Source: an uncultured Hyphomicrobiaceae bacterium (GTDB lineage Bacteria; Pseudomonadota; Alphaproteobacteria; Rhizobiales; CALHAX01). Taken from it: 41,027 nucleotides of DNA. Position numbers and translations under genes: made by a program. This document shows positions 1 through 41,027 of the stretch, piece after piece. The stretch lies in the NCBI GenBank assembly GCA_937931785.1, contig CALHAX010000066.1:1-41027 (forward strand), in the 5' to 3' direction. The notes under the pieces were generated by a model. It searched no databases, was not told the origin of the DNA, and was given only the letters and a program-made list of their open reading frames with translations. Within the stretch, counting starts at the first letter, position 1. Each line of letters opens with the position of its first letter.

Positions 1-22
1 GACACCTTCAGTCGGACACACC

Positions 23-1594
23 CTAACTCTGCGCCACCATGGCCTTGCGCGGTAGTTTGACGGGGAACTGTTCCCGCAGTGTTGCATCCAGCGCAGTCGG
101 AATGTGATCCGGGTAGAATTCGTCCAGCATTTCACGTTTCCGCGCAATGGCCGTCTCAACAAGGTTCGGTTTCCCGGCTTCGGTCCATTCCTTCGGGCTC
201 ATGCGGTTGCCGATGGCGGGATAGATGTATTCTGTCTGCATCAGCGACAACGTCTGATCGCTGCCGAGGTAATGCCCGGGTCCTTCCGTACAGACTTTGC
301 GGATTACATCGACAGACAGTTTTTCATCCGTAATTTCGATTCCGCGGACACAGCGCAAGCACTGGCCGAGCATGTCATTGTCAATCACCAGACTTTCCAG
401 ACAGAACCCCATAAGGGAGCCGTGCATGCCAGCAGATTCATAAATGAGGCTCGTGCCTGCCAACCCTGCCATCACATCCGTAATGCCCTTCTCGTAACCA
501 GACTGCGCATCGGGAACTTTTGAATCTGCCATGCCTGCCGCCGAGCCGCCGGGGAGGTTATAATAATGAGCCATCTGCCCGCAGGCCGCTGTCAGTAGAG
601 CCTGTTCCCCCGATCCGCCCGACATTGCACCGGTCCGTAAATCAGATACGAACGGCCAGGTTCCAAAGATCGCAGGATGGCCGGGCTTCAAAGCGTTCAC
701 ATAAACAAGCCCGCCAAGTACCTCTGCAACGGCTTGAACAACCGCACCAACGATCGGCGCCGGCGATGTTGCGCCAGCCTGGCCGGCCGAGAGAAGCAGT
801 ACGGGCATCCCGCCATACACAGCCGCTTCGAGGCATCCGCACGCGTCCTCCGCAAACTTCAGGGGCGGAACGACGAAGCAGTTCGACTGCGAGACAAACG
901 GACGAGCCCGCCATTTATCTTCTCCACCTGCAATCGCATGCAGCATCGCCAATGTTTCGTCGACATACTCCGGAAGCGTGAAGCTGCTGCCGACGTGCTT
1001 TTGTGTGCCCGAAACCGCCGCGTAAACCGTATTGAAATCCAGGTCCCGCGGATCCTCCATGTCCCGCGCCACCATTGGGCGCTGGAAGAAATGAATATTG
1101 TCGAGATTTTCGACCATCCGTGCTGCGTCGTAGATATCCTGCAGATAGGACTCGCGGTATTCGTTGTTCTCCAGGTCGACAACGTGGACCGCAGCACCAG
1201 CCGTGCCATAATAAACGCGTTGCCCACCCGGGTGAACGTCATATTTCGGGTCCTGGCCACACAACGGGAAATCGCGCGCTGCATTTGCAATAACGTCTTC
1301 AACAACCGCACGCGGGAATTTCAGGCGCCCGCCCTCGTAAATGGCACCAATTGCCGTACAGGCTTCAATACAGCTCGGGATTGCGTCGGCAAATCCGATG
1401 GTTTCGAGAACCTCCATCACCGCATCGTTGACACGGTCCATCCCGGCAGCGTCCATCGCCATATACGTGCCGCCCTTCATGCCAGCGCGGACGGGCGTCG
1501 TTTCTGCAGGGAGTGGCTGGGATCGGATCTCGTGACGGGCTTGTCGTCCCCCGGCACGACGACGCGCTTTGGGTGCTTCCGTTGTCATGCTCAT
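23..1594 (-). CDS. MttB-family (trimethylamine methyltransferase-like) protein, non-pyrrolysine
   Basis: The 523-residue product belongs to the MttB superfamily, whose members move a methyl group from a methylated amine to a corrinoid protein. The frame has no internal TAG, so it lacks the pyrrolysine of true trimethylamine methyltransferases. Characterised non-Pyl relatives demethylate glycine betaine and similar quaternary amines, and that is the better guess here. The N-terminus is short and basic (KARRRAGGRQARHEIR), as is usual in proteobacterial members, and the rest is a single barrel-type domain of normal length. I chose the ATG at 1594 because GGGAG sits about 8 bases upstream; the longer open frame runs back over the divergent LysR gene. 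No corrinoid protein or corrinoid:folate methyltransferase gene lies nearby. The gene is divergent from a LysR regulator, which probably controls it. The family is sure; the substrate is inferred. Confidence 0.85.
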   Translation of the reverse strand: MSMTTEAPKARRRAGGRQARHEIRSQPLPAETTPVRAGMKGGTYMAMDAAGMDRVNDAVMEVLETIGFADAIPSCIEACTAIGAIYEGGRLKFPRAVVEDVIANAARDFPLCGQDPKYDVHPGGQRVYYGTAGAAVHVVDLENNEYRESYLQDIYDAARMVENLDNIHFFQRPMVARDMEDPRDLDFNTVYAAVSGTQKHVGSSFTLPEYVDETLAMLHAIAGGEDKWRARPFVSQSNCFVVPPLKFAEDACGCLEAAVYGGMPVLLLSAGQAGATSPAPIVGAVVQAVAEVLGGLVYVNALKPGHPAIFGTWPFVSDLRTGAMSGGSGEQALLTAACGQMAHYYNLPGGSAAGMADSKVPDAQSGYEKGITDVMAGLAGTSLIYESAGMHGSLMGFCLESLVIDNDMLGQCLRCVRGIEITDEKLSVDVIRKVCTEGPGHYLGSDQTLSLMQTEYIYPAIGNRMSPKEWTEAGKPNLVETAIARKREMLDEFYPDHIPTALDATLREQFPVKLPRKAMVAQS

Positions 1595-1658
1595 TGCTGC
1601 GTCTCCCGGTGTCAGGCGATCAAGACAGGATATTGACTTAATCCATAATCCACTCAAA

Positions 1659-1674
1659 TGCTGATTTTGCAGCA
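1659..1674. promoter_or_regulatory. Candidate LysR-type binding site between mttB-like gene and lysR
   Basis: The dyad TGCTG-N6-CAGCA contains a T-N11-A core, the usual form of a LysR-family site. It lies midway between the two divergent start codons (1594 and 1716). On the minus strand a TTGAGT that could serve as a -35 box follows directly, the expected position for an activator of the methyltransferase gene. The -10 box is not convincing. This is inferred from pattern and position only. Confidence 0.4.
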
Positions 1675-1715
1675 ATTTCAAGCGACTTTTATGGTCATTC
1701 GCATTACTTTGAATT

Positions 1716-2648
1716 ATGTCACGTTTGCGCCGAACCCTCCCGCCATTGAGTACGCTGCTACCTTTCGAGGCTGCAGCCCGTCTCGGCAGCTTCTCGCTGG
1801 CCGCCAATGAACTGCATCTGACGCAGGCGGCGATCAGCAGACACATCAAGGCGCTGGAAGCGTCCGTTGGAACTTCCTTGTTCGAGCGTCAGCATCGCCG
1901 GGTGGTCCTCACCAGCGCCGGGCTCAAGCTGAGCGAAACCGTGAGAGCAGCGTTTGCCGCAATTTCTGATGACGCCGAAGCGCTTCGCAACACGGGCGCT
2001 GACGAGACGGTTACTGTGTATGCAGAGTTGGCGCTCGCAGCCTATTGGTTGGTGCCGCGCCTTGCGGTGCTGGAGCAAACCCGGCCGGAGATCGATGTTC
2101 GGGTGATCACATCCAATCAGTCGCTCGATCAGGTGGCCGACCCTTTCGATATCGGATTGCAGACTAGCCCTCGCACTCGGGACAAGCTTGTGCCAGCGAT
2201 CGCAGTGCAGGAAGAGATTTTTCCGATCTGCAGTCCGGCCTATCTTGCAAGACGAGGCGGTTCACTCGCACTCGCAGATATACCGGGTGAGACTCTGCTC
2301 AGCTTGCGCGACGAAGCGTTCAACTGGCTGGACTGGGAGGGTTTTTTGTCTCACTTCGAAGTGACGCCGCCGCAGGATGCAAATTTGCGCAAGCACAACA
2401 ACTATGCTGTGCTGCTTCAGGCTGTCATCTCCGGTCAGGGTATTGCACTGGGATGGCGGCATTCCATATCGCGCCTTCTCGAGAGTGGTGCCGTGGTGCG
2501 CGTCCTCGATGAAACGTATGAGGTGGAGGATGGGGTGTTTGCCTACACACCACGTGGCCTCAAGCCAGGCAGCAAGGCGGAGCATCTCTTCAACTGGATC
2601 GGCGATGAACTACGCAGCCCTGGGTCCGAGCCGTCACGTTCCGGTTGA
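1716..2648 (+). CDS. LysR-family transcriptional regulator (GcvA-like)
   Basis: This is a 310-residue LysR-type regulator. The N-terminal winged helix-turn-helix (about residues 8-65) has the GcvA-like opening PPLSTLLPFEAAARLGSFSLAA followed by LTQAAISRHIKALE, and a periplasmic-binding-like effector domain (about 95-300) follows. The resemblance to GcvA-type regulators, which often control amine and amino acid genes, fits its position divergent from the MttB-like methyltransferase, its likely target. No Shine-Dalgarno sequence precedes the ATG, so the mRNA may be leaderless or weakly translated. The 3' end overlaps the convergent amine-oxidase gene by 15 bp. The family is certain; the effector is unknown. 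Confidence 0.9.
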   Translation: MSRLRRTLPPLSTLLPFEAAARLGSFSLAANELHLTQAAISRHIKALEASVGTSLFERQHRRVVLTSAGLKLSETVRAAFAAISDDAEALRNTGADETVTVYAELALAAYWLVPRLAVLEQTRPEIDVRVITSNQSLDQVADPFDIGLQTSPRTRDKLVPAIAVQEEIFPICSPAYLARRGGSLALADIPGETLLSLRDEAFNWLDWEGFLSHFEVTPPQDANLRKHNNYAVLLQAVISGQGIALGWRHSISRLLESGAVVRVLDETYEVEDGVFAYTPRGLKPGSKAEHLFNWIGDELRSPGSEPSRSG

Positions 2649-3761
2649 CCGAATAGTCTGCGAACCGTGAGCGCGGTCTTTGACAAGGAGTGTCGCAGCG
2701 TGTTCCGCCGCCACGAAAGCGCCCTCGATAAGGCCGGGACTACGGGCTGCGACTTCCGCCCCGGCAAGAACCAGGCGGCCGTTCAAATGGCGTTGCCGCA
2801 GGATTTCCGGTCCCACATCTGGATGCATCGAAGGGCCCGACAGATCTGACGGCGCGGTTGTGCACGGCTGCTGCGCCCAATCTTCGATAAAGATATTGGT
2901 GGGCGCGGGACTGTCGGCACCGAAACAGCGCGTTAATTGCTCGCGCACCTGGGTTTCCAGAACAGTGGGGCCCAACTCGGTGCGCATGTGTGCAGGCCAT
3001 CCGAGAAAGCCGAACAGCGCAGCAGTGGTACCATCTTCGGAGCAATGATCGTGCGCCTCGACAATCGGGCCATCCCGACTGGCGATGCGGCCTGACAGTC
3101 CACGTGGTCGCCAAAATGCAGTATCGTAGGTCGCGACCAGTTTGGCGTGCGGTGCCATCCATGTCGGCATTCGCTCAAGCGCGGAGGGTAACCCGGGAGT
3201 TAGATCTGCAATATCACGAATGAGCGGCGCTGCAATTCTTGGAGGCGTCGCGAGGACTACAGATCCACAGTGCAGTGAAGTGCCATCGGTGCACCGAATA
3301 TGGACAGTATCATCTTTTGTGCATTGAACCGATGAAACGACGGTACCAAGCATCGTGGCGTCTGGCGGCAATCGGGACCACAACGCGTTGATCAACGCTT
3401 GCGGCCCACCCTTGATGCGCTGCAGCCCGTCCTGGTCCGGCAATCTGAGCTGCTGTGGAGCACCATCCGGGCCACCGTCAAGGATGGCTTGTCCCTTTAC
3501 GTATTGCTCAAATGTTGCGACGTCGAGCCGGTCGAGCCACTGCGACACAACGGGTTGAAACGCTGGCCAGACCCAGGTGGGACCAAGATCTGCAACATAA
3601 TCTCCGGATTGCGGATCCGTTACGGAATGAATTCGGCCACCGATTCTGTCACGTGCCTCAATGACACACACAGACAGGCCTGCTTCTGTCAGAAGGTGGG
3701 CTGTCGCCAGGCCGGATAGTCCGGCCCCCACAACGACCACATCGAAGTGAACCATCGTCAT
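2634..3761 (-). CDS. FAD-dependent amine-oxidase-like oxidoreductase
   Basis: The 375-residue product resembles flavin monoamine oxidases. It opens with a Rossmann FAD-binding motif (VVVGAGLSGLATAHLL, about residues 8-23), then the ADP-ribose-binding EARDRIGGRI. It ends with the FAD-closing segment LAGAEVAARSPGLIEGAF near residue 340. At 375 residues it is shorter than typical monoamine oxidases (about 450), so the substrate domain is compact. No signal peptide is seen, so it is probably cytoplasmic. The start codon overlaps the tetR stop as ATGA, which indicates translational coupling and shared control by that regulator. An amine is the likely substrate but the exact compound cannot be read from sequence. 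Confidence 0.82.
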   Translation of the reverse strand: MTMVHFDVVVVGAGLSGLATAHLLTEAGLSVCVIEARDRIGGRIHSVTDPQSGDYVADLGPTWVWPAFQPVVSQWLDRLDVATFEQYVKGQAILDGGPDGAPQQLRLPDQDGLQRIKGGPQALINALWSRLPPDATMLGTVVSSVQCTKDDTVHIRCTDGTSLHCGSVVLATPPRIAAPLIRDIADLTPGLPSALERMPTWMAPHAKLVATYDTAFWRPRGLSGRIASRDGPIVEAHDHCSEDGTTAALFGFLGWPAHMRTELGPTVLETQVREQLTRCFGADSPAPTNIFIEDWAQQPCTTAPSDLSGPSMHPDVGPEILRQRHLNGRLVLAGAEVAARSPGLIEGAFVAAEHAATLLVKDRAHGSQTIRSTGT

Positions 3762-4318
3762 CTGTTAAGGGCCGGTGATTGTTCGATGGCAGTTGTTGCG
3801 ATCGCATCGAACAACTTCGGATCGTCCATCGATTTGGCAAGCATCATGCCGCCTTGATACGTTGCAACGAGGCGCCGCGCGGCTTTGCGACGCTCAGCCA
3901 TCGGCATACTTGCGGGAAGTGCTTCGCTGACCCATTCGATATTGGCAGCGAAAAAACCGTTCACAGCGTCACGTACAGAAGGCGGCAGACCTGCGGCTTC
4001 CGCACCAAGCAGTCCACACAGGCACAAGGCACCATCCTTGATCAATGCTTTACGGTAAAGCAGGCGGAACGCACGCAGCTTACTCTCCGCTTCATTGGCC
4101 GAACGCGTATTCTTATCGAGCGCTTCGAAGAACTGTTCACGATAACGTTGGATCAGCGCCACCGCCAGGTCTTCCTTGCGGGGGTAGTGGTAGTGTACGC
4201 TGGAACTCTTGATATTGGTATCGCTCGCGAGGTCGCGGAAACTGACCGCATTATACCCGCCACGGCGCATGCGAAACTCTGCGGCATCGAGCAATCTGGT
4301 TGTCGTGGATGTGGTCAT
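3758..4318 (-). CDS. TetR/AcrR-family transcriptional regulator
   Basis: This TetR-type repressor has its helix-turn-helix in the first 50 residues (LLDAAEFRMRRGGYNAVSFRDLA then SSSVHYHYPRKEDLA) and a variable ligand-binding C-terminus with a conserved single Cys pair (CLCGLLGAE). I chose the ATG at 4318. An in-frame ATG at 4336 exists, but it lies inside a palindrome that looks like the repressor's own operator and has no Shine-Dalgarno sequence. The gene is the first of a two-gene unit with the amine oxidase (ATGA overlap). A near-identical palindrome in the promoter of the GST gene at 5274-5894 suggests that gene is a second target. The family is certain; the ligand is unknown. Confidence 0.9.
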   Translation of the reverse strand: MTTSTTTRLLDAAEFRMRRGGYNAVSFRDLASDTNIKSSSVHYHYPRKEDLAVALIQRYREQFFEALDKNTRSANEAESKLRAFRLLYRKALIKDGALCLCGLLGAEAAGLPPSVRDAVNGFFAANIEWVSEALPASMPMAERRKAARRLVATYQGGMMLAKSMDDPKLFDAIATTAIEQSPALNR

Positions 4319-4326
4319 GTCGCCGG

Positions 4327-4342
4327 TACCTATCATGAGGTA
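4327..4342. promoter_or_regulatory. Candidate TetR operator, tetR start region
   Basis: The dyad is TACCT-ATCATG-AGGTA. It matches 13 of 16 positions of the dyad in the GST promoter (5968-5983), with the same half-sites and the same 6-bp spacing. It lies just upstream of the preferred tetR start at 4318, which suits negative autoregulation. Binding is inferred. Confidence 0.55.
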
Positions 4343-4347
4343 GGCAT

Positions 4348-4357
4348 TGACATGTCA
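4348..4357. promoter_or_regulatory. Perfect 10-bp palindrome TGACATGTCA between tetR and bicupin gene
   Basis: TGACATGTCA is its own reverse complement. It sits in the shared upstream region of tetR (minus) and the bicupin gene (plus), 5 bp from the TACCT dyad. On the plus strand its left half is part of a TTGACA hexamer that could be a -35 box. It may be a second regulator site; there is no independent support. Confidence 0.3.
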
Positions 4358-4467
4358 CGTTGGCGAAGTCAATGTTTGAACGCAATATATCAGGTGATAG
4401 ATAGGCGATTGAGAGTCATTTCGCTTTCGTGACGTCATCTGGAAGCATTTGAAGGCAGAACGCAACG

Positions 4468-5163
4468 ATGATCGAACTGAATACAGATTTTGGCGCTCGT
4501 GCCTCCGTCCATGGAGCGCAGCTTGATTGGCAGCCATCCCCGATGAAGGGTGTGGATCGTCGCATGCTGGAGCGCATCGGGGATGAAGTGGCCCGGGCCA
4601 CATCGATTGTACGGTATGCACCCGAGAGTAGCTTCTCGCCACATGTCCATACTGGAGGAGAAGAGTTTTTTGTTCTCGATGGTGTCTTCCAGGATGAGCA
4701 TGGCGACTTTCCAGCAGGAAGTTATATCCGTAACCCACCGGACTCTTCGCATACGCCAGGATCAGATATAGGATGCACGATCTTCGTCAAGCTCTGGCAG
4801 TTCCAGCCCGACGATCGTAACCAGGTGTCGGTGGACACAAAAAGTGCGCAGTTCGAACCGGTTGCTGATCGTGTAGGCGTGTCTGCGATTCCACTCTTCA
4901 AGGACGCACGGGAAAACGTGCGCATGGAACGGTGGCAACCTGGTGCTGTCGTTGACTTCGAACCCTCCGGTGGGCTCGAAATTTTCGTGATCGAAGGCGG
5001 TTTTGAGGAGGGTGGCGAAGCGTTCGGCGCTCAGTCCTGGCTGCGCTTGCCTGATGGAGCATCACTGGAAGCCGTATCGGGTTCTGATGGGTGTCTCTGT
5101 TGGGTCAAGGAGGGCCATCTCGCGCATATGGATAGTGAAGCTTTCGCAGCTCGTGTCGCTTAG
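4468..5163 (+). CDS. Bicupin protein related to ChrR-type cupins
   Basis: The 231-residue product contains two cupin barrels. The first (about residues 40-105) has the metal-binding motif HVHTGGEEFFVLDG and a second histidine in PPDSSHTP, as in the C-terminal domain of the anti-sigma factor ChrR. The second barrel (about 140-220) keeps the fold pattern (FVIEGGFEEGGEAF, SWLRLPDG) but lacks the histidine cluster, so probably only the first binds metal. The ChrR zinc-binding anti-sigma N-terminal domain is absent and no ECF sigma gene is nearby, so this is not a sigma regulator but a stand-alone cupin, perhaps an enzyme or sensor of reactive species. It is divergent from tetR and convergent with GST. 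The precise role is unknown. Confidence 0.8.
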   Translation: MIELNTDFGARASVHGAQLDWQPSPMKGVDRRMLERIGDEVARATSIVRYAPESSFSPHVHTGGEEFFVLDGVFQDEHGDFPAGSYIRNPPDSSHTPGSDIGCTIFVKLWQFQPDDRNQVSVDTKSAQFEPVADRVGVSAIPLFKDARENVRMERWQPGAVVDFEPSGGLEIFVIEGGFEEGGEAFGAQSWLRLPDGASLEAVSGSDGCLCWVKEGHLAHMDSEAFAARVA

Positions 5164-5273
5164 CGAATATCAAAACAAGCAGCGGACGTCAGTTGCGTAA
5201 CACTGACATCCGCCGTTTTTTAGACGCTGGCGTGTCGGTCATGCAAGCCTCGACAAGCAGGACCGCGTCATCG

Positions 5274-5894
5274 TCAACCAGCGATGCTTGGACGCGCTGC
5301 CATTGTTTTGCGCCATGCTGCGAGGTTTGAAAGCCCTTCCGGAATGTCAATCTTTGCGAACTCCGCGAACGCCAGTCCGGCAAACGCCGTGATGTCCGCC
5401 ATGCTGAACTGCTCACCCGCCACGTACGGTTGATCTGCGAGCACGGAATTCAGGTATTGCATACCTTTGAGGGCGGTCTGCTTTTGTTTTTCGCCCCATG
5501 CCTTGTTCTGATCACCTTCCAGATCTGGTCCAAGGCCAGGCGTGGCATTATGGAAATATGCGCCGACCGCATCCAGGAGGCCTGACTCCATGCGACGTTG
5601 CATCATGTGAACGACAGCGCGCTCTTTTGCCGTTTTGCCACCAAGGGATGGGCCTTCAAAGGCATGGTCGATGTATTCGGTGATAGCTGTACATTCGGAA
5701 ATCGTCGTGCCGTCGTCCAGCTCAAGCACCGGCACTGCGCCGTTTGGGTTCTTGGCAAGGAACGCAGGTGTGCGGTGTTCGCCGCCCATAACATCTACAT
5801 CCACAAACTCGACTTTGTCTGTTGCGTTTTTCTCCGCCAAAGCGATCCGCACGCGTGCAGGGTTGGGATATGCAGCTACGTCGTAAATCTTCAT
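5274..5894 (-). CDS. Glutathione S-transferase family protein
   Basis: The 206-residue product is a cytosolic GST of normal length. It has a thioredoxin-fold N-terminal domain (MKIYDVAAYPNPARVRIALAE, the cis-proline in GAVPVLEL, and the glutathione-contacting ISECTAI near residue 66). An all-helical C-terminal domain follows, containing the typical QFSMADITAFAGLAF motif near residue 163. Such enzymes conjugate electrophiles to glutathione or act as peroxidases. Its promoter carries a 20-bp dyad almost identical to the one at the tetR start, so it is probably repressed by that TetR protein together with the amine oxidase. One reading is that the GST removes a reactive product of amine oxidation; that is inference. 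Confidence 0.9.
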   Translation of the reverse strand: MKIYDVAAYPNPARVRIALAEKNATDKVEFVDVDVMGGEHRTPAFLAKNPNGAVPVLELDDGTTISECTAITEYIDHAFEGPSLGGKTAKERAVVHMMQRRMESGLLDAVGAYFHNATPGLGPDLEGDQNKAWGEKQKQTALKGMQYLNSVLADQPYVAGEQFSMADITAFAGLAFAEFAKIDIPEGLSNLAAWRKTMAARPSIAG

Positions 5895-5965
5895 CTTGAT
5901 TGTCCTTCGAGAATTCGCGAGCGCCCTCTTGGGCGGGTGTGTCAGGTAAATGATACAGCAAATTA

Positions 5966-5985
5966 TCTACCTATCTATAGGTAGA
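5966..5985. promoter_or_regulatory. Candidate TetR operator in the GST promoter
   Basis: This is a perfect 9-bp inverted repeat with a 2-bp centre: TCTACCTAT-CT-ATAGGTAGA. The inner 16 bp share half-sites and spacing with the dyad at 4327-4342. It abuts the proposed GST -10 box on its downstream side and covers the likely transcription start, a classic repressor position. Confidence 0.6.
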
Positions 5986-6014
5986 TATAACTATGAAAGC
6001 ATCCTGCGCGTCAA
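5985..6014 (-). promoter_or_regulatory. Candidate promoter of the GST gene
   Basis: On the minus strand TTGACG (plus coordinates 6009-6014) and TTATAT (5985-5990) are 18 bp apart. Transcription would start near 5978, inside the TetR-like operator, leaving a leader of about 85 nt. Confidence 0.45.
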
Positions 6015-6027
6015 GCGTATTGACGCG
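6007..6027. promoter_or_regulatory. Inverted repeat CGCGTCAA-N5-TTGACGCG upstream of GST
   Basis: This is a perfect 8-bp dyad with a 5-bp spacer. It covers the proposed -35 box of the GST promoter and also lies upstream of the divergent GNAT gene. No U-tract follows on either strand within a few bases, so it is more likely an operator than a terminator. The regulator is unknown. Confidence 0.4.
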
Positions 6028-6185
6028 AAGATGTGACATGATTTTTCAAGTTACCGTGAACGAGGTGCGTTTCCGGGAAGGCGTAAGGGTTTGATTATGA
6101 GATTGGATTCAGTAGGAAAACTTTGACAGGGCCGTTGATCATCAATGATTTGAAGTGTGTTTTGTAACGTAGTGGGAATGTCGTC

Positions 6186-6671
6186 ATGCCTGGTGCCATC
6201 GAAATCCGCGCCCCCGCCGAGCAGGATAGGGCGCAGCTTGCAAGGCTTTGGCACGACGGTTGGCATGATGCACACGATGGCCTGGTGCCGGATGAGTTGA
6301 TGGCGTTGCGCACGCATGACACGTTCACCGCATGGCTGTCTGATAAGATTGCAAACATGCGTGTCATGGGGCCGCTGAGCCGACCGCTTGGATTCTACGC
6401 GCTTGAAGGTGAGGAACTTGAGCAGTTTTTCGTCACGATCAAAGCCAGGGGTGAGGGCATGGCTCAAGTCTTGTTGTCAGACGCGGAACGCACATTATTG
6501 CAGCAAGGCGTCACACACCCGTTTCTCTCGTGCGTTGTTGGTAATGTGCGTGCTGCACGGTTTTACGAAAAACACGGATGGGTCCGTTCCGCTCGTATTG
6601 TCAACGAACCGGCAATCGGCGTCGGAGGCATTACAATCCCCGTTTGGCACTACGTAAAGCAATTGGGCTAA
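6186..6671 (+). CDS. GNAT-family N-acetyltransferase
   Basis: This is a 161-residue acetyltransferase of the GCN5-related family. The acetyl-CoA-binding motif A region is at about residues 78-105 (LEQFFVTIKARGEGMAQVLLSDAE, with the RGEGMA loop), and motif B is NVRAARFYEKHGW near residue 120. The length is normal for a single-domain GNAT. It stands alone between GST and the ABC transporter ATPase, convergent with the latter. Nothing around it suggests a substrate. Confidence 0.85.
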   Translation: MPGAIEIRAPAEQDRAQLARLWHDGWHDAHDGLVPDELMALRTHDTFTAWLSDKIANMRVMGPLSRPLGFYALEGEELEQFFVTIKARGEGMAQVLLSDAERTLLQQGVTHPFLSCVVGNVRAARFYEKHGWVRSARIVNEPAIGVGGITIPVWHYVKQLG

Positions 6672-6808
6672 CGGCTGCGTTGGCTTGGAGATTCTGTTCG
6701 ATATAAACGGAGGTGCGGGGATGCCGGTGGAACGACCTGATCGTCGCGTCATGATTCCATCTGAATCAGACGTGCTATAAATCTATGCTTCCGGATTGTG
6801 CGCACGGC

Positions 6809-7903
6809 TCATGCATATGTCTCTTGATTGTTCTCCGCCACTGTATGGCGTGCCTCTGCCTCGTGTGCGAGAGCGGCGATGACTGATTGAGGGGTCACGA
6901 TACCGACGACATGCCCACCATCGCTCACGGCAAGCCCGCTACTGTGCTTTGCCAGCTCGGAGAGGATGTCTTCAACGGTTGTCGTGGATGCGACTTGAGG
7001 CAGGGTACTCGTGTCTCCATCACTCGGGCGCATGACGTCTCCAGCCTGCAGCACACGGACAAGCGGAACGTCAGCGGTGAATTCTGCAACGTAATCGTCC
7101 GCTGGGTTGACGATCAATTCAGCAGGCGTTCCGATTTGTACGACCATGCCATCACGCATGATCATCATCCGGTCTGCAATCCGCAAGGCTTCCAGAAAAT
7201 CATGGGTGATGAAGACAATTGATTTTTTCAACACCTGCTGAATGCGAAGGAATTCATCCTGCATCTGTCGGCGGATTAGTGGGTCAAGCGCCGAGAACGG
7301 CTCGTCAAGAAACCAGAGCTCCGGTTCTACGGCAAGGGATCGGGCAATGCCGACGCGTTGTTGCTGTCCACCCGAGAGTTGCCGCGGGAAGCTGCTCTCG
7401 CGCCCCTTCAGGCCGACAAGCTCGATAACACGAGCTGCGCGCTCGCGCCGTTCGCTGCTCCCCAAACCCTGAAGTTTCAACGGGAATGCAATATTCTCCG
7501 CAACGGTTAAATGTGGAAGCAGCCCAAAGCTTTGGAAGACCATACCCATCTTGTGGCGGCGAATATCAATGAGCTCTGCGGGAGTTTTCTTGAGCAGATC
7601 TTCGCCATCAAGTAAGATCTGGCCATGCGTTGGTTCGACGAGGCGGGAAAGGCAGCGCACCACTGTGGATTTTCCGGAACCGGAGAGCCCCATGACAACA
7701 AAGATTTCACCAACGTGGACGTCGAACGAGACATTTGCTGCAGCCGGGATCGCACCATCCTTGCGCATGCGGTCTGCAAGCTCGACGGGTTTGATGTCAT
7801 AACCGCTCGTGTCGAAATAATAATCCGGTTTCTTTCCATAGACTTTCCAGACGTTACGACACGACAGTTTGACTGTTTGCTCTGAATTTTCCACCAGTCT
7901 CAT
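6809..7903 (-). CDS. Glycine betaine/choline-type ABC transporter ATPase with CBS domains
   Basis: This is the ATP-binding subunit of a ProV/OpuAA/ChoV-type quaternary amine importer. It shows Walker A (GLSGSGKS), Q-loop (MVFQSFGLLPH), signature (LSGGQQQR) and Walker B (LWFLDEP, followed by FSALDPLIRRQM). A C-terminal CBS region (about the last 100 residues, from VMRPSDG on) is typical of osmoprotectant transporters. I prefer the ATG at 7903; the frame can be extended to a TTG at 7939, but neither start has a well-spaced Shine-Dalgarno sequence. A binding-protein gene lies upstream on the same strand, but a terminator separates the two and no permease gene is present, so the partner ProW-type subunit must be encoded elsewhere. 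Confidence 0.88.
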   Translation of the reverse strand: MRLVENSEQTVKLSCRNVWKVYGKKPDYYFDTSGYDIKPVELADRMRKDGAIPAAANVSFDVHVGEIFVVMGLSGSGKSTVVRCLSRLVEPTHGQILLDGEDLLKKTPAELIDIRRHKMGMVFQSFGLLPHLTVAENIAFPLKLQGLGSSERRERAARVIELVGLKGRESSFPRQLSGGQQQRVGIARSLAVEPELWFLDEPFSALDPLIRRQMQDEFLRIQQVLKKSIVFITHDFLEALRIADRMMIMRDGMVVQIGTPAELIVNPADDYVAEFTADVPLVRVLQAGDVMRPSDGDTSTLPQVASTTTVEDILSELAKHSSGLAVSDGGHVVGIVTPQSVIAALAHEAEARHTVAENNQETYA

Positions 7904-7971
7904 CCCCCACTTTGCGGTAACTTTCACGCGGTCAAGCAATAATACAGTTCGGCCAGCGCACTCCCGATATG

Positions 7972-7998
7972 AAAAAGGGCGGACTGTTCGGTCCGCCC
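7972..7998 (-). terminator. Rho-independent terminator after the betaine-binding protein gene
   Basis: The stem GGGCGGAC/GTCCGCCC (8 bp) has a 6-nt loop and, on the minus strand, is followed by TTTTTC. It lies 40 bp after the binding-protein stop and before the ATPase gene, so it should end or strongly reduce read-through into the ATPase gene. Confidence 0.8.
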
Positions 7999-8037
7999 CT
8001 TCCGTCTGTTTTTCACGTCAGATCAAAGCCCGCGCGA

Positions 8038-9009
8038 TCACCCCTTTGCGGCGTCGACCCAAGGCTTCCAGGTCGCTTCGTTTTTCGCCATCCATTCGGC
8101 GACGACCTCTTCAAGCTTGCGCTTCTTCTGATCGACCTCCAGCATCAACGCATTCATTGTGTCGTTGTCGATACTCAGCGCTTTCATCGCCTTGAACGCA
8201 CCAGGCCAGTCTTTCTCGAAGTTCCTGGAAACAATCTTCGTGATGTCGGCCTGTTTGAAGCCACAGTCGCCTGTCTTGTTCGGGTCAAAGCCCGGCGCGG
8301 GGTTGGTGTCGCAATCGGCTGCGGCAGCAGGCATTTCGATCCAATCCCAGGTGTGTTCACTGTGAATCCAGTGTGGCGCCCAGAACATGACCAGCATGGG
8401 TTGTTTCGCTTTACGCGCTGCTTGCATTTCGGCGATCATCGCACCTTCAGAACCACCTGCTATTGCTGCAATGGGCAGGCCGGCATTTTTCACGAGGTCT
8501 TTTGAGCGTGTACCCCAGTCGGCCGGATACGTGATCAGGCGTGCTTTCGGGAATGTTTCCGGCGTAGCAAACACCTGCGTGCATTTAATAAGAGCCTGAA
8601 CGTCTGGCAGACCCGGGCACTTGTCCTTCATGTAAGGCGGAAACATCCAGCCTTCTTTCGGCTTGAGGCCGAGCAGGCCTAACTGGACAATGTCGCCATT
8701 GGCCACTGATTTAGGGTAGATCTCACCGACGTTGTTGCCCCATGTCTCAGGCTGCAAGTGAATGTTGCCCTGCGCAATGGCCGCAAACTGTGGCACTGCA
8801 CCAGCTGTCACATATTCGACCTTGTAGCCCGCATTCTTGAGCACACTGCCCGAGATGTGGGCTGAAATGTGCTGACCGGTCCATTCGTTGATGGCAATCT
8901 TGATGGGCTTGCTTGAGTCCGCGAGGGCCGGCGTCGAAACGCCTGCGAGGGCGCCAAAAGCCATACCAGCGGCGAGTGCGGCGGTTCGTGTTAAATTCCG
9001 GATCTGCAT
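8038..9009 (-). CDS. Glycine betaine/quaternary amine ABC transporter substrate-binding protein
   Basis: The 323-residue product is a periplasmic binding protein of the OpuAC/ProX family. It has a Sec signal peptide (about residues 1-30, cleavage near PALA-DSSK) and a mature domain with the typical opening IKIAINEWTGQHISAHISG. Aromatic residues such as W in QPETWGNNVGE, FWAPHWIHSEH and EHTWDWIEMP could form the cage that holds a trimethylammonium group. Four or more cysteines (KCPGL, KCTQV, ADCDT, GDCGF) may form disulfides. The ATG at 9009 has a strong GGAGG about 10 bases upstream. The expected permease is missing from the locus; a terminator follows the gene, so it is probably expressed more strongly than the downstream ATPase. 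Confidence 0.9.
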   Translation of the reverse strand: MQIRNLTRTAALAAGMAFGALAGVSTPALADSSKPIKIAINEWTGQHISAHISGSVLKNAGYKVEYVTAGAVPQFAAIAQGNIHLQPETWGNNVGEIYPKSVANGDIVQLGLLGLKPKEGWMFPPYMKDKCPGLPDVQALIKCTQVFATPETFPKARLITYPADWGTRSKDLVKNAGLPIAAIAGGSEGAMIAEMQAARKAKQPMLVMFWAPHWIHSEHTWDWIEMPAAAADCDTNPAPGFDPNKTGDCGFKQADITKIVSRNFEKDWPGAFKAMKALSIDNDTMNALMLEVDQKKRKLEEVVAEWMAKNEATWKPWVDAAKG

Positions 9010-9063
9010 AATTGTGTTTCCTCCCAGAAAACGAAAAAACGCTCGTATTTCAGTGTGGTGCTA

Positions 9064-9093
9064 ATCGTAAGGGGCGCACCGCGTGTCCGTCAA
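9064..9093 (-). promoter_or_regulatory. Candidate promoter of the betaine-binding protein gene
   Basis: On the minus strand TTGACG (9088-9093) and TACGAT (9064-9069) are separated by 18 bp. Transcription would start near 9057, giving a leader of roughly 48 nt that carries the strong GGAGG site. Confidence 0.5.
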
Positions 9094-9158
9094 CAATCGA
9101 ATTCTGCAGGCTATTGAGGTGTACCAGTAACGCCGAACGACTTTCGGTTCCGCCCTGA

Positions 9159-10073
9159 TCAGCCGTTTCCCGCCAGAGCACGCTGCTGTACGCGTTCCCG
9201 CCAGACAATCAGCAAACCCGCTGAAAGGATCAGCAGGACACCTGGAAACAGACGATCGAAAGGTGCTTCATCGAAGAAAAACCAGCCGATCATAAACGAA
9301 AACGGGATTCCAAAATACTCGAAGGGCGACAGGTTGCTCGGTTCCGTCAGGCGGTATGCGGAAATCAGAAGAAATACAGCGAGTCCGCCTGCGAATCCCA
9401 TTGCGATCAACCACATCCAGTCTTCCGTTGTTTCGATTGGCGAAAATCCACTGGTTGTGAACGTCAGTGCAGCTGACGCAACGAGCGCCCCGAATAGTGA
9501 ATAAACATTGATCAATGCCGTTGGAATATCGTCGTCGAACAGACGCGCCGTGATGCTGATACAGGCGTATCCAACAGCGGCCCCGAGCGGCAGAAGAGCG
9601 TACCAGTTGAAGACCTCGCTCCCAGGGCGCATCACGAGCATAACGCCGAGGAACCCGAGACCCACGGCAAGCCATCGCCACATGCCGACGCGCAGGCCAA
9701 GGATAGGGACCGAAAGGGCCGTGATGAAAAGCGGGCCAGAGAACCCGATCGTTGACGCGGTCGCAAACTCCAGATGGACAAGAGAGAGGTAAAAACAGAA
9801 CTGGGCCAGAACCACGAACCCGCCACGCAACAAGGCCAACCGCCATTGTCGAATGATGAGCGGGCGTCCCATAGCACGCCAGTCCTTTGACCACGCCAGC
9901 ACGACGATACCCGGCACCAGCCCGAAGAGATTGCGCAACATCGAGAGCTGTTGCGTCGGGTACCGCCCACCCAGATGCTTGATGATCGCTCCCATGACAT
10001 CGAACAGAAATATGGCCAGCAGGATGGTCGCAACCGCGCGCACGAACGGCGAATAGGAAGAGGCAGCGGACAT
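9159..10073 (-). CDS. EamA/DMT-family transporter
   Basis: The 304-residue inner-membrane protein has about ten hydrophobic helices arranged as two EamA repeats. The first half ends with GFLGVMLVMRPG near residue 150 and the second half ends with the short basic tail WRERVQQRALAGNG. Members export or import small metabolites such as amino acids, nucleosides or carboxylates; the substrate cannot be predicted. It resembles the tandem EamA pair at 32539-34304 in several motifs (for example the GVMLxxRPG turn). It is upstream of, and on the same strand as, the betaine-binding protein gene, but that gene has its own promoter. Confidence 0.88.
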   Translation of the reverse strand: MSAASSYSPFVRAVATILLAIFLFDVMGAIIKHLGGRYPTQQLSMLRNLFGLVPGIVVLAWSKDWRAMGRPLIIRQWRLALLRGGFVVLAQFCFYLSLVHLEFATASTIGFSGPLFITALSVPILGLRVGMWRWLAVGLGFLGVMLVMRPGSEVFNWYALLPLGAAVGYACISITARLFDDDIPTALINVYSLFGALVASAALTFTTSGFSPIETTEDWMWLIAMGFAGGLAVFLLISAYRLTEPSNLSPFEYFGIPFSFMIGWFFFDEAPFDRLFPGVLLILSAGLLIVWRERVQQRALAGNG

Positions 10074-10159
10074 GGGGAACGGGCCTGGCGGGAATGATTG
10101 ACGTCGAGCCTAGCACGGCATTGAGATAGGCCAACGCGCAAAAGGCTCAAACGTTTCGA

Positions 10160-13100
10160 TTATGCCGCTGTTGGTCCGTCTTTGCCCCATGCTGTGTGCC
10201 AGAGCCAACGGAACGGGCGGGCAATGTCACCACCAATACCCACAAGCGATGGGATCAACACCAGAACGAGGATTGTCGCGGCCCCGAGCCCGAACACCAG
10301 CGTTACAGCCATTGGAATAAGGAACTGCGCTTGCCGGCTGGTCTCGAACAGCAATGGCAAGAGCCCGCCGATGGTGGTGAGCGAGGTCAGAAGCACCGCG
10401 CGCAGGCGGTCCTGCGATGCACCAATCGCCGCGGACTCGAGTGTTTCACCATCGTCCAACCGCTCCGAGACCTGTGTCATGAGAATGATGGAGTCGTTCA
10501 CCAATATTCCGGACAGCCCGAGTAATCCAAGAATGCTGATGATCGTGAGGTTCAGATCCATCACGTAGTGCCCGACAATCGCTCCCACCAACCCGAACGG
10601 AATGATCGCCATAACCGCAAGCGGCTTCGCATAACTTTCGAACACCCAGGCGAGAATGATGTATATCATCGCGAGTGCCAGAAGGGCACCGAGCTTCAAG
10701 TCTTCAAATGATGTGCGGCGCTCCTCGTCACGTCCCTTGAAATCGAATTGGATATCGAAGTCACGCTGCACGCCGGGCATAACATCGCGACGCAGTTGCG
10801 CCACAACCTTGGGTGTGTTGGTCACGTCCGGATCGATATCGGCGGTCACGGAAACAGTTCGCACCCCATCGCGCCGCTGGATCACAGAGAACCCTTGTGT
10901 CTCGCGGATGGAAACAATTTCGTTCAGTGGAACCTGTGCACCATCCGGACTGCGGAGATAAACCGCATTTAAAGCCTGGCGACCGGACAATGCGTGCTTC
11001 TGCTTCACGCGAACGGTCACTTCATCGTCGCTGCGCGCAAATCGCGTTGCAATCGCCCCTTCAAATGCATTGCGCACCTGGGTTCCGACACTCTGTCCCG
11101 TGAATCCGAGCGCGCTACCACGCGGCGTCAGCTCCATCACGTATTCCTGTTTCCCCCATGGTAGATCGTCGGCTATGCCACTGACGCCGGGGATCACAGC
11201 GAGCGCCTGCTTTATCGTCTCCGCTGCCTTCTTGAGTGTTGCAACCGGTGCGTCCTGCAACCGCACATCCACGTCTCGGCCCGGAGGGCCGACACGTCGA
11301 GACGTCACCGCGAGGCGCTCGACGCCAGCAATTTTCGGTAACGCCTTGCGCCAGGCCTTGAGGATGTCTTTGGTTGAGACAGTACGGCCTTCCGTGGGCA
11401 TCAGTTGCACATCGATCTGCGCAAGGTTGCCACCCTGGCTGCGTCCGGCCTTGCCCAGTGTCGTAAACGTCGTCTCAACAATCCGGATGGCGCTTTGGCT
11501 GATATCATCTGCCGCCCGCTGCGCGCGCGGTGGTCGTCCGGCCAGTTTGTCTTCCACGTCGAAAAGGGTTTGCTCAACCCGGGCCACGATTTGCGTCTGT
11601 TCGTATCCCGGGGTGCCAGCACCAAAGAAGATGAGCGCCTGAATGTTTTCGGCTGGTGGTGAGGGGAAAAAACTGAACCCGACACGATCACCGCGCACCA
11701 GTCCGATGCACAGCATCAGAGATGCAACAGTTGCGGCAACAGTCACGTAGCGCCAGTTGTACGTCAGCTTCACAAACCAGCGAAACGGTCCATCGCGGAA
11801 CCAGTTCAACCCGGAATCGAAGTGCCGACGGAACCACCATTTCTTCTTCGGGCCAGTGAGAGGAGCGCCATGGCTGAGGTGCCCTGGCAGGATCAGAAAG
11901 CATTCCAGGACACTGGCAATCAACACGGCGGTGACGACCAGAGGGATCGCAGACATGATATCGCCGATCCGTCCGGAAATAAGGAAGATGGGAAAGAACG
12001 CAGCTTGTGTCGTCAATGTCGCCGCGAACACCGGGTTCAACATTTTCGATCCGCCAATTTCCGCGGCGTCGACGCGTGAGTAACCGCGTTCCTGCAGGGT
12101 CGCGGTGTGCTCGCCAACCACAATGGCATCGTCGACAATGATTCCCAGCATCATGATCAGCGCAAACATCGAGAGCATGTTGATGGTCTGACCGGCCATG
12201 TACATGACAGCAAGCGTCGCAAGGAAAGCCACCGGGATTCCAACCGCCGTCCAGAACGCAACACGAAAATCGAGGAATATAAACAGTACGACCAGAACGA
12301 TCACCAACCCCTGCAGACCGTTCGTGACGAGAATGCCGAGCCGCTGCTGCACCAGTTCGCCGCGCACATCGTAAACCTTGACGTTCAGCGTCGGCGGCAG
12401 GGTCGGGCGGACTTCAGCAATGTAGTCCTGCATCGCCTTCATTGTCTTGAGAGTGTCGGCAGTTAACGCACGCTGGACGTTCAACTCGATCGCGCGATCG
12501 CCCCGCAGGAAGCCGATTGGCTCATTCTCGTCAAACTGCTCCTTGAGTTCGGCCACGTCACGCAGCAAAACCTTATCGCCGGAGTTGGACGCGCGCACTT
12601 CGATGGAGCCAAGGTCCAGTGCCGTTTTGCGTTCGCTCAAGGTGCGGAGCTGAATATCCACATCACCTTCGACTGTGCCTGAAGGAATGTCGCGCGTATT
12701 GTCACGAATGCGCGCTGCAAGATCTGAAATCGAGAGGTTCAAGCGTCGCAGGTCACGTTCGTTGGCTTCGACCGAAATCTCTTCCGAACGTGCGCCGGTC
12801 ATGGAGATCTTGTCGATGCCGGCGTTCAGCAGTCCGTCACGAATTTTCTCGGCATACTGCTTGAGTGTCGCTTCCGGGAAGGGCCCGTAGATCGAAATCT
12901 TGGCAACACCGTCGCGGAACGGGATGCGTGAGATGACCGGATCTTCCGCGTCTTCCGGCAATGTATTGATCCGTGCGACGGCCTGCTCAACGTCGGATTG
13001 CGCCTTCTGCATGTCGGTGCCGCTATCATATTCCAGCGTGAAGGTTGCGGCTCCTTCGCGGGCAATCGCAATCACATCGTCAACACCGTCGAGAAACCGG

Positions 13101-13351
13101 ATTTCCGGATCGATGGCATTGATGATATTCGTTTCAACATCTTCCGCACTGGCCCCCGACCATGCAACGGATATCGTGATGACCGGAATTTCGATCGTAG
13201 GAAAGAACTGCGTGTTGAGTTTCGAATAACCATAGACGCCCATGATGACCATGATCGCCATGAGCAGGTTTGAAGCCGTGGGATGACGCACGAAAAGGCG
13301 GATTAGACCATAAGGTTTCCGGCGTGGACGTGGCGGCGTGGCGGCGTCCAT
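10160..13351 (-). CDS. RND-family efflux permease (AcrB/MexB-like)
   Basis: The 1063-residue inner-membrane pump has the standard 12-helix, two-porter-loop layout of the hydrophobe/amphiphile efflux group. The first helix follows the basic N-terminus (FVRHPTASNLLMAIMVIMGV). The TM4 proton-relay aspartates appear in MMLGIIVDDAIVVGEH, and the second half repeats the pattern (ISILGLLGLSGILVNDSIILM). It would export lipophilic compounds using the proton gradient. I prefer the ATG at 13351, which overlaps the adaptor stop as TGATG; a GTG directly before it is also in frame. It follows the adaptor in one operon. No TolC-like outer-membrane gene is in the window, so an unlinked one is presumably used. 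The closest subfamily is often annotated only as an efflux RND permease; the substrate is unknown. Confidence 0.93.
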   Translation of the reverse strand: MDAATPPRPRRKPYGLIRLFVRHPTASNLLMAIMVIMGVYGYSKLNTQFFPTIEIPVITISVAWSGASAEDVETNIINAIDPEIRFLDGVDDVIAIAREGAATFTLEYDSGTDMQKAQSDVEQAVARINTLPEDAEDPVISRIPFRDGVAKISIYGPFPEATLKQYAEKIRDGLLNAGIDKISMTGARSEEISVEANERDLRRLNLSISDLAARIRDNTRDIPSGTVEGDVDIQLRTLSERKTALDLGSIEVRASNSGDKVLLRDVAELKEQFDENEPIGFLRGDRAIELNVQRALTADTLKTMKAMQDYIAEVRPTLPPTLNVKVYDVRGELVQQRLGILVTNGLQGLVIVLVVLFIFLDFRVAFWTAVGIPVAFLATLAVMYMAGQTINMLSMFALIMMLGIIVDDAIVVGEHTATLQERGYSRVDAAEIGGSKMLNPVFAATLTTQAAFFPIFLISGRIGDIMSAIPLVVTAVLIASVLECFLILPGHLSHGAPLTGPKKKWWFRRHFDSGLNWFRDGPFRWFVKLTYNWRYVTVAATVASLMLCIGLVRGDRVGFSFFPSPPAENIQALIFFGAGTPGYEQTQIVARVEQTLFDVEDKLAGRPPRAQRAADDISQSAIRIVETTFTTLGKAGRSQGGNLAQIDVQLMPTEGRTVSTKDILKAWRKALPKIAGVERLAVTSRRVGPPGRDVDVRLQDAPVATLKKAAETIKQALAVIPGVSGIADDLPWGKQEYVMELTPRGSALGFTGQSVGTQVRNAFEGAIATRFARSDDEVTVRVKQKHALSGRQALNAVYLRSPDGAQVPLNEIVSIRETQGFSVIQRRDGVRTVSVTADIDPDVTNTPKVVAQLRRDVMPGVQRDFDIQFDFKGRDEERRTSFEDLKLGALLALAMIYIILAWVFESYAKPLAVMAIIPFGLVGAIVGHYVMDLNLTIISILGLLGLSGILVNDSIILMTQVSERLDDGETLESAAIGASQDRLRAVLLTSLTTIGGLLPLLFETSRQAQFLIPMAVTLVFGLGAATILVLVLIPSLVGIGGDIARPFRWLWHTAWGKDGPTAA

Positions 13352-14727
13352 CACTCGTTAAGCTCCTCAACCTTAAGTCCGTCGCCAACTGTAGAGAGCC
13401 TTGTGGTTGCGATACGATCACCAGCCTGCAGTTTTTCTCCGCGCACCAGTACAAAACTGCCATCGGCACCAATCACCTCGACAGTTCGGGATTGAAGCCG
13501 CTCATCTTTGATCACATAAACCGTGCGATTGTCGTAAACGGCGGTTTGAGGCAGGCGCGCCACTGCGTTGTATTTGCGGTCCGGGCTCTCCACTTCAACG
13601 AAGGCACCGGGCCGGATCGGAATGGGCTCGGACGGGGTCTTCAGTCGGGCAATGATTGTTACACCACCTTGCCCTGAGGCAATTGTCGCCCCGATCCGCG
13701 CGATCGTCGCGTCATAGGAAATCGGCGCGTCGCCAACTCGCCAGATCACCTTGACCGGACGGCCAATCAGGTTTCCTCCGGCATCCTTGGCCGCAGCAAC
13801 GATACGACCATACTGCTTGTCGGTAAGGACAAATCGAGCCTCGATCCAGTCACGGTCCAACAGTGTCGCAACACGATCGGACGCGACAAGCATGCGGCCC
13901 ATGTCCGCATTCACGTCGGTCACATAGGCGTTGAAAGGCGCAGACAGGTTCGTCTCGGTGAGCCGTTGCTTCGCCTGCTCCAAAGTCCACGTCAGTCGCG
14001 TAATCGTCGCGTCCTGTTGCGTAATCCGCGCAGCCTGAACCTTGATGTTGTTTTCTCTCTGCTCGACAACTTGCCGACGTTGCGAGAGCACCAGTTCGCG
14101 TTCATCGAGGAGGCGGGCGGAAACTGCATTGCGCTTGACCAGAGCCGTCATGCGTTGCACGTCCTTGACCGCGATCTGCAACTGTTCCTTGTCGCGCTCC
14201 AGACCGTCACGTTCGGATTTCAGCGAGGCGCGCAGCTCTGTCAGACGTCCACGCGCGGCCGCAAGTTCGGCACCCGTTTCGACAACTGCGCCCTTGTAGT
14301 TGAACGGATTGATCGTCAGCAGCGGATCGCCAGCTTTAACTTCTCCTCCGTCGCGCAAACCGTCGCCAACCGCCGTTACGTCTCCGGCAACAAGTGCGCG
14401 CAACTCGACCCGCCGCCCGGCCACTGTTTCACCGTAGAGTCGCAACATTGGTTGGTAATCGGCGAACACCACCGGAACGCTTTTGACGAAAGAAACTTTT
14501 TCCTGTGGTGGGCGCTTCGGTGGCTCCGGTTTCGTTGCAACGAGATATTGCTGCCCCTTGTAGCCAGCAAAGACAACGGCTCCCGTCAACAGGACCATCC
14601 AGATGGATCGCGCAAAAGTGCGTGCAGTGCTCCGCGTCTTGCGCTGCTCCCGCGCATCAGCCGTTGCAATTCGGGCCTCGTCCAGCGGGACTTTCCGCGG
14701 AAATTCTGTCAGGTTCGTCTCAGCCAT
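13351..14727 (-). CDS. RND efflux periplasmic adaptor (HlyD/MFP family)
   Basis: The 458-residue product is the membrane fusion protein of the pump. It has a cytoplasmic tail, one anchor helix (about residues 40-62, SIWMVLLTGAVVFAGY), a split lipoyl domain (VELRALVAGDVTAVG and LSAPFNAYVTDVNADMG), a long coiled-coil hairpin of about 120 residues between them (GRLTELRASLKSERDGL onward), and C-terminal beta-barrel and membrane-proximal domains. I chose the ATG at 14727 because GGAAGG lies about 7 bases upstream; the open frame runs 35 codons further without a good site. The stop overlaps the permease start, so the two subunits are made together. Confidence 0.92.
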   Translation of the reverse strand: MAETNLTEFPRKVPLDEARIATADAREQRKTRSTARTFARSIWMVLLTGAVVFAGYKGQQYLVATKPEPPKRPPQEKVSFVKSVPVVFADYQPMLRLYGETVAGRRVELRALVAGDVTAVGDGLRDGGEVKAGDPLLTINPFNYKGAVVETGAELAAARGRLTELRASLKSERDGLERDKEQLQIAVKDVQRMTALVKRNAVSARLLDERELVLSQRRQVVEQRENNIKVQAARITQQDATITRLTWTLEQAKQRLTETNLSAPFNAYVTDVNADMGRMLVASDRVATLLDRDWIEARFVLTDKQYGRIVAAAKDAGGNLIGRPVKVIWRVGDAPISYDATIARIGATIASGQGGVTIIARLKTPSEPIPIRPGAFVEVESPDRKYNAVARLPQTAVYDNRTVYVIKDERLQSRTVEVIGADGSFVLVRGEKLQAGDRIATTRLSTVGDGLKVEELNE

Positions 14728-14942
14728 GTGAGGCCTTCCAAAATATTGCTGTCCGGCGATTTCGGATTGCAGTTCGTCTTCAATCCTACGCCAGCAAAGC
14801 ACGGGGCGATCAGTGCAATTGACGCACTGCACAAAGTATAACGTATTTAGGGCTGAAAACCCGTCGCTTGCCTAACTCAAACAAAATGACGTTAAGGTGA
14901 TGGACGTCGCCGCCTATTTTACAGCGCATTCAGGAGAAGTTC

Positions 14943-16106
14943 GTGCCTGCCAACATTCAACGCACCATTGCAATCCTCGAAGATCTCGTCGCCTTCGACA
15001 CGACAAGCTCCAAAACCAACATTCCGATCATTGAGTACATTGAAGCGTATTATGCGCAACTCGGGATCACTTCGCACCGCGTACCAACGGATGATGGTCT
15101 GAAATCCAGTCTGTTTGCCAGCATCGGGCCATCCAAAGGAACCGGGTTTGGGCTGTCCGCCCATACGGACGTGGTGCCGGTAGAAGGTCAGGACTGGTCA
15201 ACAGATCCGTTCAAACTGACGCTGAAGGGCGACAAGCTCTATGGCCGCGGTTCCTGTGATATGAAAGGCTTCATCGCCTGCATTCTGGAGGCCCTGCCGC
15301 GCTGGCTCGAAGGCGAGCTGACCGAACCACTCCACATTCTCCTCTCCTATGACGAGGAAGTTGGCTGTACAGGCGTGCGGCCCATGATTGCAGAGCTGGG
15401 TGATCGCTTGCCGAAACCGCGCGCGATTATCGTTGGGGAACCCACCTCGATGGAAGTGGTTGATGCCCACAAGGGGGCAACCCGATTTGTGACGGAAGTC
15501 GCCGGTTGCGAGGCGCATTCCTCCATGTCGCATATTGGAGTAAACGCCATCGAATACGGAGCCCGCTTCGTCGCACATCTCCGTGAAATCGAGAAAAATC
15601 TTCCCGCGAACCCGCACGCAAACCGTTTCACGCCACCCAAGACGACGTTGCACGTCGGCAAGATGTCCGGTGGACGTGCGATGAATATCGTTCCCCGGGA
15701 ATGCCGCATCGATTGGGAAGTCCGTCCCCTGCCGGGCGTTGCATCTGCTGACATTCTCGCCGCAGCCAACCGTTTCGCAGACGTTGATCTCATTCCGGAA
15801 ATGCGTGCAGTCGATCCGGACGCCAACATTGTCACGACAGCCACAAACGACATTCCCGCCTTCGATGCCGGTCGCAACAGCGAAGCCGTGTCGCTGGCCT
15901 TCGCACTCGCTGGACAGAACGACACGTCTGCCGTCAGCTACATGACCGAAGCCAGTTGGTTCCAGCACGGTGGTTGTCCCACCGTCGTCTGCGGCCCTGG
16001 CGACATCGCCCAGGCCCACAAACCCGATGAATTCATCGCCGTCAGCGAACTTGAAAAGTGCGGCGCTGCCATGGATCGACTTGGCGCGCGCTTGCGGGCC
16101 GGGTGA
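14943..16106 (+). CDS. argE: M20-family deacylase, acetylornithine deacetylase (ArgE) type
   Basis: The 387-residue zinc amidohydrolase would release acetate from N-acetylornithine or a related N-acetyl amino acid. Metal-site and catalytic motifs are intact: SAHTDVVPV, GRGSCDMKGF, the general-base region SYDEEVGCTG, GEPTSMEVV, and the C-terminal histidine in AQAHKPDEF. A dimerisation (lid) domain at about residues 180-290 contains GCEAHSSMSHIGVNAIEY. The start is GTG at 14943 with AGGAGA 7 bases before. It faces the dgcN-dgcA unit and is near argD/argF, so it could serve arginine synthesis or hydrolyse N-acetyl-L-glutamate made by DgcA. Its 3' end overlaps the convergent hypothetical gene by 65 bp. 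The family is sure; the exact substrate is not. Confidence 0.87.
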   Translation: MPANIQRTIAILEDLVAFDTTSSKTNIPIIEYIEAYYAQLGITSHRVPTDDGLKSSLFASIGPSKGTGFGLSAHTDVVPVEGQDWSTDPFKLTLKGDKLYGRGSCDMKGFIACILEALPRWLEGELTEPLHILLSYDEEVGCTGVRPMIAELGDRLPKPRAIIVGEPTSMEVVDAHKGATRFVTEVAGCEAHSSMSHIGVNAIEYGARFVAHLREIEKNLPANPHANRFTPPKTTLHVGKMSGGRAMNIVPRECRIDWEVRPLPGVASADILAAANRFADVDLIPEMRAVDPDANIVTTATNDIPAFDAGRNSEAVSLAFALAGQNDTSAVSYMTEASWFQHGGCPTVVCGPGDIAQAHKPDEFIAVSELEKCGAAMDRLGARLRAG

Positions 16107-16794
16107 GGGGCCTGCGACGACCCATCGTCCAGGATGACGTTTTCACGAGGGCCTGTCGCGATGCAGGACGGGCTGGCAGCGGCGGTGGCGTGCGATATGC
16201 AGCAGCCTTTCTGGCCACCGTTCTGGTAGTCCGCGCCCGCTTTGGTATGTTACGCCCGGATTTCACTGGCTGCCTGACTTTGGGCAGTGACGCGATCGGT
16301 GCTTCTGGAGCGCCGAGGCTGTATGGTTTTTTGAAGGATTTTACCGGACGTGATCTGGTGGCAACAACGCGGTTCGGTCGACTGGCAATGGTGGCGACAC
16401 CCGTTTTGCCTTCATCGTCACGCCAATGAAATTTTTGCCCTTGCCGACGAATGGTAATGCACTTCTGCTTGCGCTTAAACCATACATTCCATTTCTGGCA
16501 GAGTTTGCGACCTTTGATCCACCAGCGGCCACGATCTTTTGCGGCACCAAGATAATAGGCGATGAACCCGGAGGTCTGACCGGTCAATGTACCGTCCTCG
16601 CCATAAACAACCGGGACAATAGAGCCTGACGGAGCATGCATATGCACTGTTGCACCAAGAACCAGTTCTTTGATGGCGTCCCCGGACATGCGTCCCGGCG
16701 TGGCAGCATTGGCTGGTATCGCTGCAAGCGTCGATAAGCCAACCAGGATGACGCTAATGGCGAGCCCAAGCCGCAATGGATGAACGAAACGCAT
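16042..16794 (-). CDS. Secreted hypothetical protein with DUF995-like domain and basic Pro-rich tail
   Basis: The 250-residue product has a clear signal peptide (about residues 1-30, ending IPANA-ATPG). A small domain at about 35-125 contains WWIKGRKLCQKWNVWF and KCITIRRQGQKFHWRDDEG, a Trp/Cys pattern I associate with DUF995-type periplasmic proteins; two cysteines probably pair. The last 120 residues are low-complexity, rich in Arg, Pro, Ala and Ser, and probably disordered. I chose the ATG at 16794 with GGGG a few bases upstream; a GTG at 16809 is possible. The tail runs antisense into the argE 3' end. It is downstream of dgcA on the same strand. No function can be assigned. Confidence 0.65.
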   Translation of the reverse strand: MRFVHPLRLGLAISVILVGLSTLAAIPANAATPGRMSGDAIKELVLGATVHMHAPSGSIVPVVYGEDGTLTGQTSGFIAYYLGAAKDRGRWWIKGRKLCQKWNVWFKRKQKCITIRRQGQKFHWRDDEGKTGVATIASRPNRVVATRSRPVKSFKKPYSLGAPEAPIASLPKVRQPVKSGRNIPKRARTTRTVARKAAAYRTPPPLPARPASRQALVKTSSWTMGRRRPLTRPASARQVDPWQRRTFQVR

Positions 16795-16900
16795 ACAAAC
16801 CCCAATCACTCACAATCGAAACGCGACCGTGCATGCAAATGGCCAATGAACCGTAAATATGGCGATCTTGGGTGGTCGGAATGCGGGTTTCCGAAGCGGG

Positions 16901-17908
16901 TCAGCCCCACAGGCCTGCGTCAATGGTGCGGATAACGCCCTTTTCGATCTGCAGCCCATGTGGACGGTCTTCTGCAATCCAGAGTGGGCCATCGAGATCC
17001 ACATGGCGCGCATGTTGCGCCACGATGGCAGCCGGTGCCATGGCGAGCGACGTGCCAAGCATGCACCCGACCATGACCTCCAGCCCGCGCGCGCGGGCTG
17101 CCTGCGCAGCAGCCAGTCCCTCCGTCAGACCACCGGCTTTGTCGAGCTTGATGTTCACAATCTGATACGTGTCAACCACGCGATCAAGGTCGGCGCGCGT
17201 GTGGAAGCTTTCGTCTGCACCAAACGGAATGGATGTTTCGATGGTGCGCAATGCCTTGTCGTCTCCGGCAGGCAAGGGTTGTTCGATCATCAACACATTG
17301 GCTTGCTCCATCGCGGCGACGTATCGGGGCAGGTCATCGGGGCGCCATCCTTCGTTCGCGTCGACGACAAGCGACACGTTCGGCGCTGCAGCACGGACAG
17401 CCGCAATCCGCTGGTCGTCGACACCGTCATCATTGCCGAGTTTCACCTTGATGCGGTCGTGACCATGCTCCAAAGCCAGCATTGCAGCACGGGCCATGGC
17501 TTCCGGCGTGTCGAGGCTGAGTGTCATCACGGAATGGATAGGTGAAAATGTATCGAGCCCGGCAAGCGTCCATGCACGTATCTCGGGATGATCAATGCGC
17601 GCGGTTCTGGATTCCAGATCCCACAAGGCGCAGTCGACGGCATTCCGTGCAGCACCGTGCGGCAGTGCCTCCAGCAAAGTCTCTCGCGTCATACCATTTG
17701 CGATGGCGACAGCGACGCTTTCAATCTGCGCCACGACACTTTCGGTTGTCTCGCCGTAACGCGAATGAGGGAAACATTCGCCACGTCCAGTGAGGTTGCC
17801 CTCTGTAATTCTTGCCACAACGACCGTGATTTCTGTCCGCGTCCCACGGGCGATCGTGAAGTTGCCTTTGAGCGGCAGAACTTCAACCTGACTGACAAGC
17901 GTTCGCAC
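16901..17908 (-). CDS. dgcA: N-acetyl-D-glutamate racemase-type enolase-superfamily enzyme (DgcA; dipeptide epimerase-like)
   Basis: The 335-residue product has the muconate-lactonizing/dipeptide epimerase fold. An N-terminal capping domain (about 1-100) is followed by a barrel with a full catalytic set: the K-x-K acid/base pair in RIKVKLG, metal ligands in VVDANEGW, MIEQPLP and FGADESF, and the opposite lysine in NIKLDKAGG. Such enzymes are commonly called L-Ala-D/L-Glu epimerases, but when paired with a DUF1611 protein the described role is racemising N-acetyl-D-Glu to N-acetyl-L-Glu (DgcA). The frame opens 26 codons earlier, but the GTG at 17908 lies 2 bases after the dgcN stop with GGAGG upstream, so I take it as the start. 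It is tightly coupled to dgcN. Confidence 0.85.
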   Translation of the reverse strand: MRTLVSQVEVLPLKGNFTIARGTRTEITVVVARITEGNLTGRGECFPHSRYGETTESVVAQIESVAVAIANGMTRETLLEALPHGAARNAVDCALWDLESRTARIDHPEIRAWTLAGLDTFSPIHSVMTLSLDTPEAMARAAMLALEHGHDRIKVKLGNDDGVDDQRIAAVRAAAPNVSLVVDANEGWRPDDLPRYVAAMEQANVLMIEQPLPAGDDKALRTIETSIPFGADESFHTRADLDRVVDTYQIVNIKLDKAGGLTEGLAAAQAARARGLEVMVGCMLGTSLAMAPAAIVAQHARHVDLDGPLWIAEDRPHGLQIEKGVIRTIDAGLWG

Positions 17909-17910
17909 GA

Positions 17911-18927
17911 CTATGCGGCCTCCGGATAAATGCGCTTCAGTTCGTTCACGATCCTGTCTGCGCCAAACCGGATGGGATCGATACAAGGGAGATCATGGGC
18001 GGTGCCGGTGTCCTCGAGAAGTTTTTTGGCAGCAGATTCATCAAGAGCGCTGGTATTGATGCAAATGCCAACACACCGGATCTCCGGATTTGTCAGTTGT
18101 CCCATTGCAATTGTCTGGTCAATCACTTGCTGGATGCTTGGCAACGGCGTAGGCACCCCCCGCATTGTGGTGCGTGTCGGTTCATGGCAGACAACGAATG
18201 CGTCCGGTTGGGAGCCGTGGAGTAATCCAAGCGTTACACCGGCAAAAGAGGGATGGAAAAGCGAGCCTTGACCTTCCACCACCTGCCAGGTGTTCGGATC
18301 CGTTTCCGGCGTGATCCATTCGGCGGCGCCTGAAATAAAATCTGCAACAACAGCATCAAGAGCAACACCCCGGTCTGCGATCAGGATGCCGGTTTGTCCC
18401 GTGGCGCAAAACTCTGCTTTCAATCCCACCGCCGTCATGTCTCGCTCCAGAGCGAGTGCCGCGTATTTCTTACCAACCGAGCAGTCCGTGCCGACAGCGA
18501 GCAGGCGTCGTCCGGAGCGTTTCGTGCCTTTGCCTGTTTCAAATGACTGCTTCGGATGGCGCAGATTGTGGAGTGCGCAATTGTTTTTCTCCGCAGCGGC
18601 AAGAATGTCCGGAATGGACTCCAATTTCACATGCAGACCGCTTGCCACGTCCATGCCGGCATTGAGCGCCTCCAGGATCGCGCTCGTCCAGTGCGGCGGC
18701 AACACGCCGCCCGCATTGACCGCACCGATCACGAACGTTTTGGCGCCAGCATCAACGGCGTCTGCGATCGACATATCGGGAATTCCAAGGTCAGCCCCGC
18801 ATCCGGGCAATCGGTTCTGACCGATGCAGCGCTCGGGGCGCCAGTCAACGACACCTTGCGCAGTCTTTGCAGCCAACGCGTCCGGTACATCGCCAATAAA
18901 AAGAAGGAAGGGTGCAGCAAGGTTCAT
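17911..18927 (-). CDS. dgcN: D-glutamate N-acetyltransferase DgcN (DUF1611 family)
   Basis: The 338-residue product belongs to the DUF1611 family. It has an N-terminal domain (about 1-130, including KTFVIGAVNAGG) and a P-loop-like C-terminal domain with AVGTDCSVGKKYAALAL near residue 145. DgcN of marine bacteria was shown to acetylate D-glutamate; the product is racemised by DgcA and then hydrolysed to L-Glu. The dgcA gene follows after 2 bases, the described pair. It lies 62 bp after hslO on the same strand with no clear terminator, so it may be part of a long arg-hslO-dgc transcript. The DgcR regulator known elsewhere is not seen. The family and pairing are sure; activity is inferred. Confidence 0.85.
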   Translation of the reverse strand: MNLAAPFLLFIGDVPDALAAKTAQGVVDWRPERCIGQNRLPGCGADLGIPDMSIADAVDAGAKTFVIGAVNAGGVLPPHWTSAILEALNAGMDVASGLHVKLESIPDILAAAEKNNCALHNLRHPKQSFETGKGTKRSGRRLLAVGTDCSVGKKYAALALERDMTAVGLKAEFCATGQTGILIADRGVALDAVVADFISGAAEWITPETDPNTWQVVEGQGSLFHPSFAGVTLGLLHGSQPDAFVVCHEPTRTTMRGVPTPLPSIQQVIDQTIAMGQLTNPEIRCVGICINTSALDESAAKKLLEDTGTAHDLPCIDPIRFGADRIVNELKRIYPEAA

Positions 18928-18989
18928 ACGGTGTCGTCCATCGTAAAAATTGTTTGGAAGTCTGCATCTCAGAGAGGGGCAGCCCTACC

Positions 18990-20003
18990 TTACGTGGCCT
19001 GCCCCACATCATCTGCCTCGAAGGAATACGCCCGCCCACAGAATTCGCAAGTGACGTGCACGCCGCCGTGTTCGCGCTCCATGTCCTGCAACTCTTCAGC
19101 GGGAAATCGTGCGAGTACATTTTCAATCCGCTCGCGTGAGCATCTGCAGCGCTCGGCCATCGGGCGCGTTTCGAAAGCACGCACGTCTTCTTCGTGGAAC
19201 AGGCGGTATAACAGGCGTTCGGGTGCAAGAGTGGGGTCTGTAAGTTCGTGCGCTTCCACAGTATCGGCCAGCGCGCGTGTTCGCACCCATCCCTCGTCCT
19301 CGTCCCAGTCAGGCGGCAGGTCGTTGGCTTGGTCGGGCAAAACCTCTGCACGCTTTTTCCCGCCTTCCCAAGTTAACTTCTGCACGATCAATCCGCCTGC
19401 CCGCCAATGCCATCCCTCGCCACCTGCCTCGCGATCTTCGATACGGTCCGCGCCGAAATGCTTGGCAACCGCAATGTGGATAGCCGTCGGCAGTTGCTCG
19501 GATTGCAGAAAGTAGGTGTGAGCTGCGTCGCGTAAGGACTGACCTTCCATCGCGACGATCCCCTGATATTGCTGGCCACGCTCGGTATCCGTTTCGCCGC
19601 CAGGTGCAATTGTCATTGCAAGGTGACCGGATCCAAGCAACGCGCCGTTTCCCTGTGCCGGATCAGGCGTATTTGAAGAAAACCAGTCCGCGTCAAATGT
19701 TGCGTAGCCGCGCAATGCATCGGGCCAGTCAAACGAAACAACCAGAAAATTCAGCGGGCCGTCCGTTTGGGTTTGTAGTGTGAACTTGCTCTCGTTCTTC
19801 AGGCCTGCCCCGAGCATTGCGGCAAGCACGAGCGCCTCCCCCAGAACCATCGAGACTGAGTCCGGGTAGTCGTGGCGGCGCAGCACAGAGTCGACCGCCG
19901 CGCCCAGGCGACCAACACGACCCAGAGCCCCGGTTTGCTCCAGCCGGAACGGCATCACCAGATCGTCTGGAATTGCAGTTTCGTCAGCAAGCGGTATGGT
20001 CAT
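18990..20003 (-). CDS. hslO: Redox-regulated chaperone Hsp33
   Basis: The 337-residue product is the Hsp33 holdase, activated by oxidation and unfolding. The C-terminal zinc switch is complete: C286-x-C288 (RCRCSRER), about 30 residues, then C319-x-x-C322 (TCEFCGRAY). The N-terminal domain shows the family patterns (SMVLGEALVLAAMLG, GPLNFLVVSFDWPDALRGYA). The start at 20003 overlaps the argF stop as TGATG; a TTG one codon upstream is also in frame. Coupling to argF is common in alphaproteobacteria and does not imply a shared pathway. It is cytoplasmic and would protect proteins during oxidative and heat stress. Confidence 0.95.
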   Translation of the reverse strand: MTIPLADETAIPDDLVMPFRLEQTGALGRVGRLGAAVDSVLRRHDYPDSVSMVLGEALVLAAMLGAGLKNESKFTLQTQTDGPLNFLVVSFDWPDALRGYATFDADWFSSNTPDPAQGNGALLGSGHLAMTIAPGGETDTERGQQYQGIVAMEGQSLRDAAHTYFLQSEQLPTAIHIAVAKHFGADRIEDREAGGEGWHWRAGGLIVQKLTWEGGKKRAEVLPDQANDLPPDWDEDEGWVRTRALADTVEAHELTDPTLAPERLLYRLFHEEDVRAFETRPMAERCRCSRERIENVLARFPAEELQDMEREHGGVHVTCEFCGRAYSFEADDVGQAT

Positions 20004-20965
20004 CAAGTAAGCTCCGCGTCATGCGCAAGACACCAGGTCAGAATCGCTTTCTGCGCATGCAAACGGTTCTCGGCCTCATCGAATACGCGGGACTGCGGAC
20101 CGTCTATCACGTCTGCGGTGACTTCCTTGCCGCGATAGGCAGGGAGGCAGTGGAGGAAAATCGCGTCGGCAGACGCAACTTTCATCAAGGCAGCATCGAC
20201 ACGATATGGCGTCAGTGCTGCCACACGGGCATCGACATCTTTATCACCCATGGACACCCATGTGTCTGTCACCACGCAGTTTGCTCCGGCAACGGCCTGG
20301 CGGGCGTTCTCCGTTACAGTGATCGTGCAGCCTTCGCCGCGCGCCCATTCGATCAGGTCGGCGTTAGGAGAAAGCGACTTGGGAGCGGCAATGCGCAGGT
20401 CGAAATCGAGCTTGGCAGCAGCATGTACAAAAGAGGTTGCCACGTTGTTGGCGTCCCCGACCCAGGCGATCGTGCGGCCGGCAATCACACCGTCATGTGC
20501 CTCTTCGATCGTCATCAGATCGGCAAGGATCTGGCAGGGGTGGCTGCGATCGGACAGGCCGTTGATCACTGGAACATCCGCGTTGTCAGCAAGCTCTTCC
20601 AGCGTTTCATGCTTCGTCGTGCGAAGCATGATGGCGTCCACATAACGGGACATCACCTTCGCAGTATCAGAAATGGTCTCTCCACGCCCGAGTTGAAGGT
20701 CGTCCTTGTTCAGCAGCAGTGTTTCACCACCAAGCTGGCGCATGGCGACGTCGAACGAAATGCGCGTGCGTGTGGACGGTTTCTCGAAAATCATCGCAAG
20801 AACGCGTCCCTTGAGCATGCTTTGCGATGCGTAGGATTCGGCCTTCGCAAGCCCAGACAGCAAAGGCGCGTTCCGCTCCGCTTTCAGATTGTGCGCTGTG
20901 TCGAGTATCCCGCGCAATGTGTCACGATCCAGCGTGGAGATATCCAGAAAATGTCTTGGAGCCAT
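20003..20965 (-). CDS. argF: Ornithine carbamoyltransferase
   Basis: The 320-residue enzyme makes citrulline from ornithine and carbamoyl phosphate in arginine biosynthesis. Diagnostic motifs are present: the carbamoyl phosphate loop STRTR (KPSTRTRISFDVAM, about residue 55), SHPCQILADLMT (about 140), the ornithine loop DTWVSMGD (about 240) and FLHCLPAYRG (about 280). Length is normal for the anabolic enzyme. It starts 7 bp after the argD stop and its own stop overlaps hslO, so the three are one operon. Confidence 0.96.
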   Translation of the reverse strand: MAPRHFLDISTLDRDTLRGILDTAHNLKAERNAPLLSGLAKAESYASQSMLKGRVLAMIFEKPSTRTRISFDVAMRQLGGETLLLNKDDLQLGRGETISDTAKVMSRYVDAIMLRTTKHETLEELADNADVPVINGLSDRSHPCQILADLMTIEEAHDGVIAGRTIAWVGDANNVATSFVHAAAKLDFDLRIAAPKSLSPNADLIEWARGEGCTITVTENARQAVAGANCVVTDTWVSMGDKDVDARVAALTPYRVDAALMKVASADAIFLHCLPAYRGKEVTADVIDGPQSRVFDEAENRLHAQKAILTWCLAHDAELT

Positions 20966-20972
20966 GGCCCTG

Positions 20973-22163
20973 TCACTCCGCTGCCGCAGACGGGCGAACC
21001 GCCGTGAATGCGGTGTTCAGAATGCCAATGGCTTCGCTCATTTCTTCTTCTGTTATGATAAGTGGCGGAAGAAGCCGCACGGTGTTGTCTCCGGCAGGCA
21101 CGGTTAACAGCCCGGCATCGCGCGCTGCACTCACCACAGCAGCGTTTGTGATTGTATCGCGACACTTCACGCCGATCATGAGGCCAAGGCCACGGACGTC
21201 TTCGATGAGGTCCGGATGAGCGTCTTGCAGCCCCGCAAGCATTTGTTTGAGACGCAAGGCCTTGTCAGCGACACCGCTCACGAAGCCGTCCTCAAGAACA
21301 ACATCAAGTACGGCATTCCCGACCGCCATACCGAGCGGGTTGCCACCATAAGTCGTGCCGTGCGTTCCGGCGACCAGGCCCTGACCTGCATCTTTCGTCA
21401 TCAGACAGGCACCGATTGGAAATCCGCCGCCAAGTGCTTTGGCAATGGCCATGATATCCGGCTGAATTCCTGCCCACTCGTGCGCAAACAGTTTGCCAGT
21501 TCGCCCGACACCACACTGAACCTCGTCCAGGATCAGCAAAATACCATGCGCGTCGCACAGCTCACGTAAGCCACGCAGACATTGCGGCGGGACCGCGCGC
21601 ATGCCGCCCTCACCCTGAACGGGCTCCAGAATGATGGCAGCGGTCTCATCGGTGATTGCACCTTTGAGCGCCTCGTGATCACCAAATCCAACCTGATCGA
21701 ACCCGTCGACCTTGGGCCCGAACCCGTCCAGATGCTTCGCCTGGTTGCCCGCGGCAATCGTTGCAAGCGTGCGACCGTGAAAAGCGCCTTCGAAACTCAG
21801 GACACGATAACGCTGCGGATTGCCTGTGACGTGATGGTAGCGCCGGGCCGCTTTCAATGAACATTCGACGGCTTCCGCACCGGAGTTCGTGAAGAACACC
21901 TGCTCGGCGAACGTCGCATCGCACAGGCGTTCAGCCAGCCGCTCTTGATCCGGAATCCGAAACAGATTGGAGGTATGCCAGATCTTTTGCGCCTGCTCGG
22001 TAATCGCAGCCACAAGATGAGGATGGCTGTGGCCGAGTGCGTTGACCGCAATTCCGCTTGAGAAGTCGAGGAATGTCCGGCCATCAGTTGTAGTCATTCG
22101 CGCGCCTTTGCCCTCGGCAAACTCAAGATCGGCACGCGCATAGGTGGGCAGGACAGCGCTCAT
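20973..22163 (-). CDS. argD: Acetylornithine aminotransferase
   Basis: The 396-residue class-III PLP aminotransferase transfers an amino group to N-acetylglutamate semialdehyde, and may also serve lysine synthesis. It shows the family opening [16 protein letters not shown], the substrate region [15 protein letters not shown], the PLP-binding [20 protein letters not shown], and the Schiff-base lysine in [13 protein letters not shown] (about residue 240). I chose the ATG at 22163, which has GGAGA 7 bases upstream. The open frame extends 46 codons further, but that part crosses a promoter and a terminator-like hairpin. It is the first gene of argD-argF-hslO. Confidence 0.95.
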
Positions 22164-22185
22164 CGCAGTTCTCCGGTTGTCAAAT

Positions 22186-22208
22186 AAAAAAAGCCGCCGT
22201 GCGGCGGC
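22186..22208 (-). terminator. Terminator-like hairpin in the argD leader (possible attenuator)
   Basis: On the minus strand the stem GCCGCC-GCAC-GGCGGC is followed directly by seven T. It lies 22 bp upstream of the argD start codon and about 10 nt downstream of the predicted transcription start. So it would either terminate a very short transcript, attenuate argD, or act as a 5' stabilising stem. No arginine-rich leader peptide fits in the short leader. Confidence 0.6.
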
Positions 22209-22223
22209 AATGAAACCGTGGAA

Positions 22224-22252
22224 AGTGTACGTTTTTCGGTGTGTTCCGTCAA
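22224..22252 (-). promoter_or_regulatory. Candidate sigma70-type promoter of argD-argF-hslO
   Basis: On the minus strand TTGACG (22247-22252) and TACACT (22224-22229) are exactly 17 bp apart, a good match to the housekeeping consensus. Transcription would start near 22217, just before the terminator-like hairpin. Confidence 0.6.
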
Positions 22253-22271
22253 CGTGGGTGGTTTGTGGACG

Positions 22272-22297
22272 AGCGCTTAAAGCGCTGTTGTAACAGC
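22272..22297. promoter_or_regulatory. Two adjoining inverted repeats upstream of the argD promoter
   Basis: AGCGCTT-A-AAGCGCT (22272-22286) adjoins GCTGTT-GT-AACAGC (22284-22297). They lie 20 to 45 bp upstream of the argD -35 box, in the position of an activator or repressor site. The cognate regulator is unknown. Confidence 0.35.
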
Positions 22298-22661
22298 ACA
22301 AAACCGTTAGAAAAACTTGGGGGGTGGCGTCTCATTTGTTGCTGATTTGACACGGAAGTGATTCCCAACCTTATAGAACTGATTCCCTCCCCTTGCCCCA
22401 CTGATCCTCGATCATGTATTCCTCTCTTCATTGACCACGAGATCTTCTGTTCTCTGCGTAGAGCGTTGTTTCCGCTCCGGGATTTTCGGGTCGCGTTCCA
22501 GTTTGTTTTATCGCGTGAAGTGTAACCGGCGTCGTATGCGCTGGCGTTTGCTCGTGTCCGTTCTGATGGATTTTGTGCTGCGCTAGCCTCTTTACGGCTG
22601 TCATGGCTTTTGCCGTGCGTTCGGAGCGCTCAATCACGCACGATCGAAGGAGACGTGCACC
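22298..22661. other. Intergenic region between argD and gcrA promoters
   Basis: Apart from the gcrA promoter at 22347-22377 I find no supportable gene in this stretch. If transcription starts near 22384, the gcrA mRNA has a leader of about 280 nt. It contains a possible 16-codon frame at 22536-22586 without a ribosome-binding site. No tRNA or known riboswitch fold was recognised. Confidence 0.5.
22347..22385 (+). promoter_or_regulatory. Candidate gcrA promoter with two GANTC methylation sites
   Basis: TTGACA (22347-22352) is followed after 19 bp by TATAGA (22372-22377). One GATTC (22360-22364) sits in the spacer and a second (22381-22385) at the expected transcription start; both are in the context TGATTCCC. 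GANTC is the target of the methylase CcrM, and GcrA is known to act at methylated GANTC promoters, so autoregulation is plausible. Confidence 0.5.
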
Positions 22662-23195
22662 ATGGCCTGGACCGAAGAACGGGTTGAGACCCTCAAGAAA
22701 CTCTGGACGGAAGGCCTCAGCGCCAGTCAGATTGCCGGCCGCCTCGGTGATGTTACTCGTAATGCGGTGATCGGCAAGGTGCACCGCCTGGGTTTATCCG
22801 GACGTGCAACAACATCACGCATCAAGACGGTTCGTCCGCGCAAGCGGGTCGCCCGCGTCGGCAACAAACAGAACCGGCCCCTGCGATTTGGTGCGCCGCG
22901 CGCGCCGTTCCAGGCAGGCGCAACGCCACCCAGCGAGCAGTCTTTCGAGCTCGCGGAAGAGCTGATCATCCCAATGGATGAACGCAAGTACATCACGACA
23001 TTGACCGAAACATGCTGTCGCTGGCCCATTGGCGACCCGACCAATGAAGACTTTCACTTCTGCGGTAAGAACAAGGTTGGTGGTATGCCGTACTGCGAAT
23101 TTCATGGACGCAGGGCTTTCCAGCCGGCGCAACCACGTCGTCGCCAGCAGCAACGCCGCATCGTGGCGAATGCGCCGAAAATCGCAAATGGTTAA
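22662..23195 (+). CDS. gcrA: Cell-cycle regulator GcrA
   Basis: The 177-residue product opens with the hallmark helix-turn-helix AWTEERVETLKKLWTEGLSASQIAGRLG followed by VTRNAVIGKVHRLGLSGR. A basic linker (about 55-85) and a C-terminal domain come next, the latter with CCRWPIGDPTNEDFHFCG and MPYCEFHGRRAF. In Caulobacter, GcrA binds sigma70-RNA polymerase and activates promoters with methylated GANTC. The three-Cys/His cluster in the C-terminus is conserved. The ATG at 22662 has AGGAG upstream. The gene is divergent from argD and has its own terminator. It is the strongest taxonomic marker here (Alphaproteobacteria). Confidence 0.96.
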   Translation: MAWTEERVETLKKLWTEGLSASQIAGRLGDVTRNAVIGKVHRLGLSGRATTSRIKTVRPRKRVARVGNKQNRPLRFGAPRAPFQAGATPPSEQSFELAEELIIPMDERKYITTLTETCCRWPIGDPTNEDFHFCGKNKVGGMPYCEFHGRRAFQPAQPRRRQQQRRIVANAPKIANG

Positions 23196-23270
23196 TGTCG
23201 GTTCGTAAGGTTCGGCATATGCAAAAACAGTTACCGGCTTGCTGAAGAGGGCCTTGGCAAGCGGGGTAGA

Positions 23271-23315
23271 AGAGCTGGAGATCCGTCGGGGGGCGATCTC
23301 CAGCTCTTTGTTTTT
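23271..23315 (+). terminator. Rho-independent terminator of gcrA
   Basis: A perfect 13-bp stem (AGAGCTGGAGATC with its complement at 23295-23307) and an 11-nt loop are followed by TTGTTTTTG on the plus strand. It lies about 75 bp after the gcrA stop. Confidence 0.88.
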
Positions 23316-23332
23316 GTGACCCGGTTTTTGGA

Positions 23333-23791
23333 TTAAGATGTAACGATATCCACGTCATTGACGCCGGCAGCGGCTCGCAGGTTGTCGATAAACTGTCTCC
23401 GGTTGGCCTGGGGCACGGCTTCGATAAAATTCTCGGCAGCGCGAACAGAAGCAGAGTTTACGCGTGCAAGCATGTCCTCACCAAGTGGGGTGATCGTGAC
23501 GAGATAGGCGCGGGCATCCCGTCGGTTACGCACCCGCGCGATAAGCCCCTTCGCATCCATGCGGCCCATCAACTCTGTCACTGTGGACCGGTCAATCCCG
23601 GTTCGCTGAACAATGTCGCTCTGAATGACCTTCCCACCATCCTTGATCGACATCAGGATTGCAGTCTGGCGAAGCGTGAGATCAACGCCGGCAGTTTCTT
23701 GTGCAAACAGCATCTTGGCGCGCTGCTCGGCCCTGTGCAGAAGCTGGAATACGTCTGCGCCGGCCCCCACCAGCGGTGATGTGTCTGTCAT
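23333..23791 (-). CDS. MarR-family transcriptional regulator
   Basis: This 152-residue winged-helix regulator has the MarR core: helices LTLRQTAILMSIKDGGKVIQSDIVQRTGIDRSTVTELMGRMDAKGLIAR (about residues 37-85), then the wing VRNRRDARAYLVTITPLGEDM. Members respond to phenolic or oxidative signals. It is divergent from a TetR gene at 23988, and a small dyad lies between them at 23863-23875. No enzyme or pump lies adjacent, so the target is unclear; autoregulation is usual for the family. Confidence 0.9.
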   Translation of the reverse strand: MTDTSPLVGAGADVFQLLHRAEQRAKMLFAQETAGVDLTLRQTAILMSIKDGGKVIQSDIVQRTGIDRSTVTELMGRMDAKGLIARVRNRRDARAYLVTITPLGEDMLARVNSASVRAAENFIEAVPQANRRQFIDNLRAAAGVNDVDIVTS

Positions 23792-23862
23792 TCAACTCAG
23801 TCCTGATATTTTGGGGAAGTTTCCCGTGGTTTGCGTGTTGTTTGTGTTGGGATAACCAATTG

Positions 23863-23875
23863 AGCTGAGACAGCT
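23863..23875. promoter_or_regulatory. Small dyad AGCTG-AGA-CAGCT upstream of marR
   Basis: This is a perfect 5-bp inverted repeat with a 3-bp centre, 72 bp upstream of the MarR start. Flanking TTGA and TTCAA extend the symmetry roughly. It is a possible MarR autoregulatory site; the evidence is weak. Confidence 0.25.
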
Positions 23876-23987
23876 TTCAACGCCAGATTGTCACAGCATC
23901 GATCTCTTGAACTGTCAGTCTCGACCTGCAAAGTTCCCGTACTGATTAGTTGCATCATTCAGCAACGCACGAATGTCAGCATTATAA

Positions 23988-24611
23988 ATGAACGATTTGA
24001 ACGATGCAGTAAAGCAACGTTCAGTTTTTTTAAGTTTGGTCAAACCCATGGAAGACGGCACACTGCTCACGCCAGTAAAGGCTGCACGCAAGGAGAAGAT
24101 CCTTGATGCGGCGGAGCGGTTGTTCGCGCAGGATGGCTATCGGGCAACGACAATGGAAGGGATCGCGACCGCGGTTCAAATGTCCAAGGCGACGGTTTAT
24201 TCTTACTTTAAGGATAAGGATGCGTTGTTCGTTGCTGTTGCCGAAAGGTTCATGAATCGTCTGGTCTGCGCAGTCAAAGATTCCATCGACCCCAACGAAC
24301 CATTACGGAACGCCATCGCAGTTGGTTTGGTCGCAAAATATACAATTTGCTACAAAGTGCTTCGCTCGTCTCCTTATTCGCGCGAATTGTTCGCGGCCAG
24401 CAACGAGATGGTCGTAGATCTTCAGAAGCAGATGAATGCCGGTGTTGAACAGACATTGTTTGAAGCGATGCATATGGCTGGCCGCGACCAGACCGAGGCT
24501 CGAAACAAGGCACGATTACTCACCGGGGCCGTCGAGGGTATTGCGAACAATGCCGCGGACTTTGATATTGCGATGTCTGATATACGTGCTCTGGTGAACG
24601 CGGTGGTTTGA
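23988..24611 (+). CDS. TetR/AcrR-family transcriptional regulator
   Basis: The product has up to 207 residues with a TetR helix-turn-helix (EKILDAAERLFAQDGYRATTMEGIATAVQMSKATVYSYFKDKDALF) and a C-terminal regulatory domain of the AcrR-like type (EAMHMAGRDQTEARNKARLLTGAVEGIA). The start is uncertain. The ATG at 23988 has no ribosome-binding site and coincides with a TATAAA-like element, while an in-frame ATG at 24048 would leave a more typical 14-residue tail before the DNA-binding domain. A TGAACG...CGTTCA dyad at 23998-24023 would then lie in the promoter region and could be its operator. The target genes are unknown. Confidence 0.85.
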   Translation: MNDLNDAVKQRSVFLSLVKPMEDGTLLTPVKAARKEKILDAAERLFAQDGYRATTMEGIATAVQMSKATVYSYFKDKDALFVAVAERFMNRLVCAVKDSIDPNEPLRNAIAVGLVAKYTICYKVLRSSPYSRELFAASNEMVVDLQKQMNAGVEQTLFEAMHMAGRDQTEARNKARLLTGAVEGIANNAADFDIAMSDIRALVNAVV

Positions 24612-24636
24612 GATTTTCTGAGCAATCTGGGCATCT

Positions 24637-25008
24637 TCACTCCCGCGACAGTCCCTTCTCCTCGAGTTCCGCCAGATACGTCGCCCAGCGTTCATCGCGT
24701 TCCATGCCCATTTCATGCAAGTACTGCCAGGAGAAAATGCCTGTGTTGTGCATGTCGTCGAATCCGAGCCGCACAGCGTAATTGCCAACCGGTTCGATCG
24801 TCATGATTTGCACGGACTTCTTGCCGCCCACAGTCTTGCGCTGATCCGGACTGTGCCCTTGAACTTCCGCACTCGGACTGCAGACGCGCAGATACTCCGC
24901 CGCGAGTTCGAACGTCTGACCGTCGTCAAATGCGATGGTCAGAATGTCCTTTGCAGGATTGAGGGTGATATCCGTCGGCCAGACATCCGTCGTGCGTAGC
25001 GTGCTCAT
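24637..25008 (-). CDS. DUF971 (GBBH-like N-terminal domain) protein
   Basis: This 123-residue protein consists of one DUF971 domain, the small module also found at the N-terminus of gamma-butyrobetaine hydroxylase. Typical segments are DGQTFELAAEYLRVCSPSAEVQGH (about 30-53), GNYAVRLGFDDMHNTGIFSWQYLHEM (about 75-100) and the C-terminal WATYLAELEEKGL. It follows mrp by 12 bp on the same strand. This pairing with Mrp/ApbC is widespread and suggests a role in iron-sulfur protein maturation, but no activity is proven. It converges with the TetR gene. Confidence 0.88.
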   Translation of the reverse strand: MSTLRTTDVWPTDITLNPAKDILTIAFDDGQTFELAAEYLRVCSPSAEVQGHSPDQRKTVGGKKSVQIMTIEPVGNYAVRLGFDDMHNTGIFSWQYLHEMGMERDERWATYLAELEEKGLSRE

Positions 25009-25020
25009 TGCTGTGTCGCC

Positions 25021-26151
25021 CTATTGGATGTTGATACTTGGCGCAGCTTTCGCACCGGAAGAACCGATCGACGACCACGCCTTCTCGGCAATCGCACGAT
25101 AGATGCTGGTGTGTTCACTGTTCGGTGCACTGGCCACAACCGGTTGTCCGGCATCGGATGTCTCGCGAATGTCCATGTGCAGCGGAATTTCCCCAAGGAA
25201 AGGAATGCCAAGCTTGTCCGCTTCGTTCTTTGCGCCTCCATGCCCGAAAATATTCGAGCGTTCGCCGCAACTCGGGCAGAGGAAGTAGCTCATGTTCTCG
25301 ATGATGCCGAGCACGGGCACATCCACCTGCCGGAACATGTTCAAGCCCTTGCGCGCGTCGATCAGCGCGAGATCCTGCGGTGTCGAGACGATGATCGCAC
25401 CTGCAAGCGGCACTTGTTGTGCCATGGTCAATTGTGCATCACCTGTTCCCGGTGGCATGTCGACAACGAGGACGTCCAACTCGCCCCACGCAACTTCGCG
25501 CAACATTTGCGTGAGTGCCGAGATGACCATGGGGCCGCGCCAGACAACGGGCGTGCCTTCGTCCACGAGAAACCCCATGGACATGCATTTGAGGCCATAG
25601 CCTTCCATCGGACTGAGGACATTGCCATGCGCCTGTTGAGGGCGTCCGGAAATTCCGAGTAATCGCGGCATGGACGGGCCATAGATGTCGGCATCCAGAA
25701 CGCCGACCTTCAGTCCGTTGGCCTGGAGAGCCAGTGCCAGATTGACGGATGTCGTCGATTTGCCAACACCGCCCTTGCCCGAGGCCACGGCGATGATGTG
25801 CTTGACGCCTGGCACACCGGCAGATTGTCCACCGCCGCCGGGTCCACCTGCAGGAGCTTTTGGTTTTGGGGTGGCGGCAGGCGCAGCGGGCTTCGCAGCT
25901 TGCCCCGTCGGAGCATCGGCCGTCAGCACCACACCAACGTGATCGACGCCATCCAGATCACTGACAACCTGCTCTGCGGCCTTGCGCAACGGCTCAAGCT
26001 GTTCCGCCCGTTCCGGTGGAACTGTAATCGAAAAATACACTTTGCGGTTGGCAATCACGACCTCGGAGACAAGTCCGAGTTCGACGATGTTGCCGTCAAG
26101 GTCCGGGCCCTTGACCCGTTTGAGGGCATTCAGAACGTCGTCTTTGGTCAC
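25021..26151 (-). CDS. mrp: Mrp/ApbC-family P-loop ATPase, iron-sulfur carrier
   Basis: The 376-residue product has an N-terminal MIP18-like domain (about residues 1-80, LKRVKGPDLDGNIVELGLVSEV), a flexible Ala/Pro/Gly linker (about 85-115), and a deviant Walker A (SGKGGVGKST) ATPase domain. DADIYGPSMPRLLG, DMPPGTGDAQLT and the cluster-binding CPSCGE pair near residue 300 are all present. Such proteins carry and deliver Fe-S clusters as cytoplasmic dimers. The start is GTG at 26151 with a weak AGAG upstream. It heads a unit with DUF971. MoaA, encoded nearby, is an Fe-S enzyme and a possible client, but that is speculation. Confidence 0.93.
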   Translation of the reverse strand: MTKDDVLNALKRVKGPDLDGNIVELGLVSEVVIANRKVYFSITVPPERAEQLEPLRKAAEQVVSDLDGVDHVGVVLTADAPTGQAAKPAAPAATPKPKAPAGGPGGGGQSAGVPGVKHIIAVASGKGGVGKSTTSVNLALALQANGLKVGVLDADIYGPSMPRLLGISGRPQQAHGNVLSPMEGYGLKCMSMGFLVDEGTPVVWRGPMVISALTQMLREVAWGELDVLVVDMPPGTGDAQLTMAQQVPLAGAIIVSTPQDLALIDARKGLNMFRQVDVPVLGIIENMSYFLCPSCGERSNIFGHGGAKNEADKLGIPFLGEIPLHMDIRETSDAGQPVVASAPNSEHTSIYRAIAEKAWSSIGSSGAKAAPSINIQ

Positions 26152-26338
26152 GCAGTTACTCTTTTCATGGAAGTGCAGAGATTTGGGGCGAATGTATCCG
26201 GTGGGCGCGTGCGGTCAACCGCCATGCAGCCGCATATGCAACTTGAACACCAGGATACGCGCGTCGCCATAGGCCCTTCGCGGTAGACAAAAAACACGGC
26301 ATAACACATCGAAGCAATCGTGAGTGAGGAGTTGCCAG

Positions 26339-27220
26339 GTGAAGGAATTCGAGATCCGGCCTGTACCGGATGATCCCGCATTGTCCAGCCCGGTCACCGG
26401 GATTGATCAGGATGGAAATCCGGTTCGCACATCAGTTGTTACCGAACGTCCGTTGACGCTCTTCCTGAACGCCCAGGAAATCGTGACCATGATGACGATT
26501 GGCGACCATCCCGATCTGCTCGCCGTCGGCTATCTGCGCAACCAGAACATGCTGCATGATGACGATGAGATTACAGGCATCGACTACGAGCCTGATATCG
26601 ATACGGTCGTTGTGCGCACGGCGCGCGCCACCAATTACGAAGAGAAGCTCAAGAAGAAGATCCGCACGTCAGGATGCGCACAGGGCACCGTGTTCGGCGA
26701 TCTGATGGAAGCGTTCGAGGGCGCAAACCTGAGCAGCACGGCCCGTCTTAAAACCTCCTGGATCTACACGTTATCGAAAAAGATCAACACAGCACCCAGT
26801 CTGTACCTGAGCGCCGGAGCGATCCACGGCTGCGTTCTGTGCCGGGAAGATGTGCCATTGATTTATGTCGAGGATGTCGGGCGTCACAACGCCGTCGACA
26901 AGATCGCAGGATATATGTTCCTCAACAACATCACGCCGGACGATAAGATTTTCTACACCACTGGTCGTCTGACCAGTGAGATGGTCATCAAGACGGTGCA
27001 CATGGGGCTTCCGGTTTTGATTTCCCGTTCCGGATTCACAGCGTGGGGCGTTGACCTCGCGCGGCAGGCGGGCTTGACGTTAATCGGGCGGGCGCGCGGC
27101 AAGCGTTTCATCGCTCTCGCCGGAGAAGACCGTATCGAATTTGACGCAGATCTTTCGCGCGTTGATCGCGAAGATCCAAAATCTGCCCGTAAGGGCGGCA
27201 AGGCCGAGGCCGCAGAATGA
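26339..27220 (+). CDS. fdhD: Formate dehydrogenase accessory sulfurtransferase FdhD, variant cysteine motif
   Basis: The 293-residue product is of the FdhD family, which passes sulfur from IscS to the molybdenum cofactor of formate dehydrogenase. Family segments include FLNAQEIVTMMTIGDHPDLLAVGYL, the loop TSGCAQGTVFGD, EDVGRHNAVDKIAGY and FYTTGRLTSEMV. The canonical CxxC loop has only one Cys here (GCAQG), while another CxxC occurs in IHGCVLCRED. I chose the GTG at 26339 (GGAG 7 bases before); a GTG at 26324 is in frame but overlaps that ribosome site. It overlaps mobA as ATGA, forming a Mo-bis-MGD maturation operon. No formate dehydrogenase gene is in the window. Confidence 0.9.
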   Translation: MKEFEIRPVPDDPALSSPVTGIDQDGNPVRTSVVTERPLTLFLNAQEIVTMMTIGDHPDLLAVGYLRNQNMLHDDDEITGIDYEPDIDTVVVRTARATNYEEKLKKKIRTSGCAQGTVFGDLMEAFEGANLSSTARLKTSWIYTLSKKINTAPSLYLSAGAIHGCVLCREDVPLIYVEDVGRHNAVDKIAGYMFLNNITPDDKIFYTTGRLTSEMVIKTVHMGLPVLISRSGFTAWGVDLARQAGLTLIGRARGKRFIALAGEDRIEFDADLSRVDREDPKSARKGGKAEAAE

Positions 27221-27855
27221 GTGCACCCGTTCTCGGTGTCCTTCTGGCTGGCGGACAGTCACGCCGCATGGGCGGTGGGGATAAATGTCTCCGATTGCTC
27301 GGCGGTGAACCGATGCTGACGAAGATCATCAATCGCATTCTGCCCCAGGTCGACAGTCTGGTGATCAACGCGAACGGAGATGCTGAGCGGTTTGCCGTAT
27401 TTGGTTTGCCAGTCATTCCGGATCCAATTGACGGCTTTGCAGGACCACTCGTCGGTGTTCTCGCAGGGTTGCGCTATGCGCAACTATCCGGGCGAGATGG
27501 CATCACCAGCATTGTCACGATACCGACGGACGCCCCGTTCCTGCCACGTGATCTGGCGCAACGCTTAATCATCGCACAGGACGGAAAATCCAACCGAATT
27601 GTGCTCGCTTCATCAAATAGTCGTACACATCCCGTTTGCGGTCTCTGGCCGGTCAGCCTCGCGGGCGATCTTGAGGCAGCGCTAGACACTGGCACCAGAA
27701 AGGTACTGGACTGGACGGATCGGCATGATACCCTTATCGAGGATTTTGCGATGGTCGTGGTCGACGGAGAGGAAATTGATCCGTTCTTCAACACCAATCG
27801 CCCGGACGACCTGGAAGAGGCCGAAGCGCTCGTTGCGCGCTTTGGGACGCTATAG
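27217..27855 (+). CDS. mobA: Molybdenum cofactor guanylyltransferase MobA
   Basis: The 212-residue nucleotidyltransferase joins GMP to molybdopterin. The signature LLAGGQSRRMGGGDKCLRLLGGEPML (about residues 9-34), the metal-site region TIPTDAPFLPRDLA (about 97) and the C-terminal FFNTNRPDDLEEAEAL are all standard. The start overlaps fdhD (ATGA) and mobB follows after 12 bp, so fdhD-mobA-mobB is one unit. It is cytoplasmic and would supply bis-MGD for DMSO-reductase-family enzymes such as formate dehydrogenase. Confidence 0.95.
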   Translation: MSAPVLGVLLAGGQSRRMGGGDKCLRLLGGEPMLTKIINRILPQVDSLVINANGDAERFAVFGLPVIPDPIDGFAGPLVGVLAGLRYAQLSGRDGITSIVTIPTDAPFLPRDLAQRLIIAQDGKSNRIVLASSNSRTHPVCGLWPVSLAGDLEAALDTGTRKVLDWTDRHDTLIEDFAMVVVDGEEIDPFFNTNRPDDLEEAEALVARFGTL

Positions 27856-27867
27856 AGTGGGGCACGC

Positions 27868-28428
27868 GTGACGCCAGTTATCGGAATTGTAGGGTGGAAG
27901 AACTCCGGAAAGACGACGCTGACGGTTCGTCTGGTTGAAGAATTCACGAAACGCGGCATCAGGGTCTCGACCGTCAAACACGCGCACCACAATTTTTCCG
28001 TAGACGAAGGAACCGCAGACAGCGCACGCCATCGTGCCGCTGGAGCCGGTGAAGTGGCAGTTGTTTCGCCAGATCGCTGGGCCATTATAGGTGAACTGCG
28101 CGGCCAACCCGAGCCGGATTTCAACGACGTGCTGAGCCGCCTCTCACCCTGCGATCTGGTTCTGGTTGAAGGCTACAAGAGCCACCCCATTCCCAAGATC
28201 GAGGCGCGGCGCAGTGATGCTGTTGACAATGCATCCATCGCGGCACGCGACATGATGGTTCTGGCCGTCGCAGCCGACCATCCAATCGAAAGCATTCATC
28301 GTCCGGCATTTGATCTGGACGATATTGCGGGTATTGCCGATTTCCTTGAACGGATCGTCGGGCCATTTGGGCGCAAGGGAAATGCGATCGATCCGTTGCC
28401 ACTCCAGCCGCCGCTTCCGGCAAACTGA
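27868..28428 (+). CDS. mobB: Molybdopterin-guanine dinucleotide biosynthesis protein MobB
   Basis: This 186-residue P-loop GTPase has Walker A GWKNSGKTTLTVRL at about residues 8-21, STVKHAHHNF (about 37) and the DLVLVEGYKSHPIPKIE motif (about 96), all typical of MobB. It assists MobA, though it is not essential in E. coli. The start is GTG at 27868. It ends 7 bp before the GTG chosen for the subtilisin-like gene on the same strand. Confidence 0.94.
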   Translation: MTPVIGIVGWKNSGKTTLTVRLVEEFTKRGIRVSTVKHAHHNFSVDEGTADSARHRAAGAGEVAVVSPDRWAIIGELRGQPEPDFNDVLSRLSPCDLVLVEGYKSHPIPKIEARRSDAVDNASIAARDMMVLAVAADHPIESIHRPAFDLDDIAGIADFLERIVGPFGRKGNAIDPLPLQPPLPAN

Positions 28429-28435
28429 TTTCAGC

Positions 28436-29362
28436 GTGCAACGTACACTCCTGATTCCGATCTGGCCGCGGATTTCGCTATGGGTTCTGGCCGCCGCCTC
28501 TGCCATATGCCTCTCATCGGGGTTGGCAACCGCTGGACCAGATGATCCGAAGGTTCCTGCGGGCCTCGATCCGGGCGGCGTGTCTGTGGCACATATCGAC
28601 ACCGGTGTGAACTATACGCTCCCTTTCATCGCAAAGCGGCTCGCACGCGATGGTGAAGGCGACATTATCGGTTATGACCTGGAGGACGATGACCTGACCC
28701 CGTTTGATGCCCAACCGGGTTCGAGTGAGGCAAACACGCGGCGTCATGGCACATCAGTGGCAAGCGTGCTTTTGCGCGAGGCGCCACGCGCGCGCCTGCA
28801 ACCGTACCGTTACGCCGCCAACAATCCGGCATCATTTGCCGAAATCGTTTACCAGATTGGCTACACCCCCGCCCGTATCGTGGCGATGCCTTTGGGCGGA
28901 TATAAAATGTCGGATTGGGAACCATTTCGCGATGCCGCACTGGCCGTTCCGAATGTCCTTTTCGTCGTCTCCGCTGGTAACGAGGGCAAGGATATCGATT
29001 CCGACCCGATTTATCCCGCCGCATTCAATCTGCCGAATGTCCTGGTTGTCGCATCAACAGACGCGTTCGGGCGGTTCCCCGCCTCATCCAACATCGGCGC
29101 AAAGACAGTGCACATTTCGACACCTGCGGAAGAGGTCGAGGCTATCAATTTCGATGGTGCACGCATGATTGCATCGGGATCAAGTTATGCCGTGCCACGG
29201 GTTGCTGCGCTTGCTGCACGTATCGCAGAGAAAAATCCGAACCTGGATGCACTCGCTCTCAAGGGTGCGATCATCGCTCTGGCCGGTCCCAACCCATCGG
29301 AACGCACACCTCGCACACGCTACGGCTGGATCGCCGCTCCAGACGCCGTTCCGCTTCGGTAG
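28436..29362 (+). CDS. Subtilisin-like (S8) serine protease, small
   Basis: The 308-residue product has a signal peptide or N-terminal anchor (ISLWVLAAASAICLSSGLATAG, about residues 13-34) and a compact S8 domain. The triad is complete: Asp55 (VAHIDTGVNY), His104 (RRHGTSVASVL), Ser250 (ASGSSYAVPRVAALA), plus the oxyanion Asn182 (SAGNEG). There is no obvious propeptide and the domain is at the short end for the family. I chose the GTG at 28436, just after mobB; an earlier start would overlap mobB by more than 100 bp. The ribosome site is poor, so expression may depend on read-through from mobB. It probably acts in the periplasm. It converges with the trypsin-like gene with a 2-bp gap. Confidence 0.82.
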   Translation: MQRTLLIPIWPRISLWVLAAASAICLSSGLATAGPDDPKVPAGLDPGGVSVAHIDTGVNYTLPFIAKRLARDGEGDIIGYDLEDDDLTPFDAQPGSSEANTRRHGTSVASVLLREAPRARLQPYRYAANNPASFAEIVYQIGYTPARIVAMPLGGYKMSDWEPFRDAALAVPNVLFVVSAGNEGKDIDSDPIYPAAFNLPNVLVVASTDAFGRFPASSNIGAKTVHISTPAEEVEAINFDGARMIASGSSYAVPRVAALAARIAEKNPNLDALALKGAIIALAGPNPSERTPRTRYGWIAAPDAVPLR

Positions 29363-29364
29363 GA

Positions 29365-30519
29365 TTACTGCTGGGTTCCGTTTTGCTGGTTCTGGTTCGA
29401 TCGCTGGTGTTGTTCGCTCTTCAGGAAACGCTCAGCCGCATCGAGCCCCTTTGGATTATGCGTCTTGATCGCGTCCAGCGCGGTCGCAACGAGCGCCTTG
29501 TCCCCTGTCGATTTTCCAGCCTGGATTGCCATGCGGTGGACAGTGGGATTGGCCGGCAACGCGGTTAGTAGCTGACGGATGTGCGGTAGTGCCGCGTCTG
29601 CCTTGCGCGCATACATCAGTGAAACCACCAACCCCAACCGTGAGTTGATGGCGTTTGGATCGAGCTCCAGCGCCGTGTTGAACAAGGCTTCCGAGGTTTC
29701 GAAATCGCGTGCTTGCCCAAACCCCTGCGCGGCCAGTGCGATCAGTTGCCGGTTCCGCGTTTCAAGACAGTCGTGTTGCAGCGGTGTTGAAATAAGGATC
29801 GGCAGCTTCGCGCCCGAACGTCGCGCCGCTTCAGTCGCCAGAATGCAGGAGCGATAGGCCACGCCAATCTTGCTGCTTGTCTCGACATGCGTCGGGCCAC
29901 TCAAGTCCTGTAAGCGTTTGATTGATGCGGCAGGCACCGCCTCGAACAGACCAGCCCCACCTGAAGTGGCAATCCCAACCAGTTGTCCGTCTTCATCAAC
30001 CACGGCACCGCCGCTATTGCCCGGTTGCGTGTGTGCCGTGTGATGCAATCGCCCAAGTGCCTTGCCGGGTGCCGGTAGTGCCAGAACAACACCATCGATA
30101 TAGACACGAATACCACGCTGTCCGAGATCATATCCTACCGTTCGCACGCGGTCGGACGTCGATAGCGATGTTTCTCTGACCTGCGCAACCGGCCCATCCG
30201 GCAGTTTCGCACGGATCAGAACCAGGTCGCCCTGAAACGCGCTGGGAACAACATCACCAGTGACTTCGCCGTCGGACGTGAAGATGGTCACGGATTTCTC
30301 ATCCGCAACCACATGACGGTTCGTCACCAGGAGGTTCTCGCCGATGCGGACAGCGCTCCCGTAGGGATCAAAGCTTTTGATCTGGAACACCACATCCCGT
30401 GTATCACAGACACTCTGCGGCGCGAGGCAGGCAGAGCGCGCGCTTGCTGGACTGCTGTAGGTGGAAGACATCCCGACAAATGAGACAAGAGCCGAAATCA
30501 ATACGAGTCGTCGCATCAT
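29365..30519 (-). CDS. Trypsin-like serine protease with C-terminal TPR region
   Basis: The 384-residue product has a signal peptide (about 1-28) and an S1C-type protease domain with a complete triad: His69 (LVTNRHVVAD), Asp98 (FQGDLVLIRA) and Ser169 (TQPGNSGGAVVDEDG). A helical TPR-like region follows at about 255-365 (ALFNTALELDPNAINSRLGLVVSLMYARKADAALPHIRQLL), then a Gln/Asn-rich tail. Instead of the PDZ domain of DegP-type enzymes it carries TPRs, suggesting a periplasmic protease or scaffold that binds partners. Its start overlaps the metallophosphoesterase stop (ATGA), so the two are co-translated. The target is unknown. Confidence 0.85.
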   Translation of the reverse strand: MMRRLVLISALVSFVGMSSTYSSPASARSACLAPQSVCDTRDVVFQIKSFDPYGSAVRIGENLLVTNRHVVADEKSVTIFTSDGEVTGDVVPSAFQGDLVLIRAKLPDGPVAQVRETSLSTSDRVRTVGYDLGQRGIRVYIDGVVLALPAPGKALGRLHHTAHTQPGNSGGAVVDEDGQLVGIATSGGAGLFEAVPAASIKRLQDLSGPTHVETSSKIGVAYRSCILATEAARRSGAKLPILISTPLQHDCLETRNRQLIALAAQGFGQARDFETSEALFNTALELDPNAINSRLGLVVSLMYARKADAALPHIRQLLTALPANPTVHRMAIQAGKSTGDKALVATALDAIKTHNPKGLDAAERFLKSEQHQRSNQNQQNGTQQ

Positions 30520-31400
30520 GCCGCTTGCTCCTGCCCTGAACTGTGGGTGTTGAAAGTGAATTTCATTTCAGGCACCCGCACACCCGTCAGCGCCTTCTCC
30601 GCACGCGGGAGAATGTCGTCGTTCGGCCAAATGCCGGACCGTAGCGTCACGCCATAGGGATCAGCATAGCCGGCATCCAGAATTGCCGTACTCGCCGCGG
30701 CAGCATCGTAGTTCAAACGATACAGGGCGGCTTCAATCCCGTCAGCGGTACGCGTCAGCACACCATACCAGACCTCGCGCGTGCCATCATTGGCCGGTTG
30801 ACCAATAACGCCTGCATTGAACCAGAAGCGTTTCCCGAGCGACGTGTCTGCCAGATGTCCGAAGGGTATGCCGCAGTGGCCCCCAATCACGACATCAGCC
30901 TCCGCGTCGGCAAGCTCTGCAGCGATGACATCGTGCTCGGAGGCAAAAAGGAACCGACTTGTCTCACCGCGTGTGCCGTGCACGACCCGCAGTTTCAAAC
31001 CCGCCCAAGAAAAACTTGCCTGATCCGGCAAGCCTGCCATCCAGGTCCGGTCATCGCGGCCCACGCGTCCGTCGGCGAAGGTGTACCAGCCTTTTGCCAG
31101 CACATCGCAGGCACTGCCTTCATCGAACCCGCAGGCACAGTTATCGGCACTGGCAGCAAGCTGCTGTTCGCAGTTTCCGGCAATGACATGCACGCCCCAG
31201 TCGCGAATTTCAGCAATAGTTTCAACCGGGTTCGCGCAATATGCCACCACGTCACCAGTACAAATGGTGTGTTCGGGTTCGATCCCAAGTCGACGGGCTT
31301 CAGCCCGCATGGCCAGTGTCGCCTGCAGGTTCGAGTAGGGGCCACCGAAGACGAGAATACGCTCCGCAGTCTCGAAATGTGGGGTCAGGTCAGCGGGCAT
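30516..31400 (-). CDS. Metallophosphoesterase-fold protein with altered metal motifs
   Basis: The 294-residue product follows the calcineurin-like phosphoesterase layout, but several metal-ligand motifs are altered. The first motif (usually D-x-H) reads [11 protein letters not shown], the second is the normal [11 protein letters not shown], the GNHE box reads GNCEQQL, and the last GHTH reads [13 protein letters not shown] is kept. A Cys-rich loop [13 protein letters not shown] lies at about residues 90-102. I recall a subfamily with this same pattern in other alphaproteobacteria, so it is probably a conserved variant, not decay. No signal peptide is seen. I chose the ATG at 31400; the longer open frame overlaps moaA. 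It is coupled to the secreted protease gene downstream. The reaction is unknown. Confidence 0.75.
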
Positions 31401-31502
31401 GCAGTTTATCTCATGAGGCACCGCATCCGGTGCATGTTGCAACTTTGTGCCGACACGATAAGCTGGGAGCCACAAAACAACAAATGTTTGAGGGACACGA
31501 TC

Positions 31503-32546
31503 ATGGCTGAAGCCGTCACATCTGTGCGACCTGAGATGGGGGCGCGCGACGGGGAAATGATCGATCCGTTTGGTCGCCATGTGACGTACCTGCGTGTATC
31601 CGTCACGGATCGGTGCGATTTTCGCTGCGTTTACTGCATGTCGGAGCACATGACGTTTCTGCCAAAGCGCGAACTTCTGACCCTCGAAGAACTCAACCGG
31701 CTCTGCTCCGCTTTTGTCGCAAAAGGTGTTCGGAAACTGCGCATTACCGGCGGCGAGCCGCTGGTGCGCAAGAACATCATGTGGTTGTTCGACCAGTTGG
31801 GTCGCCATCTCGAAACCGGTGCGCTCGACGAGTTGACCGTCACGACCAATGGCAGCCAACTCACCAAACTGGCCGATGACCTTTATGCGTCAGGTGTGCG
31901 TCGCGTGAACGTATCGCTCGACACGTTGGACGAGAAAAAGTTCAAGGCTGTGACGCGTTGGGGCGATCTCGGCAAGGTGATGGACGGGATCGATGCGGCG
32001 CAAAAGGCTGGCCTCAAGGTCAAGATCAACGCGGTTGCCGTGAAGGGTGTCAACGACACGGAATACGACGACATGATCCGTTGGGCCCATGGTCGCGGCA
32101 TGGATCTGACCTTGATTGAAACCATGCCGCTCGGCGAAATCGATGAGGACCGTACAGATCAATATCTTCCGCTTTCCGTCGTTCGTGCCGACCTCATGGA
32201 GCGCTGGACCCTGACCGACGACATGCACAAGACAGGCGGTCCGGCCCGTTACGTGAAGATCGAGGAAACTGGTGGCCTGATGGGCTTCATCACACCAATG
32301 ACCCACAATTTCTGCGAGAGTTGCAACCGCGTCCGCCTGACGTGCACTGGCGATCTTTACATGTGCCTTGGCCAGGAAGATCGCGCCGATCTGCGGACAC
32401 CGTTGCGCACAAGCCCGGACGATGCGGCACTTTACAACGCGATCGATGAAGCCATTGGCCGTAAGCCCAAGGGCCACGATTTCATCATCGACCGGCGCAC
32501 GAAAACCCCGGCCGTATCCCGCCATATGTCGGTGACGGGTGGATAG
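31503..32546 (+). CDS. moaA: GTP 3',8-cyclase MoaA
   Basis: The 347-residue radical SAM enzyme converts GTP to the first molybdopterin precursor together with MoaC. The SAM cluster motif is C38-x3-C42-x2-C45 ([10 protein letters not shown]), GGEPLVR follows, and the C-terminal second cluster motif is [18 protein letters not shown]. The essential terminal Gly-Gly is present (SVTGG). The ATG at 31503 has GAGGGA about 7 bases upstream; the open frame extends far 5' only as antisense of the metallophosphoesterase gene. It belongs functionally with fdhD-mobAB, about 3 kb upstream. No moaC, moaD, moaE or moeA gene is in the window. Confidence 0.96.
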
Positions 32547-33432
32547 GTCCCACACGCCAAATAACACGGCAGGCATGTTGGCGATGATGGTGGCGATGAT
32601 CTGCCTCATCGGCAGTGACTCGTTGGTCAAACTCGTATCCGAGCGCCTGCCACTCGGCGAAATTCTCGCAATCCGCGGCGCCATCATGGTGGCGCTGATG
32701 TTGCCTGTTGCGTGGAAGCTTGGTTATTTTCGTCCACTCGGGTTGCTGACAGAAAAAATATTCACAATTCGTATTATTGGCGAGCTAATCGCTGTTTTCT
32801 TCTACTTCCTTGCTTTGTTCCGCATGCCACTGGCCGATGTGAATGCCTTGATCCAGTTCGCTCCACTCGCAACCATCATGGCTGCAGCCACACTTTTTGG
32901 CGATCCCGTTGGATGGCGCCGTTGGTTCGCAGCCGTTGTCGGCTTGGTGGGCGTCATGCTGATCATCCAGCCCGGCGGCGACGGGTTCACACCCTATGCG
33001 TTCTTCGTCTTCGGCGCCGTGGTGGGTGTCGCCATGCGTGACATCGCAACCCGTGAGATGGACCGTAGCATTCCCTCGTTCTTTATCGCACTCGTAACCG
33101 GCGCGGCGGTGGCAATACTTGGTCTGGCCCTCGCGCCGTTTGAAACCTGGAGCGTGCCGAGCGGTGTGGATATGCTGAGGTTGTCCATTGCAGGGGTTTT
33201 TCTGTTGGGGGCCTATCTCCTCATGATCATGTCGGTGCGCATGGGGGAGCTCTCCGTCGTTGCGCCCTTCCGGTTCACCAAGGTGATCTGGGCGATCATT
33301 GTTGGTTACATGATCTGGGGTCACATCCCGAACCCGCTGGCTGCTGTCGGGTTCGCACTCGTTCTCGGTGCAGGGCTCTATGCGTTCTTCCGCGAGCGCA
33401 AGCTTGAGCGTGAGAAAGCGTCCATCGCATGA
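32539..33432 (+). CDS. EamA/DMT-family transporter, first of a tandem pair
   Basis: This is a 297-residue ten-helix membrane protein with two EamA repeats. The first repeat opens [29 protein letters not shown] and contains [23 protein letters not shown] near residue 125. The second ends with a basic [12 protein letters not shown] tail. The GTG at 32539 overlaps the moaA 3' end by 8 bp; an ATG at 32575 is an alternative. It overlaps the next EamA gene by ATGA. The two are clearly paralogues and may form a heteromer. The substrate is unknown. Confidence 0.88.
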
Positions 33433-34304
33433 ACAACACGTCGCGGAATGGTCCAGCCATCGCAGCCATGCTGCTGGCAATGGCAACGCTCATTCTCAAT
33501 GATACGCTGATCAAGTTGGCCTCCGATAACCTGCCGAGTGGGCAGATCATGGCGTTACGGGGCACCATGGCGACAGCGCTGATTGCCGTCATGTGCTGGC
33601 GGACAGGTGCGTTCGGCAAGGCCGCTCGGATCGCGCAAAGCCCAGTGTTTCTGCGTGTTGCAGCAGAAATCGGGGCAACGGTTACCTTCCTGCTTGCGCT
33701 CTTCAACATGCCCATCGGCAACGTCGTTGCGCTCATGCAGGTCACGCCACTTGTTGTTGTTGCGGGAGCCGCGCTTTTCCTCCGTGAGCCTGTTGGGTGG
33801 CGTCGTTGGGCCGCTGCGCTGATGGGGTTCGCAGGCGTCATGCTGATCATACGGCCCGGAACGAGCGCTTTTACACCCTGGGCCATGCTGGCGCTTGTGA
33901 CCGTGGTCTTTTCCGCGTCCCGGGATTTGGCCACGCGGCGCATTCATCCCGAGACCCCAAGCGCGCTCGTTACTTTGATTACTGCCGCCGCAGTGACGGT
34001 CATGGGTTACCTGATGTTTCCGTTCCAGGAGTGGCAGCCGGTTGGTGGGCGTGAATTCGGTTTGCTGGCAATGGCTGCAATTTCGATGGCATGCGCGTAT
34101 CACATGCTCGTTCTGGCGATGCGTTCAAGCGACGTGTCAGTTGTGGCACCGTTCCGCTACACCATGGTGCTATGGGCGACGTTGTCCGGTTACCTCGTGT
34201 GGGGTGAACTGCCGGATACGCTCGCGGTCATAGGCACCGCGATTGTCATAGCGGCCGGGCTCTACAGCTTCTTTCGAGAGCGATATCTCATGGCGAGAGA
34301 TTAA
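33429..34304 (+). CDS. EamA/DMT-family transporter, second of a tandem pair
   Basis: This 291-residue protein is a paralogue of its upstream neighbour, with the same ten-helix two-repeat layout. It shares GWRRWAAALMGFAGVMLIIRPGTSAFTPWAM and the end of the second repeat (SVVAPFRYTMVLWATLSGYLVWGELPD), and ends with FFRERYLMARD. The start codon overlaps the previous stop (ATGA), so the two should be made in similar amounts. It converges with the PHB-depolymerase-like gene 10 bp away. The substrate is unknown. Confidence 0.88.
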   Translation: MNNTSRNGPAIAAMLLAMATLILNDTLIKLASDNLPSGQIMALRGTMATALIAVMCWRTGAFGKAARIAQSPVFLRVAAEIGATVTFLLALFNMPIGNVVALMQVTPLVVVAGAALFLREPVGWRRWAAALMGFAGVMLIIRPGTSAFTPWAMLALVTVVFSASRDLATRRIHPETPSALVTLITAAAVTVMGYLMFPFQEWQPVGGREFGLLAMAAISMACAYHMLVLAMRSSDVSVVAPFRYTMVLWATLSGYLVWGELPDTLAVIGTAIVIAAGLYSFFRERYLMARD

Positions 34305-34314
34305 ACATCGGACT

Positions 34315-35376
34315 TCAATTTGGATCTGCAGCGAGATGGTTCAGCATCCTGCGAACGGTTCGAATTTGTGGTGCCTTACGCGTCAGGTAATCCGGTCCCG
34401 TATATCCCCACCAGTCCCAGCACGCTGCAGGATTGGCTGCAGAAACAGTGGCGCGTGGAAATAGAACAACGAGGTTATTCGCTTCCGCCCATTCGGCATA
34501 ACCCGTCGTACGCACCACTTTGCCGAAGTTTTCGGTGTCGCTTTGTCCGCAACCGTGGAAGACGACATGCACTTGGCACGCGTCCCCCGTCGCACAACGT
34601 TCGGGAACATACGCTGCACCGCTCTTTGCCATACTGTGATTTTCAATCCCTGATGTGAACGGACGCTGATCAATGAACAGGAAACGTTCTGTATTTACCG
34701 CAGACGCAGGCTCCAATGGACCGCGGATATGCTTGAGGACAGCTCCGGCCTGATCGTATTCACACGCATTGATATAGGGTGTTCCGCTCGCGCCGCAGGG
34801 AGATCCTGCTGTATCGGTAATAAACGCATGTGCGCCGGATTGATTGTAGAGAAAGGTGATGTGATCGGACGGAATTTGTATCTCTTCATAGAAATCCCGT
34901 GCGGCTGAAACGATGTCATTGACAACCGTTGTGTCAGCCTGGGCAGAGTACAGATATATCTTGTGGGTCTTGAGATTTTGCAGCGGCGCAATGGCGTCAT
35001 TGTACGACAAGTCACGCGCCGTTTTGGCAAGCCGCGATACATTCGGTACGCCGGCCAACCTGAGGTTGTTCTTCATGCACCCGTTGATCGCCTTGCTCAT
35101 GTTGATGAACGACACACCGGGACCAGACATTGTTTTTGTGAATTCACTCTGGCCACAACCATAGGGGCCGCCGGCAATAAGCCCGGCACCGTTAACGATA
35201 TCGCTGTGCGCAATGTGAAACTGTCCGGCCATGTAGGCTCCGGCGGACAATCCAGACACGGATGTTTCCTCCAGCTTTGCTCCGACCTTGGGCAACGCCA
35301 CCGTTTCCTCCTCGGATGAGCAACCGAAGAGCGCTCCCGCAACGGCAACGGCGGCAAGTGTTTGGAACAGGCGCAT
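34315..35376 (-). CDS. Lipoprotein esterase related to PHB depolymerases
   Basis: The 353-residue product has a lipoprotein signal (MRLFQTLAAVAVAGALFGC, Cys19) and an alpha/beta-hydrolase domain. The nucleophile motif comes early (SGLSAGAYMAGQ, G-x-S44-x-G), with Asp in YSAQADTTVV and His in NQSGAHAFITD following. An oxyanion-type VFHGCGQSDTENFG comes after the triad. That order resembles the circularly permuted type of extracellular PHB depolymerase. Several Cys pairs suggest disulfides. As a lipid-anchored protein without a visible substrate-binding or linker domain, it may cleave small esters or oligomers at the outer membrane. I chose the ATG at 35376; a GTG at 35397 is in frame. It follows pbpC by 56 bp on the same strand. 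Confidence 0.8.
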   Translation of the reverse strand: MRLFQTLAAVAVAGALFGCSSEEETVALPKVGAKLEETSVSGLSAGAYMAGQFHIAHSDIVNGAGLIAGGPYGCGQSEFTKTMSGPGVSFINMSKAINGCMKNNLRLAGVPNVSRLAKTARDLSYNDAIAPLQNLKTHKIYLYSAQADTTVVNDIVSAARDFYEEIQIPSDHITFLYNQSGAHAFITDTAGSPCGASGTPYINACEYDQAGAVLKHIRGPLEPASAVNTERFLFIDQRPFTSGIENHSMAKSGAAYVPERCATGDACQVHVVFHGCGQSDTENFGKVVRTTGYAEWAEANNLVVLFPRATVSAANPAACWDWWGYTGPDYLTRKAPQIRTVRRMLNHLAADPN

Positions 35377-35432
35377 GGTTGAGGTCCAATGGTTCACGTG
35401 TAGCGATTCGCCCGCACCCTAGCATGGGGACA

Positions 35433-37553
35433 TTACCGTAGTCTGACAGACACCCGATCTGATCGTCCGTTCGCATCGATCACCGTCAATTTGACGAAGC
35501 CTGCTCCGTCTGGCGTCCAGTGGGCCGCGCTCCGGTGCTCGGGGCTGTTCAAAGGCTTGCCGTCGATCAACCAGGTCAGAGGAAGTTTGCCACCACGGGC
35601 CTTGAGGACAATGGGGCGCGACCGGGTTGTGTCTCCGGGTGCGTCGAGTTCGGCCTTGTTTGGCGGAAAAACGATTTGCAACGGCACGACGTCAGCGCTC
35701 TCGACCTGCGCACGAAAGCGAAAGCGTTGCAACGGTGGAGGCAGTTGTGCACCCTTGGCAACCAATGTCCCTGAGGCACGGCGCGGCAAAGGGGTGCGTT
35801 TTGCCGCCACATGCTGAAACGCGTCGAACAGGATGGGCGCTGCCGCGGTGATGCCGGTCAGCCCTGGTGTTGCCGCCCCGTCCGGCCGCCCGATCCAGAC
35901 GGCCACCACGTGGCGTCCGTCAAATCCGACAGCCCAGGCATCGCGGAACCCGTAGGACGTGCCGGTCTTGAATGCGATGCGTCCCGCGCGGGCATTGCGT
36001 GGCGGTGGTGTACCGGACAGAACATCGCCAACATACCATGCGGCGGCTTCGTTCATGAAGCGACGGGCTTCCCGTGCCTGAATGTCTTCGTTCACGTTGG
36101 CGCGCGCGATGTCGCGGTTCGTGCGCAATGGTGTCGGAACGCCTCCATTCGGGATGGCGGTATATAGCTCCGCAAGTTCCGTTAGTTTGAAACCGAGTCC
36201 GCCGAGCGCAATGGCCAGCGTCGGTGATGCGTCACCCGGAAGTTTTGGAGTTTGCCCGGCCTTGCGAAAACGCGCCATGAGCCGGGCCGGGCCAACACGA
36301 TGCAGAACCTTCACAGCAGGAATATTCAACGACTGCTGCAGGGCATCGCGAATGGAAATACTGCCACGATAAAACTTGTCGAAATTTTCCGGCGCGTAAC
36401 TTCCGAACCGCACAGGACGATCCTCGATCATCATGTCTGGATGCGCGACGCCACCTTCAAATGCGAGGCCGTAGACAAAGGGTTTGAGTGTCGAACCTGG
36501 AGAGCGAACGGAGCGGGCCATGTCGATGGCACCAAACCGGTCGCCAGATAAAAATCCGGGTGAACCAATGTGAGTCAGCACGTCTCCCGTCTTGTGATCC
36601 ACAACAACCATGGCTGCGGACAGCCGGGGCCCTTTCGCCTTGGCGTGCGTCGTCACCAGTCGTTCCAGTCGGCCTTGTAGCGCCCGGTCCAGCGTCAGGC
36701 GATGGCGCCGCAGGTCCGGGCGTGCGGCAACTTCACTGTCGGTCAGATGTCCGGCGTAAAGCGGGAAGGCGTGCCGTACGCCGGTAACCCGCTCCCGTTT
36801 GGCTCGGGCCGCTTCTCCAGAGGAAATAACGCCTGCTCTCGCCATGCGGTCGAGAACACGGTCGCGAGCCCGTTGTGCCGCTCCACGGTTTCGGTTCGGA
36901 CGACGCACCTCGGGTGACTGCGGCAACGCCACCATCAACGCCGCCTCACCAATTGACAATCGTTTCGGTTCCTTGCCGAGATAGGCGAGTGAGGCGGCGC
37001 GGACACCCTCCAGATTGCCGCCAAACGGCGCCAGTTTCAGATAGATATCAAGAATTTCGTTCTTGGAAAGACGGCGCTCCAGTTGAATGGCGCGCACCAT
37101 CTGGCGCAACTTACCCATCGCCGTGCGTTCATGTTTTTCATCCAGAAGGCGTGCCACCTGCATGGTAAGCGTCGAAGCTCCTGAAATAATTCGTCCATTC
37201 GCGATCAGTTGTTTTCCAGCACGCGCCACGGCAAACAGATCCACCCCACGATGGTCATGAAACCGCTTGTCCTCATAAGCGAGGAGCATTTGCAGATAGC
37301 GCGGGTCAACACTGCTGCGGTCCGCAGGCAGACGCCATCGCCCGGTCGTCGTGGTGTAGGCACGCAGAAGAAGGTCGTTTCGGTCCAGCACGACGCGTGA
37401 GAGATCATGCGATGGCGCAAGGTTCACCGGACCGAGTTGCTGGATAGCCCGGTGAACCAGGGTAGCGGCCGAAACCGCCAGGAGCGCAAGCCCGCCCGCC
37501 GTCCAGAGAGCGAAGCGGCGTAGGAGCACGGACTTGCGAAGGGGTGTGTGCAT
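35433..37553 (-). CDS. pbpC: Penicillin-binding protein 1C
   Basis: The 706-residue bifunctional peptidoglycan synthase has one N-terminal anchor helix (about 12-32) and a GT51 glycosyltransferase domain with the catalytic Glu94 in AYEDKRFHDHRGVD and GASTLTMQVARLL at about 125. Its transpeptidase domain has S354-T-L-K357 (RSPGSTLKPF), S408-L-N410 and K529-T-G (FKTGTSYGFRDAW). A C-terminal BiPBP-type domain (about 610-706, RPIVLKARGGKLPLTWLIDG) is typical of PBP1C. It starts 9 bp after the alpha-2-macroglobulin stop, the well-known yfhM-pbpC pairing, thought to link protease trapping with cell-wall repair. Confidence 0.95.
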   Translation of the reverse strand: MHTPLRKSVLLRRFALWTAGGLALLAVSAATLVHRAIQQLGPVNLAPSHDLSRVVLDRNDLLLRAYTTTTGRWRLPADRSSVDPRYLQMLLAYEDKRFHDHRGVDLFAVARAGKQLIANGRIISGASTLTMQVARLLDEKHERTAMGKLRQMVRAIQLERRLSKNEILDIYLKLAPFGGNLEGVRAASLAYLGKEPKRLSIGEAALMVALPQSPEVRRPNRNRGAAQRARDRVLDRMARAGVISSGEAARAKRERVTGVRHAFPLYAGHLTDSEVAARPDLRRHRLTLDRALQGRLERLVTTHAKAKGPRLSAAMVVVDHKTGDVLTHIGSPGFLSGDRFGAIDMARSVRSPGSTLKPFVYGLAFEGGVAHPDMMIEDRPVRFGSYAPENFDKFYRGSISIRDALQQSLNIPAVKVLHRVGPARLMARFRKAGQTPKLPGDASPTLAIALGGLGFKLTELAELYTAIPNGGVPTPLRTNRDIARANVNEDIQAREARRFMNEAAAWYVGDVLSGTPPPRNARAGRIAFKTGTSYGFRDAWAVGFDGRHVVAVWIGRPDGAATPGLTGITAAAPILFDAFQHVAAKRTPLPRRASGTLVAKGAQLPPPLQRFRFRAQVESADVVPLQIVFPPNKAELDAPGDTTRSRPIVLKARGGKLPLTWLIDGKPLNSPEHRSAAHWTPDGAGFVKLTVIDANGRSDRVSVRLR

Positions 37554-37562
37554 CGAACCCGC

Positions 37563-40500
37563 TCAGTTCACGGATTCGATGGCAAGACGACCGGCAGCAG
37601 TTCGCGCGTAACGGTCGGGGCGATACATATCTTCCGCAGTCGCTGCCGGATGCAGAAATGCTCCCGGGCTGACCGCACGAACGATGTAGGCCAGTGACAT
37701 TTTGCGTGGGGTGGCGGCATTGTTCTGTAACGGCAGGTTGAACGCAGCCATGACACGATCCTTCCGGAATTCCGTATGAACAGGACGCGTGTGCGTTTTC
37801 AACCATTTGAGCGCTGCGGTTTCACCCCCAGTCACAAGTCGTGGATTTTCGATCTCGAGGCCTGCTGGAAGATTATCCACCAGCATGAAGCGCCCACCGC
37901 GCGCAACGGCTTCTTCAACGTGAAGAACCACAACCATACGATCGTTCTGCCGCAGTGCAGAGTTCCCCCCATTACTACTGGCTAGGTTCACCGCTGTGCC
38001 GTCCAGCTTGAAATATTCCCGGGTGATCGCGAGGCCACGTGTATCCTGCGGTTCGGGTGTAAGGGCATCACCTGTTACCGTCACGACGGCATCAACAGGT
38101 ACATTCCCCTGATTGATGATCCGCGAGGTGTCTGTCCCCAGGTCCACCGCAGAGAAATTTTGCGTGAAATGACCCTCACGGATTTTTCCACCCACGTTCA
38201 GACGTGTCGCCTGATCATCCGTGATGATGGAACGCGCTGCGAGCAGCACCCACGCATTTTCCTGCGTCGAGGTATGGCTCTTCGATGCCAGAACCGAAGA
38301 CACCAGAGAGGCCAGCGACGGCACATTCTGACCTGTGACACGTGTTTCAGAGATCAATGTGAGTGTCGCAGCAGCATCACGAAGGCTGGTGCCGAAATCC
38401 ACACGCCAGCGGTCGTCTGCTGTCTTGCGCAGATCGTTTGCAGCCGCCACCATGATACTTCCTGCACGCGTCGTATCACCATACATGGCGAGCGCAGCTC
38501 CGAGTTGCGCTTTGGCGAGTGGCGTCGTGAAGTTCGACAGTCGTGTGTCCGCATAGTAGCGCAAATCACCGATCGGCGCCCGTCCGTTGCGCGCAAGAAT
38601 ATAAAGCGCGTAGGCCACGGCTTCGCCACCGGACTTGAAGTCGCCAGCGTAGGTTACGAAGTTCTGCAATCGGTCGAGCGACTGCGTCATCGCACGCGTT
38701 GGCACGGTGTGCCCTTGCTCCTTGGCACGGGTCAGGAAGTCCGTGACATAGGCGGTAAGCCACATGTCACCGGAGCCAGGCCGCCACAGCCCGAACGCAC
38801 CACCTGAACCTTGCAAATCCATCAGGCGTGCGATGGCCTTCTGGATACGTTCTGCAATTTCCTCCTTCTTGAAGCCATGCGTCGGTCCGGCAAGGCTGGA
38901 AAGATAAAGCAGTGGCAAAGCGCGGCTCGTGGTCTGCTCGGCACACCCATAAGGGTAGCGTGACAAGGCCCGCATCATGCCCGGAACATCGAAACCGGCC
39001 GCCTGACCAACACTGACGGAAACGCGTGCCAGTCCTGGTATCAAGCCATCGATCAGATCAGGAGTGATCTCGAGGCGCGCGCCCGGCTGCAGTTTTGCAA
39101 CTGTACGGCGATGTACCGACCCGCCCGGTGCCTTCACGTCGAACGTCAGGCTTCGGGCGATCGAAACGCCCCCCAGTCCCCTGAGCGACACGTCGTAAGT
39201 CACAGCGCCCATCTCGAGCGCCCGGATCGGTGCGCTCACAAATTTGCGTTGATCCGCGTTGAGTTCGACCGACTCATCGAGAATATCGTCAATCTCGCTC
39301 GTTCCGTGTTTACGGGTCACTGAAAGTCGGTAGGTTCCCGCCGGTGCTTCAATGTTGTGCAGGTCAAGTTGAATGCGGCTGGTATCGCCCATCGTCAGGA
39401 AGCGTGGCCCACTGACGAGCATCACCACAGGGTCTCGCACAATCACGTCCTGCGCGGCGTGGCCCACTTTGCCGCGGCTCCACACAGCCGTCATGACGCG
39501 CAACGTGCCATTGAACTCGGGAAGATCGAACTCAACAGTTGCCTTGCCGGCTGCGTCAACGGTCACAATTCCGGAGAACAATGCGACAGGTTTGCCTGTT
39601 GGTGGAGAACCTGTCGTGCCATCGCCGCCCCCATCGCCACCGGAACGAAGCGCCCCACGATTGGCCCGCATACCATCGATCAATCGACCGTAGAGATCGC
39701 GAACTTCCACACCGAGCTGACGCTGGGCATAGAACCAGTCATCGGGTGCAGGTACCGCATGACGTGTAAGATTAAGGATCCCCACATCGACGGCCGCCAT
39801 CACCAGATGCGCTTTTTCTCCAACCTGTAGTCCGCTCAGTTGAACGGGGACAGACAACGTTGCTCCGGACTTCACCTTTTTGGGAGCCAAGGTCGCAACG
39901 CCAATCGTGCGATGCGTCCGGTCGAGGTCAAGCCATTGTACGCCGATGGCGCGACGCGGCATGCGCTTGGCACCAACATCCATCGGGCGGTAGAACATCG
40001 TCGTGACATAGGCGCCGGGCGCCCAGTCTTCCGCAACATTCAGATCGATAGTGGTTTCACCAGCCTGAACCGCGACGTCCTTCATCATGTGAAGTTTGTT
40101 GCTGAGTATGGCGATCTGAGCACGTCCCGGATCGTCGGACGTAATGGTCAGTCGTGCTGTATCGCCTGGTTTGTAGCCTTTGCGATCCAGCGACACTTCA
40201 AGGCGTTCCGGCGTGTCGGAGGTTCCACCGCCATACCAGCCAGCGTCAAAGCTGCGACTCGAAACTGTTGTCACTTGTCCGTTGGTGCCATGTGCACTGA
40301 CTTCGAGGCGATAGCGGCCCCACTTGACCGGCATTTCAATCCGGCCCGGCAATGCTGCAGATGGCGTCACTTCACCCTCGCCAGCCTTGCGCGTGTAGGT
40401 GACGGGGTCATAGCGCCAGTTGCCGTTTTGATTGTACCACTGAAAGTGGCGTTCGACCCGGTACAAAACCCAGGACAGTCGTGTGTTCGCAATGGATTTT

Positions 40501-41027
40501 CCATCAACGTCGACGTAGGCCACATCAAACGCTGCTGCCGCGTCAGGAGACAAATCATCGGCTTGAAAGAGCGCTTTGATACCGACGGCTGCGCGTTGTG
40601 GTGCAACCGGCAACACGGTCCGTCGTTCGATTGTCCGACCTCCCGGTTCACGCAAGCGGACATTGATAGCAGCTTCTAGCGGGCGCAACGTTTTCGGCAG
40701 ACCTGGCAGCGATACGGGAATCGTCGCCTTCCCCTTGGCATCCGTTGTCGGCAAGTCTGCAAGATCTGCGCGTACGGGTGTCACGTCCTTGTCATCGAGG
40801 CCGAATGTGTAGCCGGCCCAGCCCTTGCGGCCAGCCGCACGCATACGCACGATCATGTCACCCTCGATCGCGAGATTGGCAGCAGGCGGCCCGTAGAGAT
40901 AACGACCGTTAACGGAGATTTGCGCTCCCGTATCGGCAGACAATTCATCAGCGTTTGATTGCAATGTCATCGCCAGGCGTTCAGGAACAAAATCTTCGAC
41001 AAGGAACGAAACCTGACCAACCGGATC
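37563..41027 (-). CDS. Bacterial alpha-2-macroglobulin (YfhM-like), 5' end outside window
   Basis: At least 1154 residues are visible. The frame stays open to the window edge, where the MG2-type phrase VSFLVEDFVPERLAM is readable, so the N-terminus is missing. Macroglobulin domains are followed by a bait-like region (PDDWFYAQRQLGVEVRDLYGRL and a Gly-rich DGGGDGTTGS stretch), the A2M family core, and the thioester motif in YPYGCAEQTTSR (about 38930-38960). Helical repeats (thioester domain) and a C-terminal receptor-like beta domain (VVLHVEEAVARGGRFMLVDNLPAGLE) follow. Such proteins sit in the periplasm, usually as lipoproteins, and trap attacking proteases. The anchor cannot be seen here. It precedes pbpC by 9 bp. 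Confidence 0.93.
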   Translation of the reverse strand, partial: DPVGQVSFLVEDFVPERLAMTLQSNADELSADTGAQISVNGRYLYGPPAANLAIEGDMIVRMRAAGRKGWAGYTFGLDDKDVTPVRADLADLPTTDAKGKATIPVSLPGLPKTLRPLEAAINVRLREPGGRTIERRTVLPVAPQRAAVGIKALFQADDLSPDAAAAFDVAYVDVDGKSIANTRLSWVLYRVERHFQWYNQNGNWRYDPVTYTRKAGEGEVTPSAALPGRIEMPVKWGRYRLEVSAHGTNGQVTTVSSRSFDAGWYGGGTSDTPERLEVSLDRKGYKPGDTARLTITSDDPGRAQIAILSNKLHMMKDVAVQAGETTIDLNVAEDWAPGAYVTTMFYRPMDVGAKRMPRRAIGVQWLDLDRTHRTIGVATLAPKKVKSGATLSVPVQLSGLQVGEKAHLVMAAVDVGILNLTRHAVPAPDDWFYAQRQLGVEVRDLYGRLIDGMRANRGALRSGGDGGGDGTTGSPPTGKPVALFSGIVTVDAAGKATVEFDLPEFNGTLRVMTAVWSRGKVGHAAQDVIVRDPVVMLVSGPRFLTMGDTSRIQLDLHNIEAPAGTYRLSVTRKHGTSEIDDILDESVELNADQRKFVSAPIRALEMGAVTYDVSLRGLGGVSIARSLTFDVKAPGGSVHRRTVAKLQPGARLEITPDLIDGLIPGLARVSVSVGQAAGFDVPGMMRALSRYPYGCAEQTTSRALPLLYLSSLAGPTHGFKKEEIAERIQKAIARLMDLQGSGGAFGLWRPGSGDMWLTAYVTDFLTRAKEQGHTVPTRAMTQSLDRLQNFVTYAGDFKSGGEAVAYALYILARNGRAPIGDLRYYADTRLSNFTTPLAKAQLGAALAMYGDTTRAGSIMVAAANDLRKTADDRWRVDFGTSLRDAAATLTLISETRVTGQNVPSLASLVSSVLASKSHTSTQENAWVLLAARSIITDDQATRLNVGGKIREGHFTQNFSAVDLGTDTSRIINQGNVPVDAVVTVTGDALTPEPQDTRGLAITREYFKLDGTAVNLASSNGGNSALRQNDRMVVVLHVEEAVARGGRFMLVDNLPAGLEIENPRLVTGGETAALKWLKTHTRPVHTEFRKDRVMAAFNLPLQNNAATPRKMSLAYIVRAVSPGAFLHPAATAEDMYRPDRYARTAAGRLAIESVN

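Follow-up and report, generated by a model that had tools for sequence, protein, structure and literature searches.

Sequence comparison indicates that a single TetR-family repressor probably controls its own operon, a gene for a Gtt2-like glutathione S-transferase (GST) and a divergently transcribed bicupin gene through matching, conserved palindromic operators. The probability of this regulon and its operators is put at about 0.88; far less confidence attaches to the inducer and the role. What was observed by computation, starting from the window (the whole 41,027 nt stretch of DNA that was analysed), is the set of sites, how well they are conserved, how specific they are within the genome and how they co-occur with TetR. 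An earlier note on this DNA had proposed that one TetR governs the tetR-oxidase operon and the GST gene. Conservation of operators and neighbourhood strongly supports that core, but the regulon appears to be larger and to include the bicupin. The features are listed in Table 1.

Table 1. Genes, predicted promoters and operators of the proposed TetR regulon (window coordinates)
Feature	Position (nt)	Strand	Basis
FAD-dependent flavoenzyme, amine-oxidase superfamily	2634–3761	-	Pfam Amino_oxidase 3.9e-46; alignment to PDB 8p84, 2yg7
tetR, TetR/AcrR repressor, putative LmrA/YxaF-like C-terminal domain	3758–4318	-	Pfam TetR_N; 23-sequence alignment; ORF may reach 4336
Operator 1, tetR promoter	4326–4343 (16-mer 4327–4342; matrix 4323–4346)	.	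13/16 consensus, score 12.9
-35 box TTGACA, bicupin promoter (inferred)	4347–4352	+	Similar position in orthologues
-35 box TTGACT, tetR promoter (inferred)	4367–4372	-	Similar position in orthologues
Operator 3, bicupin side of divergent promoter region	4384–4407	.	Score 19.1
ChrR-type bicupin (Cupin_7), divergent from tetR	4468–5163	+	Cupin_7 7.2e-48; PDB 3o14 2.3e-77
Gtt2-like GST	5274–5894	-	PDB 4n0v 3.8e-86; yeast Gtt2 3erf 8.1e-74
Operator 2, GST promoter	5964–5987	.	11+2+11 palindrome, 16/16 consensus, score 32.7
GST promoter (inferred)	5985–6014	-	TTGACG 6014–6009, 18 bp, TTATAT 5990–5985

Predicted operators and promoters in the window

The two dyads reported previously are present at nt 4327–4342 (TACCTATCATGAGGTA) and nt 5968–5983 (TACCTATCTATAGGTA), and 13 of their 16 bases are identical. 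The palindrome at the GST promoter, described before as a 9+2+9 dyad, extends to 11+2+11 (TATCTACCTAT-CT-ATAGGTAGATA, nt 5964–5987). The claimed overlap of operator 1 with the 5' end of tetR holds only if translation begins at the upstream ATG (nt 4336); the operator immediately precedes the likely start codon (nt 4318), from which homologues align (MTTST). A symmetric matrix made from 41 homologous sites, with those of the window excluded, placed operators 2, 3 and 1 first among all sites of the window, while the next unrelated site scored 3.0. In simulated sequence, no site in 10 Mb equalled the score of operator 2, and that of operator 1 was reached 0.6 times per Mb. Operator 3 had been missed in the first reading. 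It is the second-best distinct site of the matrix scan in the window, and its core (TATCAGGTGATAGATA) recurs unchanged in L048, a distant relative, at the second operator. Because operator 3 is on the bicupin side of the divergent promoter region, the bicupin gene is probably a member of the regulon and more than a gene lying in between. Counting against the regulon is the weakness of operator 1, which is nearest to tetR yet has the poorest match of the three.

Operators 1 and 3 enclose two facing -35 boxes. Most relatives have 30–43 bp between -35 box and operator centre; the corresponding distances in the window are 48.5 and 37.5 bp. At the GST gene, the predicted promoter puts the transcription start within operator 2, in agreement with the earlier note, and the start of its -35 box is 38.5 bp from the operator centre. 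Steric repression by TetR would be the simplest mechanism, because the operators cover or adjoin the predicted transcription starts, their placement being read from the conserved -35 boxes. As an autorepressor, TetR would bind the palindrome CTAYCTAYNNATAGRTAG (24 bp when its flanks are counted) at three operators. One serves its own promoter and hence the tetR-oxidase operon, another the divergent promoter of the bicupin gene, and the third the separate GST promoter at a distance of 1.6 kb. As all three overlap the predicted -10 region or closely follow it, bound TetR would stand in the way of RNA polymerase. TetR would be released by a small molecule, for which an electrophile or some other reactive compound is the most plausible candidate, and the GST, bicupin and flavoenzyme would then be induced jointly. 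We infer binding and repression, together with an inducer and a role in detoxification.

Specificity within the genome

The genome carrying the window (3,657,955 bases) was scanned by pattern matching, not with the matrix. With up to three mismatches, the 16-mer was found at the two window sites and at one other place (C129:20676), which is within the coding region of glutamine synthetase and was set aside as background. Apart from this one, good matches are confined to the module in the window rather than scattered at random, and the GST site is the sole perfect match to the family consensus. A degenerate pattern, again with up to three mismatches, gave fewer matches than its reversed control, and the remaining weak matches are therefore regarded as background. 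The pattern TACCTAT-N-ATAGGTA, suggested in the earlier note for such a scan, finds nothing when taken literally, since it allows a spacer of 1 bp and the actual one has 2 bp. One further site, CTATTTACATATAGGCAG (G000:C101:1890–1907, equivalent to L059 1501–1518), matches the consensus at 14/16 positions; a cysH-like gene adjoins it, and an SDR gene follows about 110 bp downstream. It is a candidate only, possibly an extra regulon member or a chance match.

Conservation in related loci

When 150 genomes from the order were searched with TetR and contigs were scanned as well, homologues with 31–60% identity were obtained. The operator of orthologous loci is CTAYCTAYNNATAGRTAG, usually in two copies 47–56 bp apart between divergent genes; the spacing of operators 1 and 3 in the window (61 bp) departs from this and counts against the regulon. 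The dyad is conserved upstream of orthologous tetR and GST genes. Sites matching at 13 or more of 16 positions occur in 25/25 control regions from homologous loci, against a single such hit among the 257,107 positions of these loci outside the regions. Since these regions were picked after inspection, the blind tallies weigh more than this count. Such a site is present at 26 of the 31 TetR loci tabulated, the window included; the exceptions are L015, L027, L032, L033 and L034. A strong site is found elsewhere nearby for L015 and L027 (L082, L093). L015/L046 counts against the regulon, as there is no good site at tetR but one at the bicupin gene instead. The exact consensus was found in 24 of 397 genomes of the order (reversed control, 0), and a homologue of tetR, GST or bicupin lies within 1.5 kb in 22 of the 24 consensus-match loci fetched, with the window's own left out. 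The operator class is common to TetR relatives (31–60% identity) with other target genes, which makes specificity uncertain in genomes with multiple paralogues.

The surrounding genes recur with the operators. In 16/22 homologous loci, a bicupin homologue is no more than about 6 kb from tetR. GST-bicupin operons divergent from tetR occur in L038, L040–L043, L048 and L050, and a bicupin gene divergent from tetR in L035–L037, L039, L047 and L049. Across the phylum, bicupin loci (n = 29) carried the operator in 9/9 cases when a TetR relative was within 1.5 kb and in 0/20 when there was no such neighbour (Fisher 1e-7, kinship ignored). Plasmids of Pseudoalteromonas and Marinobacter (Gammaproteobacteria) carry tetR, GST and cupin genes together with operators. 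Orthologous GST genes (58–81% identity) that are apart from tetR, either on another contig (L131) or several kb distant (L132, L133), still have the operator, as do those located away from tetR in L035 and L036; for paralogous GSTs (at most 45% identity) it was found in 0/10. The predicted recurrent targets are the GST and bicupin, the oxidase being optional. A terminator-like call overlaps operator 2 (nt 5964–5987), but a reading of the dyads as RNA terminator stems or chance palindromes is highly improbable and already contradicted by their specificity within the genome and by the conservation, across families, of their sequence, position and neighbourhood.

Two other arrangements were seen. 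On a plasmid of Sinorhizobium americanum typed as conjugative (L095), five operator copies (nt 4316, 4377, 5839, 5897 and 5965) surround a TetR relative and precede an SDR/FAD oxidoreductase/alcohol dehydrogenase/cupin cluster and an amidotransferase gene, a larger version of the regulon. In L075 (G031), three strong operators (nt 1501, 2904 and 2973) are located around SDR-like and methyltransferase-like genes, with no TetR partner seen in the fetched stretch.

The flavoenzyme and GST

The ATGA coupling of the oxidase gene to tetR was confirmed (overlap at nt 3758–3761), and in five relatives (L035, L036, L037, L041, L042) an oxidase gene is directly downstream of tetR. The protein has the flavin fold (PF01593), and its K207 aligns with the amine oxidase lysine of 8p84. 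The coupling, the retained lysine and the recurrent tetR-oxidase pairs are in keeping with the earlier suggestion that amine oxidation yields a reactive aldehyde or peroxide that is removed by the GST and bicupin. The aromatic residues forming the substrate cage of monoamine and putrescine oxidases are not kept, however, in alignments to 8p84 and 2yg7 (GLIEG where 8p84 has GYIDG), and six otherwise similar loci (L038, L039, L040, L043, L048, L050) show no oxidase gene in the stretches fetched, despite the presence of GST and/or bicupin genes with operators. Because the GST and bicupin recur while the oxidase is optional, detoxification of an amine-oxidation product is unsupported and unlikely. 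Genes of apparent quaternary-amine metabolism flank the region, namely an MttB-like trimethylamine methyltransferase family protein (nt 23–1849) and an ABC ATPase with a binding protein, apparently of the glycine-betaine type (nt 6809–9009), and carry no operators of the TetR type.

The GST aligns over its full length with yeast Gtt2, and the motif YFHxATPGLGP is kept (HHATPGLGP region of Gtt2). It differs from the yeast enzyme in being bacterial and, by prediction, operator-controlled.

The predicted repressor and its relatives

The helix-turn-helix domain of TetR (TetR_N, PF00440) scores 32 bits against a cut-off of 24, and TetR_C_13_2 falls just below its gathering score (23.8 versus 27 bits). 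The helix-turn-helix residues are near-invariant among 23 aligned TetR sequences, and cysteine C99 is kept in 23/23 homologues. Sensing of electrophiles or redox state through C99 would be plausible; NemR is a sensor of this kind. A palindromic operator at the promoter of tetR itself, conserved in orthologues, is consistent with autoregulation, and the architecture is that of a textbook local autoregulated TetR regulon. Repressors of the NemR, LmrA/YxaF, AcuR and CurR types control small autoregulated regulons of redox and detoxification enzymes from operators over promoters, and they share TetR_N with the window protein and perhaps also its putative LmrA/YxaF-like C-terminal domain. They differ in gene set, which in the window is GST plus bicupin. 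Matches to the AcuR and CurR models are weak (27/247 and 26.9/300 bits), far under the NCBIfam cut-offs, and the NemR model does not appear among the NCBIfam matches listed. The half-site of NemR/LmrA also differs from that of the window TetR operator (ATAGRTAG).

No earlier description of the operator or regulon was found in the searchable literature by motif letters or gene set, which is weak evidence given its incomplete coverage; as far as searchable papers show, the operator code and gene set are new. They give a TetR subfamily of Alpha- and Gammaproteobacteria, plasmids included, a regulon and an operator code that can be tested, and would place under one signal the Gtt2-like GST and the ChrR-type bicupin, two enzymes of which little is understood.

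The bicupin and the possible role of the proposed regulon

The regulon is likely to function in handling a reactive compound. A tentative extension, at less than even odds, is a widespread proteobacterial stress regulon in which a TetR subfamily, distinguished by an operator code of its own, would sense electrophiles or oxidants via C99 and induce a Gtt2-type GST together with a metal-binding bicupin, the bicupin acting on or removing the same reactive compound. It is also possible, again short of an even chance, that the operators are real while the physiology they serve is that of one specific pathway (catabolic or lipid/redox), with the bicupin as a metal dioxygenase, the flavoenzyme as an oxidase or desaturase and the GST as a helper rather than an agent of general electrophile detoxification. 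In favour of such a pathway, the N-terminal metal ligands of the bicupin (H59, H61, E65, H95) are near-invariant in the alignment, and related operators in Sinorhizobium precede genes for an SDR, an FAD-oxidoreductase, an alcohol dehydrogenase and a cupin. The example of UfaD, a desaturase of furan fatty acid synthesis with a predicted FAD-binding domain, shows that a flavoprotein of this sort can be something other than an amine oxidase. Against a specific pathway, the GST is among the most constant partners, and recurrent transport or pathway genes were not seen alongside the module.

The N-terminal metal site of the bicupin is intact, and the second domain is without the histidines of the first. 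The protein shares the Cupin_7 fold with ChrR, the anti-sigma factor of the RpoE singlet-oxygen response, and has a close relative in PDB 3o14, which is named anti-ECF sigma factor ChrR. Unlike ChrR, it has two cupin domains and no N-terminal zinc-binding anti-sigma domain, and its match to the ChrR model TIGR02451 covers only model positions 119–186 of 216 (24.9/124.5 bits). Nor did an ECF sigma gene come to notice next to it, in an inspection not aimed at such genes. Bicupins of the 3o14 kind likewise have no anti-sigma domain, and one is found beside TetR and GST genes on the Marinobacter plasmid (L098). This suggests that bicupins labelled 'ChrR anti-sigma factor', PDB 3o14 included, are misnamed. 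A connection to the RpoE/ChrR singlet-oxygen regulon via RSP1090 and RSP1091 was considered and dropped, as both have been described as furan fatty acid enzymes (UfaO and UfaD). In two genomes of the phylum (L120, L128), the bicupin homologue contains in-frame stop codons and may be a pseudogene.
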